64,000 nucleotides of DNA, from the NCBI RefSeq assembly GCF_011769525.1, contig NZ_CP050440.1:7798001-7862000 (forward strand), given 5' to 3'. Position 1 is the stretch's first letter, and each line of letters starts with the position of its first letter. This document shows, piece by piece, positions 1 to 64,000 of the stretch. Below the pieces are notes generated by a model, which was not told the DNA's origin, made no database searches, and was given only the letters and a program-made list of their open reading frames with translations. Made by a program: the position numbers and the translations under genes. The stretch is from Tolypothrix sp. PCC 7910. Its GTDB lineage: Bacteria > Cyanobacteriota > Cyanobacteriia > Cyanobacteriales > Nostocaceae.

Positions 1-878
1 CGTTCTTTAATATTACTCAGAATGCTATGCAAAGCATAAATCGGGCTAAAAGCTGGGTATTTTTCTAATGGGCGACCATCTTTAACAATATCTTTCAACT
101 CTTTACCACTGTGCATTGCTGACATCAGCGATTCTAACTCGGCATACTCAAATTGTCTTAAGGCATTAGCCCCCGCCCGTTCTAAGTCTGTTCCTTGCAA
201 TGCTTCTTTTTGTGCTGCTTCTGCGGCAATTTTAGCGCTTTGTGCTTGTGTCAGGCTTGCTTGTGCTTGCTTTAAAGTTTCATCAGCCTGTCTAGCTTTT
301 AATTCTGCATCTGCTTGTTGTTTTTCTGCCAGTTTTACTTTATTATCAGCAATTCTTACTTTTTCCGTAGCCGTTTTAATTCTCTCTTCTGCTTGGGCGT
401 TTTTCTCCTGTAAAGTTGCTGCTTCTTGGTTTACCTTATCTAACTCTGCTTTAGCAGTTAATAAGTTTTTATTAGCCTGTTGCGTCGCCTTTTTTGCTGC
501 TGCTGATTCAGCTTCTGCCACTTTTTTATTATTTAGCTCTTTTTGATAATTTTTTTCTAAATTTTGCTTTTTATCTTCTAAGCCTTTAGCAATTTTCTGA
601 ATCTCTCCCAGTCGCTTTTCTGTCTCCAGCTTTTGTAAATTTACATTTTCTAAATTAGTATTCGCTTGTGCCATTTTTGCAAGTGAATCTTGCTTGTCTT
701 TATTAGCAATATTGGCCTCGCTAATTTTATTAATTGCATACAAAGCAGATAAACCTGCCGCTAATAATAAAACTATTGCCAAACCAGAACTCAAAGCTAA
801 TCTATTCCGCCCTTGCTTAATTTTCTGTTCCGCTTCTCTATTAGCATCAGCTAATATTTTCTTAGCTGCTTGTTCCCG
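1..878 (-). pseudogene. C-terminal part of disrupted STAND NTPase (runs off window)
   Basis: This is the downstream continuation, in the same frame, of the NTPase fragment at 879-2344; a single TAA (positions 879-881 on the minus strand) separates them, in a spot where CAA would restore Q. The frame stays open to the window edge. It encodes a hydrophobic segment (LALSSGLAIVLLLAAGLSA, about 750-820) followed by a long Ala/Glu/Lys/Gln-rich coiled coil (about 170-730) and then a region ending SPIYALHSILSNIKER. In related cyanobacterial proteins this layout (STAND ATPase, membrane segment, coiled coil) is commonly followed by WD40 repeats, which would lie outside the window; that last point is inference. 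Confidence 0.6.
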
Positions 879-2344
879 TTATAAATTCTCTTCCGCTTGC
901 AAACGTTGCTCACGTTCCTTCGCCAATTCTTCTAATAACTCATTCCCCTGTTGGCGGCGAATCAAATCAACTAAATAATCATGCACCAATTGATAACGTT
1001 CCGCCGGAGGCTCTTGTACAAGCAATACCAAACCAGATTTAATAAAAATCTCCAACACCAAATCTAATTCCTCATCCGATGCTGGTAAATTTGCGGCTAA
1101 CTCATCCTTAGTTTTTAGTGTTCTTGTGCCATTCTCATCAGTCAATAAATATAAAACTAATCTCGCAGCACTTTCATTAACAGCACCACAATCTTTTATT
1201 ACTTCCTCTAAAAATCGCTCAACTAATTTTTCTTTCGTCCCCGCCTGACGATACCTTTCTAAACTCGTAATTTTCTCAGTTTGCAATTGCGCCCCCACAA
1301 TTTGCAACTCAATCGGGCGAACTTCCCCAATTTCCCCCGCCAAATCCTTCACCAATTCATCAATTAAATTAGGCTCTAAATAAAAATGTGTCCTCTCCGT
1401 CAAACTCTCAATGAGAGTCTTCGCATCATCGCTTGAAAAATTCCCCAAATAATAACGAATATTTTTATCCAGAATATTATTATTAATAACCGTTAAATCA
1501 AATAACCTATCTAATTCCAATAAATAATGTAAATAATCTTCCCGCAAAGACAAAATTACCTTGACAAAAGGTATATTTAAGCAATCTCGCAGAAAATCAT
1601 AAAACGGTCGCCTTTGAGCTTGGTCTTGATAAACAAAGAAAAACTCTTCAAACTGATCAAATATTAAAACCGTTAATAAATTCCGTCCTTCATTATGCCG
1701 CAACTGCGCTAATATCTCAGCCGCAGAATTAAGAGATATTCCCCCCAACCTCTCAACATTTTCTCCTAAACTCCTACCTAACATTCCCACCCAATCTGTA
1801 TAACTCCGCAACAAAATTGGTAAAACATCTCGCTCACCAATTGGTTTTTCTTGCAAAGCTGGGATTAATCCCCCTTGTAAAATTGAACTTTTCCCCACTC
1901 CCGACTGTCCATGAATTACAGTCAATTTATATTCATTTCTGCTCACTCTTTCCCGTAACCGCCGCACATCTTGCACTCGGCTAGAAACTGCAATTTCTTG
2001 AGCAATAGTTTCCGTATTTTCTGCTGGTATTTGTGCTGGGTTAATAGCCTGTCGCTGCGGGTTAAGATAAGATGCACCCACAAAAGCCCGAAACCCATAT
2101 TGCTGTTCAATTTGTAATCGTTCTTGCTTAAGATGAAAAGCATCTAAATATCTAGCTTGCTCAAAATAGAGTAAGCGCAATTTCTCTAAAATCGATATAT
2201 ATAATTGCGGGTTATACTGCGGCTGAGTTTCCGATTTTGCTAACTCCAAGCTATCAATTGCAGCTGCAATATCACCTAAACCCTGTTGCGAACCAGCCAA
2301 TATAAACCGATATAACCCCGCCTCCTTGTAAAATTCGGGGAAAG
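879..2344 (-). pseudogene. STAND/nSTAND-type NTPase domain fragment
   Basis: Middle part of a large signalling NTPase. A Walker A (GQSGVGKSS) is followed by a Walker B-like stretch (LLTVLIFDQFEEFFFV), the usual order in nSTAND1-like ATPases, and then a winged-helix-like region ending at ERYQLVHDYLVDLIRRQQGNELLEEL. Upstream is a TPR-like segment (IDSLELAKSETQ..LEKLRLLYFEQARYLDAFHLKQER). The first Met of the remaining open frame is at 2300, but the true coding frame continues upstream to the IS boundary at 2344 and, with the IS removed, joins the 3519-4796 fragment in frame. The 3' side ends in a nonsense codon. STAND NTPases are nucleotide-driven switches used in signalling and anti-phage defence; the role here is unknown and the gene is probably inactive. 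Confidence 0.7.
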
Positions 2345-3518
2345 CAGGGTGGTTTCATACAAACAGAGAAAAATAATAATGATTCATAGGGGGAAATAAA
2401 ACATTTACAACAGGCGAAGTATGAATCTGCTCGAGCAGTTGCAACAAGTTCCAGACTATCGGCATATCCGAGGACGAAGACACGAGCTATGGTTAGTTTT
2501 GTTGTTAATATTACTAGGAGCAATGACGGGGTACTGGGGTTATCGACCACTGGAGGACTTTACTAAGGTACATCGGCAAAGCTTGATTCAAATGTTAGAA
2601 CTGACAGATGATATTAAGTTTCCTTCATACTCGACATTCCGACGGGTACTAAAAACCATCGATTTTCAGCCATTAACAGACTTATTTAATACTTGGGCAT
2701 TGGCGATCGCCTCACCAAAACCAGAGGAAAGATTAGCAGTTGATGCTAAGAGCATTCGTTGCACACTGACAGATTATAGTCAGTCATATCAGAACTTTAT
2801 CTCGGTTGTGTCAGTATTTAGTCACCAACGTGGTGTTGTTGTCCAGATGCAAGCATTTGCTAATAAACAAGTCAGCGAAGTCGCAGTTGTGCAACAGTTA
2901 ATATCTGAGTTTACAGATTCTAGCGTCATGTTTACCCTGGATGCTCTGCACTGTCAAAAAAAACAGTATCGTTGATTATCAATACAGATAATGATTATTT
3001 GATTGGATTGAAGGAAAACCAGCCTAAACTCTACAAAATGGCTCAAACTCAATTCCTTCAATCACCTCCACTCAGTTGTGCCACAGCTATTGATTCGGGG
3101 CATTCCAGAATTGTCAAACGCACTTGCCAAGTATTTGCAGTTCCCGAATCACTTCAAAATCAATGGGCTGGACTCAAAACATTTGTTGTTGTCGAGCGTC
3201 AGGGTGAACGCGATCGCCAACCATTTCACGAATATCAGTTTTACATTTGTAGTCAACATCTCGAAGCTCAACAATTGCTTGCTGATACTCAAGGACACTG
3301 GGGAATTGAAAATCGACTACACTGGGTCAAAGATGTGACATTTTCCGAAGATTTTCCACTGCGTCGTGGTGGCAATGCTCCTGTCAATTGGGCAATTTTG
3401 CACACCTTTTTCATTACGATCGCCAGATTTTTTGGTTTCCGAACTATCCCTCAAGCACAACGTGCCTTATCCAACCAACTCCAAAAGGTTTTTTCTCTGT
3501 TTGTATGAAACCACCCTG
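2345..3518 (+). mobile_element. ISAs1-family insertion sequence, 1174 bp
   Basis: Bounded by a perfect 29-bp terminal inverted repeat (starts CAGGGTGGTTTCATACAAAC at 2345; the mirror copy ends at 3518). It is flanked by an exact 20-bp direct repeat, CTTGTAAAATTCGGGGAAAG, at 2325-2344 and 3519-3538. Removing the element plus one copy of the repeat restores an open frame (EFYK-EAGLYRF) across the host STAND gene, so the insertion is secondary. Twenty bases is long for the target duplication of this family. Confidence 0.88.
2421..3508 (+). CDS. ISAs1-family transposase, two frames (-1 shift at A8)
   Basis: DDE transposase of the ISAs1 type. The first frame (2421-2975) carries the N-terminal DUF4338/ISAs1-like start (LEQLQQVPDYRHIRGRRHEL) and the first catalytic Asp region (ERLAVDAKSIR). 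The second frame (to 3508) carries KENQPKLY and the C-terminal WGIENRLHWVKDV segment with the catalytic Glu. The frames meet at a run of eight A (2956-2963) where a -1 slip turns CQKKQYR-stop into CQKKTVSLIINTDND, a continuous family sequence. This may be programmed frameshifting on A AAA AAA or a simple one-base loss. Met at 2421 follows the left terminal repeat. Confidence 0.8.
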
Positions 3519-4796
3519 CTTGTAAAATTCGGGGAAAGGGGAAGGGGTAAGGGAGAAAGGTTTTGTATTTTCCCCTTCCCCTTTAACCTTTTCCCTTTCT
3601 CCATCTCGTGCAAATAGCGCTTTTGCAAGATTTATATTGACAAAGGCTGGAAATTGCTCCCCATTACTCGCCATGACATTTAATATCTCTGCCAAGCTAG
3701 CTAAAACTTCCAGCGCTTGTTGTGCAAAATGCTGCGCCTCATCCCAACGCGATTTTTGTAACGCCACCTCAGCCAAAAAACCATAATCTTGAGCTATTTG
3801 TAACGGCGTACCGTTATTTTCATGCAGAATTAAAGCTTGTTCCGCCAGTCCTTGTAAATCACTCCAAGCTTGTAAACTACGCAGCACTTCACCCAATTTA
3901 CTAATATATTCAGCAATTAAATCTGGCTTTTGTGCTTGCTCAAAAATCACAATTGCTTGCTGAAAATAATTCCTCGCTTCTTGCCAATATTCTTGATTAT
4001 CTACCTGCTGAATGTTCGCTTGACGTTGATAAGCTAAAGCAATATGAGCCAATAATATGCCATAGCGTTCTAAATTATTACTGCCTCGCCAAAACCCCAC
4101 ACTTTCTTGATAGTGTGATAAAGCTGCATCTATCCGGTCATGTAAATAATCATCATACCCCAACACAAATTCTAGACTAGCTATAATTGCCGCATCTAAA
4201 ACTTGCCCCCGGCTTTGCAAATCTTGACGCGCCGTTGTTAATTCCCCACAAATTTGCGAACTTGGTTTAACATCACCTGCAAATATTTCATCAGTCTTTT
4301 GTTGCAGAAACTCTATTAAATTATGGGTACTATTATTAAAATTAATTGTCGTCGCCCAATTATCCAAATCTGCAGCCAAGCGAATCATTTTTTGCAGCAC
4401 TTGGTCATTAATCCACAATAAAATCGGAAACGGAAAATTCTTTCTAAACTCCTCCCGCACCTGATTAGCCGCAGTCAGTACCGTATCAATATCCTTAACC
4501 GACTCCAAACCAAAAATCATCAATGCTGGTGGCTGTTCATCTCCCAACTCTGCCTTAATAGCACTGTAAAGCGTTTTCACCGATGCAGGTAAAGTGATTT
4601 CCTTAATTTCCACCGTCGATAATTCATGGATACGCTGCACCATCTGCTGACGCAAAGCCCAATAATTACAGCGCAACAATATCAGCGAAAATTCACCTTG
4701 AGAAAGCCTAATTGCCCTTACCAGAGTTTGCAACGAACTTTCATTATCAGCACCTAAATTTTCTGCTTCTTCATGAGTCACTTTCCTGTGCCCCAA
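3519..4796 (-). pseudogene. N-terminal, TPR-containing part of the disrupted STAND gene
   Basis: Starts at Met 4796 (MGHRKVTHEEAENLG). Residues about 1-150 form an alpha/beta domain without an obvious P-loop (GEFSLILLRCNYWALRQQM, PPALMIFGLES). Residues about 170-410 are TPR-like helical pairs (ALSHYQESVGFWR, YFQQAIVIFEQAQ, QGLAEQALILHEN, AQHFAQQALEVL). The ISAs1-family element at 2345-3518 cuts the gene after EFYK; the last 25 residues of the open frame are IS sequence. A low-complexity purine/pyrimidine hairpin just before the cut is translated in frame (see 3535-3606). Function is inferred only as part of a STAND-type signalling protein. Confidence 0.65.
3535..3606. repeat. Small palindromic element inserted in frame in the STAND gene
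   Basis: Purine-rich AAAGGGGAAGGGG (3535-3547) is mirrored by CCCCTTCCCCTTT (3572-3584). It encodes the odd stretch DGEREKVKGEGENTKPFSL between otherwise family-like FVNINLAKALFAR and EFYKEAGLYRF. Similar G/A-rich patches lie between genes elsewhere in this window. Best read as a mobile palindromic repeat that landed in a coding region without breaking the frame. Confidence 0.55.
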
Positions 4797-4830
4797 ATTC
4801 CAAATTTCAACAATGAAAATAAAATAATTG

Positions 4831-5118
4831 TAGGGTGTGTTAGGCGCACATAGCGAGATAATTTGTCATCAAAACCATAATTTCAGCGCCTAACGCACCG
4901 CCAATTTATCCGTAGGGTGTGTTAGGCGCACATAGCGAAATAATTTGTCATCAAAACGACAATTTCAGCGCCTAACGCACCACTTATATCTCGGGTTAGC
5001 GATGCATAATCCTGCATTATAAAAAATTCACGTTGTTGGGTGGGTTTGGCGGTGCGTTACGCCGAAGGCTAACGCACCCTACCAAATTTATCTATCGGGT
5101 TAGCGATGCATAATCCTG
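4831..5118. repeat. Tandem hairpin repeats between the STAND fragment and the AAA ATPase
   Basis: Two nearly identical 69-bp units (4831-4899 and 4913-4981) each have arms GTGTTAGGCGC / GCGCCTAACGCAC around a shared loop. A related shorter hairpin (GGTGCGTTACGCC..GGCTAACGCACC) sits at 5051-5083. A 22-bp direct repeat starting GGGTTAGCGATGCATAATCC occurs at 4993 and 5097. No gene is visible in 4797-5179. These are common cyanobacterial intergenic palindromes; a role in mRNA processing or termination is possible but not shown. Confidence 0.7.
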
Positions 5119-5179
5119 GTTATAAAACAACAATTAACATCTTTCCCATGCCCTATGCCCTATGCCCCATGCCCAAATT

Positions 5180-6472
5180 TTATTCCTTCGCCTCCGTCAA
5201 AATCGGATTAATATCAAACCAAGAACCATCCTCATCCCGATATTCAAATACAAACATACTGCGGAGTAAAAGGTCATACTTTTCATGACCTCTAAAAATT
5301 TTATCCTGCGCCACCTCCCGCAACAATTCCCATTCATCTGGTGTAATCGCTAAACTTAATTCATTCCGCCGTTGTTTAATCACACCTTCCACACATTCAG
5401 CCGAAATCGGCGGATCTTCTCTTTGCAAACAGCGAAATAATAACATCAACAAATTCCGTAAATGTCCACCACTAACTCGGCAAATTCTGACTAAACTATC
5501 AGGATTATCAAAAACCAAATTAATTAAATTTTGGCTTTGTTCCCAACTCACCCCAGGAAAAGCCCTCACCATAATCATTTGTTTTAATAATGTCATTCCT
5601 CGCTCAGAATCAGCCGCATTCCGTAGCTGTACAGGAACCATCGGTAACACCTTGGGATCAACACCAAAGCGATTAGTTAACCTACCCAAAGCGTTAGAAA
5701 ATACTAACACCAAGGGAATCGTATAAATAACATGACAATTTAATTGATTTAACTGTTCACCACGTTCCACAAATAGATATTCTGGCTGATAATAACCCGA
5801 TGGCTTCACAGAATTATCAACTCTATCAAGATTATCAACAATTACCACCAAACCTTTTTTACCTTGCGCCTTCAGTTTTTCTCGCGCTGGCTTAAGTAAT
5901 TCTTGATTAATTGACTCTAAAATTCCATTGGTGCGTGGTTCTAAATATTGCCGCAATTGTCCGCGCAGCTTTGGGCTATCTTTAGTTTTAGTAGTAATTT
6001 CCGCAATTCCAGCCGATAGTTTCACCTCCGAAAGTTCTATAGGCGTGAGTAATAAATCAGTCAGTTCTTGAAATAATTTTTGAAAATATCCCGGTTTAAT
6101 ATTAATTTTAATTGCTTCTAAACTCTGGCTAACTTCCCGCGCTATAGCTAATAAAATATCTGTAACATCCACATCTGCCATATCCAGGCTTTGGCTAGAC
6201 TCAAAATAAACCACATGAAAATCTTGCTGTTCTAACTCCGCCTTTAACCGCAGTAATTCTGTAGACTTCCCACAACCAATATGTCCGGTAAATAATTGAC
6301 AGGTGGGTGTTTCCGGTGACAGGCGCGTGATAGTCCGCCCTAATTCTTCAATAATCTTCGCACCCCGGACTTGAGAAAAATCAATATAATATTGCCGATC
6401 CTCTGGTTTGCTAATCACCAGCGTCTTGCTAGGGTTACAAGCCTGAAAAAACCTTGTTAAATCCAATTTCAT
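5180..6472 (-). CDS. AAA/STAND-like ATPase, 430 aa
   Basis: P-loop ATPase of unknown role. Walker A is GHIGCGKSTELL in the N-terminal quarter; Walker B is KKGLVVIVDNLDRV; a sensor-like region (CHVIYTIPLVLVFSN) and a helical C-terminal part with FRGHEKYDLLLRSMFVFEYRDEDGSWFDINPIL follow. I start it at Met 6472 (MKLDLTRFFQACNPSKT), ten residues inside the longest frame, because the family-like sequence begins there and GGGGAA lies upstream. It lies on the same strand as the broken STAND gene, 384 bp upstream of it, so the two may once have been co-transcribed; the repeats between them make this uncertain. No transmembrane segment is seen. Confidence 0.65.
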   Translation of the reverse strand: MKLDLTRFFQACNPSKTLVISKPEDRQYYIDFSQVRGAKIIEELGRTITRLSPETPTCQLFTGHIGCGKSTELLRLKAELEQQDFHVVYFESSQSLDMADVDVTDILLAIAREVSQSLEAIKINIKPGYFQKLFQELTDLLLTPIELSEVKLSAGIAEITTKTKDSPKLRGQLRQYLEPRTNGILESINQELLKPAREKLKAQGKKGLVVIVDNLDRVDNSVKPSGYYQPEYLFVERGEQLNQLNCHVIYTIPLVLVFSNALGRLTNRFGVDPKVLPMVPVQLRNAADSERGMTLLKQMIMVRAFPGVSWEQSQNLINLVFDNPDSLVRICRVSGGHLRNLLMLLFRCLQREDPPISAECVEGVIKQRRNELSLAITPDEWELLREVAQDKIFRGHEKYDLLLRSMFVFEYRDEDGSWFDINPILTEAKE

Positions 6473-6669
6473 GACCAATTCCCCAATATCAGCCCGATAC
6501 AACGGTCTATTTCAGTGATTATGACAGAATCTCACTCATGTTGCTTGGGCAGAGGGAAAAGGGGAAAGGATTTGAACTTTGTGCCCTTTCATTTGAGTAA
6601 ACTAATGCAATGCACATTTAATTGCATAATTACTCGTGGTGACTGTTAACTGTTTTTAATAACCAATGT

Positions 6670-7245
6670 TTAACTATTCAAGGGAATTTTTGCCATTTGA
6701 AATACTTGCTCAACGGTAAATTCCCATCCTTCAAATAAGGAATCTGTGAGTACTTCATCTCCCATAAAAGTTTTTGGTGGTGCATCCGAGTAAAAAACAG
6801 TCATGCTTCTGGCTTTACTATCTACTACCGATACTCGCAACACATTAGCATCTAAATAATCTTGAGCTTTAGCTATCATTTGTCCAAAGGTTTGCCCTGG
6901 AGAGATAATCTCAATTACTAAATCTGGAGGAACAGAACAAGTTCCTTCTTCTTCCCAATCTGCAGGTAAACGTTCATTAGAGATATACAAAAGATCCGGT
7001 GTAGGTACCCAATCTTTACCGTGACGGGTTAATGCTATAGCTAATTCTGGACACACTTCTCCTTTGCCTTGGGATAATTCCTCAATTAAATTGAGAAAGG
7101 CACGAGTTAGCTTAGAGTGAAATTTTTTTGGTGACATCTTAGGGATTGCTTGACCATCAACAAGTTCGTAGGTGACATCTCCCTCACCTGGAGACAGGTT
7201 GAGAAACTCTTGCAAGGTCAATTGATTGTGGGCTTGGAGTATCAT
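6670..7245 (-). CDS. Uma2 family (DUF820) endonuclease-fold protein
   Basis: 191 aa, the usual length for the Uma2/DUF820 family, which has a PD-(D/E)XK nuclease fold and is greatly expanded in cyanobacteria. Visible family marks are LTLQEFLNLSPGEGDVTYELVDGQ near the N-terminus, VPTPDLLYISNERLP (the Asp of the active-site region), PPDLVIEIISPGQT (ExxSP core) and the closing YLDANVLRVSVVDSKARSMTVF. The substrate and biological role of the family are not established. Stand-alone gene beside the IS4 element. Confidence 0.85.
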   Translation of the reverse strand: MILQAHNQLTLQEFLNLSPGEGDVTYELVDGQAIPKMSPKKFHSKLTRAFLNLIEELSQGKGEVCPELAIALTRHGKDWVPTPDLLYISNERLPADWEEEGTCSVPPDLVIEIISPGQTFGQMIAKAQDYLDANVLRVSVVDSKARSMTVFYSDAPPKTFMGDEVLTDSLFEGWEFTVEQVFQMAKIPLNS

Positions 7246-7395
7246 GGCGCAAATCAGCAGTTATACAATCAATTTTAGATTTGGAATTTTGGATTCTGGA
7301 TAAGCAATTTGCCTATTTGTGCGTGAGGAAACCTGTAGAAGGTTTTCAGGCTTACTCCACAAGAGTACAGATAATTGTAAGGGCAAGGCAGTGCC

Positions 7396-8768
7396 ATTGG
7401 TGTCAACTTAAGCTTAAAGGAAGCATAAGATGTAATCTAAGAACATCAATTCTGATGTTCTGAGTGATACATCATGAGTAGAAAAAGGCCAGCGAGAACA
7501 GGAAACCCAGATTTGCGGCAGCAAAAGCATGTACCAGCACCGCCAATAGAAGAAATCGAGAAAGAAATATTTTCATTGTTATCTCCTGTGAGCTTTAAAC
7601 CCTTGAGATTCTATGAAAATGAACAAAACAAGAAATACTGGGACAGAATATTAACACTACCGATGATGATGGCGAGCGTGGTGAGTTTAGTATATCGGCA
7701 GATTCCTGGCTTAAGAGAAGTTCAAAGGATATCATCACAAGAGGGATTGTTATGGGTGGAACGAATAGAAGTAACAGCCCAAGCAGTGTCAAAAAGATTG
7801 CGAACATTACCAATTGAATTATTTGTACAAGTTTTTGAGCAAGTAATCGCCAGAATTAATCATCAACCAAAAAATCAAGCAATTCCAGAGAATTGGCAGG
7901 CAGTCTGTCATAGATTCCCAGCGATTTGGATTGCAGATGGTTCCACCCTAGAAGCATTGAGAAGAAAGCTCAAAGCACTGTAAGACAAGGAAAAAATACT
8001 GGCTGGCAAAATTATGATGGTGGTAGAAGCATTTCACCATCGCCCAGTCGCAACCTGGTATACAACAAATAGCAAAGCCAATGATAAGACTTGGTGCGAG
8101 CAATTACTCGAGCGCTTACCAACAGGTGGATTGCTAATTTTTGATTTGGGATTTTTTAAATTTCCTTGGTTCGACGCATTCACCGAATCTGATCAGTTTT
8201 TTGTCACAAGATTACGAGAAAAAACTGCTTACAAGGTGATTCGTTGTGTGACCTGCGCCCAATTTTACCGCGATGAAGTTATATCTCTGGGAGAATATCG
8301 CTCCAATCCTTGTCTGCATCAGGTACGTCTGGTTTCTGTACTGTGGGGTTCAACTTGGTATTACTATCTCACTCATGTGATTGACCCGCAAATTTTATCT
8401 GCACAGCAAGTTTGTGAGTTATATCGTCGTCGTTGGCGAGTTGAAGATGCATTTTTGCTGACCAAACGGCTTTTAGGTCTGGCTTATATCTGGGTTGGCG
8501 AGCGCAATGGTTTGCAAATTCAAATTTTTGCCACTTGGATTTTCTACGCTGTTCTCAATCAATTATGTCTTGATGTTGCGTTCGCGTTGGCAAAGCCTCT
8601 CGCAGAGAAGCGTGTGCGAAGCACTCTCGCTCTTAATCAACCTTTAGACCGAATTTCTACAGAGATGGTCTTCCGCAGTTTATACCATTTCTCCCAAGCT
8701 GTTCTCCGTGGTGATGCATCTGAGGCTATTCCTTATCTTGTGGAACATCAAAAGCTATATTGCCTTAG
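7396..8768 (+). mobile_element. IS4-family element, left part (right end displaced to 13212-13298)
   Basis: Left terminal repeat ATTGGTGTCAACTTAAG begins at 7396. The element is cut at 8768 by an IS701-family copy. Its right end is not after that copy: it is found as the reverse complement at 13212-13298, next to the second IS701 copy. Joining 7396-8768 to the reverse complement of 13212-13294 gives about 1.46 kb with matching ends and a transposase frame that closes at a stop. Confidence 0.75.
7474..8768 (+). pseudogene. IS4-family transposase, nonsense codon and 3' truncation
   Basis: DDE transposase. First Asp in IWIADGSTLEALRRKL, second in GGLLIFDLGFF, and the YREK-type signature YRRRWRVEDAFLLTKRLLG containing the catalytic Glu. 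An in-frame TAA at 7981-7983 (CAA would encode Q) splits it into KLKAL-stop-DKEKILAGKIMMVVEAF. Residues FALAKPLAEKRVRSTLA come from a palindromic repeat (about 8579-8632) of the Nostoc GCGTTCGCG..CTCTCGCAGAG type inserted in frame. The last codons run into the IS701 insertion at 8769. Start ATG 7474. Confidence 0.8.
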
Positions 8769-10157
8769 CCCTCTTTTGTCACTTTTTTGAGAGAATAATT
8801 GGAAAGAAGCGACGAAACCAAGACAGGGAGCATGAAAGAGCCTCGTTCAGCTACGCCAACAATAAAATTTATAGATGAATATTGCCAGTGGTATAAAAAC
8901 CTGTTTCCAGATGTTAGGAGTTTCGAGGCTTTTAAATACCTTCACATAGGCTGTATTTCTGATATAAAACGAAAAACATTACCTGCGATCGCTAAAATTG
9001 TAGGATTAGATAATCATCAAGGATTACACCATCTTTTAACATCCTCACCGTGGTCAGTAGAAAAATTAAGAATCAAGCGATTAGAATTAATTTTACAGGT
9101 ACTAAAGCGAAGACCAATCATTTTAATTATTGACGAAACTGGAGACAAGAAAAAAGGAACATCAACTGATTATGTGAAACGGCAGTACATAGGTAATTTG
9201 GGGAAAACTGAAAATGGAATTGTCGTAGTGACAGCGTATGGTGTTTTCTGTGGAATGACATTTCCATTACTGTTTGAAGTGTATAAACCCCGTGAAAGAT
9301 TAAAGCCAGGAGAGAAGTATCGTACCAAGCCAGAAATAGCAGCAATGCTGATGAAAAAGCTAGAATCAATGGGTTTTAAGTTCAACTTGGTACTGGCAGA
9401 TAGTTTATATGGTGAGAGTGGTAATAATTTTATATCTGTATTAGATGAATTGAGTTTAAATTATATAGTTGCAATTCGCTCAAACCATTACGTAGAGATA
9501 CTGCCAAGACAACATATTCAATATTTAAAGTGGCATAAGTTTAAAAGAGTATTCTCTGACATGAGCAGTGAGCATCGATTTATTAGAGAAATTATTCCTG
9601 GAAAACGTGGAGAAGTCAGATATTGGCAAATCACCACGGACATTGAGAATTTACCTGAGAACTCGACTTGGTATGTCATGAGTAAATATCCAGACATTAC
9701 ACCCAGAGAAGTTGGAAACTTTTATGGGTTAAGAACTTGGGTAGAATATGGGTTAAAACAAAGTAAGAATGAATTAGGTTGGGCTGATTTTCGTCTAACT
9801 CATTATCCAGATATTGAACGGTGGTGGGAAATTGTTTGTAGTACTTATCTGATGGTGAGTCTACATTCAGAACAGATGCTTACCTCATCACCAAAACGAG
9901 AGTCAAAATTTACTTCACACCCTTAGTGGGATAATGGAAATGGTTGGAAAAATATTCTTAATAATCTCCGTTTACTTATTCAACCATTTATTTTCTTTAA
10001 CCTGATATATCCTTGGTTAACCGTTTTTCCTATTCCACAATTATATTCGGGTTTTTCTAAACTTTAATCTATCATTTATAGCCTCACAAGTTCACTTTTT
10101 AATTACCTAAACAATACTGATTTCTATTTTTCTTCTGCTTAAAGTGACAAAAGAGGG
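8769..10157 (+). mobile_element. IS701-family insertion sequence, copy 1 (1389 bp)
   Basis: Ends CCCTCTTTTGTCACTT at 8769 and AAGTGACAAAAGAGGG at 10142-10157. Flanked by TTAG on both sides (8765-8768, 10158-10161), the 4-bp target expected for IS701. It carries one transposase gene and is in inverted orientation to an apparently identical copy at 13299-14687. Confidence 0.93.
8799..9926 (+). CDS. IS701-family transposase
   Basis: 375 aa, intact. DDE residues are visible in IILIIDETGDKKKG, NLVLADSLYGESG and GLRTWVEYGLKQSKNELGWAD. N-terminal FIDEYCQWYKNLFPDVRSFEAFKYLHIG is the family hallmark. The longest frame starts with TTG at 8799 (GAGAG six bases upstream); ATG at 8832 is the alternative. 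The protein encoded by copy 2 (13530-14657) is identical, so transposition or gene conversion is recent and this copy may be active. Confidence 0.93.
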   Translation: MERSDETKTGSMKEPRSATPTIKFIDEYCQWYKNLFPDVRSFEAFKYLHIGCISDIKRKTLPAIAKIVGLDNHQGLHHLLTSSPWSVEKLRIKRLELILQVLKRRPIILIIDETGDKKKGTSTDYVKRQYIGNLGKTENGIVVVTAYGVFCGMTFPLLFEVYKPRERLKPGEKYRTKPEIAAMLMKKLESMGFKFNLVLADSLYGESGNNFISVLDELSLNYIVAIRSNHYVEILPRQHIQYLKWHKFKRVFSDMSSEHRFIREIIPGKRGEVRYWQITTDIENLPENSTWYVMSKYPDITPREVGNFYGLRTWVEYGLKQSKNELGWADFRLTHYPDIERWWEIVCSTYLMVSLHSEQMLTSSPKRESKFTSHP

Positions 10158-10161
10158 TTAG

Positions 10162-10606
10162 TGTGTGCATTAGCAAAGGAAGCATTACAGCGTAGATGCG
10201 ATAAAGCTTTTGAGTAGGTGAAGAGTGAGGAAGAATAACCTTCATAGAACATACACGCATACGGAAGCTTAAAGCTTCGTGTTAGATAGCCTTGGTAAAC
10301 AGGGTTTACAATCTTATGTAAAGCTTCAGCCATTTCAGAAATGAACTCTGCAAGCACTACAACGGCTAAACCTGTAGGTTTGTATGAAGTTTGAAGCACA
10401 AACTAACGCGAAACTCAGCAATTACATAACAAGAGCTAGATCATAATGTCTCTGTAGAGAAAACCATAAGGTTTTTTCTAAGTTCCGTTAATGAGTAGTA
10501 ACGGATGAGAAGTGTATTAAGTGTGTGTATTACAGTACAGTACAGCAGACGAAATAGTACAAATGTATTAAAGTGTGTGTATTACACTACACACACTTGG
10601 AGAGTT
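10162..10606. other. Non-coding stretch with short direct repeats
   Basis: No convincing gene. A direct repeat of the form GTATTAAGTGTGTGTATTACA occurs at about 10513-10535 and again near 10566-10585, followed by CACTACACACACTT. These AT/GT-rich repeats lie just upstream of the small gene at 10607 and might be regulatory or iteron-like. Confidence 0.4.
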
Positions 10607-11013
10607 ATGGAAAAGTTAACTAAAAAAGTTACAAAAGAGTTAGTACTGAATTAGAAGTGTTGACAATTCCTGAGTTAAGGAATCTTTGTTTGCGCTATGG
10701 TCTTAAGCCTGTGGGTAATGGTGCAAATAAAACCAGTTACTTAACAACCTTAATGGCATTCCCTGAATTAGCTTTACAGCAAATGAAAGATGATAGAGGC
10801 TTAAAAATGCCTAGCTTTGGAAATTATCAAGCCATAGGGCAAGCATTAGATGAGATGAACTCACCCACTGATGAACAAGTAGCGCTAATCAGGTGTTCAT
10901 TTGAGGGTAGAAGGATGCACCCACCGCAAAGGTATGAACAAGAGAAGCTATTAAACCTTTACAGGGTTAAGTTACTGCTTGAGGAAGTGTTTAGCCTGTT
11001 AATGCTTTCCTAG
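10607..11013 (+). pseudogene. Small SAP-like protein gene with apparent frameshift
   Basis: ATG 10607 has a good ribosome site (GGAGAG) and encodes MEKLTKKVTKELVLN before a TAG at 10652. The overlapping -1 frame continues LEVLTIPELRNLCLRYGLKPVGNGANKTSYLTTLMAF to 11013, and joining the two gives a natural sequence. The open second frame alone would start at GTG 10657 with no clear ribosome site. LTIPELRNLCLRYGLKPVGN-K..L resembles a SAP-type helix-extended-loop-helix nucleic-acid-binding motif; the rest is unrecognised. A strong terminator follows at 11049. Either a one-base mutation or a natural start at 10657. Confidence 0.5.
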
Positions 11014-11048
11014 TGCTAGCTGATTAAATAATTAAGAGTTGAGTAGAT

Positions 11049-11076
11049 GGGGGAGTGTTGAGTCTCCCCTTTTTTT
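11049..11076 (+). terminator. Rho-independent terminator after the SAP-like gene
   Basis: GGGGGAG / CTCCCC stem with an eight-base loop followed by seven T. Confidence 0.8.
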
Positions 11077-11096
11077 GCCTCTATATTACGAGGTAA

Positions 11097-11126
11097 TAAA
11101 AAACCAAGTAGTTTTTATCTACTTGG
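11097..11126 (-). terminator. Rho-independent terminator after the 71-aa gene
   Basis: On the minus strand CCAAGTAG-ATAAAAA-CTACTTGG is followed by TTTTTT. It lies 34 bp past the stop codon at 11160, which supports that small gene being real. Confidence 0.75.
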
Positions 11127-11159
11127 CTGCTTTGTGGTAGGAGCATATTTGTTTTATAG

Positions 11160-11375
11160 CTAATTAAAATTGTTCAAACGTCGCCACAATTTTTCACGCA
11201 TAATTATGTTTTGCTCATAATTCTCGTGTATTAGTTGATAGAACATTAAATATTCTTCGTGTTCTTTTTGTACTTGTTCATACAGAAGCATTGTTTCTTT
11301 ACGGTACTGCTGTGCTTCCTGCAGTAAATTTAGTACCTGCTTTTTTAGGTCTTTGTCGTCATGAGATTCATACAT
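11160..11375 (-). CDS. Small coiled-coil hypothetical protein, 71 aa
   Basis: MYESHDDKDLKKQVLNLLQE followed by a Gln/Glu/Lys-rich helix with heptad spacing of hydrophobics and ending REKLWRRLNNFN. I do not recognise a family. Support for being a gene: a dedicated terminator directly downstream and a composition typical of soluble coiled-coil proteins. It sits in the segment that appears to have been inverted between the IS701 copies. Confidence 0.5.
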   Translation of the reverse strand: MYESHDDKDLKKQVLNLLQEAQQYRKETMLLYEQVQKEHEEYLMFYQLIHENYEQNIIMREKLWRRLNNFN

Positions 11376-12047
11376 TTTTAATACTTTGCAATTTAACTGT
11401 TACGTAAATTAAAGACGATAATTTAAAGGTTAAATATTAATATTTAATATCTTAGAAAAGATTATTATCAGACGTTTAATTCAAGTAAATAACCACTTAA
11501 GCTTTTGTTTACGGCTCTTCTTTGACTTTGTGTAAAACTAAAAATAAAAACAGTTTTCTTTTTTTATAGAAAGATTTACCATCAACTCTCAGATAGTGCC
11601 TACCTTTCCATGTCATCCCCAGTTTTTTAATAAGTTTTTAAATAACTTTTTTAATAACTACAGAGGATAGAGAAATATAGGGATATAGCTAGTAAATTTG
11701 TACTGCCTTTCAACTTATTTTCAATAACTGAGTGATAATGCTTCTCACATTGCTCTCATTCCCGCCTAAATTGACCTATAACCCTTGTGTGTCAATCAAT
11801 GACTTACATTACTCAGAAGTAAAAATGAGTGGCATAGAGACGAAAATCGTTGGAACACTTATCTGGTAAGGATTATGGTTTACTAAGATTATTACTTAAA
11901 TAACTATAGAGGTATAAGGGAGAGATAAGGGGATAATTAAAAACTGAATTAGAAAATTACTAGACAGAAAACCGACAAGATTAACAGTACAAAAGTACTA
12001 TTTTAAGGCAAATACTAGAAAATTAAGAGAAATAACCAAATAATAGA
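11376..12047. other. AT-rich non-coding region with repeated TTAATAACTA motifs
   Basis: No gene recognised in 672 bp. The block CCAGTTTTTTAATAAG..TTAATAACTACAGAGG (about 11620-11668) has a close relative at 14926-14970 (CCAGTTTTTTAAATAG..TTAATAACTAGAGAC) and a shorter one near 11885-11910 (TTAAATAACTATAGAGG). Such repeats may be regulatory or a relic of a replicon or mobile element. The 3' part should hold the aroB promoter but no clear boxes are seen. Confidence 0.4.
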
Positions 12048-13136
12048 ATGGAAGCATTGATATCATGTAATCTCCAGCAATCCTATGAGATTGCGATCGC
12101 ACCTGGTAGTTTGGATCAACTGGGTGAGAAAATGACTAGTTTGCAGCTAGGTAAAAAGGTACTAGTCGTTTCTAATCCAACAATTTTTAAGCATTACGGT
12201 GACAGAGCTATCAATTCGTTAAAAACAGCAGGATTTGAAGTTTATAGCTGTATTTTGCCAGCAGGGGAACGCTTCAAAAACCTGAACTCTATTCAAAAAA
12301 TTTACGATGCAGCCTTAGAAAATCGCCTCGAACGTTCCGCTACTATTGTGGCTTTGGGTGGTGGTGTGATTGGCGATATGGCTGGTTTTGCTGCTGCTAC
12401 TTGGTTACGTGGGATTAGTGTGGTGCAAGTGCCTACCACATTGTTAGCAATGGTAGATTCCGCAATTGGGGGCAAAACAGGCGTGAATCATCCCCAAGGT
12501 AAAAACCTGATTGGGGCGTTCCATCAGCCACGTTTAGTTTTAATTGATCCAGAAGTTTTGAAAACCCTTCCCGTGCGCGAGTTTCGGGCAGGAATGGCAG
12601 AAGTCATCAAGTATGGTGTAATTTGGGACGCGGAATTGTTTGCCCAAATGGAAGCGAGTAAACACCTGAATCAACTCCGCTACATTAAACCGGAATTGAT
12701 AGAAACCATATTAATTAAATCTTGTCAAGCTAAAGCCGATGTCGTCAGCAAAGATGAGAAAGAAGCCGGATTAAGAGCGATTCTTAACTATGGTCATACC
12801 ATCGGTCATGCAGTAGAAAGCTTGACTGGTTATCGCTTAGTCAATCACGGAGAAGCTGTGGGTATTGGTATGGTAGCAGCTGGACAAATTGCTGTAGAAC
12901 TAGGAATGTGGATAAAAGAAGAGACAGAACGTCAAAACGCCTTAATTCAAAAAGCAGGGTTACCGACGCAGTTACCATCCGGAGTAGATATTGCAGCCAT
13001 TATTGACGCATTGCAACTGGATAAAAAAGTTAAGGCTGGGAAAGTCAGATTTGTTTTACCAACACAGATGGGTGTAGTGACAGTTACCGACGAAGTACCA
13101 GCAGATACTATTCGCCAAGTTTTACAAGCGATGTAA
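12048..13136 (+). CDS. aroB: 3-dehydroquinate synthase
   Basis: Converts DAHP to 3-dehydroquinate, second step of the shikimate pathway, in the cytoplasm; NAD- and zinc-dependent. 362 aa, normal length. Diagnostic stretches: [19 protein letters not shown] (NAD binding), [31 protein letters not shown] and the zinc-ligand region [12 protein letters not shown]. Met 12048 fits the family start ([11 protein letters not shown]). It is the only housekeeping gene inside the segment flanked by inverted IS701 copies, so its orientation and promoter neighbourhood have probably changed recently. Confidence 0.97.
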
Positions 13137-13211
13137 TCAATTCAAAACCAATTTGCCACAGATTGCGGGTACATGAGGTCAACAAACATGGGTAGGGGCA
13201 AGGCAGTGCCC

Positions 13212-13298
13212 ATTGGTGTCAACTTAAGAAGATTTTGCCCAAATTTGTTGAGTGTAAGCGTCAATCTCTCGATGGCGCTTACGCCTGGCTTTGACTAA
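13212..13298 (-). mobile_element. Displaced right end of the IS4-family element
   Basis: ATTGGTGTCAACTTAAG at 13212 matches the IS4 left terminal repeat at 7396. Read on the minus strand, the 87 bp up to the IS701 boundary continue the IS4 transposase frame (..KLYCLSQSQA-stop) and end in the terminal repeat. The same IS end type recurs, diverged, at about 39896-39960. Both IS4 ends are flanked by the cyanobacterial GGGCAAGGCAGTGCC-type palindrome. Confidence 0.7.
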
Positions 13299-14687
13299 CC
13301 CTCTTTTGTCACTTTAAGCAGAAGAAAAATAGAAATCAGTATTGTTTAGGTAATTAAAAAGTGAACTTGTGAGGCTATAAATGATAGATTAAAGTTTAGA
13401 AAAACCCGAATATAATTGTGGAATAGGAAAAACGGTTAACCAAGGATATATCAGGTTAAAGAAAATAAATGGTTGAATAAGTAAACGGAGATTATTAAGA
13501 ATATTTTTCCAACCATTTCCATTATCCCACTAAGGGTGTGAAGTAAATTTTGACTCTCGTTTTGGTGATGAGGTAAGCATCTGTTCTGAATGTAGACTCA
13601 CCATCAGATAAGTACTACAAACAATTTCCCACCACCGTTCAATATCTGGATAATGAGTTAGACGAAAATCAGCCCAACCTAATTCATTCTTACTTTGTTT
13701 TAACCCATATTCTACCCAAGTTCTTAACCCATAAAAGTTTCCAACTTCTCTGGGTGTAATGTCTGGATATTTACTCATGACATACCAAGTCGAGTTCTCA
13801 GGTAAATTCTCAATGTCCGTGGTGATTTGCCAATATCTGACTTCTCCACGTTTTCCAGGAATAATTTCTCTAATAAATCGATGCTCACTGCTCATGTCAG
13901 AGAATACTCTTTTAAACTTATGCCACTTTAAATATTGAATATGTTGTCTTGGCAGTATCTCTACGTAATGGTTTGAGCGAATTGCAACTATATAATTTAA
14001 ACTCAATTCATCTAATACAGATATAAAATTATTACCACTCTCACCATATAAACTATCTGCCAGTACCAAGTTGAACTTAAAACCCATTGATTCTAGCTTT
14101 TTCATCAGCATTGCTGCTATTTCTGGCTTGGTACGATACTTCTCTCCTGGCTTTAATCTTTCACGGGGTTTATACACTTCAAACAGTAATGGAAATGTCA
14201 TTCCACAGAAAACACCATACGCTGTCACTACGACAATTCCATTTTCAGTTTTCCCCAAATTACCTATGTACTGCCGTTTCACATAATCAGTTGATGTTCC
14301 TTTTTTCTTGTCTCCAGTTTCGTCAATAATTAAAATGATTGGTCTTCGCTTTAGTACCTGTAAAATTAATTCTAATCGCTTGATTCTTAATTTTTCTACT
14401 GACCACGGTGAGGATGTTAAAAGATGGTGTAATCCTTGATGATTATCTAATCCTACAATTTTAGCGATCGCAGGTAATGTTTTTCGTTTTATATCAGAAA
14501 TACAGCCTATGTGAAGGTATTTAAAAGCCTCGAAACTCCTAACATCTGGAAACAGGTTTTTATACCACTGGCAATATTCATCTATAAATTTTATTGTTGG
14601 CGTAGCTGAACGAGGCTCTTTCATGCTCCCTGTCTTGGTTTCGTCGCTTCTTTCCAATTATTCTCTCAAAAAAGTGACAAAAGAGGG
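13299..14687 (-). mobile_element. IS701-family insertion sequence, copy 2 (1389 bp, inverted)
   Basis: Same length and ends as copy 1 (CCCTCTTTTGTCACTT / mirror), flanked by CTAA on both sides (13295-13298, 14688-14691), which is TTAG in the element's own orientation. Lies in inverted orientation to copy 1, with 3.1 kb between them. Confidence 0.93.
13530..14657 (-). CDS. IS701-family transposase (identical to copy 1)
   Basis: 375-aa DDE transposase identical in protein sequence to the product of 8799-9926, with the same TTG start (14657) or alternative ATG (14624). All three catalytic regions are intact. It may be the source or the product of copy 1. Confidence 0.93.
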   Translation of the reverse strand: MERSDETKTGSMKEPRSATPTIKFIDEYCQWYKNLFPDVRSFEAFKYLHIGCISDIKRKTLPAIAKIVGLDNHQGLHHLLTSSPWSVEKLRIKRLELILQVLKRRPIILIIDETGDKKKGTSTDYVKRQYIGNLGKTENGIVVVTAYGVFCGMTFPLLFEVYKPRERLKPGEKYRTKPEIAAMLMKKLESMGFKFNLVLADSLYGESGNNFISVLDELSLNYIVAIRSNHYVEILPRQHIQYLKWHKFKRVFSDMSSEHRFIREIIPGKRGEVRYWQITTDIENLPENSTWYVMSKYPDITPREVGNFYGLRTWVEYGLKQSKNELGWADFRLTHYPDIERWWEIVCSTYLMVSLHSEQMLTSSPKRESKFTSHP

Positions 14688-14861
14688 CTAAGGCAATATA
14701 GCTTTGACATTCCTTTTCATTGGCTTACTCTGACCAAAACTCGGTGCTACATCAATTGATACGGTCTTAATTTCACCTCTACCACCTCTACTAGATGAGT
14801 CATTAGCATAATCCCTGTCCACTTTACCTTTTAACTAAAGCTCGTGTAATCTACCTTTCAT
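14688..14861 (-). pseudogene. Remnant of an unrecognised gene cut by IS701
   Basis: Minus-strand frame from ATG 14861 reads MKGRLHEL-stop-LKGKVDRDYANDSSSRGGRG and then VAPSFGQSKPMKRNVKAILP, ending at a TAG that overlaps the IS701 target duplication. The composition looks protein-like but there is an internal stop and no family I recognise. Confidence 0.3.
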
Positions 14862-14925
14862 GCTGCTAATAACCTTTTTCAAAACATTCAAGAGAAACTA
14901 GATAAGGATAAGCAGCAGTAGTTAC

Positions 14926-14970
14926 CAGTTTTTTAAATAGTTATTTAATAACTTATTTAATAACTAGAGA
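14926..14970. repeat. AT-rich repeat block related to 11620-11668
   Basis: CCAGTTTTTTAAATAG followed by two TTTAATAACT units and TAGAGA. The same order of motifs is present at 11620-11668 inside the putatively inverted segment. No gene is visible in 14862-14978. Confidence 0.45.
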
Positions 14971-14978
14971 CATATATA

Positions 14979-16108
14979 GGAATCATATTTGATTTCTGAA
15001 AAAAACTGCGAGATAATACGGACAGAGATATCTGTCTAATAACGAACAATGATAAATCAGCATATAGAAATGGCGATCGCAGAACTACAAGAATTTATAG
15101 ATAGTCGCCCAGATGCTCGTGAGGTAAGAAAAGCTTTGGCAGTGAAGCTAGTTTATCAAGGCTATAAGTATGAAGAAATTCAAACAATTTTAGATGTGTC
15201 AGTTGGTTCGATAACAAGTTGGATCTTGCTTACCAAGAATATGGAATTTTGGGACTGCGCTTAAATCATAAAGGGAGAAAGAGTTACCTGAGCGATGAAC
15301 AGCGAGCAACAGTATTAAGTTGGTTGCAAACTAAGGAGATTTGGGAGCTTGGAGAACTGGAGTACAAATTGGCTTTTGAATATGATGTTATTTACGAATC
15401 AAAACGAAGCTATTACGATTTATTTGAGGCAGCAGGAATCAGTTGGAAAAAGACTACTGGCTTGAATCCCAAGGCTGATCAGGAGGCTGTTGCTGTAAAA
15501 AAAAACAGATTGAAACATTGTTGGCAAGCAATAGAGAGCAAATAGAAGCCCGAAAACTGAGAGTATTACTAATAGATGAGTGCCATCTGTTATGGGGAGA
15601 TTTAACTGGTTATGTCTGGGGCAAAACTGACCAAGAAATAGCAATTGAAGTTGTTAACGAACGAGATAAACAGACATATTATGGGGCAGTTGATTATCTC
15701 GATGGTAAGTTACTTCTGAAAGCATATAATGCTGGTAATTCAAATAATACAATTGATTATTTGCGTTATTTATTAGACTCTTCTCCCAACCAAAGATTGC
15801 TTCTTCTTTGGGATGGTGCTTCTTATCATCGTTCACATTTGGTTCAAAACTTTTTGGGTGAAGTAAATCAAGGTTTACCTCCAGAGCAATGGAAAATTAC
15901 TTGCGTTCGCTTTGCCCCTAATTGCCCATCACAAAACCCTATAGAAGATATTTGGTTACAAGCAAAAACCTGGGTGAGGCGTTTTTGTGCTTTAATTCCC
16001 ACATTCCGCCATTTAAAATGGATGTTTGAGTGGTTTCTCCGAAACACTACGTTTGATTTTCTGTCTCTTCAGATGTACGGAGTTTTTTCAGAAATCAAAT
16101 ACTAGTCC
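14979..16108 (+). mobile_element. IS630-family insertion sequence (1.13 kb), decayed
   Basis: Terminal repeats GGAATCATATTTGATTTCTG (left) and its imperfect mirror ending ..AATCAAATACTAGTCC (right), with TA on each side (14977-14978, 16109-16110) as expected for IS630. The ends resemble those of a short degenerate element at 47571-47742. Confidence 0.8.
15049..16105 (+). pseudogene. IS630-family transposase with two frameshifts
   Basis: N-terminal helix-turn-helix part (YQGYKYEEIQTILDVSVGSI), middle part (NHKGRKSYLSDEQRATVLSW) and catalytic part with LLIDECHLLW, LLLWDGASYH and SQNPIEDIW (DDE). The first shift, near 15220 (SITSW to DLAYQEYG), has no slippery sequence and is probably a mutation. 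The second is at a nine-A run (15497-15505), where a -1 slip joins VKK to KQIETLLASNREQIEA. Start ATG 15049. Confidence 0.8.
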
Positions 16109-16353
16109 TATAGAACCTGTTGAAAGCTATATACTTTCATTTCCCCTGGTTAGTCAAACAAAACTTGGTCTGTATGAAGTTTTGATAGGTGATACTTTTT
16201 ATAGCTTAAGCATATTTATATTTACTTATTAAGTATTTAGCATTGTAATTTATACAAAACTCACATCAATATAAACACTAATATTTTCTAGGCATGATTA
16301 AATAATTAATTAGGGGAAGTAATATCAAACAAAAAACCAGCAAGAAAGTACGT

Positions 16354-16503
16354 ATGTTTATTGATTTCAATTTAGTGAAAGCAATACTGCAAGCTATTGA
16401 GATGACTGAGAATAAAATTTTTGTAGGAGATTTTGATTTTGGGAGTAAATATAAATCTGAGCAAATTAAATTACATTTGGAGCTTATGGCTATTGGTGGC
16501 TTA
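16354..16503 (+). pseudogene. 5' fragment of a DUF2513-like gene
   Basis: MFIDFNLVKAILQAIEMTEN followed by SEQIKLHLELMAIGGLI resembles the N-terminal half of DUF2513 proteins (M-R-D-x-x-L-V-R-x-I-L-x-x-I-E ... H-x-x-L-L-x-x-A-G-L-I). The frame then runs into antisense integrase sequence, so the 3' half is missing. DUF2513 genes are often phage- or island-associated. Confidence 0.45.
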
Positions 16504-16752
16504 ATTACGGTCAAAGTTTACCCCATTTTGGTAGTCAATATCCTCTTGTATCCGTCGTGCTATTCCTTCTGCCCATTGCTGATTCTCTGGTGTATCCTTC
16601 CTTACGCCTAATGCTTTGTAAGCTTGACGCTTGCCGTAGAACTGCTGGCTGATTCTGGTTGAGAACTGCAAGCGTAGCGTTCCCTTATCATTTGCCACGT
16701 TTACGTCAGTAAATTGCTTAGGAGCCTTGCTGTTACGCTGTTTAGAGTACAT
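16501..16752 (-). pseudogene. N-terminal fragment of a tyrosine site-specific integrase
   Basis: 83-residue frame with LRLQFSTRISQQFYGKRQAY and LGVRKDTPENQQWAEGIARR, which matches the N-terminal arm/core-binding part of cyanobacterial phage-type integrases (L..DTPEN...A...A..I..DI). The catalytic domain is absent; the frame stops where it meets the DUF2513 fragment near 16500. Start ATG 16752. Scar of an integrated element whose rest has been lost. Confidence 0.55.
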
Positions 16753-17014
16753 CTAGTATTATTCTAGTAGCTTGAGTAGATTAAGTTATCGAATAACTCT
16801 ATAATACTAGATTTTTCGTTTCTTACTGAAATCTCATTAGGATTGCTGCGGTAAATTCACATTAATTACAGAAGTCATTGCCCAGCCCCAAAACACGCCG
16901 TGGGCTGTATTTTACCGCAATCTGGGTATGGGGCATTGTACATGGGGCATTGGGCATGGGGCATGGGGCATGGGGATAAATTCCTATTACCAATTACCAA
17001 ATGACAAATGACAA
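16753..17014. repeat. Intergenic region with LTRR-type heptamers
   Basis: 16926-16976 is a run of (T)GGGGCA units (CATGGGGCATTGGGCATGGG). The rest is AT-rich without a recognisable gene. Confidence 0.7.
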
Positions 17015-17047
17015 ATAAAAAACAGTTTGTGCAGAGACAAACTGTTT
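17015..17047 (-). terminator. Terminator of groEL
   Basis: On the minus strand AAACAGTTTGT-CTCTGC-ACAAACTGTTT is followed by a T-rich tract; 53 bp past the groEL stop. Confidence 0.8.
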
Positions 17048-17099
17048 ATACTAACTAATTTTTCTTTTTACTCAGTACTCAGTACTCAGCAGTGGTGGT

Positions 17100-18770
<1,671 letters not shown>

Positions 18771-18799
18771 TTATTTCTCAAGCGCTTCCATTAGACAAT

Positions 18800-18826
18800 T
18801 TAGCACTCACAGCGCCAGAGTGCTAA
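18800..18826 (-). promoter_or_regulatory. CIRCE operator (HrcA site) of groEL
   Basis: Exact match to TTAGCACTC-N9-GAGTGCTAA, starting 32 bp upstream of the groEL ATG. This is the established binding site of the heat-shock repressor HrcA. Confidence 0.95.
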
Positions 18827-18840
18827 TACTAAAACGAAGA

Positions 18841-18940
18841 TTGGGTATTGGGGACTGGGGATCGGGGACTAGGGACTGGGGATTGGGGAACTCGGGGCCC
18901 CCTCTGGGGATAAGGGGTAATGGGGATTGGGGAAAAGGGT
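18841..18940. repeat. LTRR-type GGGGA(T/C)T heptamer run
   Basis: Repeated GGGGATT/GGGGACT units upstream of the CIRCE site. No gene in 18827-19077. Confidence 0.7.
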
Positions 18941-19089
18941 GATGAAGGGACAAGGTCAAATACCAATTACCCATTACCAATTACCAATTACCCAATGACA
19001 AATGACAAATGACCTTAACCTTAACTTTTATTGATTAAGATACAGTTGATGCTTATGTTGAATATTAGCAGTAATGGTTGGATTGGGAG

Positions 19090-20181
19090 ATGAATCTATA
19101 TAACTCCCTGAAATACCTTGGTATTGCCGAACCAAGCGGCACCGGCTGGTTGGCTGTAATGTTTACGTTTATTTTGGCTTGGTTAGTAACCTGGCGTTTA
19201 ATACCGACAGTACGTAAATTTGCCTTGCGGGTGGGTTGGGCTGACCAACCAAACGCACGGCGACTAAACCGAGAACCTTTGCCAAATGCAGGGGGATTAG
19301 CTATCTATACGGGCGTAATTGCTGCACTGGTATTAGCTACCCTTTTACGACCCATTGAATTGCAAGGTGTATTAGCTCAGGTTTTAACTATTCTTTTGGG
19401 AGGAACAATATTAGTTCTGGTTGGCTTTATTGATGACCAATTTGGCTTACCTCCCTCTGTGCGGATGTTTACTCAAATTCTCACAGCGCTGTTACTAGTT
19501 GCTAACGGCATTAGAATCGAAGTTACTTTTGGCACACCAATTGATTATCTACTTTCATTATCGCTGACAGTATTTTGGGTAGTAGGTATTACCAATGCTA
19601 TCAATTTGATGGATGGTATGGATGGTTTAGCTGGAGGGGTGAGTTTTATCACTGCGATGAGCCTATTGGCGGTTTCTGCCCAAATTTCCCAAAAAGCAGC
19701 AGCAACTTTAGTCCTAGCAGCATTGGGAGGCGCAGCGTTGGGCTTTTTGCGCCATAACTTCCACCCTTCGAGAATTATTATGGGTGATGCTGGAGCTTAC
19801 TTTTTTGGCTATGTGCTGGCGGCGACTAGTATTTTAGGAAAATTGCAAGTCACTACCGTATTTGCACTTGTGCCTACAGTATTATTTTTGCTATTGCCAG
19901 TACTGGATACAACACAAGTAATTGTGCGAAGGCTGATGGCGGGTAAAAACCCCATGAGTACACCAGGAAAAGACCATCTCCACCACCGCTTGCTAGCTTG
20001 GGGATTCTCTCAACGCCGTGCTGCGTTTACCCTGTGGTCGATTAGCTTAGTTTTTAATTTGTTGGCGATGAGAATGCAGCATTTGTCCTTGGTGCAAATG
20101 CTAGCTACAACCTTGAGTGTCATCCTCTTAATTGGCTTTACTATCTGGGGACGAATGAAGAGGGTGGAAGCGATTTTATGA
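19090..20181 (+). CDS. WecA/MraY-family glycosyl-1-phosphate transferase
   Basis: Integral membrane enzyme of the polyprenyl-phosphate sugar-1-phosphate transferase superfamily, which starts lipid-linked glycan assembly (peptidoglycan, LPS or exopolysaccharide). Visible marks: VGWADQPNARRLNREPLPNAGG, VGFIDDQFGLPPSVR (DDx catalytic pair), NAINLMDGMDGLAGG, MGDAGAYFFGYVL and the HHR motif (KDHLHHRLLAWGFSQR). About ten hydrophobic segments are spread over 363 aa. I start at ATG 19090 (MNLYNSLKYLGI); a TTG four codons upstream (19078) is possible. The WecA/TagO type fits better than MraY; the exact acceptor and sugar are not determinable. Confidence 0.88.
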   Translation: MNLYNSLKYLGIAEPSGTGWLAVMFTFILAWLVTWRLIPTVRKFALRVGWADQPNARRLNREPLPNAGGLAIYTGVIAALVLATLLRPIELQGVLAQVLTILLGGTILVLVGFIDDQFGLPPSVRMFTQILTALLLVANGIRIEVTFGTPIDYLLSLSLTVFWVVGITNAINLMDGMDGLAGGVSFITAMSLLAVSAQISQKAAATLVLAALGGAALGFLRHNFHPSRIIMGDAGAYFFGYVLAATSILGKLQVTTVFALVPTVLFLLLPVLDTTQVIVRRLMAGKNPMSTPGKDHLHHRLLAWGFSQRRAAFTLWSISLVFNLLAMRMQHLSLVQMLATTLSVILLIGFTIWGRMKRVEAIL

Positions 20182-20298
20182 GTGAATTTTTGTGACAAAA
20201 CCTCGAAATTTGAGCAAATTTGTCTGGATCTAAGGGAAGTGGCGATCGCATTTCCATTCAATTTGCGATCGCTACTTCTGTGATTCAGGAGTAAAACT

Positions 20299-21396
20299 AT
20301 GCATCGTCAAAATAAAAGAGCGGCTAAATCTCAGGTTTGTCACGCCAATAACCAATTTTGTCCGATTTGCTTTGTTGTCCCACCACATATGTTGAAGGAG
20401 ATAGCCAAACGTGGTGATACTCAACAGAGTGACTGGGCGTTTCAAAGCTTAACCCGTTCCGCCCGGATTCGCGGACAACGTGATGTCTTAAGCCTAATTC
20501 CTTCTGCCAAATCAACTGGAGAGAAGCGTCGCACGATTTATGATGCCAAGAATGGTATAGAGCTGCCTGGCAAACTAGTACGTAGTGAGGGCAATCCTCC
20601 TACTCAAGACCCAGCGGTAAATGAAGCTTACGATGCTGCTGGTGCGACCTTTGATTTTTACAAAGAAATCTACAAGCGAAATTCTATTGACGATCGCGGT
20701 TTGCGTTTAGACTCTACAGTTCATTACAGCCAAAATTATGACAACGCCTTTTGGGATGGCAACCAAATGGTTTATGGTGATGGTGATGGGCAGATTTTTA
20801 CTCGCTTCACCAAATCAATTGATGTCATCGCCCATGAGCTCACCCACGGTATCACCCAATACGAAGCTGCTTTAATCTACCAAAATCAACCAGGGGCATT
20901 AAATGAGTCAATGTCTGATGTCTTCGGTTCTTTGGTCAAACAACGGGTACTCAACCACACAGCAGATCAAGCCGATTGGATCATTGGATCTGGTTTATTT
21001 ATGCCTGGGGTGAAAGGAGTAGGTATTCGCTCTATGAAAGCACCGGGAACGGCTTACGACGATCCTGTGTTGGGTAAAGACCCCCAACCCGCCCATCTCA
21101 AAGATTTATATAAAGGAACCGAAGATAACGGGGGTGTACATATTAACTCTGGTATTCCTAACCATGCTTTTTATTTAGCCGCAGTAGAAATCGGTGGTTA
21201 CGCTTGGGAAAAAGCTGGAAAAATTTGGTACATCACCTTAAGAGATAGATTACGTCCCCGTTCAAATTTCGCTAAAGCCGCACACCATACAATCTCTGTA
21301 TCTGGCGAATTATATGGTCATGGAAGTAAAGAACAAAATGCTGTTCGTAATGCTTGGAAACAAGTAGGCGTAGAACCAGCACTGTTTGGATTATAA
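20299..21396 (+). CDS. M4-family (thermolysin-like) metalloprotease, protealysin type
   Basis: Zinc endopeptidase. The HExxH motif is in IDVIAHELTHGITQYEAAL, the third zinc ligand in GALNESMSDVFG, and the proton-donor His in NGGVHINSGIPNHAFY. 365 aa, with a short N-terminal segment containing FCPICFVVPPHMLKEIAKRG: the PPxML motif marks the protealysin subfamily, whose short propeptide is cleaved in maturation. No signal peptide is visible, so the enzyme is probably intracellular or exported by an unknown route. ATG 20299 has GGAG upstream. Stand-alone gene. Confidence 0.93.
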   Translation: MHRQNKRAAKSQVCHANNQFCPICFVVPPHMLKEIAKRGDTQQSDWAFQSLTRSARIRGQRDVLSLIPSAKSTGEKRRTIYDAKNGIELPGKLVRSEGNPPTQDPAVNEAYDAAGATFDFYKEIYKRNSIDDRGLRLDSTVHYSQNYDNAFWDGNQMVYGDGDGQIFTRFTKSIDVIAHELTHGITQYEAALIYQNQPGALNESMSDVFGSLVKQRVLNHTADQADWIIGSGLFMPGVKGVGIRSMKAPGTAYDDPVLGKDPQPAHLKDLYKGTEDNGGVHINSGIPNHAFYLAAVEIGGYAWEKAGKIWYITLRDRLRPRSNFAKAAHHTISVSGELYGHGSKEQNAVRNAWKQVGVEPALFGL

Positions 21397-21407
21397 GTTT
21401 TAAATTG

Positions 21408-21455
21408 AATGTTGAGTGTAGAGTACTGAGCTTTCCGCACTGTACACTCAACATT
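21408..21455. terminator. Long inverted repeat between protease and fabG
   Basis: AATGTTGAGTGTA / TACACTCAACATT, 13-bp perfect arms with a 22-base spacer, between the convergent 3' ends of the two genes. No T-tract, so bidirectional termination is only likely. Confidence 0.5.
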
Positions 21456-21464
21456 TAGAACTCC

Positions 21465-22331
<867 letters not shown>

Positions 22332-22515
22332 CTAATTTAAAAATAAAATGCGACAGATGGGTAGAGGCACAACAATGTTGTGTCCTCATGAATAATGGAT
22401 GGGTCGCGAAAATTATTTAAATTCATTTAGTATTATTAAATTGCATCGGTACTAACCAAGAAACGGTGCGTTAGGCTAAAGCCATAACACACCCTACTGA
22501 ATATTAATTTGTTTT

Positions 22516-23190
22516 TTATTTTTGGCTCAAATTTTGAATTTCGGCTGTGATATTAGCTCTGGCAGACTGTTCAGCAAACTCAAACATTAAAGGCGTAAAA
22601 TAAATGCGATCGCGCTGCAAAAATTTCTCTAAAACTTGCTTACGTCCTGCAATATATTGGTCTTGTGGAACCCAAGCATATTCTTGGCGAATTGCCTGAG
22701 TATATTTTTGATATTGGATTGGGTCAGCAGCTAAAATTGCTAAGTCGGCATCAAGTAAAACTTGGCTATCAAAATCATCAGCAGCCGCTTGATGGTATTT
22801 TGTATTGATAATTAGATGGGTGATGTGAGCAATATATTTAGGTGTCACCTGTAAATTACTCAATAAATTACTAGCATATTCTGCGCTTTTTTCTTCATTA
22901 TCTTTAGCCTGAGTGTCATAAACTATATCGTGAAACCAGGCAGCAAGTTGTATAGAGTTGATGTCTTGAACGTAAGTTTGCAAATTATCGATAGAAATTA
23001 GAACGTGAAGAATATGTTCTAGTGTATGGTAATAACGCCCAGGAGCAGAATAAGCCGCAATTAGGGTATTAAAAATATTATTTGCGTCTATTTGGTTAAC
23101 TTGAAAAGGTTGGAGTGTTTCTTGCCAGCGATATAACAAGATATCGAACAATTTTTCTGTGGGTATATCCTCATATTTAATGTTGGACAT
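22516..23190 (-). CDS. HD-domain metal-dependent phosphohydrolase-like protein
   Basis: 224 aa. Metal-ligand pattern H..(HTLEHIL)...HD (AAWFHDIVYDTQAKDNEEKSAEYA) as in predicted HD-superfamily hydrolases. YYAPGRYYHTLEHI-like and DADLAILAADPIQY stretches are typical of the cyanobacterial and proteobacterial family often named after a misannotated NMDA-receptor match. Substrate unknown. Start ATG 23190. Confidence 0.8.
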   Translation of the reverse strand: MSNIKYEDIPTEKLFDILLYRWQETLQPFQVNQIDANNIFNTLIAAYSAPGRYYHTLEHILHVLISIDNLQTYVQDINSIQLAAWFHDIVYDTQAKDNEEKSAEYASNLLSNLQVTPKYIAHITHLIINTKYHQAAADDFDSQVLLDADLAILAADPIQYQKYTQAIRQEYAWVPQDQYIAGRKQVLEKFLQRDRIYFTPLMFEFAEQSARANITAEIQNLSQK

Positions 23191-23351
23191 CTGAACTTAT
23201 TTGTTACTTTATATAAAGTGATATAGGGTTTCCTAGGCTAGTGAAGTACAAATTTATCGGCGTGTATCCGCATTTATCCTCTTCTATTGGTGGTTAATTT
23301 TTTATTGCAGTGCCTGACCAATATGTCACTACGAGTTGTATTTTATAAGCT

Positions 23352-24191
23352 TTATTTCTGAAACGAAAGAATCAAATAACGCACTATTCCCAAACGACTA
23401 ATCCACTCAGCTACAAATGTAGAATTGGATAAATTTGTGTTTCCTCCCTCAATTTGTAGCCGACGCAGAAGTTGATAGGTGGGTATGGTATTAGCGGTGA
23501 TATCTTCTTCTATGATTGATTGAAAGCCCGTTATTTTGGCAAGTTGACGGTAATCAGTCAGGCTAAAGCTACTATCAACGTATCCATATGTATTACTAAT
23601 TACTGGCCCTATGAAATTTGCGCCAATCTGGATGATGGGAGTTAGAAATTCTTGAGGTACAAAGTCACAGATAGCTAGTTTTCCACCTGGTTTCAGTACT
23701 CGCCATGCTTCTTGAAAAAAGCGATCGCGGCTGGGAAAATGGAAAATACACTCCACAGCCAGCACTAAATCAAAAGAATTATCTGCAAAGTTTAGCTGAC
23801 AAGCATCTCCTTGGACAAATTCAATGTGGTTGTGGTTGCGAGGTTGAACTTGTTCCCTAGCCCTGGCGAGTTGGCGAGGGTCTATATTTACACCAGTTAG
23901 CTGTAAATGGTGAAAGCGATCGCTTAAACTGGCGATAGTCCCACCAAAGCCACAACCGCAATCTAATATACTTTGTCCATCTGCAGCACCACCTGCGTCA
24001 CAGACTCTTCTAGTTAGATTTTCTGCGGCTAAAGCAAAGTCATCAATGGAACCATCTGCTAATGCAGGATTCTGCCAATAACCCCAGTGTACGTGCAAGC
24101 CAAAAGCTTTAATAACTTCCGTATTTCCTTGAGCAATCTCCCTAAATAATTGATCAAAATAAGGTAGATCTACTGACTGATTTTTAATCAT
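23352..24191 (-). CDS. Class I SAM-dependent methyltransferase
   Basis: 279 aa. Motif I ILDCGCGFGGTIASL, an acidic residue after beta-2 (LTGVNIDPRQLARAR), motif II DACQLNFADNSFDLVLAVECIFHF and LKPGGKLAICDFVP are the methyltransferase-11 series. N-terminal LHVHWGYWQNP resembles tocopherol/small-molecule methyltransferases. The acceptor is not known. Divergent from putA, with 176 bp between the starts. Confidence 0.85.
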   Translation of the reverse strand: MIKNQSVDLPYFDQLFREIAQGNTEVIKAFGLHVHWGYWQNPALADGSIDDFALAAENLTRRVCDAGGAADGQSILDCGCGFGGTIASLSDRFHHLQLTGVNIDPRQLARAREQVQPRNHNHIEFVQGDACQLNFADNSFDLVLAVECIFHFPSRDRFFQEAWRVLKPGGKLAICDFVPQEFLTPIIQIGANFIGPVISNTYGYVDSSFSLTDYRQLAKITGFQSIIEEDITANTIPTYQLLRRLQIEGGNTNLSNSTFVAEWISRLGIVRYLILSFQK

Positions 24192-24367
24192 TGAATTTTT
24201 CTATAACTCTCACCAATTTTTACCATGATTGGATAGCATATCTGTTTGCCGATTCTGAAAGTGAATTTTGCACTCAGGAAATATGGTGACAGCAAAATTG
24301 AAGAGTCAAAATAGAAGACAGAGGCTTGCGATTACAAGTCTTACCTGGAATTAGGAGTTTACTATCA

Positions 24368-27364
24368 GTGGTATTACAAGTACAAACAAGCACCTACGAA
24401 GCTAAAACCCAAGAAATTGCTAAACAACTTCTAGAAGTAACCCAAGAAAATCGTTCGTTTTTGGCATCTTTACGCGACCAAATGCGCTGGGATGATAAAT
24501 TACTAGCTTGGGCGATGAGCAATCCAGGTTTACGGGTGCAATTATTTCGCTTTATTGATACATTACCAGCTTTACGCAGCAAAGCCGAAATTGCTGCCCA
24601 TTTACAAGAATATTTAGGAGATGAATCAGTAGAATTACCTGCGGCGTTAAAGGGAATGCTGAATTTTGCTAACCCTGATTCTATGCCGGGACAAGTCGCA
24701 GCCACAACAGTAGCGACAGCTGTTGAAACTCTTGCTCATAAATATATTTCTGGGGAAAATATTACACAAGTCATTAAAACAGTTGAACGCCTACGTAAGG
24801 AAAAAATGGCTTTCACCATTGACTTACTTGGTGAAGCGGTAATTACAGAAACAGAAGCACAATCTTACTTAGAACGCTATTCGGAATTAATCCAGCAATT
24901 GGTAGCTGCATCAAAGAATTGGAAAGCTATCCCGGCTATTGATGAAGCAGATGGCGAACAGCTAGCAAAAGTCCAAGTTTCTGTAAAATTAACGGCGTTT
25001 TATTCGCAATTTGACCCCTTAGATGCTCTTGGTAGCGAGGCGAGAGTTAGCGATCGCATTCGCACTCTCTTACGTCATGCTCAAGAATTAGGGGCAGCTG
25101 TACATTTTGATATGGAACAGTATGCCTATAAAGATATTACTCTTCACATCCTGAAAAAATTATTAATGGAAGAAGAGTTTCGCCAACGTACAGATATTGG
25201 CATCACCATCCAAGCATATCTGCGTGACAGCGAGCAAGATGCCAGAGATGTGATTGCTTGGTTGAAACAGCGTGGTTATCCCTTAACTATCCGTTTAGTT
25301 AAAGGCGCATATTGGGATCAGGAAACTATTAAAGCAGCGCAAAAACATTGGCCTCAACCTGTTTATAATGACAAAGCCGCCAGCGATGCGAACTTTGAAA
25401 CCATTACTCAGCTATTGCTAGAGAATCATCAATATGTATATGCTGCCATTGGTAGTCATAATGTGCGATCGCAAGCTAGGGCGATCGCGATCGCTGAAAC
25501 TTTAAAGGTTCCCCGCCGTAGTTTTGAAATGCAAGTTCTCTACGGTATGGGGGATAAGCTGGCGAAGGCTTTGGTTGATCAGGGTTATAGGGTAAGAGTT
25601 TATTGTCCCTATGGTGAATTATTACCGGGAATGGCTTATTTAATTCGGCGGTTGTTAGAAAATACCGCGAATAGTTCCTTTTTACGGCAAAATTTAGAGA
25701 ATAGACCAGTTGAGGAGTTGATAGCGCCGCCAAAGCTGAAAGCAGCGGAGAACAATATCCCCACGTCCCCCCATCCCCTTGTCCCCCCCTCCTCTTCCTT
25801 CCTGGGTGTGGCGGATACTGATTATGCGGAGGAGGAAGAGAGGAGGAAGTCAGCTGAGGCGTTTAAGGCTGTTCATCAGCAATTAGGGAGGACTTATTTA
25901 CCTTTGATTAATGGTGAGTATGTGAATACTCCAGAAGTGATTGATTCTCTCAATCCTTCTAATTTTAGTCAGGTGGTGGGGAAAGTCGGACTCATCAGTG
26001 TGGAACAAGCTGAACAAGCGATGAAAGCAGCGAAGGCGGCTTTTCCTGCTTGGCGGAAAACTCCAGCGAAACAACGCGCTGATATTTTGCGGAAAGCTGG
26101 CGATTTGATGTCACAACGCCGCGCGGAACTTTCGGCTTGGATAGTTTTGGAAGTTGGGAAGCCAGTTAAGGAAGCAGACGCAGAAGTTTCAGAGGCGATA
26201 GACTTTTGTCGCTACTACGCCGATGAAATGGAACGGTTGGATAAAGGCGTAAATTATGATGTTTCTGGAGAAACGAACCGTTATATTTACCAGCCACGGG
26301 GAATTGCTGTGGTGATTTCGCCTTGGAATTTCCCGTTAGCGATCGCCTGTGGTATGACTGTCGCAGCCTTAGTTGCTGGTAACTGTACTCTGCTGAAACC
26401 TGCGGAAACATCTTCTGTAATTACCGCCAAACTCACAGAAATTTTGGTAGAAGCTGGAATTCCCCAAGGTGTCTATCAATATGTACCCGGTAAAGGTTCC
26501 CAAGTCGGTGCATATTTGGTAAGCCATCCAGATACTCATGTAATTGCCTTTACTGGCTCTCAAGAAGTTGGCTGTAGAATCTACGCAGAAGCCGCTACCC
26601 TCAAACCCGGTCAAAAACACATGAAGCGGGTAATTGCAGAGATGGGTGGTAAGAATGGAATTATTGTGGATGAAAGTGCGGATTTAGACCAAGCTGTTGT
26701 CGGGGTAGTGCAATCAGCATTTGGTTATAGCGGACAGAAATGTTCTGCTTGTTCCCGGGTAATTGTGCTGCAATCGATTTACGATACCTTTGTGGAACGG
26801 TTAGTAGAAGCCACAAAATCCTTAAACATTGGGGAAACAGAATTACCTAGTACTCAAGTCGGCCCGGTAATTGATGCCAATGCCCGCGATCGCATTCGCG
26901 AGTATATTGAAAAAGGTAAAACAGAAGCCTTAGTTGCACTAGAGTTACCCGCACCAGAACAGGGATATTTTATCGGCCCAGTTATCTTTAGCGAAGTGCC
27001 ACCGAATGCGATAATTGCCCAACAAGAAATTTTTGGCCCTGTGCTAGCAGTAATTAAAGTCAAAGACTTTCAGGAAGCATTAGCCGTTGCTAACGGTACT
27101 AACTTTGCTTTAACTGGAGGACTTTATTCGCGTACCCCATCCCACATCCAGCAAGCACAACAAGACTTTGAAGTTGGGAATTTGTACATTAATCGTACAA
27201 TTACAGGTGCGATCGTAGCCCGTCAACCCTTTGGTGGCTTCAACCTTTCTGGTGTTGGTTCCAAAGCAGGTGGCCCCGATTACCTGCTACAATTCCTAGA
27301 ACCGCGCACCATCACAGAAAATATTCAACGCCAAGGTTTTGCACCAATTGAAGGCGCAGATTAA
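24368..27364 (+). CDS. putA: Bifunctional proline dehydrogenase / L-glutamate gamma-semialdehyde dehydrogenase
   Basis: Oxidises proline to pyrroline-5-carboxylate (FAD, N-terminal half) and on to glutamate (NAD, C-terminal half). PRODH marks: SVKLTAFYSQFDPLD, GITIQAYLRDSEQDA, RLVKGAYWDQE, RVRVYCPYGELLPGMAYL. ALDH marks: SPWNFPLAIACGM, GVYQYVPGKGSQVG, AFTGSQEVG, EMGGKNG, the catalytic-Cys region GYSGQKCSACSRV, and QEIFGPVLAV. I start at GTG 24368 (MVLQVQTSTYEAKTQE; TAGGAG ten bases upstream), 998 aa; a TTG at 24326 gives 14 more residues. The inter-domain linker holds a Pro/Ser-rich insert (PTSPHPLVPPSSSF) encoded by a C-rich repeat. Confidence 0.96.
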   Translation: MVLQVQTSTYEAKTQEIAKQLLEVTQENRSFLASLRDQMRWDDKLLAWAMSNPGLRVQLFRFIDTLPALRSKAEIAAHLQEYLGDESVELPAALKGMLNFANPDSMPGQVAATTVATAVETLAHKYISGENITQVIKTVERLRKEKMAFTIDLLGEAVITETEAQSYLERYSELIQQLVAASKNWKAIPAIDEADGEQLAKVQVSVKLTAFYSQFDPLDALGSEARVSDRIRTLLRHAQELGAAVHFDMEQYAYKDITLHILKKLLMEEEFRQRTDIGITIQAYLRDSEQDARDVIAWLKQRGYPLTIRLVKGAYWDQETIKAAQKHWPQPVYNDKAASDANFETITQLLLENHQYVYAAIGSHNVRSQARAIAIAETLKVPRRSFEMQVLYGMGDKLAKALVDQGYRVRVYCPYGELLPGMAYLIRRLLENTANSSFLRQNLENRPVEELIAPPKLKAAENNIPTSPHPLVPPSSSFLGVADTDYAEEEERRKSAEAFKAVHQQLGRTYLPLINGEYVNTPEVIDSLNPSNFSQVVGKVGLISVEQAEQAMKAAKAAFPAWRKTPAKQRADILRKAGDLMSQRRAELSAWIVLEVGKPVKEADAEVSEAIDFCRYYADEMERLDKGVNYDVSGETNRYIYQPRGIAVVISPWNFPLAIACGMTVAALVAGNCTLLKPAETSSVITAKLTEILVEAGIPQGVYQYVPGKGSQVGAYLVSHPDTHVIAFTGSQEVGCRIYAEAATLKPGQKHMKRVIAEMGGKNGIIVDESADLDQAVVGVVQSAFGYSGQKCSACSRVIVLQSIYDTFVERLVEATKSLNIGETELPSTQVGPVIDANARDRIREYIEKGKTEALVALELPAPEQGYFIGPVIFSEVPPNAIIAQQEIFGPVLAVIKVKDFQEALAVANGTNFALTGGLYSRTPSHIQQAQQDFEVGNLYINRTITGAIVARQPFGGFNLSGVGSKAGGPDYLLQFLEPRTITENIQRQGFAPIEGAD

Positions 27365-27370
27365 ATTATA

Positions 27371-27402
27371 AAAAACTCCACCCACAAGGGATGGAGTTTT
27401 TT
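27371..27402 (+). terminator. Terminator of putA
   Basis: AAAACTCCA-CCC-ACAA-GGGA-TGGAGTTTTTT: strong stem ending in six T, seven bp after the stop. Confidence 0.85.
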
Positions 27403-27532
27403 GGGCATGGGGCATGGGGCATGGAGAAGAATTTACCTATGCCCAATGCCCCAAGTAACGAGGAGAACAACCTCGTCTACCCACAATTCAATATTTTTCA
27501 TCTAACCGCAGAGGCGCAGAGAACGCAGAGAG

Positions 27533-27973
27533 ATGGTAAGCAGAGATTTAATTATAAAAATCGTTGAGTCTCCTGAAGAATTTGCAGCAATTAAAGCAAT
27601 TAGAATCGCTGTTTTTCAGGAAGAACAAGGAGTAGAAGCTGCTTTAGAATTTGATGGGAAAGATGAAATCTGTGACCATTTAATAGCTTATTTAAATCAA
27701 GAAGCTGTCGGTACTACTAGAATTAGATATTTAGATGAGCAGACTGCCAAAATAGAAAGACTAGCTGTTTTATCCCACGCTAGAGGTAATGGTATTGGTA
27801 AGAAAATTATGGAAAAAGCAATAAATGTTATTGCTAGTAAAAATATTCCCGAGGTTGTCATTAATTCTCAAGAATATGTCAAAGCTTTATATAGAAAAAT
27901 GGGTTTTATAGAAGAAGGAGAAATATTTATCGAAGCAGGTATTCCTCATATAAAAATGAGGAGGAAATTATAA
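27533..27973 (+). CDS. GNAT-family N-acetyltransferase
   Basis: 146 aa. Typical acetyl-CoA-binding stretch IERLAVLSHARGNGIGKKIM (R/Q-x-x-G-x-G/A), preceded by GTTRIRYLDEQTAKIE and followed by VINSQEYVKALYRKMGF. N-terminal AIRIAVFQEEQGVEAALEFDGKD resembles the ElaA/YjcF-like branch. Substrate unknown. ATG 27533 is used. Confidence 0.87.
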   Translation: MVSRDLIIKIVESPEEFAAIKAIRIAVFQEEQGVEAALEFDGKDEICDHLIAYLNQEAVGTTRIRYLDEQTAKIERLAVLSHARGNGIGKKIMEKAINVIASKNIPEVVINSQEYVKALYRKMGFIEEGEIFIEAGIPHIKMRRKL

Positions 27974-28063
27974 ATATATTGAAGAGGGGAAAAGGAACAA
28001 AACTTTCCTCTTTCCCCTGGAACCGATATAAATTTTAAAAAGTATTAATCATCATAGCCATGC

Positions 28064-28088
28064 AAAACCCCCTTAGAAAAAAGGGGGT
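28064..28088 (-). terminator. Terminator of the 66-aa gene
   Basis: On the minus strand ACCCCCTT-TTTTCT-AAGGGGGT followed by TTT, about 90 bp past the stop at 28181. Confidence 0.7.
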
Positions 28089-28180
28089 ATTCAGTTGTGT
28101 CTACAACTTGTGACACCTGATTTTGCATTCATAGCTTATAAGTTCTCACGCAACAACAACTAGATAAGAACTCTTACAGC

Positions 28181-28381
28181 CTAACTCATACCAGCGTGGC
28201 TGCTACCATAAATTGCGCGAGCATCTTGGTCAACCTTACCTTGAATAGGGTTCCAGTAGTGGGACATTTCTTCAGGAAGACCGAGTTCTTGTGCGCTACG
28301 CATTAGCATAGATTGTTGGCGCTTCTTGACTTCTTGGTATTGACGCGCCATGATTGCACGAGATTTTTCTTGAATAGACAT
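28181..28381 (-). CDS. Conserved-looking small protein, 66 aa
   Basis: MSIQEKSRAIMARQYQEVKK, then MRSAQELGLPEEMSHYWNP and a C-terminal VDQDARAIYGSSHAGMS. Amphipathic N-terminal helix; no membrane segment. AGGAGG lies about ten bases before the ATG (cctcctta at 28391-28398) and a terminator follows, so it is a real gene. I believe similar proteins exist in other filamentous cyanobacteria but do not know a function. A possible NtcA site lies about 85 bp upstream. Confidence 0.72.
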   Translation of the reverse strand: MSIQEKSRAIMARQYQEVKKRQQSMLMRSAQELGLPEEMSHYWNPIQGKVDQDARAIYGSSHAGMS

Positions 28382-28458
28382 AACTAAGTCCTCCTTAGGT
28401 TTTTTGTATAAATGATAGATGGAATGTTCTTTCTCTATTTAATATAACAAATAATTCT

Positions 28459-28472
28459 GTAACCAAAGTTAC
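28459..28472 (-). promoter_or_regulatory. Possible NtcA-binding site
   Basis: GTAACCAAAGTTAC fits GTA-N8-TAC and has fully symmetric five-base arms. It lies upstream of the 66-aa gene. The spacing to a TAN3T box is not the canonical 22 bases, and this pattern is expected by chance several times per window, so confidence is low. Otherwise nothing is seen in 28382-28792. Confidence 0.3.
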
Positions 28473-28792
28473 AAAATCGATATTTGTAATTAAAGTTAAT
28501 AATTTCCCTAAAATTTATGAGAAGCAACGCCAACAACCAACATTCACAAGCAGCCTGAAACACCTATTGAGATAAGACATCTGGCTTCAGATTGGATGTT
28601 TCCACATGTACAACTATCCCCCGATTGATGATTTATTCGTTACACTTATTTATATTTGTACAGTTGTACTATCAGAAATCTGAGAAATTTAATTGGGTAT
28701 TGGTTATTTATGACCCGGGAATAGGCAATAGGCGAGAGCCAAGTAGATTTTTGACATCTGAAGTTTAAATTTTGAATTTGGAGCAAAGCGAC

Positions 28793-29671
28793 GTGACTGT
28801 TATTTACCCACGGAAATTTCAGAATGCGATCAGTGCGCGGGATATCCTTAAACAGGTAGTACGCGATCGCGAATTGCATTTAATCACCCTCAACCGCTAC
28901 CGTTATAGTGAGCAGCGCAGTTGTAAAGACTTGACCGCGCTGATTGAATATCTCAATGGACAGCCAAAGCAACTAATTAAGGACTTGTCGCACCACATTT
29001 CTGATGAAGCGCGTCATGCAATGTGGCTAACGGATTTGTTAGTCGATTTGGGCGCAGATATTGGCAAGCCACCTGGTTCTTCCTACATCGACGAATTTGA
29101 ACGGTTACTCGACTCAGAAAATCAAGATCCGGTTGGCAACCTAGACAATTTTGTAATTTCTACCCTAGCCACAATTAACATTACCGAAAAGCGGGGTTGT
29201 GAGTATTTCTCGGCTCATATCTACGCCTTAAAACAAGCACCACAAACTGAAGAAAACATTAAAATTCGCGAAACTATCGAAAAAATCTTGCCAGAAGAAG
29301 CCGGACACGTGCGTTGGGGTAATCGCTGGTTAGCGCAAATAGCCGATAAAAGTCCAGAACATCGGCAAAAAGTTGAGCAAGCCAAGCGCAAGTATGCCGC
29401 AATTGAGCAAGCTGCCTTTGAATCTGGTATGGATATTACTCTCGGTGCAGAACTGCGTCGGGTTGCTACCTTGGTGGAACTAGCAAATAATATGCCAGTT
29501 TGGCAACGTCCCCAATACCTCATGGAACGCTTACCGCAGACCTTGCTAGCACCTGAGTTGCAAATGGTGAGAATCCAAGCAGCCCAAAAAGCTTGGCAAC
29601 GCGATCCCAAAGTATTTATGGAGAAATTTGTACCTATGTTCCTCAACGGGATTCAGAAGAAGAGGGATTAG
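28793..29671 (+). CDS. Ferritin-like domain protein
   Basis: About 292 aa, all-helical. Carboxylate/His pairs spaced as in ferritin-like di-iron proteins: RDRELHLITLNRYRYSEQR, LSHHISDEARHAMWLTDLL (E..H), NITEKRGCEYFSAHI and LPEEAGHVRWGNRWL (EE..H). Start chosen at GTG 28793 (MTVIYPRKFQNAISARDIL) because GGAG lies nine bases upstream; the longer TTG frame begins at 28772. Substrate and role are unknown; the repeated E-x-x-H pattern suggests a di-iron oxidase or iron-binding function (inference). Confidence 0.72.
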   Translation: MTVIYPRKFQNAISARDILKQVVRDRELHLITLNRYRYSEQRSCKDLTALIEYLNGQPKQLIKDLSHHISDEARHAMWLTDLLVDLGADIGKPPGSSYIDEFERLLDSENQDPVGNLDNFVISTLATINITEKRGCEYFSAHIYALKQAPQTEENIKIRETIEKILPEEAGHVRWGNRWLAQIADKSPEHRQKVEQAKRKYAAIEQAAFESGMDITLGAELRRVATLVELANNMPVWQRPQYLMERLPQTLLAPELQMVRIQAAQKAWQRDPKVFMEKFVPMFLNGIQKKRD

Positions 29672-29774
29672 GGATTGGGGATTGGGGATTGGGGACTGGG
29701 GATTGGGGAAAGGGGAAACGGGAAACGGGAAATGGGAAATTATTACCCATGCCCAATGCCCAATGCCCCATGCC
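29664..29774. repeat. LTRR-type heptamer run
   Basis: GGGATTG/GGGACTG units followed by GGGAAAC units and then CCCATGCCCAATG, forming an imperfect inverted repeat between the convergent genes. Confidence 0.65.
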
Positions 29775-30602
29775 CTAATCTTGTAAATGAGCAAATTTAT
29801 AGCCACCCCAGATAGTAAGAGCGATCGCAATTACTGATAATATTGGCAGGCTGTACCAGGGAAATTGGGATAAGGGTAAATGGGTGATTGCCCGTAGCCC
29901 AATGCTGGTATAGGTTAGGGGTAATAGGTAAACTAAAACTTTGAGGGCAACTGGTAAAGTACCAGGGTCAAAGAAGGTGGCCCCTAAGAATGACATAGGG
30001 ATAATTATAAAGTTGTTGTAGAAGCCTACCGATTCTAGCGATCGCACAGTTAATCCGACAATTACCCCTAACCCTGCGAACACGGTACAGTTGAGTACCA
30101 GTAACAACAGGAAAAGTGGATGCAAAAAGTTCCAATTACCTGTTAACAGCAGCGCCACTAAAATTACAGAGCCAGAAGTCATCAATCCCCGTACAACTCC
30201 TGCCAGCATTTTGCCGATGTGCAATGCTATGGGTTGTATGGGGACTAACAAAAATTCTTCAAAGGTTTTAGTGAATAGCCTCTCACCACAAATTGAAAAT
30301 GTTGTGCCACCAAAGCTGATGGTCATTGATGATAACGCTACCATCCCCGGCAGAATAAATTCTAGGTAGTTATTATAGTTACCACCAATTCCTGACCCTG
30401 GACGAATTGAACTCCCTAAACCTAAGCCAAAGGCTAAAATATATATTAGTGGAGATACTAAGCCAGATGCCGCAATTTGCACTATTCTTATACGTAAATC
30501 TAGCCAATCTCCCCAAAAAATTGTCAGGCTATCAGCCAAGAGAATTTGTAATTGCGAGATTTTAAAGCCTGTGCCCCTGAGTCGCTGTCTAGAAGATGTC
30601 AC
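29775..30602 (-). CDS. ABC-2 type transporter permease
   Basis: 275 aa with about six hydrophobic segments. LVSPLIYILAFGLGLGSSI, YLEFILPGMVALSSMTISF, then the conserved RLFTKTFEEFLLVPIQPIALHIGKMLAG region and FYNNFIIIPMSFLGATFFDPGTLP match the DrrB/NodJ-like ABC-2 family, which forms the membrane part of export systems. The partner ATPase is not adjacent in this window. ATG 30602. Substrate unknown. Confidence 0.87.
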   Translation of the reverse strand: MTSSRQRLRGTGFKISQLQILLADSLTIFWGDWLDLRIRIVQIAASGLVSPLIYILAFGLGLGSSIRPGSGIGGNYNNYLEFILPGMVALSSMTISFGGTTFSICGERLFTKTFEEFLLVPIQPIALHIGKMLAGVVRGLMTSGSVILVALLLTGNWNFLHPLFLLLLVLNCTVFAGLGVIVGLTVRSLESVGFYNNFIIIPMSFLGATFFDPGTLPVALKVLVYLLPLTYTSIGLRAITHLPLSQFPWYSLPILSVIAIALTIWGGYKFAHLQD

Positions 30603-30805
30603 TTTTTATAGTTATATATTCAACTTGTTTTAACTATTACTTTATATTTCTTCATGTATAGTTAGCAAGCTCATCAACTTCTCCCTCTGCTCCCTATGTG
30701 TAGCTAGATTTTGGAGAGTTTGTATTACTAGGGTCGATTAATATAGCGTGGAATTTTCTCGCTGAATGCTATGTTACTTGATAGCTTAGTATCGACTGTT
30801 TGTGT

Positions 30806-32314
30806 ATGAATACTCCACAAAGCCAATCTACAGCATATGCCGCAGATACATTTATCAATAAAATCTACGATGTTGTCATAGTTGGTGCTGGGCCTGTTGG
30901 TTTAGCCACTGCCATTGGTTTACGCAAACGTGGTATTGAAAATATTCTTGTCATAGACCAAGCTCGAGCTTTTCGTCAGGTTGGACAAGTTGTGGATCTT
31001 CTACCTAATGGTTTAAAAGCTTTGAAATATTTAGAGCCTAACGCCTACGAAGCAGTCAAAACAGCGAGCTTGACTTTTGTTAATTCTCCGCAGTTTGATA
31101 AAGAGCAAACTACTGAAGTTTCGGAAAAAAATCTGCCAAAGCCTTCTCAACAATGGGTTTCTAAAAACTTACAGGGAAAACTAGTTAGGGCAACTTCTTT
31201 GAGTTTTGACGTTTGGTTGCAAAATTATGGTGAAGGTCGAATTTCCATTTCTTGGTATGATTTGCAGACTACTCTCAGAAAACTGCTTCCCGAAGACCAA
31301 GTTAAACCCAATCATCGTTGCATCAATGTTGTGGATGAGCCAGAAATGGGATGCGTTCGCCTTGATTGTCTTTCTGATACCAGCGTAGAAGCTAACCCCT
31401 ATGCATATTGGGCAGATGGACAAAAAAATAACGATTTATTAGCCCAAAATCTAGACAGTGTCTATCAAAACTCAGTTACAAAATCATTCCGAGCTAAAAT
31501 AGCTGTGGCCGCAGATGGTATCAACTCTACAGTTCGTAGACTACTTTATGCAGATAGCCCTTACCAAAGTTTTGCCAAACCAGAATATTCTGGGTATGCC
31601 GCCATCTATTGTAGAGAAATAACGGACATACCAAAAGAACTGCGATCGCGTCTTGAAGAGAAATTTTTTGCAGGCTCACCAATTTTAACAGTAGCTAATT
31701 ATGACTTAGCCAGTCAGCATTCTTTCAGTGAATGTCCGAGAATGATGTTAGTTAACAGGGAAAGCATTCTCTATTTATTACACCTGCCTGTACCGTTAAA
31801 CTCATTGCAGGATAAGTCTGGTAATGAGTTGATTAACTTAGCTTTGCAAGAGTTAGAAAAAGCAGATTATCCCGATGAACTTAAACAATTAGTGCAGCTA
31901 TCTCCTCCAGAAAATATGTCACAACGTCCGTATTATATTCATCGCGCCACTGCTTGTAAGAATATTTTTCCCGGCTGGAGTGCAGGACGAATTATTTTAG
32001 TTGGTGATGCAGCACATGGTATGCCTCCTTTTATGGCTCAAGGAGCTAATCAAGGACTTGAAGATGCTATGGTTGTTACAACATTAATTAATAATATTGC
32101 CAAAGAAAATGATTGGGATAACAAGCAAGCTATAGCCACAGCCTTCGAGAAATATGAGCGTCTTCGTCGCCCGTTTATGGAATATATTCAAGCAGCCACA
32201 TTAACACACTTTCCTAGCTCATCAGATCAACAGTGGCAAGAATATAACCAAAAAGTATATACCCGTAACTTTGACCAAATAATTACAGAATTACAGCCTA
32301 TTTCACATAAATGA
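30806..32314 (+). CDS. FAD-dependent monooxygenase (aromatic hydroxylase type)
   Basis: 502 aa from ATG 30806. N-terminal Rossmann motif VVIVGAGPVGLATAIGLRKRG, a central AKIAVAADGINSTVRRLLYA (DG motif), and GRIILVGDAAHGMPPFMAQG with ANQGLEDAMVV (GD motif and helix) define the PHBH/UbiH-like FAD-binding-3 family. Substrate cannot be told from the sequence. Stand-alone, with 491 bp of non-coding sequence downstream. Confidence 0.88.
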   Translation: MNTPQSQSTAYAADTFINKIYDVVIVGAGPVGLATAIGLRKRGIENILVIDQARAFRQVGQVVDLLPNGLKALKYLEPNAYEAVKTASLTFVNSPQFDKEQTTEVSEKNLPKPSQQWVSKNLQGKLVRATSLSFDVWLQNYGEGRISISWYDLQTTLRKLLPEDQVKPNHRCINVVDEPEMGCVRLDCLSDTSVEANPYAYWADGQKNNDLLAQNLDSVYQNSVTKSFRAKIAVAADGINSTVRRLLYADSPYQSFAKPEYSGYAAIYCREITDIPKELRSRLEEKFFAGSPILTVANYDLASQHSFSECPRMMLVNRESILYLLHLPVPLNSLQDKSGNELINLALQELEKADYPDELKQLVQLSPPENMSQRPYYIHRATACKNIFPGWSAGRIILVGDAAHGMPPFMAQGANQGLEDAMVVTTLINNIAKENDWDNKQAIATAFEKYERLRRPFMEYIQAATLTHFPSSSDQQWQEYNQKVYTRNFDQIITELQPISHK

Positions 32315-32805
32315 AGTACAAGAGTCAGGGCACAGCTATATTCTCTAAAATTTTCTGTACCTCACAAAGTTGCAATCTGCTGTGATTTCTGCAATTCTCT
32401 AAGAAGTCTCACTTCTCAGCATGAGCGGAATTTTTCAATGATACAGTGCTGTGCGCGTTTAGCTCTTTTGTCAGGAAGGCTATATCTAGTACAGCACGGC
32501 GTAAATAAACAGACCATTTAAAATGGTGTAACAGCCCGGAATACAATTCTTTTGACTTCCGCCTTGCGCTACTAGTCACATTTGGCATTTGTCAAAAGGA
32601 ATAGAGAACCAAAAATTACAGTTGGCTTCCTTATCCACCTTGTTCCCTCTGCTTTCCCATACCCTTAAAACCCTATATTTTTGGCTGATGCTGTAAAAAG
32701 TCAAGAAACTAGGAGGCAATTCCACGCAATAATCGTCATACTTAAATAGGGAGAGCATTGTAAAAAACTCCCTGCTATCTGAGGCGTGAAGGTAAACCAG
32801 CGACA
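32315..32805. other. Non-coding region, small palindromes only
   Basis: No gene recognised. Contains a short perfect palindrome-like hairpin (ACCATTTAAAATGGT, 32514-32528) beside AGTACAGCACGGCG, resembling decayed repeat elements. The last part presumably holds the promoter of the DUF3172 gene. Confidence 0.4.
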
Positions 32806-33342
32806 ATGAGACGTACACCCACTAGATCAAGTAATAGTTCTAAATCTTCTCCATTTCAATCTTCTCTCTTTAACTTCACCACCATAGCAATCTTGGGGGG
32901 AGTGTTTGTCTTGGGGATTGGGATTGGCATTGCTTTTAGTTCGACAACTACTTTGTCCCCATCTAACGTGGCTTCTCGTGAATTTATTGACACTAAAGCA
33001 CCAAACCCTGAAATTTGTGTGCAATATGGAGCCAGCGCTATGGTGATGGACGCTAGACTTTTCGTAACTCTTAACCCGTTTAATGTTTATGTTGCTCAAC
33101 CGAGTATGCGCCCTGGATGCGTTCTGCGCCAAAATAACTGGGCACTTTTAGAGCAGCGGAAGTTAGTAACATCTGACCAAGTAAGAGAATGTAAAAATCG
33201 CCTAAATACTTTTGGTTTTACGGGTAACTTAGATACTGATAAACCTGATATTAGATGCATATACCAAAATGAATCCGCGCAAAACTTCTTTATGTCTCAA
33301 CCTGGAGCAGTTGCGCCGACTCAAGAAACCGATAGATTCTAA
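32806..33342 (+). CDS. DUF3172 protein
   Basis: 178 aa: Ser/Thr/Arg-rich N-terminus, one transmembrane helix (TTIAILGGVFVLGIGIGIAF), then a soluble domain with EICVQYGASAMVMDARLFVT, NPFNVYVAQPSMRPGCVLR and NNWALLEQRKLV, the DUF3172 pattern known from cyanobacteria and plastid-bearing plants. Function unknown; the topology suggests a membrane-anchored protein. ATG 32806. Confidence 0.88.
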   Translation: MRRTPTRSSNSSKSSPFQSSLFNFTTIAILGGVFVLGIGIGIAFSSTTTLSPSNVASREFIDTKAPNPEICVQYGASAMVMDARLFVTLNPFNVYVAQPSMRPGCVLRQNNWALLEQRKLVTSDQVRECKNRLNTFGFTGNLDTDKPDIRCIYQNESAQNFFMSQPGAVAPTQETDRF

Positions 33343-33534
33343 AAGACTTCCACTAAAGAAGCAGGGGAGCAGGGAGCAGGGGTAAAGAAAGCTGTTTTGA
33401 TTTGTGGAATGGGATAACTAATACCAATTTGAAAAAAGAATGTAACAGATAGGTAAGGGCACTGGCTGTGCCCTTACCCCTACGCACAATATATCTGTAT
33501 GAGGATTTTGGTGAATTGGTATTAATTCTTCATC

Positions 33535-34965
33535 TCAGTTTTTTTGCTGTTGATAAACCTGTTTAAACTGTTTTTGCTGAATCTTATGATCCACAATGGG
33601 ATCAGGATAGCCAACAGCACGGCGTTCAAGTGGTGTTATTTTACCAGTGACTAAATATTCAGTATCTATAGACCGCAATTCTGGCAACCATTGGCGAATA
33701 TATTCGGCATCTGGATCAAATTTTTGGGCTTGGCTAGCTGGGTTGAAAATGCGTATAGGTTTGGGATCCATGCCACTAGAAGCACTCCATTGCCAACCAC
33801 CATTATTGGCAGATAAGTCCCCATCAATCAATCTCTGCATAAAGTATTTTTCTCCCAATTGCGGACTGATTAATAAGTCCTTAGTCAAGAAACTGGCAAC
33901 AATCATCCGACAACGATTATGCATCCAACCGCTTTCATTCATTTGGCGCATGGCTGCATCAACGATGGGGTAACCTGTTCTGCCTTCACACCAAGCTTGA
34001 TAATGTTCTTCGTTGTTTTCCCAAGGAAAGCTTTTGAAGGCTTCGCGGTATGCACCTTCAGCTAATTCTGGGAAGTGATACATTGCGTGTTGATAAAATT
34101 CCCGCCATGCTAGTTCTTGTTGCCATGTGCGGATGCTGGTTGTGGTTTCGTCGCTACGGCTATTCTCTAGCGTTTCTAGGGTAGTTTGCCAAACGGTACG
34201 AATGCCGATCGCGCCAAATTTTAAAGCTGCACTCAGTTGCGATGTACCATCCATAGCTGGAAAATTTCGCTGTTCCTGGTATTCATTAATCGCACTGGCG
34301 CTAAATTCCTCTAACCGTTCTTGCGCTGCGGCTTCTCCTGGGGGAAGAACTAATTCACCATCCCAAATAAATCCTAAATCTTTGGCGGTAGGTAATGGTA
34401 TTGCTCCAGTTTGTTGGGCAATTTCTTGTTCAATGGTTGTTAAACCTTCAGCATTTTGCAGAGTTTCTACTGGTTTAGCCTTGGCTTTGCTAATCCAATT
34501 TTTCCAGAATGGGGTGTAAACAGTGTAAGGGGCATTACCACCTGTGCGAATTTCTGCTGGCAAGTGCAGGATTTGATCCCAGTTTTCTGTTAAAAATGCA
34601 ATACCTTTTTCTTGGAGCGCATCAATTATAGTGCGATCGCGTTCTTGAGAATAGGGTTCTACATCCCAGTTCCAAAACACAGCTTTGGCATTCAACGCCG
34701 TAGCTAAGGCGGGAATTGCTTGCATGGGATTACCATGAAGTATTAATAACTGGCTACCAGCTTCCGCATAGCGCTTTTGTAATGCTTGTAAGCAGCCAAT
34801 CATATAAGTTACCCGCACCGCCGCAATATCATCCCGTTGGAGAATATTCGGATCAAGGCAAAATACTCCCACTACCTTAGGACTTTGTTTGCGGGCTGCG
34901 GCTAGTCCTGTATTATCAGAAATCCTTAAATCGCGGCGATGCCAAAATAGAATTAGGTCAGACAT
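33535..34965 (-). CDS. phrA: Deoxyribodipyrimidine photolyase
   Basis: Repairs UV-induced pyrimidine dimers using light, with FADH- and an antenna chromophore. 476 aa. N-terminal alpha/beta domain [22 protein letters not shown] domain with [53 protein letters not shown] and [20 protein letters not shown]. Class I CPD photolyase of the cyanobacterial (8-HDF antenna) type is most likely. ATG 34965. Confidence 0.95.
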
Positions 34966-35423
34966 TCCATCATTTTAATAGTTCGCTTGTACTAGATTAT
35001 AGTCTCGGTGTACATATCAGCATCATTCTGTCGATAAATTTCTCGATTGGGGAATCAGGTTTTGTCCGGAAAAGGAGAAAGTTATTCCCTTTATCTAGAA
35101 ATATATTGATAAATTTTGTTTCGCTAACCCTACTGTTTAGCTAAAAGAGTAATTTTACAACTTACCCAGGATTTTTGACCGAATTTTGTGACTATAGGAA
35201 TGCGATCGCTTAATTAATGACAACTAAACTACTAATACAACCAGCCTCATATCAGCATCCTTGTAATTAGATTTGTTTATTTTAATTACTATAAGTTGTT
35301 ATTAAAATTACAAATAATATTCATACTTTAATTATTAAATAATAAAAAAATCTATTTTTGTCATAAAATGACTATAAAATTTTGAATCCTACTAATTTTG
35401 ATGCTTCACAATAATTCTTTTAT
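34966..35423. other. AT-rich non-coding region
   Basis: 458 bp upstream of both the photolyase and the response regulator; AT-rich, one HIP1-like GCGATCGC (35202), no gene or clear operator seen. Confidence 0.4.
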
Positions 35424-35804
35424 ATGAATAAGACAAAAGAGATATTAATTTGTGATGATTCTGTAGAAAGTGCGCTATGGTTAAAATCAGCACTATTAAT
35501 CAATGGTTTTAACAGTAAGATATTTAATTCTGGTTTAGGATTGCTCACTTATTTAGAAAATAACCATGATGTACCAGAATTATTAATAGTAGATTTGCGA
35601 ATGCCTGTAATCAGCGGATTAGAGATTATTCAACAGATAAAACAATCCGATAGGCTGAAATCTATGGCTATTATTCTAGTAACAGCAATGGATTCACTGG
35701 ATATTACAAATTTCAAGCATTTGGAAATCCAGGGATTTATGAGAAAGCCTATTAATTTAGATATTCTCATTTCTCAAATTACAGCAATTTTGCCAAAAGA
35801 TTAA
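35424..35804 (+). CDS. Stand-alone response regulator receiver domain
   Basis: 126 aa, a single CheY-like domain. Acidic pair D11-D12 (ILICDDS), phospho-acceptor D57 (ELLIVDLRMP), T87 (IILVTAMD) and K108 (FMRKPI) are all present, so it should be phosphorylatable. No output domain. No histidine kinase in the neighbourhood; the partner is unknown. ATG 35424, weak ribosome site. Confidence 0.9.
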   Translation: MNKTKEILICDDSVESALWLKSALLINGFNSKIFNSGLGLLTYLENNHDVPELLIVDLRMPVISGLEIIQQIKQSDRLKSMAIILVTAMDSLDITNFKHLEIQGFMRKPINLDILISQITAILPKD

Positions 35805-35902
35805 AAGGAATTTATTTGCACTGAGAAGAGGGAATATTATATTTTTTAATTAATTTAAAATTAATTAAATTAGACTAAGTATGGGTAAAATAAAAATATA
35901 GC

Positions 35903-36505
35903 TCATGCAATATGTTTGCGTACAAATTCAATTACTTCTGTTAGCCCTTGTTGAGTTTTTAAGTTAGTAAAAATAAAAGGTTTATCACCACGCATTTTCT
36001 TAGCATCTCTATCCATAACATTTAAATCTGCACCGACATAAGGTGCAAGGTCGATTTTATTAATTACCAATAAATCAGATTTAGTAATGCCTGGGCCACC
36101 TTTGCGAGGTATTTTATCACCAGCCGCGACATCGATGACATAAATTGTTAAATCTACTAACTCAGGGCTGAATGTAGCTGCTAAATTATCGCCGCCACTT
36201 TCTAAAAATACCAAATCTAAATTAGTAACTCGCTGCTCTAATTGTTCAATTGCAGCCAAATTCATCGAAGCATCTTCGCGAATTGCAGTGTGGGGACAAC
36301 CCCCCGTTTCTACACCCAAAATGCGATCGCTTGCTAAAGCCTGAGAACGCACTAAAAATTGTGCATCCTCCTGAGTATAAATATCATTCGTTACCACAGC
36401 AATTTGATACTGTTCGCGCAACGCCTTACATAAAGCATCTACTAACGCAGTTTTCCCCGAACCAACCGGGCCTGCAACTCCGACTCGAAATGTGGTGTTT
36501 GTCAT
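35903..36505 (-). CDS. ureG: Urease accessory GTPase UreG
   Basis: SIMIBI-class GTPase that drives nickel insertion into urease with UreE, UreF and UreD/H. 200 aa. P-loop [32 protein letters not shown] (metal-binding CPH), [18 protein letters not shown] and [15 protein letters not shown] (NKxD). Last gene of a ureE-ureF-ureG cluster on the minus strand; a repeat-filled 145-bp gap separates it from ureF. Urease structural genes are not in the window. Confidence 0.97.
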
Positions 36506-36650
36506 TTGTCAATTGTCATTTGTTATTTGTCATTTGTCATTGGGTGTTTGGTGTTTGGTGTTTGTTATTTCTCCTTGTCCCCAGTCCCCATTACCCCTAA
36601 TCCCCACTCCCTGCGGTCGTGGGGGCCCCGAGTTCCCCAGTCCCCAATCC
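36506..36650. repeat. Repeat-rich spacer between ureF and ureG
   Basis: TTTGTCATT-type and (G)GTGTTTG units followed by CCCCAGT/CCCCATT heptamers, the LTRR pattern, inside what would otherwise be one operon. Confidence 0.65.
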
Positions 36651-37337
36651 CTAACTCCTAAACAACCTTGTATACTGCGTTTCATGCTGCATACTAGCAA
36701 GGGATAAGCCCCAAGTACAACAGGCGAGTTCATCATCTTCTAAAGCTAAAATTTCTACTGCGGCAATATTCAATAATGGCTGTAAGTCTATCAATAACTG
36801 CTGTCCAGTGGTTTGTCCTAAAGGTATCAGTTTTACGCCAGCGGTAATTAAATTACTAGCCCAACTATGCAGATATCCTAATACAGCAGCTTGAATGTTG
36901 ATTTGCCAATGAGCCGCAGCAATGCCAAAGGCGATCGCATAATTGCTAGGATTACCCACAGCATTCACCATCGGTAAAATTTCTGGTTGTAGTTTACCAA
37001 GTAATTGCATGAGCGATCGCCCCATTTGCCAGCTAGCAGCGCGTAATTCTGCGGTTTCTCTAGCAGCCGATAACCAATGGTTCCAATCGGATAATGCAGC
37101 TAAGTCTCCGATTTTCGCTGATTTATAAGCCCTCAGCATCACCGCCGCTTCAATGCGAATTGCACCATAACTTAGTTGAGATGCTAACCAGTCTTGCAGG
37201 TTTTGCTGATTGGTAATAGTATTTTGTTCAACTAAAGTTTCTAATCCTTCCGAATAACTATATGCTCCCACTGGTAAAGCTGGGCTAGTTAATTGCAAAA
37301 TAGCTAAAAAAGAGTTATCAGTGAGCGTGATGTCCAT
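36651..37337 (-). CDS. ureF: Urease accessory protein UreF
   Basis: 228 aa, all-helical. Typical [25 protein letters not shown]-terminus, [13 protein letters not shown]-like helix ([18 protein letters not shown]), and [13 protein letters not shown] and [23 protein letters not shown]. It acts as a GTPase-modulating partner of UreG in the activation complex. The start overlaps the ureE 3' end by 20 bp, indicating translational coupling. Confidence 0.96.
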
Positions 37338-37758
37338 AAGCTCCCTGTTCTGGCTGAAATGGTAAAATTTCTGCTTTAATGTCTAATCCTAATTGTTCTA
37401 ACATTGTTTGTAAAACTGAGTCGTGAGATAAGCGTAAATAATTAATTGTAATTTCTACAGGAACATGGCGATTTCCTAAATGATATGCGGCTCTTAATAA
37501 TAACTGTGGTGTATTAGCAAAAACAGTTATTACTGGTTCTGGTTTTGCTTTAATTCTCATTAAAATATCTTGCGTTTCTTCTAGGAGAATATCACCATCT
37601 TGCAGAACTGTACCTCTAGGTAAACGCAAAAATACAACCTGACCATCTGCTGTTTCAAAACGATGGCGACTGCGGGTGCGTTCTTCGGCTGTGAGAGGTA
37701 AAGTTAAGCTGACTATAGCATCGGTATCTGGCGGTTTACGTTGGGTAAACGTCAACAT
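37318..37758 (-). CDS. ureE: Urease accessory protein UreE (nickel carrier)
   Basis: 146 aa. [22 protein letters not shown] and [15 protein letters not shown] form the N-terminal domain; [15 protein letters not shown] is the conserved metal-site region; the tail GAYGHHAH is short in histidines compared with the His-rich tails of some species. First gene of the ureEFG cluster. ATG 37758. Confidence 0.95.
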
Positions 37759-37920
37759 AAATTAATCAAATTAAAATAGCAAATTTGGGTTTTGTCTAAT
37801 TTTAATGTTTGTCTCAATTACCAAAACTCTTAAATACTATAGCAGTTCCAAATCCTACTATTTCACTTTAATTAATTCGATTTTTTAAACTTTTATATTT
37901 CAGCACAGTGCCTCTCTTTG

Positions 37921-38607
37921 TCAATAGTCAGAACTTATATTAAGACCTAGCTGATTCTGCAGGATTAACACCTGCTTAGAAAGCCAAAACAATTGCTGAT
38001 CTTTGATTCCTACTTTCATTAATCCGTTAACAGTTTGCATCAAGTAATCAGCACAAGAACCAAGCTCTCCAGATGCGGTGGCAATACTGTTAATCATTGT
38101 TTGTGGAGAAATTTTCCCAGCATAGGCACGATGCTGGCGGTTAATGACAAAGGTAATCGCTGGGAATTGTTGCATCCCGTCAAATACTTTTACCCAATGA
38201 GGAATATAAGAACCGACTACCATTTCCCGTCGCCAAAGCAGTGGTAGTTCCGACGATACATCAGCAGCAGCTATTCGATATGCAATACCTCGACAACTAC
38301 CACCACTATCTAAACCTAATACTAATCCTCGATTTTCTGGTGTACCACGACCTTGAGGTACCCACAAGCAAAAACTGCGATGCCAACCGTAAATTTTACC
38401 AACGCGTTGCTCTGCAAATTTAAAGATAGGGTTCCAAATAAGCGAACCATATGCAAACAACCAAACATCAGAATTTGGCTGATGTTGCTTCATTGTTTGG
38501 CTGAAAGATTCTTGTAACTGTGCTTCACTTAATATTATGCCAGTCCCAGACTTGACAATCGTCTGTTGCAAGCGTCTAGATTCGAGATCAGAACGTGTGA
38601 GTGACAA
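37921..38607 (-). CDS. ChaC-like gamma-glutamylcyclotransferase
   Basis: 228 aa. FAYGSLIWNPIFKFAEQRVG (the YGSL active-site loop), GWHRSFCLWVPQGRGTPENRGLVLGLD and GIAYRI are ChaC family marks. The family cleaves glutathione to 5-oxoproline and Cys-Gly in the cytosol. The expected catalytic Glu is probably in LLWRREMVVGSYIP. ATG 38607. Confidence 0.9.
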   Translation of the reverse strand: MSLTRSDLESRRLQQTIVKSGTGIILSEAQLQESFSQTMKQHQPNSDVWLFAYGSLIWNPIFKFAEQRVGKIYGWHRSFCLWVPQGRGTPENRGLVLGLDSGGSCRGIAYRIAAADVSSELPLLWRREMVVGSYIPHWVKVFDGMQQFPAITFVINRQHRAYAGKISPQTMINSIATASGELGSCADYLMQTVNGLMKVGIKDQQLFWLSKQVLILQNQLGLNISSDY

Positions 38608-38689
38608 AATGTAGTCTCTTTATCGTACTCAATCGGTAACTATCCTACCAGAGTCAGTGCATCTCAGCTGAGGTTGATTAGTTTTTTTA

Positions 38690-38800
38690 ATTTGTCTACC
38701 GATGGCAAAATCAAAGAGATAATGTGCCATTTGTAATTTAGAACAAGGCGGAATTTCTACTTTGTTTCCTTGTTTATCTAAAAATACTGCCTGATTATTA
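38690..38800 (-). pseudogene. Duplicated 3' fragment of coaBC (part 1)
   Basis: Nearly identical to the 3' end of the intact coaBC at 42463-42565 (shared AATCAAAGAGATAATGTGCC and ATTTCTACTTTGTTTCCTTG). It continues at 39832-39885 after the IS630 element. Only the last about 50 codons are present, so it is a stray tail, not a paralogue. Confidence 0.75.
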
Positions 38801-39831
38801 TAGCGTTTACCAGTCTAATGAAGTACAGTAATTAAAATAAATCAGTGTATCTACTCAAGGGTAAAAATGAAACCATATTCCCTGGACTTTCGCCAAAAAA
38901 TATTGGATACATACTTATCAGGTGGAATATCACAACGTCAATTAGCAAACAAATTTTGTGTCAGTTTAGGTTTTATTGAGAAATTACTAAAGCAATATAG
39001 AGAAACAGCAAGTATCGCTCCTAAAGTTAGGACAAAACAAACTCCTCCAAAGCTCAACGAAGAACAAATTAAGATTCTGGAAGAAATAGTTGAAGCTAAA
39101 AATGATGCGACCTTAAAAGAAATCCGCTTCATTCTCAAAGAAAAAACAGGGATAACAGTTGGTATATCTACGGTAGACAGGATGTTACAGAGGATAGAAA
39201 TAAGCCTTAAAAAAAAACATTGCACGCCTCCGAAAAAGAGACTGAAAGAGTTCAATTATTAAGAGTACAGTTCTGGCTTCAACTTCATGGTATACCAGCG
39301 GAAAACCTTGTCTTTATTGACGAAGCCGGAGCTAATCTATCTTTAATAAGACACTCTGCTCGTTCTAAAAAAGGTAAAAGAGCTCATGGGTCGCGACCTC
39401 AAAAACGCTGTAAAAATGTCTCCATAATTGGAGCGATTGCTCTCAAAGGTGTGATTAGTCAATATAGTATTTTAGGAGCATCTGACGGGCTAACATTTGA
39501 GGCTTACATTTCTCAAAAATTAGTTCCTCTTCTGTGGGAAGGCGCTTGTGTAATCATGGATAATTGTTCAATTCATAAAGGTAGAGATATTGAGAAATTA
39601 ATCGAAGCTGCTGGAGCTAAATTGATTTATTTACCACCATATTCCCCGGATTTTTCACCAATTGAAAACTGTTGGTCAAAAATTAAAACTTTACTACGTT
39701 CTATTGGAGCTAGAAGTTATCCAGACTTAGCAAAAGCAATTGAAAGTGCTTTTAATCAAGTCTCGTTAAATGATATTTATAATTGGTTTACCCATTCTTG
39801 TTACTGTACTTCACCAGACTGAGAAACGCTA
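38801..39831 (+). mobile_element. IS630-family insertion sequence (1031 bp)
   Basis: Terminal inverted repeat of about 33 bp, TAGCGTTTACCAGTCTAATG at the left and its near-mirror ending ..GACTGAGAAACGCTA at the right, TA duplicated on both sides (38799-38800, 39832-39833). It splits the stray coaBC tail. Confidence 0.9.
38867..39822 (+). CDS. IS630-family transposase, two frames (-1 shift at A9)
   Basis: First frame (38867-39262): helix-turn-helix domain KPYSLDFRQKILDTYLSGGI, SQRQLANKFCVSLGFIEKLL. Second frame (to 39822): catalytic domain with LVFIDEAGANLSL, CVIMDNCSIHKG and YSPDFSPIENCWSKIK (DDE). The frames meet at nine A (39209-39217): a -1 slip changes SLKKKHCTPP to SLKKKTLHASEKETERV, which continues correctly. 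Programmed -1 frameshifting is plausible, as known for several IS groups. ATG 38867. Confidence 0.85.
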
Positions 39832-39885
39832 TATCGCTGCCAAAACCACTATCAGTTTTATCGATGGGATTAGCAACAGCATCTA
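39832..39885 (-). pseudogene. Duplicated 3' fragment of coaBC (part 2)
   Basis: GCTGCCAAAACCACTATCAG and the following TTTTATCGATGGGATT match the intact coaBC near 42568-42603; homology stops around 39885, where an IS4-type end begins. Confidence 0.7.
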
Positions 39886-39895
39886 ACGCCACCCT

Positions 39896-39977
39896 TGCTA
39901 TTGACGCTTATACTTAACAAATTTGGGCTTGATATTCTTAAGTTGACAACAATTTTCATTGTTGTCAACTTAAGAAT
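39896..39977. repeat. IS4-type terminal remnant with perfect hairpin
   Basis: ATTGACGCTTATACTTAACA and AACAAATTTGGGC resemble the right end of the IS4 element at 13212-13280. It ends in a hairpin, TTCTTAAGTTGACAACAAT / mirror, with 19-bp arms and a four-base loop (39936-39977). Probably two abutted ends or a solo-end scar. Confidence 0.5.
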
Positions 39978-40096
39978 AATTTATATGTCGCAAACATTAT
40001 TTGAATTGATATTATGTTTATGTTCGCTCAACTATTAAATTTTGAGTAGCTAAAAACCTAAATCTCCATTTGTAAAAAATCTCCAGATTCAACTAC

Positions 40097-40666
40097 TCAA
40101 CTAGTTTTATCTACTGGAATCAAAATGTAGGTTGTCGGCTCGTCAGGGTCATTAGTGTTCTGGCTCTCAGGCTTTTCGTCCTCAACTACACTTTTGACAG
40201 TATCTTTAGCATCAACAGCCTGACTCTTAACAGTATCTACTGTATCTTGGACACTTTCATTAACTCTTACCGATGTCACTTTAACAGCATCTACTGTATT
40301 TTTTACAGTGTCATTAACACCCTGCGCTGAAACTTTGACAGCATCGCCTACATCTTTGACGGTATCGTTAACACCTTCTGCAACAGTTTTGATTGCTTCC
40401 CCTACACCTTTCGCAGTTTGGTTAAGATTGTCAGCGGCGCTTTTTACTCCATTTCCTAACCCCTGTATAGTTTGATTAATTTTTTGGGTTGTACCCTTAA
40501 GAGTTAAAGCAACAGCTATCGCGCCAACGGTAGCACCAACAATTGCTCCCATTGCTACCTTGGCTAAATTATTGCTTTCTGTATCTGCTGTATTAGTTTC
40601 AGATTCGCCTGTATAAAGGTCAATACTTGCTTGAGATTTATCTAAAACTTGCTGGTTGCCATTCAT
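40097..40666 (-). CDS. LEA-like repeat protein with glycine-zipper segment
   Basis: 189 aa from ATG 40666 (AAGGAG nine bases upstream). Acidic N-terminus, a Gly/Ala-rich hydrophobic stretch (AMGAIVGATVGAIAVALTLK), then about ten 11-residue-like repeats with the pattern V-x-D-T-V-K-x-V/A (GVNDTVKDVGDAVKVSAQGV), and an acidic tail. Such amphipathic repeats resemble group 3 LEA or apolipoprotein-like helices associated with membranes and desiccation stress; function here is inference. Neighbour of a longer protein of the same design. Confidence 0.7.
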   Translation of the reverse strand: MNGNQQVLDKSQASIDLYTGESETNTADTESNNLAKVAMGAIVGATVGAIAVALTLKGTTQKINQTIQGLGNGVKSAADNLNQTAKGVGEAIKTVAEGVNDTVKDVGDAVKVSAQGVNDTVKNTVDAVKVTSVRVNESVQDTVDTVKSQAVDAKDTVKSVVEDEKPESQNTNDPDEPTTYILIPVDKTS

Positions 40667-40889
40667 TTTGATTTTCTCCTTAATAGCCAAACTACTGAAG
40701 ACTAATTAATTCAGTATTCCTAAGTTAAATAACTTAGGAATACTGGCAAAATAGAGACTCATTAATGCTAATAAAGTTTTAGTGATTTTTTAGTCAGCAA
40801 TTTAGTGCTTGAACACCAAAACTAAATTTTTGAATAGCCTCTAGTCCCTTTTCATTGCAGTTTATGATGACTACTTATGTATCCGATAG

Positions 40890-41933
40890 TCAGTCAAGGC
40901 GAGCAATTTCTTCTTCAAGTGAGTTAGCATCAAAAGGGTTTCCGGGTGCTTCCGTTTCTTGTAAGGTAACTGAGGTAATAATCAGTCCTTCAGTCTCCTC
41001 TGGAGATGAAATATAGAACATCGACTCACGGTCTTGACCTATACCCATTTGCTCATTTCGGTTCTGCTGAGTATCGGTCATCTGATTTTGAGATTGATAA
41101 CCCTGATTTTCAGAAGATTGGGCATTGTTAACTGTATCCTTGGCTGAACCTGCTGCACCTTGCACAGCTTGGTTAACACTCTGAGCTGTATTTTGTACTG
41201 CGTCTATGGTACCTACTGTAGTTTGCCTAGCTACGTCAGTAAAGTTTTGTGTTGCTTCTTTGGCAATGTTTGCGCCAGCTTGTACAACTTGGCTAACACC
41301 TTGAGCTGTATTCTGTACTGCGTCCAATGCACCTGCTGCGGTTTGCTTGACTCCCTCAGCTACACCCTCGGCTGTATCTAATGTGCCACCAACAATAGCT
41401 TGAGAAGCGCCATCAGCAACACTCTTTGCAGCCTCCCCTAAACCTTTGGCGGTTTGACCTAGACCCTCACCAATAGTCTTTGATGCCTCTGCTATACCTC
41501 TGGCTGCAATATTCAAACCCATACCAATTCTTTTACCAGCCAGTGCACCCACGGTAGCGCCGATGAGTCCGCCTATCAATGCTCTAGTTAAGGTAGGATT
41601 GATGCCTTTATTTTCGGAACGAGTATCAGGTTGAGGTGTAGTTCTAGGAGGATTGATATCTCTTTGTACTCCAGTGCCTTGGTTTGTGTTAGTTGAACCT
41701 GGATAAGATTGACCCATATTTGTACGGTCAGAGTATTGGTTTCCAGGTACTCCACTACCTTGGTTTGTGTTAGTTGAACCTGGATAAGATTGACCAATAT
41801 TTGTACGGTCAGAGTATTGGTTCCCAGGTACTCCACTACCTTGGTTCATATTAGTTGAACCTGGATAAGGCTGACCTGTTGTGCGGTCAGAATTTCCACT
41901 CTGATTGTTTATACCTTGGCTACTTTCAACCAT
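40890..41933 (-). CDS. LEA-like repeat protein with N-terminal Asn/Gly/Ser repeats
   Basis: 347 aa. Residues about 25-95 hold three copies of a 28-residue repeat (NQGSGVPGNQYSDRTN.GQSY); a Gly-rich zipper segment (ALIGGLIGATVGALAG) follows, then many 11-mer amphipathic repeats (KGLGEAAKSVADGASQAI, TAQGVSQVVQAGANIA) and an acidic C-terminus. Same architecture as the protein at 40097-40666, probably from duplication. AAGGAGG lies before the ATG. Function unknown; stress-protective LEA-like role is inference. Confidence 0.7.
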   Translation of the reverse strand: MVESSQGINNQSGNSDRTTGQPYPGSTNMNQGSGVPGNQYSDRTNIGQSYPGSTNTNQGSGVPGNQYSDRTNMGQSYPGSTNTNQGTGVQRDINPPRTTPQPDTRSENKGINPTLTRALIGGLIGATVGALAGKRIGMGLNIAARGIAEASKTIGEGLGQTAKGLGEAAKSVADGASQAIVGGTLDTAEGVAEGVKQTAAGALDAVQNTAQGVSQVVQAGANIAKEATQNFTDVARQTTVGTIDAVQNTAQSVNQAVQGAAGSAKDTVNNAQSSENQGYQSQNQMTDTQQNRNEQMGIGQDRESMFYISSPEETEGLIITSVTLQETEAPGNPFDANSLEEEIARLD

Positions 41934-42449
41934 ATCAATATGCCTCCTTAAGATTACAACGTGTTAACAAACATTAAACAATGAGTGTTAGTTACTTTCA
42001 CGTATAAACCTAACAATTACTAGCAATAAGTTAACTGGTCTAAAGAAACACATCGTTGAATGATTTTTTATCGAAAGTAGTAGTTCTTTTGGGATGGACA
42101 CAAGTTGTACAAAATTGAAAAACAATCGATATAAGATAATCCCTTGCTGAGCCTGAATTACAATGATAAATAATTGAGGAGTTAGTGAATATTTATTGTA
42201 GCAATGACGACATAAAAATTAGCTATCATCAATAAATGAGAGATAGTGGCGTATGAGTATTAATGATGCAGAAATGACATAGGGGATCAGAAAAACGCTT
42301 TATTTTTCGCGGAAATTAGTAATAATATGAATTAAAAAAATGGCAGCACATCAATCATTTGTACATCCCTACAGGTGTGTGCGCCTATCTGATGATATAT
42401 TTTATTTTTCTCAAATAAATTTACTAAGCAAGCACATCTATTTAGTTTA
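41934..42449. other. Non-coding region upstream of the LEA-like pair
   Basis: 516 bp, AT-rich; contains the AAGGAGG ribosome site of the preceding gene (about 41941-41947). No further gene, operator or repeat recognised. Confidence 0.4.
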
Positions 42450-43661
42450 TTAAATTTGTTTACAAATGGAGAAATCAAAGAGATAATGTGCCATTTGCAA
42501 TTTAGAACAAGGAGGAATTTCTACTTTGTTTCCTTGTTTATCTAAAAATACTGCCTGATTATTATTGCTGCCAAAACCACTATCAGTTTTATCGATGGGA
42601 TTGGCAACAATGGCATCTAATTTTTTATGCTGTAACTTTTCTAAAGCAGGAGTAATAATATCGCCAGTTTGGGCAGCAAATCCAATTAATTGCTGATGAG
42701 GTTGCTTAAGTTTGGCTAATTCACTGACGATATCTGGTACAGATTCTAAAGGTAAAGATTGGGGAAGCGATCGCTTGGGTAATTTTTCTGTACTATAATC
42801 TTTGGGTTTGACATCTGCGACGGCGGCGGACATGACTATAATATCTGCACTGGAAAAATATTCCAGCATGACTTGTTGCATTTCTTCCGCATTAATTACA
42901 GGAATTGCTTGCACTCCCAAAGGCGCATTCCAACTAGCTGGGCCATGTACTAGGGTAACGTTTGCCCCACGATGCAAGGCAGCTTGAGCTAAAGCCAAGC
43001 CCATTTTACCTGTGGATGGGTTGCCAATAAACCTGACTGGATCAAGATATTCTCGCGTTCCGCCAGCACTAATTAATACCCGCTTCCCGGCTAAATCTCG
43101 TTTACCGCCTGTGTGTAATAGCGATTGAATATAAGTCAAAATTTCTGGGGGTTCAGCCATCCTTCCAGCACCAACGCGATCGCAGGCTAATAATCCCGAT
43201 GCTGTACCCATTCCATGATACCGACTATCTGTCAACAATTGCCGCCAATTGCGCTGTACTGCTAGCTGTTCCCACATATCTGTATTCATTGCGGGTGCTA
43301 GTAACACTGGACAGGTAGAAGCCAGCACTGTATTTGTGAGCAAATTGTCAGCCATGCCATAAGTTAACTTGGCGAGTGTATTCGCTGTTAATGGCGCAAT
43401 CACCAGCAAATCTGCCCATTCACCCAATTCTATATGTAATGGCCGCGAGTGAGTTGGCTGCCAAAACATATCATCTGTATAAGCTTGATGGCGGGAAAGG
43501 GTAGCTAAAGTTAGGGGGGTGATAAATGCTTGCGCTGAATTGGTGAGAATGACGCGCACTTCCACCCCAGTTTTAAACAGCGAGGAAACTAATTCACAAA
43601 CTTTATAGGCGGCGATACCCCCGCCTACGCCAATTAAAACCTTAAATGTGGAATCAGGCAT
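42450..43661 (-). CDS. coaBC: Phosphopantothenoylcysteine decarboxylase / phosphopantothenate-cysteine ligase
   Basis: Two steps of coenzyme A synthesis. 403 aa. CoaC (flavoprotein) half: [20 protein letters not shown], the active-site His in [28 protein letters not shown] (PxMNxxMW) and the Cys flap [16 protein letters not shown]. CoaB half: [34 protein letters not shown] and [12 protein letters not shown]. The 3' end has a partial copy 3.7 kb away (38690-39885). ATG 43661. Confidence 0.96.
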
Positions 43662-43847
43662 GGGTAAAAAGGATGAAGTATAAAGGATAAAGGCTGAAAT
43701 GAAGAGTATTTAGTAAATATGTTGTTGATTTCATCCTCATGCTTCATCCTGCTGCCTAAACTATTGTTGACGAATAGACACTACAGTCATGGAAAAGGAC
43801 GAAAGATTTCAGCCAGGTAATTTCATCCTTCATCCTTTATCCTTCAT

Positions 43848-44060
43848 TCAAGCTTCGTCATAGGGTTCTAAGTCCAGGAGGTGGATATAGGGTTCCACTA
43901 ACTCCGGCCGCTGAAATGCGATCGCTCGCAGTAGATGCCAATCGTTTAAACCCTCAAAAGCATTGCTATAATTATCTAGCTCTAGACGTGCAGCTAGCTC
44001 CTCAACTTCTGCTGCAGTCATGGCAGCAATTTCTTTTCTGGAAATGCCTAGAGTTTTCAT
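43848..44060 (-). CDS. DUF2555 protein
   Basis: 70 aa from ATG 44060 (GGGAGGGG upstream); nine extra N-terminal codons are possible. KEIAAMTAAEVEELAARLEL, NAFEGLNDWHLLRAIAFQRP and ELVEPYIHLLDLEPYDEA match the cyanobacterial DUF2555 family. Function unknown; small, soluble and acidic. Confidence 0.87.
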   Translation of the reverse strand: MKTLGISRKEIAAMTAAEVEELAARLELDNYSNAFEGLNDWHLLRAIAFQRPELVEPYIHLLDLEPYDEA

Positions 44061-44214
44061 AATGCTTGCCCCTCCCTTATGCAGCATTCGTACCCAGCAT
44101 GGGTTGGGTTATGCTTTTCACGGCCACCCAATATATCTTACTCATTAGATGGCGTGGATTTTGTAAAAATTTTCCGAATTTATACGTTAATTTGTAAAAA
44201 AATTACAATTGAGA

Positions 44215-44841
44215 TTAGGCAATTGCATTCACAACAAAATTCCGTAACAGGTCTAACATTTGTTGACCAATTTCATGACCCATGTTGAATTCTTGGTATT
44301 GCACCTCTACTCCTATAGATTCTAGGGTTTCTCTGGCTTTTACTGCTGCTAAAAGCGGTACAACCTGATCTTGTGTACCATGAGTAATTAAAGTCGGCGG
44401 AAAACTATTTTTAGCTACCTTGCCAGCATCAGGATGCAAATAACCACTCATTGCTACTAAACCAGCTAAAGGCAAATTTAATCCCACATCTAATGTCATT
44501 GCTGCCCCTTGCGAAAATCCACTGAGAACTGTCCGCGATAAAGGCACACCAGTTACACCTTCTAAAGATAGCAACCAATCTGTCAGTATTTGCCGACTTT
44601 CTGGCAAACCCTCATACATATTTTCTGACCTCAAATCATACCAAGCCCTACCAATAGGGGCATAGGGATAAGGATAAGGCGCATTAGGAAAGACAAAGTG
44701 ATATTCTGGCAAATCAAAAAACGGCAATAGCGATGCCACATCATCGGCATTAGCACCCCAACCATGTAAAGTTACGATTAAGCCCAAAGGTGCTTGTTCG
44801 GTTTCTGGAGGAACTGAAATAAATTCTAAAGTTTGAGTCAT
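44215..44841 (-). CDS. Phospholipase/carboxylesterase family alpha/beta hydrolase
   Basis: 208 aa. Oxyanion/N-terminal LIVTLHGWGANADDVASLLP, nucleophile Ser in LSGFSQGAAMTLDVGL, Asp in THGTQDQVVPLL and His in EFNMGHEIGQQ form a complete catalytic triad of the YpfH/APT1-like family. Substrate unknown. ATG 44841. Confidence 0.9.
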   Translation of the reverse strand: MTQTLEFISVPPETEQAPLGLIVTLHGWGANADDVASLLPFFDLPEYHFVFPNAPYPYPYAPIGRAWYDLRSENMYEGLPESRQILTDWLLSLEGVTGVPLSRTVLSGFSQGAAMTLDVGLNLPLAGLVAMSGYLHPDAGKVAKNSFPPTLITHGTQDQVVPLLAAVKARETLESIGVEVQYQEFNMGHEIGQQMLDLLRNFVVNAIA

Positions 44842-44889
44842 CAGTAAATAACTAATCGCTGTTAAAAAATAATCCTAATGCAAAGTGAG

Positions 44890-45024
44890 GCATGGGGCAT
44901 TGGGGATTAGGGACTGGGGACTGGGGACAAGGGGACAAGGAGAAAATTCCTATTACTCATTACTCCTTATTCATCACTCATTACTCATTACCCCTTCCCC
45001 AATCCCCCATGCTCCATGCCCCAT
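44890..45024. repeat. LTRR-type heptamer run before purH
   Basis: GGGGACT/GGGGACAA units followed by ATTACTCATTACTC units and C-rich mirror heptamers, forming a loose inverted repeat. Confidence 0.65.
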
Positions 45025-45075
45025 GTAAAATAATCTTCTGTCTTTCATGTTTATACCAAAGGAAACTGGGGAATT

Positions 45076-46617
45076 ATGGCGCGTCTGGCTTTGCTGAGTG
45101 TATCTAATAAAACTGGTTTAATTGACCTTGCCCGCAGCTTGGTGGAGGAATTTAACTTTGATTTAATTAGCAGTGGGGGAACCGCTAAAGCAATTAAAGA
45201 AGCGGGAATACCTGTTACAAAGGTCTCTGATTATACGGGTTCGCCGGAAATTTTAGGCGGTAGAGTTAAAACCTTACATCCCAGAATTCATGGTGGGATT
45301 TTGGCACGGAAGGATTTTCCGCAAGATATTACAGATTTAGAAAATAACCAAATTCGTCCGATTGATTTGGTGGTAGTTAACCTTTATCCGTTTGAGGAAA
45401 CTATTGCGAAACCAGGTGTAACATTACCAGAAGCCATCGAACAAATTGATATTGGCGGCCCGGCGATGTTAAGGGCCTCATCAAAAAACTTTGCTCATCT
45501 GACGGTGTTGTGTGACCCTGACCAATATGAGGAATATCTACAAGAATTACGTCAACACAATGGTGAAGCTTCTTTAGAGTTTCGCCAAAAGTGTGCGTTA
45601 AAGGGCTTTTTACATACTGCTAGCTATGACCAAGCGATCGCATCCTACCTCATGAAAGCTCAGGATGGTGAATCGTTACCCCAACAATACAGCATCTCTG
45701 GCAAACTCCTGCAATCTCTGCGTTATGGCGAAAATCCCCATCAAGCGGCTGCTTGGTATGAAACAGGTAGTACTCCCACGGGTTGGGCAGCTGCAAGTAA
45801 ACTGCAAGGTAAGGAACTTAGTTACAACAACTTGGTGGATTTAGAAGCCGCACGCCGCATTATCTCAGAATTTACAGATACTCCCGCCGCAGCTATTCTC
45901 AAACACACTAATCCCTGTGGTGTGGCTGTGGGTGATTCCCTTAAAGAAGCTTATGAAAAAGCTTTTAATGCTGATGCAGTTTCTGCCTTTGGTGGTATTG
46001 TTGCCCTAAATCGTCCGATTGATGAAGCGACAGCAACTGAATTAACCAAAACATTTTTAGAATGTGTGGTGGCTCCAGGCTGTGAAGGCGATGCTCAAGC
46101 AATTCTGACTGCTAAATCTAAGGTGCGCGTCCTGATTTTACCAGACTTAACCAGCGGCCCTAAAGAAACAGTGAAAGCGATCGCAGGTGGTTTGTTGGTA
46201 CAAGCTGCGGATGATGCGATTTCTGACACTAGCAAATGGCAAGTTGTTACCGAACGCCAACCCACCCAAAGCGAATTAGCCGAATTACTGTTTGCTTGGA
46301 AAGTTTGTAAACATGTTAAATCGAATGCTATTGTTGTCAGCCGCGATCGCACTACACTAGGAGTAGGCGCAGGACAAATGAACCGCGTTGGCTCTACAAA
46401 AATCGCCCTAGAACAAGCAGGAGACAACGCCAAAGGCGGCTTTCTCGCCAGTGATGGCTTTTTCCCCTTCGATGATTCCGTACGCGCAGCAGCAGAGGCG
46501 GGAATAACAGCTATTGTTCAACCTGGAGGTAGCCTGCGCGATAAAGACTCCATCAAAGCTGCCAATGAATTAGGTTTAGTTATGGTACTAACTGGTGTAA
46601 GACACTTTTTACACTAG
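45076..46617 (+). CDS. purH: Bifunctional AICAR formyltransferase / IMP cyclohydrolase
   Basis: Last two steps of purine synthesis to IMP. 513 aa. IMPCH part: LLSVSNKTGLIDLARSL, SSGGTAKAIKEAGIP, GRVKTLHPRIHGGILARKD and NLYPFEETI. AICARFT part: LRYGENPHQAAAWY, KELSYNNLVDLEAA, AILKHTNPCGVAVG, AFGGIVALNRPID and GGFLASDGFFPFDDSVRAAA. ATG 45076 with GGAAACTGGGG upstream. A small-RNA-like gene follows. Confidence 0.97.
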   Translation: MARLALLSVSNKTGLIDLARSLVEEFNFDLISSGGTAKAIKEAGIPVTKVSDYTGSPEILGGRVKTLHPRIHGGILARKDFPQDITDLENNQIRPIDLVVVNLYPFEETIAKPGVTLPEAIEQIDIGGPAMLRASSKNFAHLTVLCDPDQYEEYLQELRQHNGEASLEFRQKCALKGFLHTASYDQAIASYLMKAQDGESLPQQYSISGKLLQSLRYGENPHQAAAWYETGSTPTGWAAASKLQGKELSYNNLVDLEAARRIISEFTDTPAAAILKHTNPCGVAVGDSLKEAYEKAFNADAVSAFGGIVALNRPIDEATATELTKTFLECVVAPGCEGDAQAILTAKSKVRVLILPDLTSGPKETVKAIAGGLLVQAADDAISDTSKWQVVTERQPTQSELAELLFAWKVCKHVKSNAIVVSRDRTTLGVGAGQMNRVGSTKIALEQAGDNAKGGFLASDGFFPFDDSVRAAAEAGITAIVQPGGSLRDKDSIKAANELGLVMVLTGVRHFLH

Positions 46618-46674
46618 TTCGGTTCCCGTACGTGGGACAGTTGATCAACTGTCACTCAGTCTACTTGTGGTTTG

Positions 46675-46698
46675 TTGACAGTAATGATATTTTATAGT
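46675..46698 (+). promoter_or_regulatory. Possible promoter of the small RNA
   Basis: TTGACA at 46675 and TATAGT at 46693, a good pair in sequence but with a short 12-base spacer; an overlapping TTGTTG at 46672 gives 15. A start near 46705 would fit the predicted RNA. Confidence 0.4.
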
Positions 46699-46704
46699 TG
46701 TGTG

Positions 46705-46770
46705 TGAGGAGCAAGTTGAAAAGAAAAAACGCCTGGGGTGGAAACACGGCAACACTCCCGGGCGTTTTTT
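46705..46770 (+). ncRNA. Yfr2-like (cyano-1 motif) small RNA with terminator
   Basis: About 66 nt: a short purine-rich 5' part, then a stem CGCCTGGGGTG / CACTCCCGGGCG closing the loop GAAACACGGCAA and a run of six T. The loop with GGAAACAC and the terminal CCCGGGCGTTTTTT recall the Yfr2/cyano-1 RNAs of cyanobacteria. Alternatively it is only the purH terminator, but it lies 110 bp past purH with its own promoter-like boxes. Confidence 0.5.
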
Positions 46771-47018
46771 CATTGGCACACATCTCTAAAAAGGATTTTC
46801 AAAGAACTTCCAACTATCAAAAATATCTCCTCAAAGACAGAGCAGGGGGAGAAGAACTACCATACTGAGTTTATAAACTGAGCGTTTGAGTTTTCCCTTT
46901 TCCCTTGTCAATCTATAGTTGCAATCTCAGTAGGATGCGTTAGCGGTAGCGTAACGCATCAACTTCAGGCGTTACTGAGATTTTTTCACAAACCAAATCG
47001 GGTTCCTATAGAGAATGA
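46771..47018. other. Non-coding, one small palindrome
   Basis: A hairpin GATGCGTTAGC..GCGTAACGCATC (about 46934-46961) of the common intergenic type; no gene seen. Confidence 0.4.
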
Positions 47019-47252
47019 TTATCTTGGATGAATGTGTCGTCTAGGCCCCCATCCTGGATTGACAATACCTGCTAAATCTTCCTCAGATAAATTATCGAGT
47101 TCAGTTTCTAGTTCATCGACTGTGAAGTCGTAACCACGTTCTTTCGCAATTTCCACGAAAGCTTCTGGATTGGCTGTTGCTCTGAGCTTTTGTTTTAATG
47201 CTTGATCCTGTTTTACAGCTTTTAAAAGTTGGGCAGCATTTTGTCGTGGCAT
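47019..47252 (-). CDS. Nif11-like leader peptide / RiPP precursor-like protein
   Basis: 77 aa. Nif11 domain: AAQLLKAVKQDQALKQKLRA, NPEAFVEIAKERGYDFTVDE and LDNLSEEDLAGIVNPG, then a short basic, aromatic tail WGPRRHIHPR. In nitrogen-fixing and other cyanobacteria such proteins serve as leaders for ribosomally made peptides, but many occur alone; no modification enzyme or transporter is in the neighbourhood. GGAGATG seven bases before the ATG supports the start. Confidence 0.85.
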   Translation of the reverse strand: MPRQNAAQLLKAVKQDQALKQKLRATANPEAFVEIAKERGYDFTVDELETELDNLSEEDLAGIVNPGWGPRRHIHPR

Positions 47253-47570
47253 GACAGTCCATCTCCTATTTTAAAAATTAGATTTGAATCTATAAATTTG
47301 ACTGCTGTCGTTTTGCCAAATCTAAAACTTTAGTAGAGAAGATTCTCACTAAGCTTATAAATTTAGATTGTAAAACCTGAAGATAAAATAAATTGATTTT
47401 GACAAGAAAATATAAGTTTCTCCTAGGAGATGGCAGCAATTAACAATTAATTTATATCTATAGGGGGAAGACAAAATCAATTAATAAAAAAGGTTAAAAT
47501 TTTAATTTCTCACTGAAACGTTTCTCAACACTCTTTTTGAAATTTTAAGTTTTATCCCAATTTAAATATA
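47253..47570. other. AT-rich non-coding region
   Basis: Upstream region of the Nif11-like gene; no gene or clear operator seen. Confidence 0.35.
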
Positions 47571-47742
47571 TAGAAATCCGATTTTATTTCTGAAAAAGTC
47601 TCAGTAAGCCGTAACACACGAAAAGCTTTGGCACTGATGGTGTACTCTGGCTGTTAAAGCAAAGCCAGTTGCTACAACGGAGGAAACCTCCGCAACGCAC
47701 TGGCTTTCCTATGTGGATTTCGCAAATCAAATATGAGTCCTA
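47571..47742. mobile_element. Putative MITE with IS630-like ends
   Basis: About 170 bp bounded by TATAGAAATCCGATTTTATT on the left and the mirror of TATAGGACTCATATTTGATT on the right (about 20 of 27 positions match). The ends resemble those of the IS630 element at 14979-16108. Inside is a GC-rich palindrome (GTTGCTACAACGGAGGAAAC..CCTCCGCAACGC). No coding capacity. Confidence 0.5.
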
Positions 47743-47878
47743 TATAATGTGATAAATAGGTATGGTCACAGCACTGTTGTGCTTTCATAAATGTATTGAG
47801 ATGTCATCAAAATTAATTTAAAATTACTATCAAATTCAAATTCTGAGATTCGATGAGTGAATTAGCAATTCAAAATTG

Positions 47879-48436
47879 TTATTGCTCAATCAATTTTGCA
47901 TCTCTTAAGTTTGACAAACTTAATTTAATTTTCGTATCAACTAATTGATTACCAATTGCTACTCGTTTACCAGTAATCCAAATCTCTTGGGGTTGACATT
48001 GATAAAATCTGCGGGGCGAATCATTTAAATAGTCTAATGCTGTGCGATTATGCTTTTTAGTTGCTCGCTGCAAAAGTAACTGTAATACCGTTTCGGTTGC
48101 GTCCGGGTTTAATTCTGATGCAGTTCCAGTCAGATATAAACCTTCTACTGCACCTTCAGAAATACTGGAATCAAAAATTGCGATCGCAACTCTGCCATGA
48201 TTATTGTATATGTGCTGCGAATGCTGAGATGCGATCGCGGAACTCCAATAAATATTCCAATTGTTATCATAGGCAAACAATAAAGGCGAAACCCAAGGAT
48301 AGCCATCAGCCGAACAAGTAGACAAAGTGCAATAAATATTCTTGGCGATAATCCGAGATGCTTGGGCAATAACTTCAGGATTTTGGGAATCGATTGTATT
48401 TACCCATCTGTTAGTTGGGCTTGCTGGTTCGAGCAT
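47879..48436 (-). CDS. Pyridoxamine 5'-phosphate oxidase family protein
   Basis: 185 aa, split-barrel flavin-binding fold. IYCTLSTCSADGYPWVSPLL, AYDNNWNIYWSSAIASQHSQ and NHGRVAIAIFDSSISEGAVEG are typical of the PNPOx-like superfamily. FMN/F420-dependent redox or binding roles occur in this group; the specific function is unknown. ATG 48436. Confidence 0.82.
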   Translation of the reverse strand: MLEPASPTNRWVNTIDSQNPEVIAQASRIIAKNIYCTLSTCSADGYPWVSPLLFAYDNNWNIYWSSAIASQHSQHIYNNHGRVAIAIFDSSISEGAVEGLYLTGTASELNPDATETVLQLLLQRATKKHNRTALDYLNDSPRRFYQCQPQEIWITGKRVAIGNQLVDTKIKLSLSNLRDAKLIEQ

Positions 48437-48826
48437 GGGGAATGGGTAATTGGTAATTGGTAATTGGTAATTGTGTCTGTCCTACAAAACTTTACATCGT
48501 TCGGTTTAATCGTGACTAGTTACTTCCTGAGAATCTTCCTGAACTGGCTAGCTAAACAATCTTGGCAACTGTGACACATCTAAAATATAGTTACCTGTCC
48601 ACAACACAATTTCAAACAGTAATAAATTTCTTACCAACATTATTTCTGGTTGCAGGCTTGGCATCCCTCCATGACCAGCCCATAATTACAGTAATTAATG
48701 TTGTAACCAAGAAAAAGAGTGAATTTTCTATGAACAGCTAGAGCATGATAGTCTGAGCATCTTTAACAGAGCAAAGGTAGGAGAGAAATTTCCAATCCCC
48801 ATGACCAATTACCAAACACCAATTTT
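48437..48826. other. Non-coding region with TAATTGG repeats
   Basis: 48440-48472 has repeated GGTAATT units (LTRR type). The rest shows no gene or operator that I can recognise. Confidence 0.5.
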
Positions 48827-49810
48827 TCAAATTACCAGAACTGCCGACCCTGTAATTTTGCCACTTCGTAGGGCATCTAAAGCCTCATTTGCCTGAGTTA
48901 GCGGAAAGGTATTAATTTCTGTGCGGATGGGGACTTGGGGTGCTAAAGTGAGAAATTCTTCTCCATCTTGGCGAGTAAGATTTGCAACAGACCGTAATAC
49001 CCTTTCTTCCCATAAAATTTCGTAGGGAAAGGCTGGAATATCACTCATGTGGATACCTGCACAAACTACCGTACCGCCTTTAGCGACTGCCCGTAAAGCA
49101 GCGGGAACTAATTTACCTATGGGAGCAAAAATAATTGCCGCATCTAACGGTTCTGGGGGTAATTCCTCTGAGCCTCCAGCCCAAACTGCACCTAATTGAC
49201 GGGCGAATTCTTGCCCTTCGATATCTCCACCACGGGTAAAGGCAAATACTTGACGCTGTTGATAGCGAGCTAGTTGAATCAATATGTGGGCAGCAGAACC
49301 AAAGCCATAAAAACCAATTTTTTCTGCATCGCCAGTCATGCGATAAGCACGATAACCAATTAAGCCGCCACATAATAAAGGTGCAGCTTGCAAGTCAGGG
49401 AAGCTGGGGTCTAGGGGAAAGCAAAAACGATGGTCAGCGACAGTGTAATCTGCATAACCGCCGTCAATATTGTAACCTGTAAACTCAGCATAATCGCAGA
49501 GATTTTCACGATGGGAAAGGCAATAACGGCAGCGATCGCAAGTGTGACCTAACCAAGGAACACCAACCCGTTGCCCAATAGTAAATTGCTCAACGCGATC
49601 GCCTTTTGCTTCTATAGTACCGACAATTTGATGCCCAGGTACTAAAGGTAATTTGGGATGAGTCAATTCTCCATCAACTATATGCAAATCTGTACGGCAA
49701 ACAGCACAAGCATGAATGCGAATTAATACTTGCTCAGGATTGGGCAGAGGCACTGGCAAGTTAGCTAATCGTAGGGGTTGGCGTGGTGCCTCTAGTATCA
49801 TTGCACGCAT
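48827..49810 (-). CDS. Zinc-dependent alcohol dehydrogenase family protein
   Basis: 327 aa from ATG 49810 (MRAMILEAPRQPLRLANLPV). Medium-chain dehydrogenase/reductase: catalytic-zinc ligands in HACAVCRTDLHI and LVPGHQIVGTI, structural-zinc cysteines CDRCRYCLSHRENLC, and a cofactor domain (KIGFYGFGSAAHILIQLA) whose Gly pattern GFGSAA deviates from GxGxxG. GGYADYTVADHRFCFPL and LLCGGLIGYRAYRM are typical of AdhA-like enzymes. Substrate unknown. The longest frame adds 14 non-conserved residues. Confidence 0.88.
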   Translation of the reverse strand: MRAMILEAPRQPLRLANLPVPLPNPEQVLIRIHACAVCRTDLHIVDGELTHPKLPLVPGHQIVGTIEAKGDRVEQFTIGQRVGVPWLGHTCDRCRYCLSHRENLCDYAEFTGYNIDGGYADYTVADHRFCFPLDPSFPDLQAAPLLCGGLIGYRAYRMTGDAEKIGFYGFGSAAHILIQLARYQQRQVFAFTRGGDIEGQEFARQLGAVWAGGSEELPPEPLDAAIIFAPIGKLVPAALRAVAKGGTVVCAGIHMSDIPAFPYEILWEERVLRSVANLTRQDGEEFLTLAPQVPIRTEINTFPLTQANEALDALRSGKITGSAVLVI

Positions 49811-49926
49811 AATTAATGAAGAAAACGGTATCCCTATCTTAAAAAATAGCAATGTTTTCTTACAAAGAGTTCTGCGATACTTTATGTACGGCGGAAGCTT
49901 TTTGTATAAGCTAATCTGTCAACGCG

Positions 49927-49966
49927 GACAAATAATTAGTTAATGTACATTAACTAATTATTTGTC
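49927..49966. repeat. 40-bp perfect palindrome at the transposon left end
   Basis: GACAAATAATTAGTTAATGT followed by its exact reverse complement. The centre contains TGTACA (49944-49949), the terminal hexamer of V-K type CRISPR-associated transposons, so the left end is mirrored by the same sequence pointing the other way. Confidence 0.85.
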
Positions 49967-50215
49967 AATTTAACAAAATAATGTCACTTTAATTTAAAGC
50001 GCTGAAAGCCTGTTGTAGTAATAATTATAGCAGGTTTTTTATTGTCTGACTTCTCACAATATCTGTTAGAGCGACTTAACAAATTAGATGTCCAATTCCT
50101 GAAGATTAACAATTTAAATGTCACTTTCTAAAAATAGGAAAAATTGCTGAATTTAGAAAATTTAACAAATTAAATGTCACACTGTACTTATAATAGACAT
50201 AAATGTTGCAATTAA
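49944..50215 (+). mobile_element. Left end of a Tn7-like (type V-K CAST lineage) transposon
   Basis: Starts TGTACATTAACTAATTATTT. Five copies of a TnsB-site-like motif, consensus TTAACAAATTAAATGTCAC, at about 49949-49966, 49969-49987, 50075-50093, 50105-50124 and 50161-50180, all in the same orientation and leading into tnsB. The matching right end is not found downstream. Confidence 0.75.
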
Positions 50216-50221
50216 ACAAAA

Positions 50222-51944
50222 ATGTATATGCAGGACGATCATTCTTCTCAAATACCTGCAACTAAATCAAAAATTGCAGATTTAAGCAGCAATATTACCG
50301 AAACTCAAGTTATTGTTTCGGAACTTTCCGATGAAGCAAAGTTGAAAATGGAGGTGATCCAAAGCCTTCTAGAAGCAGGCGATCGCACTACATATGCTCA
50401 AAGGCTCAAGGAAGCAGCAGCCAAACTAGGAAAGTCAGTGCGAACAGTGCGGCGATTAGTTGATAAATGGGAACAGGAGGGACTAGTCGGACTGGCGCAA
50501 ACAGAACGAAATGATAAAGGAAAACATCGAGTTGATGAAGAATGGCAGGACTTTATCTTAAAAACCTACAAAGAAGGTAATAAGGGTAGTAAAAGAATGA
50601 CTCGTCAGCAGGTAGCTGTGAGAGTTAGAGCTAGAGCCGATGAATTAGGTATCAAATCTCCTTCTCACATGACTGTGTACCGAGTTCTGCAACCGTTAAT
50701 TGAGAAGCAAGAAAAAGCTAAGAGTATTCGCTCTCCTGGTTGGCGGGGGTCACGCTTATCAGTTAAAACCCGTGATGGAAAAGATTTAACAGTAGAGTAC
50801 AGTAATCAAGTTTGGCAGTGTGACCATACTCGTGTAGATGTTTTATTAGTAGATCAACAATGGGGAAATTTTAGGTCGCCCTTGGTTAACAACAGTTATT
50901 GATAGTTATTCTCGCTGCATCGTCGGTATTAATCTTGGTTATGACGCTCCAAGCTCTCAGGTAGTAGCTTTGGCAGTACGTCATGCAATATTGCTTTGGC
51001 AATATGGAGAAGAATATGAGCTTCATGAAGAATGGGGAACATTCGGTAAACCAGAACACTTTTACACTGATGGTGGTAAAGATTTTCGCTCCAATCATTT
51101 GCAACAGATAGGTGTGCAATTAGGGTTTGTTTGTCATTTACGCGATCGCCCTAGTGAAGGCGGTATTGTCGAGCGTCCTTTTAAGACATTTAACACCGAG
51201 TTATTCTCCACTTTTCCAGGATACACGGGGTCAAATGTACAAGAGCGACCAGAACAAGCAGAACAAGAAGCTAGTGTGACGTTGCGGCAACTAGAGCAAC
51301 GTTTAGTTGCCTACATTGTCAATAACTATAACCAACGAATAGATGCTCGCATGGGTGAGCAGACAAGATTTCAGCGTTGGGAATCTGGCTTGATAGTAGC
51401 TCCTGATGCGATCTCAGAAAGAGATTTAGATATCTGCTTAATGAAGCAAACACGCAGGATGATTCAAAGAGGGGGCTACTTACAATTTGAAAATTTAATG
51501 TATAGAGGTGAATATTTAGCAGGCTACGCTGGCGAAAGCGTTGTGCTGCGATATGACCCCAAAGACATCACTACTTTGTTGGTTTATTACCAAAAGGGTC
51601 ATAAAGAAGAGTTTTTAGCTCGTGCCTATGCTCAAGATTTGGAGACAGAACAATTATCTCTAGATGAGGCAAAAGCTATGAGTCGCAAGATTCGGCAAGC
51701 AGGGAAGATGATTAGCAATCGCTCAATGTTGGCAGAGGTACGCGATCGCGAAACATTTGTTACCCAAAAGAAAACCAAAAAGGAACGCCAAAAAGCAGAA
51801 CAGGCTGTAGTTCAAAAGGCTAAAAAACCTGTACCTGTTGAACCAGAGGAAGAAATTGAAGTGACATCTTTTGACAGCGAACCGGAATACCAAATGCCAG
51901 AAGTATTTGATTACGAACAAATGCGTGAAGATTACGGGTGGTAG
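50222..51944 (+). pseudogene. tnsB: Transposase TnsB (V-K CAST type), frameshifted
   Basis: DDE transposase of the Tn7/Mu-like type. N-terminal helix-turn-helix domains (YAQRLKEAAAKLGKSVRTVR), then the catalytic domain with first Asp in NQVWQCDHTRVDVLL, second in HFYTDGGKDFRS and Glu in DRPSEGGIVERPFKTF, and a basic C-terminus ending EYQMPEVFDYEQMREDYGW, the tail that contacts TnsC in related systems. At 50862-50865 a run of four G shifts the frame: with three G the sequence reads DQQWEILGRPWLTTVIDSYSRCI. So the protein is split after about 210 residues unless the shift is bypassed. Start ATG 50222 or 50228. Confidence 0.88.
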
Positions 51945-51948
51945 AAAT

Positions 51949-52785
51949 ATGACTTCAAAACAGGCTCAAGCAGTTGCCCAACAATTAGGTGATATTCCTG
52001 TCAATGATGAAAAAATACAAGCAGAAATTCAACGATTAAACCGTAAAAGTTTTATTCCCCTAGAACAAGTACAAATGCTCCATGATTGGTTAGATGCAAA
52101 ACGACAAGCACGGCAGTCTGGTCGTGTTTTAGGAGAGTCGAGAACTGGTAAAACAATGGGTTGTGATGCCTACAGGTTAAGGCATAAACCAAAACAAGAA
52201 TCAGGGAAACCGCCCAATGTACCTGTTGCTTATATCCAAATCCCTCAAGAGTGCGGTGCTAAAGAGTTGTTTGGAGTAATTATTGAGCATTTGAAGTATC
52301 AAATGACCAAGGGAACGGTAGCGGAGATTAGAGATAGAACCATGCGGGTTCTCAAAGGGTGTGGGGTGGAGATGCTGATCATTGATGAAGCTGATCGCTT
52401 TAAACCCAAAACTTTTGCTGAGGTACGGGATATTTTTGACAAGTTGGAAATAGCAGTGATTTTGGTAGGAACTGATCGTTTAGATGCAGTTATTAAGCGG
52501 GATGAACAAGTTTACAATCGTTTTCGAGCTTGTCATAGATTTGGTAAGTTTTCTGGGGAAGACTTTAAGCGAACAGTAGAAATTTGGGAAAAGAAGGTTT
52601 TGCAGTTACCAGTTGCTTCTAATCTTTCCGGCAAGACAATGTTGAAGACATTAGGTGAGGCAACAGGGGGTTATATTGGTTTGCTGGATATGATTTTGAG
52701 GGAATCAGCAATCCGGGCTTTGAAGAAAGGATTACAGAAGGTAGATTTGGAAACACTGAAGGAAGTAGCTGCGGAGTACAAATAA
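51949..52785 (+). CDS. tnsC: AAA+ regulator TnsC (V-K CAST type)
   Basis: 278 aa, the short form typical of type V-K transposons. Walker A GESRTGKT (62-69), Walker B EMLIIDEAD (141-149), sensor region VILVGTDRLDAVIKRDEQV and a C-terminal GYIGLLDMILRESAIRALKK. It forms filaments on DNA and links target selection to TnsB in known systems. Strong similarity to the remembered ShCAST TnsC (CGVEMLIIDEADR, GTDRLDAVIKRDEQV) fixes the start at ATG 51949, four bases after the tnsB stop. Gene intact. Confidence 0.93.
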   Translation: MTSKQAQAVAQQLGDIPVNDEKIQAEIQRLNRKSFIPLEQVQMLHDWLDAKRQARQSGRVLGESRTGKTMGCDAYRLRHKPKQESGKPPNVPVAYIQIPQECGAKELFGVIIEHLKYQMTKGTVAEIRDRTMRVLKGCGVEMLIIDEADRFKPKTFAEVRDIFDKLEIAVILVGTDRLDAVIKRDEQVYNRFRACHRFGKFSGEDFKRTVEIWEKKVLQLPVASNLSGKTMLKTLGEATGGYIGLLDMILRESAIRALKKGLQKVDLETLKEVAAEYK

Positions 52786-53288
52786 TGGAAGTTGCAGAAA
52801 TTCAACCTTGGCTGTTTCAGATAGCACCTTTAGAGGGAGAAAGTATAAGTCACTTTTTAGGACGCTTTCGACGGGCAAATGATTTAACACCTACTGGGTT
52901 AGGCAAAGCAGCAGGTATTGGGGGTGCGATCGCTCGTTGGGAAAAATTTCGGTTTAATCCTCCCCCTACCCCTCAGCAGTTGGAAGCATTAGCTATTGTG
53001 GTAGGGGTTGATACCGATAGGTTAAAGCAGATGTTACTACCTCTTGGTGTGGGCATGAAAATGGAACCAATTCGCTTATGCGCTGCCTGTTATGCCAAGT
53101 CACCTTGTCATAAAATTGAGTGGCAGTTGAAGGTGACACAAGGATGTGGGAGGCACAAATTAACTTTGTTGTCAGAATGTCCAAACTGTGGGTCAAGATT
53201 TAAGATGCCAGCATTGTGGGTGGATGGTTGGTGTCAGCGTTGTTTTCTGAATTTTTTTGAGATGACAAAGTATCAAAAGGCGATTTAA
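52785..53288 (+). CDS. tniQ: Target-selection protein TniQ (V-K CAST type)
   Basis: 167 aa, the minimal TniQ size found with Cas12k. PWLFQIAPLEGESISHFLGR, FRRANDLTPTGLGKAAGIGG and two zinc-binding cysteine/histidine clusters (LCAACYAKSPCHKIEW; CGRHKLTLLSECPNCGSRF; CQRC). The ATG overlaps the tnsC stop (TAATG), showing translational coupling. In complete systems cas12k follows; here it is missing. Confidence 0.93.
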   Translation: MEVAEIQPWLFQIAPLEGESISHFLGRFRRANDLTPTGLGKAAGIGGAIARWEKFRFNPPPTPQQLEALAIVVGVDTDRLKQMLLPLGVGMKMEPIRLCAACYAKSPCHKIEWQLKVTQGCGRHKLTLLSECPNCGSRFKMPALWVDGWCQRCFLNFFEMTKYQKAI

Positions 53289-53406
53289 ATACCTTACACT
53301 TGCGTATACCGAAGGGGTTGTCGCAGACATCACTCAATTTATGTACTCAAGCGATCGCTGACAACTTCATCCCAAACAAATTGTTTCCAATTAACAGGGA
53401 TTAGCC
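53289..53406. other. Scar after tniQ, no cas12k
   Basis: 118 bp between the tniQ stop and the IS4 element. No start of a Cas12k-like frame, no repeat resembling a V-K CRISPR repeat, and no TnsB-site array is visible. Confidence 0.55.
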
Positions 53407-55125
53407 CCGAATGGCACTAAGAAAAGCTATAAGCTATGTAGAATAAGCAGCACAGCTTTTAACGCTCTTAAACATGGAAGGATAGCTCAGGAGATTGTGC
53501 TTGATGCAGAGTGCAAGAGTTGCGTTCACGAAGTGTGCCGCAGGTATCGATTTGTTGAGAGAGCTTTTTGGGATATTGTACCGACCCATAGTGCGATCGC
53601 CCCGTGGTCGATTACGAAACAAGTATGTAGGGGTGGGCAAAAATTTTTGTAGGTAGAAAAAGCTTACTCGTTCATGAAATACTTTCTTTGATACAAGTAA
53701 GCCAATAGCATAACTACTACTGTGACACTAAGAGTACAAATTCTCAAGGATAAATTGAGTCAAAGTTTAGGACTGCCTTTTCAAGAATTATTGCCAGAAT
53801 CTGCAATTAAACAAGCAATTTCGGAGTTGAAAATTAAATATAAAAAGCGATTATTTGACCCAATAATAACGTTGTGGGCATTTTTATCGCAAGTACTGGA
53901 CACTGACAAAAGTTGCCACAATGCTGTGAGTAAAATAATTGCACATCTAGCAGAAGAAGAGGTAGAGATTCCTTCAAGTGATACAAGTGGATACTGCCAA
54001 GCCAGAGCAAGGCTTCCAGAGAAATTATTAGAAAAACTGTTCAACTCCTCAGCAAAAAATCTAGAAGAGCAAATGACAGAAGACCATTTATGGTATGGCC
54101 GCAACATCAAAGTAATAGATGGGTCAACAGTGTCTATGCCGGACACAGTAGAAAACCAAAAAGAATATCCTCAACCAAGTAGTCAAAAGCCCGGATGTGG
54201 GTTTCCAATTGCCAAAATCGGTGTGATATTCAGTTTAGTGACGGGAGCCGCCGTTGCTTTGTGCATAGATGTTCTGAACACTCATGATATTAAATTAGCA
54301 AGAAAACTGTACAGTTTTCTTAAACCCAATGATGTCCTGTTAGGTGATAGAGCTTTTTGCGCTTATGCTGATATAGTTACTATTACAAAACTTGGTTGTG
54401 ACGCTGTATTCCGTAAGCATCAATCTCGCACAACCACTATGCGAAAAGGTAAAATTGTTGGTGATTGTGACAAGCTTGTTACTTGGCATAAACCTAAAAG
54501 ATGCCCCAAGGGATTAAGTAAAGATGAATTTGATGCTTTACCTCAAAGTATAACTGTGCGAGAGATTTACTATTACATTGTTATTCCTGGTTTTCGCACA
54601 GCACGGGTTAGCTTAATTACTACTCTTTTAGATAAATCAACTTATTCTACTTTAGAAGTTATTGGACTTTACGGCAAACGCTGGGATGTTGAACTTGATT
54701 TAAGACATTTAAAAACTACTTTGGGTATGGATATTCTCCGATGTAAAACACCCTCAATGGTACGTAAAGAAATTCATGTTTATTTACTCGCTTACAATCT
54801 ACTTCGTAGTTTAATGTGGCAGGCTGGGACTACTTACAATACTCCTCCCTTACGTTTATCATTGCAGGGTACTCGTCATCATTTAATTAATTTTATTGAT
54901 AAATTAGAGGCGGTTACTCTTCAAAAACGTCGGCGAATTTACCGCACTTTGCTAAAAGTTATTGTTCACAAACCAGTTCCTGACCGCCCCGCCAGAACTG
55001 AGCCACGCGCCAGAAAACGTCGTCCGAAAGCTTACCCTTCAATGACCAAGCCCCGGCATGAATTACGTAAACAATTACAAACTGCTTAATTGGTAAGCTT
55101 TACAGCTTTTCTTAGTGCCATTCGG
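53407..55125 (+). mobile_element. IS4-family insertion sequence (about 1.72 kb), no target duplication
   Basis: Terminal inverted repeat CCGAATGGCACTAAGAAAAG (left) and its mirror ending ..TGCCATTCGG (right). Flanks ATTAGCC and TTCTAAATC do not match, so the two sides were not originally adjacent: an IS-bounded deletion or rearrangement is likely. The left 300 bp of the element are non-coding and include a short GCGTTCACGAAGTG repeat. Confidence 0.82.
53722..55089 (+). CDS. IS4-family transposase
   Basis: 455 aa, intact. DDE: IKVIDGSTVSMPDT, VLLGDRAFCAYAD and the Y-(2)-R-(3)-E-(6)-K signature YGKRWDVELDLRHLKTTLG. N-terminal LLPESAIKQAISE and TLWAFLSQVLDTDKSC are typical of the cyanobacterial IS4 group. 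Starts with GTG 53722. Confidence 0.9.
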   Translation: MTLRVQILKDKLSQSLGLPFQELLPESAIKQAISELKIKYKKRLFDPIITLWAFLSQVLDTDKSCHNAVSKIIAHLAEEEVEIPSSDTSGYCQARARLPEKLLEKLFNSSAKNLEEQMTEDHLWYGRNIKVIDGSTVSMPDTVENQKEYPQPSSQKPGCGFPIAKIGVIFSLVTGAAVALCIDVLNTHDIKLARKLYSFLKPNDVLLGDRAFCAYADIVTITKLGCDAVFRKHQSRTTTMRKGKIVGDCDKLVTWHKPKRCPKGLSKDEFDALPQSITVREIYYYIVIPGFRTARVSLITTLLDKSTYSTLEVIGLYGKRWDVELDLRHLKTTLGMDILRCKTPSMVRKEIHVYLLAYNLLRSLMWQAGTTYNTPPLRLSLQGTRHHLINFIDKLEAVTLQKRRRIYRTLLKVIVHKPVPDRPARTEPRARKRRPKAYPSMTKPRHELRKQLQTA

Positions 55126-55617
55126 TTCTAAATCTTCTTCCCAGGCAATATCGGCAGATATCCAAGCAGCACTGGGGCTATCTTTACTCAACCAAATTAG
55201 GTAACACCAAGTCCAGCAGCAAAGATGAGGAGCAAAGCTATAAAATCTGCCGATCGCTGTTCCCCAATCGGTGTCAGAACCAATCCAATGCAATTTGTCG
55301 CCGTACAAAAAGCGGGGTGTCTTTGCTGTATTGGGAAAGTCGTCGGGTAAATCAACAGAACTCGGAGAAAATTTCTGGTTAATTAATCTTGGGAGTAAAT
55401 CCTGGCGATTGAGCGCGATCGCACTCAAATAATTAGCAATCAGTTCAGCATCAATGCTCTGGGTTAATTGGGAAATTAACAATGCTGCTAAACTTTCTTG
55501 TTCTTGCTGTTCACAATAATTGCTGAGTTTCGCCAATAGTTCAGCAATACCATAGTCATCTAAGGCTTGTTGATAGCCTCTGTATTCATCCGTTTTGTGG
55601 CAAACAGGTCTTAACAT
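55126..55617 (-). pseudogene. Unrecognised gene truncated at its 3' end by IS4
   Basis: Starts MLRPVCHKTDEYRGYQQALD with GGAGA eight bases upstream. Native sequence runs to about WEEDLE at the IS boundary; the last residues of the frame are IS-encoded. Helical N-terminal half (ELLAKLSNYCEQQEQESLAA), then a Trp/Cys-rich part (LHWIGSDTDWGTAIGRFYSF, HLCCWTWCYLIWL). I do not recognise the family. Divergent from the ribbon-helix-helix gene at 55791. Confidence 0.5.
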
Positions 55618-55790
55618 GGAATATGTCTCCTGTGAGAGGGAGCCAGAAGCCAGTGCGTCAGCCCTGAGAAAGTTGTGCGCTGGCTTTTGACTTATCAGTA
55701 ATTATACATAGATTTTATGTATTTATATTTAAATTTATTTGTTTTTAGTGATTTAATATAAAAATACATAGAAAAGCTGATGATAGTCAC

Positions 55791-55964
55791 ATGGGAAAAG
55801 TAACGCTTAGTATTTACATGGAAGAAGAAGACAAAGAAGCTCTGCAACAACTGGCGGATGCGGAGGAGCGTTCTTTGTCGCAAATGGCGGTGTTAATTCT
55901 CAAACGAGCGATTAGACAAGCGCAGGCGGATGGAACGATTTCTCCGCCTGGTAAGCAGAAGTGA
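55791..55964 (+). CDS. Ribbon-helix-helix (CopG/Arc-like) small DNA-binding protein
   Basis: 57 aa: MGKVTLSIYMEEEDKEALQQ, then LADAEERSLSQMAVLILKRA and IRQAQADGTI. Short N-terminal strand (VTLSIYM) followed by two helices with the S-x-S/T-x-M/V-A-V-x-I-L pattern of RHH repressors or antitoxins. No toxin-like partner is evident next to it. RHH (Arc-type) regulators are known beside some V-K transposons, but the link here is speculative. Confidence 0.7.
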   Translation: MGKVTLSIYMEEEDKEALQQLADAEERSLSQMAVLILKRAIRQAQADGTISPPGKQK

Positions 55965-56365
55965 GGCGATCGCTTAATATTACAGAAATAATGCGATCGC
56001 ATTTTGAGCATAGTTGGGAATTTATATTAAGCGAGTGGAGCCGCATAGGAAATCCTTGATGTGTTAGCACCTATAACGAGCGCAATAGTGCTAGCGATTT
56101 ATTTCTCAGTATTTAATAGTAAACAAGTGGTAAAAATATTTACATTTACTACAAGCATTCGCAATGACATTGTGTAATTAATTCTGCTTGACTAATTATG
56201 GGCTAGAGCAGGATTTTGATTAAATTTGCGGATTCTTGCGTAATTACAGATGTTTGTTTTGAATTATCCTTTAGATACTTAGTTAATTTTACTTATATAT
56301 TTAGTGCGACGTATTAAATCAGATGGGTTGATTTGGAGTGACCAGAATCTATAACAGGGGTTGGG
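55965..56365. other. Non-coding region upstream of the nSTAND gene
   Basis: 401 bp, AT-rich, two GCGATCGC sites; no gene or operator recognised. Should contain the promoter of the nSTAND-CHAT pair. Confidence 0.4.
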
Positions 56366-59122
56366 ATGACAGAAGAAAACCGCAGCGTCAAAGTTGGAGG
56401 GAGTGCTGACAGCAGTGCCATTCAGACTGGTACTGGCAATACTGCTACTATTACCATCACTAATTACTATTATCGTGAAGATACAACAGTAGTACCGATT
56501 GAATCTACGGTTGCTGCTAATGAAAATCTTCCCTGTCCTTATCGCGGTTTGTTTCACTTTGGGCCCGATGACGCGGAGTTTTTCTTTGGACGTGAGATAT
56601 TTGTCGAAGAACTTTTTGCGGCGACTCAAAACCGCAATTTTATACCCGTGTTGGGTGCGTCGGGAAGCGGTAAATCTTCGGTGGTATTGGCGGGATTAGT
56701 GCCAAAGCTTCAAAATGAAGGTCACTGGTTATTTACTCACTTCCGTCCTGGTTCCGAGCCTTTCTATGCGCTGGCTTTGGCGCTAGTTCCCCTTTACACG
56801 CAAAATCTCGATCATACTGATAAGATCATCCAAGCTCGTAAGTTGTCACAAGCTCTGGGCGAGGGTGAAATTTTTCTTGCTGATGTATTGGCCCAGATTC
56901 ACCAAAACCACCCTACACATCGGGTGTTGCTAATTGCCGATCAATTTGAAGAAATTTACACTTTATGCGCCGATCATAAAGTTCGCCATAGTTTTCTAGA
57001 TAGTTTATTAGCCAGCTTTCCATCCTCTCCTCACCAGTCCCTATATAATCATGTGCTAGTTGCAACCATGCGGGCAGATTTCTTAGGAAATGCTCTGTTA
57101 TATCCCCCTTTTGGAGATGTATTGAAAACTGATATCAAGTTGAGGTCGATGAATCATGAAGAACTTTCACAGGTGATTGAAAAGCCTGCTGACAAGTTGG
57201 GGGTGAGATTTGAAGTGGGACTGGTGGAACGGATTTTAGATGATGTGGAAGATGAACCGGGGAATTTACCTCTTTTGGAATTTGCGTTAACTCAGTTGTG
57301 GCAGCAGCGCCAGGGTAAACTGTTAACCCATGCAGGTTATCAGCACATAGGGAAAGTACAAGGAGCATTGGCTCGTCATGCAGATCAGAATTATGGTAAG
57401 TTGAGCGCAACTGAAAAAGAACAGGTACGGCGCATTTTCATCCAATTAGTGCATCCGGGTGAAGGCACACAAGATACGCGACGACTGGCAACGAAGGCAG
57501 AATTAAGCGAAGCAACCTGGGGATTGGTGAAGCAGTTGGCGGATGCGCGATTAGTGGTTACTAGTCGTAATGCTGCCGAGCAAGAAACAGTGGAAGTTGT
57601 CCACGAGGCATTGATTCGTAATTGGGTCGAACTGCGACAATGGATGGATGCAGATCGTAGCTTTCGTGCTTGGCAAGAAAGGCTGCGGTTCGCAATGGAT
57701 CAATGGCAAAAAATGCAACGGGATGAAGGGGTATTGTTGCGGGGTGCAGTGTTAAAGGAAGCGGAAGCCAAGCTGAAGCAACGCCGAGAGGAACTGAGCA
57801 AGGGAGAGCAAGAATTCATTCAAGCTAGTTTAGCGCTGCGTCAACGTGGTAAGCAGCGAATTTACTATTTATTTGGGGGAGTTAGTAGTATCCTTTTACT
57901 GACGCTGGGAATTTGGGGTTGGTTGAATTATACAACTCCGGGGCAATTGACTCAAATTCGCTGGAAATTGACTGATGTGAGTCAAAAGGTAAACAGTCCT
58001 GAGTATCAATTAAAAGCGGTTTTCGCCTTTGCTAGGGATGAAAATTTTACTGAAGCCTTGAAACTTGCCAACCAAATTCAGTATTCCCAGTACAAAGTCT
58101 TTGCCTTAACAGCCATTGCCCAAGCCTATGGCAAGCTCAATCAAGCGCCAACTGCCGCTCCCTTGCTCGATAAAGCGATCTCCTCTGCCAACCAGATTCC
58201 GGATTCCGACTCCAAAGCCAATGCCTTAATAGCCATTGCCCAAGCCTATGGCAAGCTCAATCAAGCGCCAACTGCCGCTCCCTTGCTCGATAAAGCGATC
58301 GCCTCTGCCAACCAGATTCCGGATTCCCGTTACAAAGCCTATGCCTTAACAGCCATTGCCCAAGCCTATGGCAAGCTCAATCAAGCGCCAACTGCCGCTC
58401 CCTTGCTCAATAAAGCGATCTCCTCTGCCAACCAGATTCCGGATTCCTACAACAAAGCCTATGCCTTAATAGCCATTGCCCAAGCCTATGGCAAGCTCAA
58501 TCAAGCGCCAACTGCCGCTCCCTTGCTCGATAAAGCGATCTCCTCTGCCAACCAGATTCCGGATTCCCGTTACAAAGCCTATGCCTTAACAGCCATTGCC
58601 CAAGCCTATGGCAAGCTCAATCAAGCGCCAACTGCCGCTCCCTTGCTCGATAAAGTGATCGCCTCTGCCAACCAGATTCAGAAATCCGACGAAAAAGCCT
58701 ATGCCTTAAGAGCCATTGCCAAAGCCATTGGCCATCTCAACCAAGGGCAAACTGCCGCTCCCTTGCTCGATAAAGTGATCGCCTCTGCCAACCAGATTCA
58801 GGCACCCAACGAAAAAGCCATAGCCTTACATGCCATTGTCGAAGCCATTGGCCAGCTCAAGCAAGTGCTAACTGCCGCTCCCTTGCTCGATAAAGCGATC
58901 GCTTCTGCCAACCAGATTCAGAAATCCGACCTCAAAGCCTATGCCTTACAAACCATTGCCGAAGCCGCAGCGAAGCTGAAAAACTGGGGACAGGCACTAA
59001 AAGCCACAGAAAAATGCCCCAGTGACGATTGTCAGGTGGAGTCGCTGGCTAGGGTTTTAACGGTTCATGCCGAGCAGCAGCGCCCTGAGTTGAAGGAGGA
59101 GAAGGAGGAGGAGGAAGAGTGA
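56366..59122 (+). CDS. Membrane-anchored nSTAND NTPase with 40-residue repeats
   Basis: 918 aa. Residues 5-32 form a short Gly/Thr-rich beta-like motif (NRSVKVGGSADSSAIQTG, then NTATITI). Then PCPYRGLFHFGPDDAEFFFGRE, Walker A GASGSGKSS (97-105), Walker B HRVLLIADQFEEIYTL (185-200) and RLVVTSRN..VEVVHEALIRNW winged-helix part: the nSTAND1 order. A likely transmembrane helix lies at about 498-520 (YYLFGGVSSILLLTLGIWGW). Residues about 570-890 are seven full 40-residue helical repeats (AIAQAYGKLNQAPTAAPLLD), probably the sensor, and the C-terminus is Glu-rich. It lies 57 bp upstream of the CHAT gene on the same strand. NLR-like switch in signalling or anti-phage defence is inferred from the family. 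Confidence 0.8.
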   Translation: MTEENRSVKVGGSADSSAIQTGTGNTATITITNYYYREDTTVVPIESTVAANENLPCPYRGLFHFGPDDAEFFFGREIFVEELFAATQNRNFIPVLGASGSGKSSVVLAGLVPKLQNEGHWLFTHFRPGSEPFYALALALVPLYTQNLDHTDKIIQARKLSQALGEGEIFLADVLAQIHQNHPTHRVLLIADQFEEIYTLCADHKVRHSFLDSLLASFPSSPHQSLYNHVLVATMRADFLGNALLYPPFGDVLKTDIKLRSMNHEELSQVIEKPADKLGVRFEVGLVERILDDVEDEPGNLPLLEFALTQLWQQRQGKLLTHAGYQHIGKVQGALARHADQNYGKLSATEKEQVRRIFIQLVHPGEGTQDTRRLATKAELSEATWGLVKQLADARLVVTSRNAAEQETVEVVHEALIRNWVELRQWMDADRSFRAWQERLRFAMDQWQKMQRDEGVLLRGAVLKEAEAKLKQRREELSKGEQEFIQASLALRQRGKQRIYYLFGGVSSILLLTLGIWGWLNYTTPGQLTQIRWKLTDVSQKVNSPEYQLKAVFAFARDENFTEALKLANQIQYSQYKVFALTAIAQAYGKLNQAPTAAPLLDKAISSANQIPDSDSKANALIAIAQAYGKLNQAPTAAPLLDKAIASANQIPDSRYKAYALTAIAQAYGKLNQAPTAAPLLNKAISSANQIPDSYNKAYALIAIAQAYGKLNQAPTAAPLLDKAISSANQIPDSRYKAYALTAIAQAYGKLNQAPTAAPLLDKVIASANQIQKSDEKAYALRAIAKAIGHLNQGQTAAPLLDKVIASANQIQAPNEKAIALHAIVEAIGQLKQVLTAAPLLDKAIASANQIQKSDLKAYALQTIAEAAAKLKNWGQALKATEKCPSDDCQVESLARVLTVHAEQQRPELKEEKEEEEE
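58085..58985 (+). repeat. 120-bp tandem coding repeats in the nSTAND gene
   Basis: Exact 120-bp period. The first five full units are almost identical in DNA (shared CAAGCCTATGGCAAGCTCAA and AACTGCCGCTCCCTTGCTCG); the last two are diverged. Strong identity suggests recent expansion or homogenisation. In frame throughout. Confidence 0.93.
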
Positions 59123-59179
59123 ACTTTTTGCTCAAACAGCGATAATTAGCGAACTGATAAGTCAAAATTAAATAACACC

Positions 59180-60220
59180 ATGAAAAAAATCCTCATCCTC
59201 TCCGCCAACCCCAAAAACACAAGTAATCTGCGCCTAGATGAAGAGGTGCGGGAAATCAAAAACACACTGCAACTATGTCCCAATCGAGACGAATTTCAAA
59301 TCATCACAGAATCTGCGATACGAGTGGATGATTTAACCCGCTTCCTATCTCACCATCAACCAACAATTGTTCACTTTTCTGGACATGGTTCTGGTACTGA
59401 TGGATTAGCTTTAGAAGATAATTTTGGGCAGATGCAGCTTGTCAGTACCCAAGCCCTGGCAAAGCTATTTGATTTGTTCCAATCACAAATTGAGTGTGTC
59501 TTACTCAACGCCTGCTACAGCGAATCACAAGCCACAGCAATTCACCAATATATTGATTGCGTGGTAGGGATGAATCAAGCGATTGGGGATACAGCCGCAA
59601 TTAAGTTTAGTGTGGGATTTTATACTGCTTTGGGGGCTGGCAGGAATTATGAAGATTGTTTTCACATGGGCTGTACATCTATTGATTTGCAGGGAATTCC
59701 AGAGTATTTAACCCCTATGAGAAAAATTAGGCAGCGGCGTTATCAGACTGTACAGGCCACAAATCCAGTAACATCTAACAAGGATGATAGTATCAATAAT
59801 GATAATAAAGGCTGGCAAAACCGCTCAGTTTCTATTGTCGGTAATGTTCCTGGTAGCGCAATTCAAACAGGAGACAGCAACACTGCAAACATCAATTTTC
59901 AACAAGTCAGTTTACCTGCACCAGCAAGCGTCAACATAGAAACAGAACTCAATGCCTTACGTGAAATACTGGCAAAGTTAGAAACTTCAGACCGTCGTAA
60001 AATTGACAATGCTATTGCTGATGCCGAAGAAGAAATCAACAAACCACAACCAGATAAAAATGAAGTGGGTAAGGCGTTAGAACGAGCTTTTGACTATGCT
60101 AAGAAGGCTGAGGGATTTGCATCTGCGATTGAAAAACTTAAACCTCACCTAACTAAAACTGTGGGTTGGTTGGGTGAAAATTGGCACAAATTGCTAAGTC
60201 TGGTGAATTTAACAATTTGA
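59180..60220 (+). CDS. CHAT-domain (caspase-like) protease with shared motif
   Basis: 346 aa. N-terminal CHAT domain: KKILILSANPKNTSNLRLDE, catalytic His69 in TIVHFSGHGSG and catalytic Cys112 in CVLLNACYSESQA, then VVGMNQAIGDTAAIKFSVGF. Residues 214-240 (NRSVSIVGNVPGSAIQTG, then NTANINF) match the N-terminal motif of the upstream nSTAND protein. The C-terminal part is helical (RRKIDNAIADAEEEINKPQP; EVGKALERAFDYAKKAEGFA). Likely the protease effector of the nSTAND sensor, in one operon; substrate unknown. ATG 59180. Confidence 0.82.
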   Translation: MKKILILSANPKNTSNLRLDEEVREIKNTLQLCPNRDEFQIITESAIRVDDLTRFLSHHQPTIVHFSGHGSGTDGLALEDNFGQMQLVSTQALAKLFDLFQSQIECVLLNACYSESQATAIHQYIDCVVGMNQAIGDTAAIKFSVGFYTALGAGRNYEDCFHMGCTSIDLQGIPEYLTPMRKIRQRRYQTVQATNPVTSNKDDSINNDNKGWQNRSVSIVGNVPGSAIQTGDSNTANINFQQVSLPAPASVNIETELNALREILAKLETSDRRKIDNAIADAEEEINKPQPDKNEVGKALERAFDYAKKAEGFASAIEKLKPHLTKTVGWLGENWHKLLSLVNLTI

Positions 60221-60358
60221 CTACCTTCATCTTAAAGATGCGATCGCACCTCCCAACCCAAACTCTACAAATTCAAGCGATCGCCCCCGCACCAAACCCA
60301 CTTACACTTCACTGACAGTTTTCGCCTCTAGGTTCTCGGTGATACTTTGGAATAGTTC

Positions 60359-61621
60359 CTACGCTGCTTCTAAATCTTCAGCAATCTCTAAAGCTAAAAC
60401 ATCCGGTGCTGGGAGGTTATCTGAATCTTCCAAACTTTCATCCCTCAGCCAAAAAATATCCAGACTGACTTTATCGCGTTGCATCAGTTCTTCATAGCTA
60501 AAGGCTCGAAACCTGTCTGTTTGAAAGCGTTCCTGGCGATTTTGAGCATTAAAGCATTGAATAAAGTCTTGCAAGTTGTCGTAGCGGAGGGGATTGGTTT
60601 TCAGGGTAAAGTGCTGATTGGTTCTAAAATCGTAAATCCAGAGTTTCTTAGTCCAGGGATCGGCGCTGGCGGGTTTACGATCAAGGAATAACACGTTAGC
60701 TTTGACACCTTGAGCATAGAATATACCTGTTGGCAGTCTCAGCAAGGTATGTACGTCGCATTCGTGCAGTAATTTCTTGCGGATAGTTTCACCAGCACCA
60801 CCTTCAAACAGGACGTTATCAGGAACGACAACCGCAGCTTTACCATTGATTTGCAGTAGGGTTTTGACGTGCTGGAGGAAGTTTAGCTGTTTGTTAGATG
60901 TGGTAGCCCAAAAGTCATCACGGCGATACACGACCTTTTCTTTGTCTGCTTTGCCATCATCATTGAAAACTGTGATGCTGCTTTTTTTACCGAAGGGTGG
61001 ATTTGTTAATACTAATTCAAAGCGATCGCCTGGATCTGCCATTAAGCTATCTTTAGCGTCAACAGGACTTTCATCACCAGCTATACCGTGTAAATACAGA
61101 TTCATCGCACATAGCCTTACTACCCCATCAGCGACATCAAATCCTTTAAAGGTTTGATTTTTCAGGAATTGCTTTTGAGCTTTATCAAGTTTGTAATTTT
61201 TGGTAGTGCAATCATTAGCAACCAAGAAAAAACCACCTGTACCGCAAGCAGGATCACAGATGCGTTGTCCTGGTTGGGGTTGCATGACTTCTACAATGGC
61301 TTTAATTAATGTCCTTGGCGTAAAATACTGACCTGCACCGCCTTTAACATCTTCGGCGTTCTTTTGCAGCAATCCTTCGTAAATTTCCCCTTTTACGTCG
61401 ATATCCAAACCAATCCAAGTTTCGGAGTTGATGAGTTCTACTAGTCGCTTGAGTTTGGCGGGGTCTTGAATTTTATTTTGCGATTTGCGGAAGATAACGC
61501 CCAAAAGTCCTTTTTCTTTACCCAGATTTTCTAAGGTGTGGCGGTACTGGGTTTCTAAAGCATCACCATCTTGCGATGGCGTTCCGCCCGCCGCAGGCAT
61601 CGCAGTGCCTCCCAGCTATAT
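60359..61621 (-). pseudogene. hsdM: Type I restriction-modification methylase HsdM, main part
   Basis: N6-adenine methyltransferase subunit. RICDPACGTGGFFLVANDCT (motif I), FELVLTNPPFGKKS (motif IV, NPPF), GGAGQYFTPRTLIKAIVEVM and KAAVVVPDNVLFEGGAGETI. The first about 60 residues are at 63012-63197, beyond an IS701-type insertion. A palindromic repeat (GATGCCTGCGGCGGGCGGAA, about 61572-61600) between SWEAL and QDGDALETQ additionally shifts the frame. The remaining frame starts inside this repeat (ATG 61600). After the TAG stop the frame continues ELFQSITENLEAKTVSEV, so the end may also be a nonsense mutation. No hsdS or hsdR is in the window. Confidence 0.85.
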
Positions 61622-63011
61622 CCCTGTTTTGTCACTCTAGGCAGAGGAAAAGTAGAAATCAGCATGAGTTAGGGAAATAAAAATTGAACTAGTTAGGTTA
61701 TAAATAATAGATTGAAGTTTAGAAAACCCCAAGGACAATTGGGGGATAGGAAAAACTGTTAACCAGGGATATATTAGGTTAAATAAGGTAAAAGGTTGAA
61801 TTATTAAACGGAGATTGTTAAGAATATTCTTCCAGCCTTTTTCACCGTTCCACCAGGGATGCGAAGCTAGCTTTGATGGAGATTTTGGCACAGAAGACTG
61901 CATTTGTTCAGAGTGGAGGCTAACCATTAAATAGCTGCTACATACAATCTCCCACCAGCGTTCAATATCCGGGTAGTGAGTCAGCCGATAATCTGCCCAG
62001 CCTAATTCATTTTTACTTTGCTTCAAGCCATACTCAACCCAAGTTCTTAATCCATAAAAGTTGCCTACATCTCTTGGTGTAATGTCTGGATACTTACTCA
62101 TGACATACCAAGTAGTGTTATCAGGTAAATTCTCACTATCTGTGGTAATCTGCCAATATCTTTTTTCTTGTCGTTTGCCGTGAATTATTTCTCTAATAAA
62201 TCGATTTTCACTTCTAAGGTCTGAAAATACTCTTTTAAACTTGTGCCACTTTAAATATTGAGTATGTTGTCTCGGAAGTAAATCCACATCATGGTTTTAG
62301 CGAATCGCCACTATATAGTTTAGATTCATTTCATCTAACACAGATATGAAGTTAGTTCCACTTTCTCCATACAAACTGTCTGCCAGTACTAAGTTAAATT
62401 TAAAGCCCATTGACTTGAGCTTTCGCATTAGAATTGCTGCTATTTGTGGCTTGGTTAGGTATTTATCTTCTGGCTTTAATCTTTCACGAGGCTTATATAT
62501 TTCAAATAGCAGTGGAAAAGTCATACCGCAGAATACGCCATACGCTGTTACTGCCACAATTCCATTCTCTACTTTTCCTAAGTTTCCTATATATTGCCGT
62601 TTTACGTAATCTGTTTTATTCCCTTTCTTTCTGTCTCCTGTTTCATCAATAATTAGAATGATTGGTCTGCCTTTTAGCACTTGTAAAATTAGTTCTAATC
62701 GCAACACTCTGAACTTTTCTATATTCCAAGGTGATGTAGTTAAAAAATGATGCAACCCTTGCTGGTTATCTAATCCTACAATTTTTGCTATTACTGCAAC
62801 GGGTTTTCCGTTTTAGCTCAGAAACACAGCCTACATGAAGATATTTAAAAGCCTCAAAACTCCTAACATCTGGAAACAGGCTTTTATACCACTGGCAATA
62901 TTCGTCCACAAATTTGACTGTAGGTGCGGCTGGACGGGGCTGTACCATACTCTGTGTCTTGGTTCTAGCGTTTTTACATTATTATACTACTGCCAGAGTG
63001 ACAAAACAGGG
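61622..63011 (-). mobile_element. IS701-family insertion sequence, copy 3 (1390 bp), in hsdM
   Basis: Ends CCCTGTTTTGTCACT and mirror; flanked by ATAT (61618-61621, 63012-63015). Removing the element and one ATAT restores hsdM (DPKY-SWEAL). Same size as copies 1 and 2 but clearly diverged in sequence. Confidence 0.92.
61637..62948 (-). pseudogene. IS701-family transposase, inactivated
   Basis: Related to the intact copies but broken: a frameshift near 62800-62815 (ELKRKT-RCSNSKN instead of AVIAKIVGLDNQQG) and a TAA in VAIR-stop-NHDVDLLPRQ at about 62298. DETGDRKKG, ADSLYGESG and WVEYGLKQSKNELGWAD remain readable. Starts at ATG 62948 or upstream. Confidence 0.88.
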
Positions 63012-63197
63012 ATATTTAGGGTCAATGGTGGAACGTTTACCCAAAGGCGGGGGAAGTTGGTTTTGTTCTTCAACCATCTTCAGGAACAGCAAATAGGTAA
63101 GCTGTTCTACATAGTCACTGTAGCTAACGCCGTCATCACGGAGGACGTTGCAGTAATTCCAGAGTTTTTGAACGATGGTTGAGGATTCGTTAGCCAT
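63012..63197 (-). pseudogene. hsdM: HsdM N-terminal fragment
   Basis: MANESSTIVQKLWNYCNVLR, DDGVSYSDYVEQLTYLLFLK and MVEEQNQLPPPLGKRSTIDP are the HsdM N-terminal domain; it is cut after DPKY by the IS701 copy. ATG 63197. Confidence 0.87.
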
Positions 63198-63511
63198 TTA
63201 CTGATGCTACAGGGAGTTTTACTAGTAACGAAGAATTATATATTTTTGAGATGGCGATCGCGGCGAAGACAGGCTCAAATTAATGATTCAGTTGCTCACT
63301 TGTAGCCATAATGCCAGCTTCACTCTTTGTATAACTGAATAAATCCATCGCTGCGAAAAATCCCAAAGTTTGACTATATTACAGTTATTAGGTGTAATTT
63401 TTCGATAATGCTTGAGAAAGTATAAAATAAAACTTTTTTTGGCGGTATATCATTTGTAATAGTAATTAACCCTTAGTTAGCAAGATAGCTCTGTGCTTTC
63501 GGAGTATCCTA
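63198..63511. other. Intergenic region between divergent hsdM and a STAND-like gene
   Basis: 314 bp, one HIP1 site (63255), AT-rich; promoters of both genes expected, no clear boxes chosen. Confidence 0.4.
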
Positions 63512-64000
63512 ATGAGTTTGATTAACCTGGATTTGGTCTTCAGCGCAATTACTGGTATTGCCAATCCTTTAATTAAAGAAAAAATTCTGCGTAGTGAGAC
63601 AGTAATTAAGTTACTCCAGCAATTTAATCTTGACCCAGAGCATCCGCCTGCTGATTTTAGTGGTGTTTACGCCTATGCGTTAGTAGAGTACGGTGTAGGT
63701 AAACCAAAACCATTGCTGGAATTATTCCGACAAGAAGCAGTTAAACAAGCTTTTCGCACAGCATTAGACCACAATAACCCCTCAATTCTGCTTTCTGAGG
63801 TTGATGCTTTTCTCAATGCCTATACATTGGGCGATGATATCAGAAGTTTGGAACTTGATATCAGGCGAGAGGTGGCTGAATTCGCGACGGTATTTATTGA
63901 AGTCGCGAAACGTAGCCGCACACCTGCTGATGTGTTGATGAACCAGAAAATTGGTTCTCTACATAAAAGGATTGCAAGTATCCAAGAACAACTGGAAAGA
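63512..64000 (+). CDS. N-terminal part of an unrecognised large protein, possibly NACHT/STAND-type (runs off window)
   Basis: ATG 63512 with GGAG about nine bases upstream; open to the window end. MSLINLDLVFSAITGIANPL, then HPPADFSGVYAYALVEYGVG, KPKPLLELFRQEAVKQAFRT and a helical stretch. I recall similar all-helical N-terminal domains on cyanobacterial NACHT or other STAND proteins, but the ATPase part would be outside the window, so this is only a guess. Its place beside hsdM and the nSTAND-CHAT pair would fit a defence island. Confidence 0.55.
   Translation, partial: MSLINLDLVFSAITGIANPLIKEKILRSETVIKLLQQFNLDPEHPPADFSGVYAYALVEYGVGKPKPLLELFRQEAVKQAFRTALDHNNPSILLSEVDAFLNAYTLGDDIRSLELDIRREVAEFATVFIEVAKRSRTPADVLMNQKIGSLHKRIASIQEQLER

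Follow-up and report, generated by a model that had tools for sequence, protein, structure and literature searches.

How a sensor-like NTPase and a caspase-like protease encoded side by side might find one another is the question raised by a locus of Tolypothrix sp. PCC 7910, which was analyzed within a stretch of 64,000 nucleotides, hereafter the window. The initial annotation had read the two genes as an immune or cell-death module joined by a short common motif. The protease ORF does lie 57 bp 3' of the NTPase ORF on the same strand (Table 1). The NTPase, hereafter the switch, carries both the Pfam match and the P-loop that characterize nSTAND1 proteins, and the repeat sensor ascribed to it is borne out by TPR_12 matches (E 2e-14) and by the 120-bp repeats. 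Its single strongly hydrophobic 19-mer (aa 502-520, mean 1.74 on the Kyte-Doolittle scale) has counterparts in 30 of 34 paired NTPases of at least 700 aa, with scores of 1.6 or more and positions around aa 430-660; hydropathy thus makes the proposed membrane anchor plausible. With PADLOC 2.0.0, no system-specific model matched the switch, and the sole match was mad3 (E 0.039). Regarding the neighborhood, which had been described as a CAST remnant and a restriction gene, TniB and TniQ were recognized by Pfam and two upstream ORFs resemble a split transposase by eye, whereas the restriction gene is in fact a type I methyltransferase interrupted by an insertion. Promoter and terminator predictions at the locus were at chance level.

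Table 1. Features of the NTPase-protease pair, with positions in the window
Feature	Position	Strand	Basis
nSTAND1 NTPase (NLR-like switch), 918 aa	56366..59122	+	ORF; PF20703 E 1e-120
Motif A (tag) of the switch, aa 5-34 in the N-terminal leader	56378..56467	+	Profile A5 E 8.4e-13; shuffle test
nSTAND1 domain, aa 58-454, P-loop GASGSGKSS	56537..57727	+	Pfam PF20703; sequence
Predicted membrane helix, about aa 499-520	57860..57925	+	Hydropathy only
TPR-like sensor repeats, 120-bp unit (40 aa) in 7.5 copies, 89% matches	58066..58966	+	Repeat analysis; TPR_12
Caspase-fold (CHAT) protease, 346 aa, bearing motif A and a five-helix domain at its C-terminus	59180..60220	+	ORF; Pfam; predicted structure
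CHAT domain, aa 1-184, His69 and Cys112	59180..59731	+	Pfam; predicted structure; fold match; signatures
Linker, aa 185-249, basic patch near start, mostly predicted disordered, contains motif A	59732..59926	+	pLDDT; patch search
Motif A (tag), effector side, aa 214-243	59819..59908	+	Profile match E 2.7e-15
Five-helix C-terminal domain	59927..60217	+	Predicted structure

The two proteins have a 27-residue motif in common, here termed motif A or the tag, which confirms the claim of a short element carried by both the N-terminus of the NTPase and the protease. The switch leader scored 73 against the protease, a value reached by none of 20,000 shuffled leaders (maximum 59) and compared with a best score of 38 among the 74 other ORFs of the window. 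Recent DNA duplication or functionless low-complexity drift could in principle produce such likeness, and the motif is indeed short and rich in G, S, T, and N. However, only 4 of the 15 identical residues use the same codon and third codon positions agree at 8 of 27 sites, which is near chance; thus, the protein sequence, rather than recent DNA copying, maintains the resemblance. Furthermore, a motif profile run against the 8.76-Mb genome returned just the two matches in this pair, with the next best at E 0.21, so the concern that the motif might be generic low-complexity sequence did not hold. As tags also track their partners in related loci (see below), an origin by duplication or drift was already disfavored and is highly improbable.

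The protease combines a CHAT fold with a His/Cys dyad. The Pfam match to PF12770 (aa 7-158, E 1e-10) is accompanied by a fold match to the activated SAVED-CHAT filament (E 5.6e-10), and the model "chat" was the best PADLOC 2.0.0 match (9e-17). His69 lies in HFSGHG and Cys112 in LNACYS, in agreement with the intact catalytic pair reported at the outset. Both signatures are retained in all 29 CHAT effectors longer than 300 aa, a set assembled in part through the HxxGHG signature, and protease activity therefore appears to be under selection. The tag had been placed in the middle of the protease; its position is central, but the actual site is a predicted disordered linker behind CHAT (pLDDT below 50 for aa 185-239), followed by a separate five-helix domain. 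For this C-terminal domain, all Pfam and NCBIfam matches were under the cut-offs, none of them near, and no PDB fold matched at E ≤0.001 (best E 0.64).

The C-terminal domain also exists apart from CHAT, which raises the possibility that it, rather than the protease, is the true executioner. In this alternative, the effector would mirror Bell proteins, with the tag first and the most hydrophobic helix last, and CHAT would be an optional accessory that perhaps releases the tag and helix domain by self-cleavage of the linker at the basic patch. Relatives without CHAT at L063, L069, L072, and L075 keep the tag and the domain beside a tagged NTPase, although three others (L065, with 2.6 kb downstream only, L071, and L073) have no tagged NTPase in view; the same holds for L066, which has the C-terminal domain as L073 does. 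A basic patch, defined as at least four K/R within some 10 residues, comes after CHAT in 29 of 30 locatable cases among stand-alone effectors and in none of five CHATs that share one frame with a P-loop. By our own reading of the list, however, it also occurs in 2 of 11 other CHAT proteins, a set of 14 from which three motif-A effectors (L057, L067, and L077) had been removed. The last stretch is more hydrophobic in related effectors (L079, L032, L094, L088, L089, and L061b; mean 1.2-1.6), whereas in the window's protein it is only mildly hydrophobic (0.54) and weakly amphipathic. Taken with the retention of the CHAT signatures, these observations leave an executioner role for the helix domain somewhat unlikely.

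The pairing recurs beyond this genome, so the concern that the two genes might not occur together elsewhere did not hold either. Eight of 386 cyanobacterial genomes had a match at E ≤1e-3, the first-look candidates being scored only in part for some genomes, and in seven of these eight a second motif copy lay within 8 kb; five (G000, G091, G376, G357, and G262) were already in the earlier set and two (G060 and G336) were newly added. A tagged NTPase was present within 8 kb at 32 of 46 loci having the protease's motif and C-terminal domain, and at 25 of the 31 where both flanks reach 4.5 kb, with both gene orders occurring. For two tagged switches, L095 and L099, no matching neighbor was present in the surrounding 13 kb, the best scores being 30 and 40. 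In the culture strain Tolypothrix sp. PCC 7601, a plasmid bears a CHAT relative next to a short NTPase gene of the nSTAND type that lacks repeats.

Tags vary in step with their partners. Across 41 hand-assembled neighbor pairs, the summed leader-effector score was 2532, compared with a mean of 1732 and a maximum of 2064 in 20,000 permutations. Left outside this set were near copies (L080 of L079, L083-L085 of L081, and L027 of the window's pair, its NLR broken by a transposase-like gene), records identical to L054, L059, and L063 (L028-L030), L040 (two genes between, tag matching), L075 (no anchor), L078 (effector cut by the contig end), L093 (no leader by the rule), L090 and L097 (partners found only later), L091 (leader without a clear tag), the tagged but unpartnered L095 and L099, L096, L098, and L100 (long or fused N-termini), and second NLR copies in L051 and L067; L061 enters through its other gene pair only (L061b). 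For leaders of other types, the cognate effector ranked top within the set in 10 of 12 cases, the misses being L086, outscored by a sister that bears the same tag (69 versus 67), and L032, which lacked a clear match. Among motif-A switches, the cognate effector ranked top among the 29 motif-A effectors in 3 of 29 cases. Fine-scale co-evolution inside motif-A pairs was considered and set aside as weak, with a partial r of 0.17 (p 0.049) after removal of STAND and C-terminal distances.

When motif-A labels were placed on a quick tree of 45 STAND domains, at least five changes were needed, two of them forced by starred branches. The cleanest exchange concerns Bell-like pairs rather than the CHAT pair: L082 and L086 have STAND domains that are 97% identical and unrelated leaders (score 17 versus 187 for self), each matching its own partner, and a non-aligning block of about 400 bp in these syntenic loci contains both partners' tags between flanks of 91-94% identity. 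At L031, the STAND domain is 80% identical to that of the window, and the tag and CHAT partner are both of a different type. Tag differences between closely related switches are thus mirrored in the partner gene, which strengthens the initial reading of the motif as a homotypic adaptor and suggests that the tags in related gene pairs tell each sensor which death or defense protein to activate.

We consider it probable that the pair forms a two-gene NLR signalosome, in which a clustered switch seeds tag-tag assembly and thereby activates a clustered protease. The C-terminal repeats of the nSTAND1 protein would sense the trigger, after which the protein, by analogy with the STAND family, would oligomerize. 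Oligomerization would gather its N-terminal motifs into a nucleus for homotypic assembly of a beta type, most likely amyloid-like, to which the copy of the motif in the CHAT protein's linker would be recruited. Crowding would then activate the caspase-fold protease, the five-helix domain, or both, with defense or cell death as the presumed endpoint. We infer the trigger, the order of events, the amyloid nature, the substrate, and the outcome, and an immune or death role for the pair is put forward in the same sense. Alternatively, the tag could be a homotypic non-amyloid docking element, such as a finite beta-solenoid or a beta-augmentation pair, with CHAT activated by proximity rather than by fiber templating. 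EADs are described in this way, as homotypic adaptors, with a mixed alpha and beta character for EAD10 (PMC7159879 and PMC8195603), and motif-A-like sequences occur on EAD10-type genes in L129 and L130. However, the disordered linker setting, the G/N-rich two-strand pattern, and the likeness between sister tags (FQGEVKGAQVGDHN) and the BASS3 peptide VDLRDAKGVQVGDGNVQINRF, which aggregates in experiments, suit amyloid better, and comparison with classical EAD10 alone fails; docking is accordingly unlikely.

A broader reading extends the probable signalosome, and we offer it as speculation that is more doubtful still. Short self-assembling tags may serve cyanobacterial NLRs as address labels that can be exchanged; were the tag and partner replaced together as one cassette, one switch lineage would thereby be rewired between pore-type (Bell) and caspase-type effectors. 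On the caspase side, a tag-crowded protease might cut its own basic linker and free a tag-bearing five-helix executioner; in effect, an amyloid-like necrosome would activate a prokaryotic caspase. According to PMC7889193, the outcome of such signaling in filamentous bacteria was still to be explored in 2021. With the natural exchange between L082 and L086, the specificity of tags can be tested directly, and through the CHAT branch bacterial caspase activation would be tied to short tags that self-assemble.

Several known systems resemble this arrangement in part. The RHIM core is (I/V)Q(I/V/L/C)G. Both window proteins have IQTG and their relatives vary around I-[IQT]-[TSP]-G, and the motif-A profile retrieved no RHIM chain from the PDB at E ≤10. 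RHIM membership was rejected, and a mixed profile of BASS3-like sister tags and the window's tag (seven of nine rows BASS3-like) that ranked two RIPK1 chains first in the PDB (E 0.2) is suggestive only. As in fungal HET-S/NWD2 and HELLP/PP and the mammalian RHIM necrosome, the sensor's tag would template that of the effector, but the effector here is a caspase-fold protease. The SAVED-CHAT filament (8tl0) offers the same CHAT fold and a protease within a filamentous assembly; it works by nucleotide signaling and has a SAVED sensor where the window's pair has an NLR and a tag. Other genes, such as L100, L104, L106, and L108, encode the same effector and switch domains in one chain, with CHAT fused ahead of nSTAND1 and a tag unnecessary; the tag and separate effector therefore substitute for a fused effector.

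The closest known parallels are BASS, the two-gene NLR amyloid-motif systems of Dyrka et al. 2020, known here from descriptions in PMC7889193, PMC8086366, and PMC12261475. As described there, they share with the window's pair adjacent NLR and effector genes with a common motif, an N-terminal position of the NLR-side motif, cyanobacterial hosts, and CHAT, which the 2021 review names among their effectors (PMC7889193). By the same descriptions they differ in the site of the effector's tag, which in the window's protein lies not at the C-terminus but in a central linker with a folded domain after it, and motif A matched a BASS3-like set of seven peptides weakly (probability 19%). Under the EAD principle of Kaur et al. 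2020/2021 (PMC7159879, PMC8195603), a core NTPase and a neighboring effector carry one and the same small domain, the neighbors' copies being most alike, and the switch and effector of the window likewise carry one common small element. In contrast to EADs as so described, the window's element has no helical part, and a search with its pieces, run within HMMER's filters to a threshold of E 10, retrieved no Pfam family, whether EAD or other. Identity with EAD10 was rejected: a PF19954 search of 194 genomes gave no match in G000, motif A matched none of 11 classical EAD10 rows, and the comparison reached 67% only after four intermediate rows were added. By titles and the beginnings of abstracts, no paper on a CHAT-tag-helix architecture or on tag-cassette exchange was found; this survey did not cover the main 2020 BASS paper, and absence from print is not claimed. 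The window's pair is best read as a variant of the known BASS or EAD kind, distinguished by a tag whose linker, predicted to be disordered, joins CHAT to a five-helix domain.

Computation establishes the two genes, their matched motif, the recurrence of the pair in other genomes and tag differences that run in step with partners. The initial annotation described an nSTAND NTPase followed after 57 bp by a CHAT protease with intact His and Cys, and this description holds: both residues, His69 and Cys112, are kept. Among CHAT effectors of more than 300 aa, a set partly chosen by one of the two signatures, all 29 have both the His and the Cys signature. The C-terminal end of the NTPase, here termed the switch, comprises 7.5 copies of a 120-bp repeat (89% matches).

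Features of the window gene pair and of the modelled protease
Feature	Position	Strand	Basis
nSTAND1 NTPase (switch)	56366-59122	+	ORF and Pfam
CHAT protease	59180-60220	+	ORF and Pfam; 57 bp from nSTAND1 NTPase ORF
CHAT domain	aa 1-184		AlphaFold2
Low-confidence stretch, most of motif A inside	aa 185-239		pLDDT <50
Helical C-terminal domain, confident	after linker		AlphaFold2

Both proteins carry motif A, a tag present in the switch leader (NRSVKVGGSADSSAIQTGTGNTATITI) and the protease linker (NRSVSIVGNVPGSAIQTGDSNTANINF) with 15 of 27 residues identical. Since the same codon is used at only 4 of these 15 residues and third positions agree at 8 of 27, the likeness is kept at the protein level. 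The leader–protease score of 73 was attained by none of 20,000 shuffled leaders, and the best score among 74 other window ORFs was 38. When a 23-row motif profile (A5) was searched against the whole genome, just the two window genes matched, the next best E value being 0.21. The shared motif proposed earlier is thus upheld and is not generic sequence.

A scan of GTDB contigs for the motif plus C-terminal domain returned 46 loci, which are not independent samples; 43 are cyanobacterial by title, with one each in Pirellulaceae, Syntrophobacteraceae and Rhodospira bins. The expected co-occurrence was recovered: a motif-led NTPase lies within 8 kb at 33 of 46 loci by pattern script, or 32 after L061 was set aside, the NTPase there being paired with another gene. 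Among loci with at least 4.5 kb on either side, such an NTPase is present in 25 of 31, and three of the six exceptions (L035, L071, L076) look degraded. Both gene orders are found. The NTPase region gave at least 53 matches in 33 of 386 cyanobacterial genomes, with up to nine candidates scored per genome; many weaker matches have long N-terminal regions, which bear a CHAT signature in L100, L104, L106 and L108.

Searched against the same 386 genomes, with part of the first-look candidates scored in some of them, profile A5 gave at least 14 matches at E ≤ 1e-3 in at least eight genomes, with a second copy within 8 kb in seven of the eight matched genomes (at E 0.0056 in G262). Among these seven, G060 and G336 are additions to five motif-A genomes found earlier; the eighth, G187, has a single weak match in a gene that looks unrelated. 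Motif matches fall in caspase (Peptidase_C14), NACHT and EAD10-type genes in G060 (locus L129), and in two genes in G336 (L130), one encoding a caspase and the other having a sub-threshold EAD10 match; an AAA gene there has a resembling stretch by eye. Several motif-A-like sequences at these two loci adjoin EAD10-type helices, in genes including a caspase and a NACHT or AAA NTPase.

Individual loci vary. In the close relative L027 (2401-7693), a transposase-like ORF interrupts the switch gene and the CHAT gene is still open. In the Pirellulaceae bin (L069, 12844-14115), the tagged effector and NTPase are followed downstream by a third motif-A gene, which has a DUF4062 domain. Tolypothrix sp. 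PCC 7601 has a relative on a mobilizable plasmid (L169, 6000-7112), in which the CHAT effector carries two tandem tag copies and the NTPase has 523 aa and no repeats. Beside the pair (window 60359-62755 and L033), the type I methyltransferase gene is split by an insertion whose ORFs resemble transposase by eye; compared with an intact relative, the pieces correspond to aa 1-62 and aa 69-492 and lie ~1.4 kb apart. At 50222-53288, two consecutive ORFs like a split transposase precede TniB and TniQ, a putative Tn7-like or CAST-type remnant.

The tags were found to track their partners. Over 41 switch–effector pairs put together by hand from adjoining genes (29 with motif A, 12 with other tags), the summed leader–effector score was 2532, and 20,000 re-pairings averaged 1732 and never exceeded 2064. 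The cognate effector scored best in 10 of the 12 pairs with other tags. Permutation was also significant within the 29 motif-A pairs; common descent may explain most of that signal, because a partial Mantel test with STAND and C-terminal distances removed leaves r 0.17 (p 0.049). Counting against the rule, the tagged switches of L095 and L099 have no matching neighbour within their 13 kb; those of L085, L090 and L097 have matching neighbours that are short or fragmentary.

The strongest evidence for tracking is tag exchange. Motif A requires at least five changes, two forced by starred branches, when mapped on a quickly built tree of 45 STAND domains in which branch support is by SH-aLRT only and long branches are flagged. 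The STAND domain of L031 is 80% identical to that of the window, and its different tag is matched by its CHAT neighbour. L082 and L086 have 97% identical STAND domains and unrelated leaders, each matching the C-terminal end of the Bell-like protein encoded next to it (scores 54 and 67; crosswise 19 and 19). The label Bell-like reflects layout, a hydrophobic N-terminus, a C-terminal tag and a sub-threshold HetE-N match. By BLASTN, identity is 91% as far as a point ~120 bp inside the Bell-like gene and 94% onward from ~10 codons before the STAND anchor; the non-aligning block between (~420 bp in L082, 394 in L086) comprises the remaining part of the effector, including its tag, as well as the spacer and the switch tag. 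With their last 45 residues removed, the Bell-like proteins retain 57% identity across 81 residues, and the block is therefore best read as replaced by a relative's version; fast divergence of this block alone is less likely. The WD40-type sensor repeats of the two loci give many mutual alignments (~88-92% DNA identity).

An AlphaFold2 model of the protease (33 relatives) reached a mean pLDDT of 74 and pTM of 0.56. Modelled alone, the C-terminal domain forms five helices (pLDDT 94, pTM 0.85); it had no PDB match at E ≤ 0.001 and nothing near cut-off in Pfam and NCBIfam. The CHAT part best matched an activated SAVED-CHAT filament (E 5.6e-10), with separases and caspases weaker. CHAT is dispensable within the family: proteins of ~140-150 aa in L063, L065, L069 and L072 consist of the motif and C-terminal domain, and in L066 pentapeptide repeats stand in the place of CHAT. 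Neighbouring effectors of another set (L079, L032, L094, L088, L089) have a C-terminal domain whose profile aligns with that of the five-helix domain across 52 columns with 94.5% probability. Among stand-alone effectors, 29 of 30 have a basic patch after CHAT. Outside that group it occurs in 2 of 11 CHATs in all and in none of the five that share a reading frame with a P-loop; it would suit self-cleavage but also other roles.

STAND proteins oligomerise when they sense their trigger, and an assembled state in which CHAT proteases can act is exemplified by 8tl0. Assembly of the tags would crowd CHAT and so activate it, with either CHAT or the five-helix domain as the putative executioner.

The 2021 review PMC7889193 describes two-gene clusters in which NLR and effector carry the same amyloid motif (BASS1-10); these occur chiefly in actinobacteria and cyanobacteria, and their effectors include CHAT and TIR. 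PMC8086366 reports that a BASS3 peptide from Frankia aggregates in an amyloid-like manner. Sister tags from the same NTPase lineage (L086, L087, L092) resemble this peptide, whereas motif A compared with the BASS3-like set gave 19% probability. Profile A4, which combines sister tags and window motifs (7 of 9 rows BASS3-like), placed two RIPK1 chains on top in PDB, with an E value (0.2) that is not significant. RHIM identity was rejected for motif A, whose core in the window is IQTG and whose profile gave no RHIM match. The EAD framework (PMC7159879) predicts that small shared domains bring about homotypic recruitment; motif A belongs to no Pfam EAD family, although EAD10-type genes in L129 and L130 do bear motif-A-like sequences. 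On these three comparisons, the motif A pair is filed as a variant of tag-matched NLR systems, neither RHIM nor EAD10.
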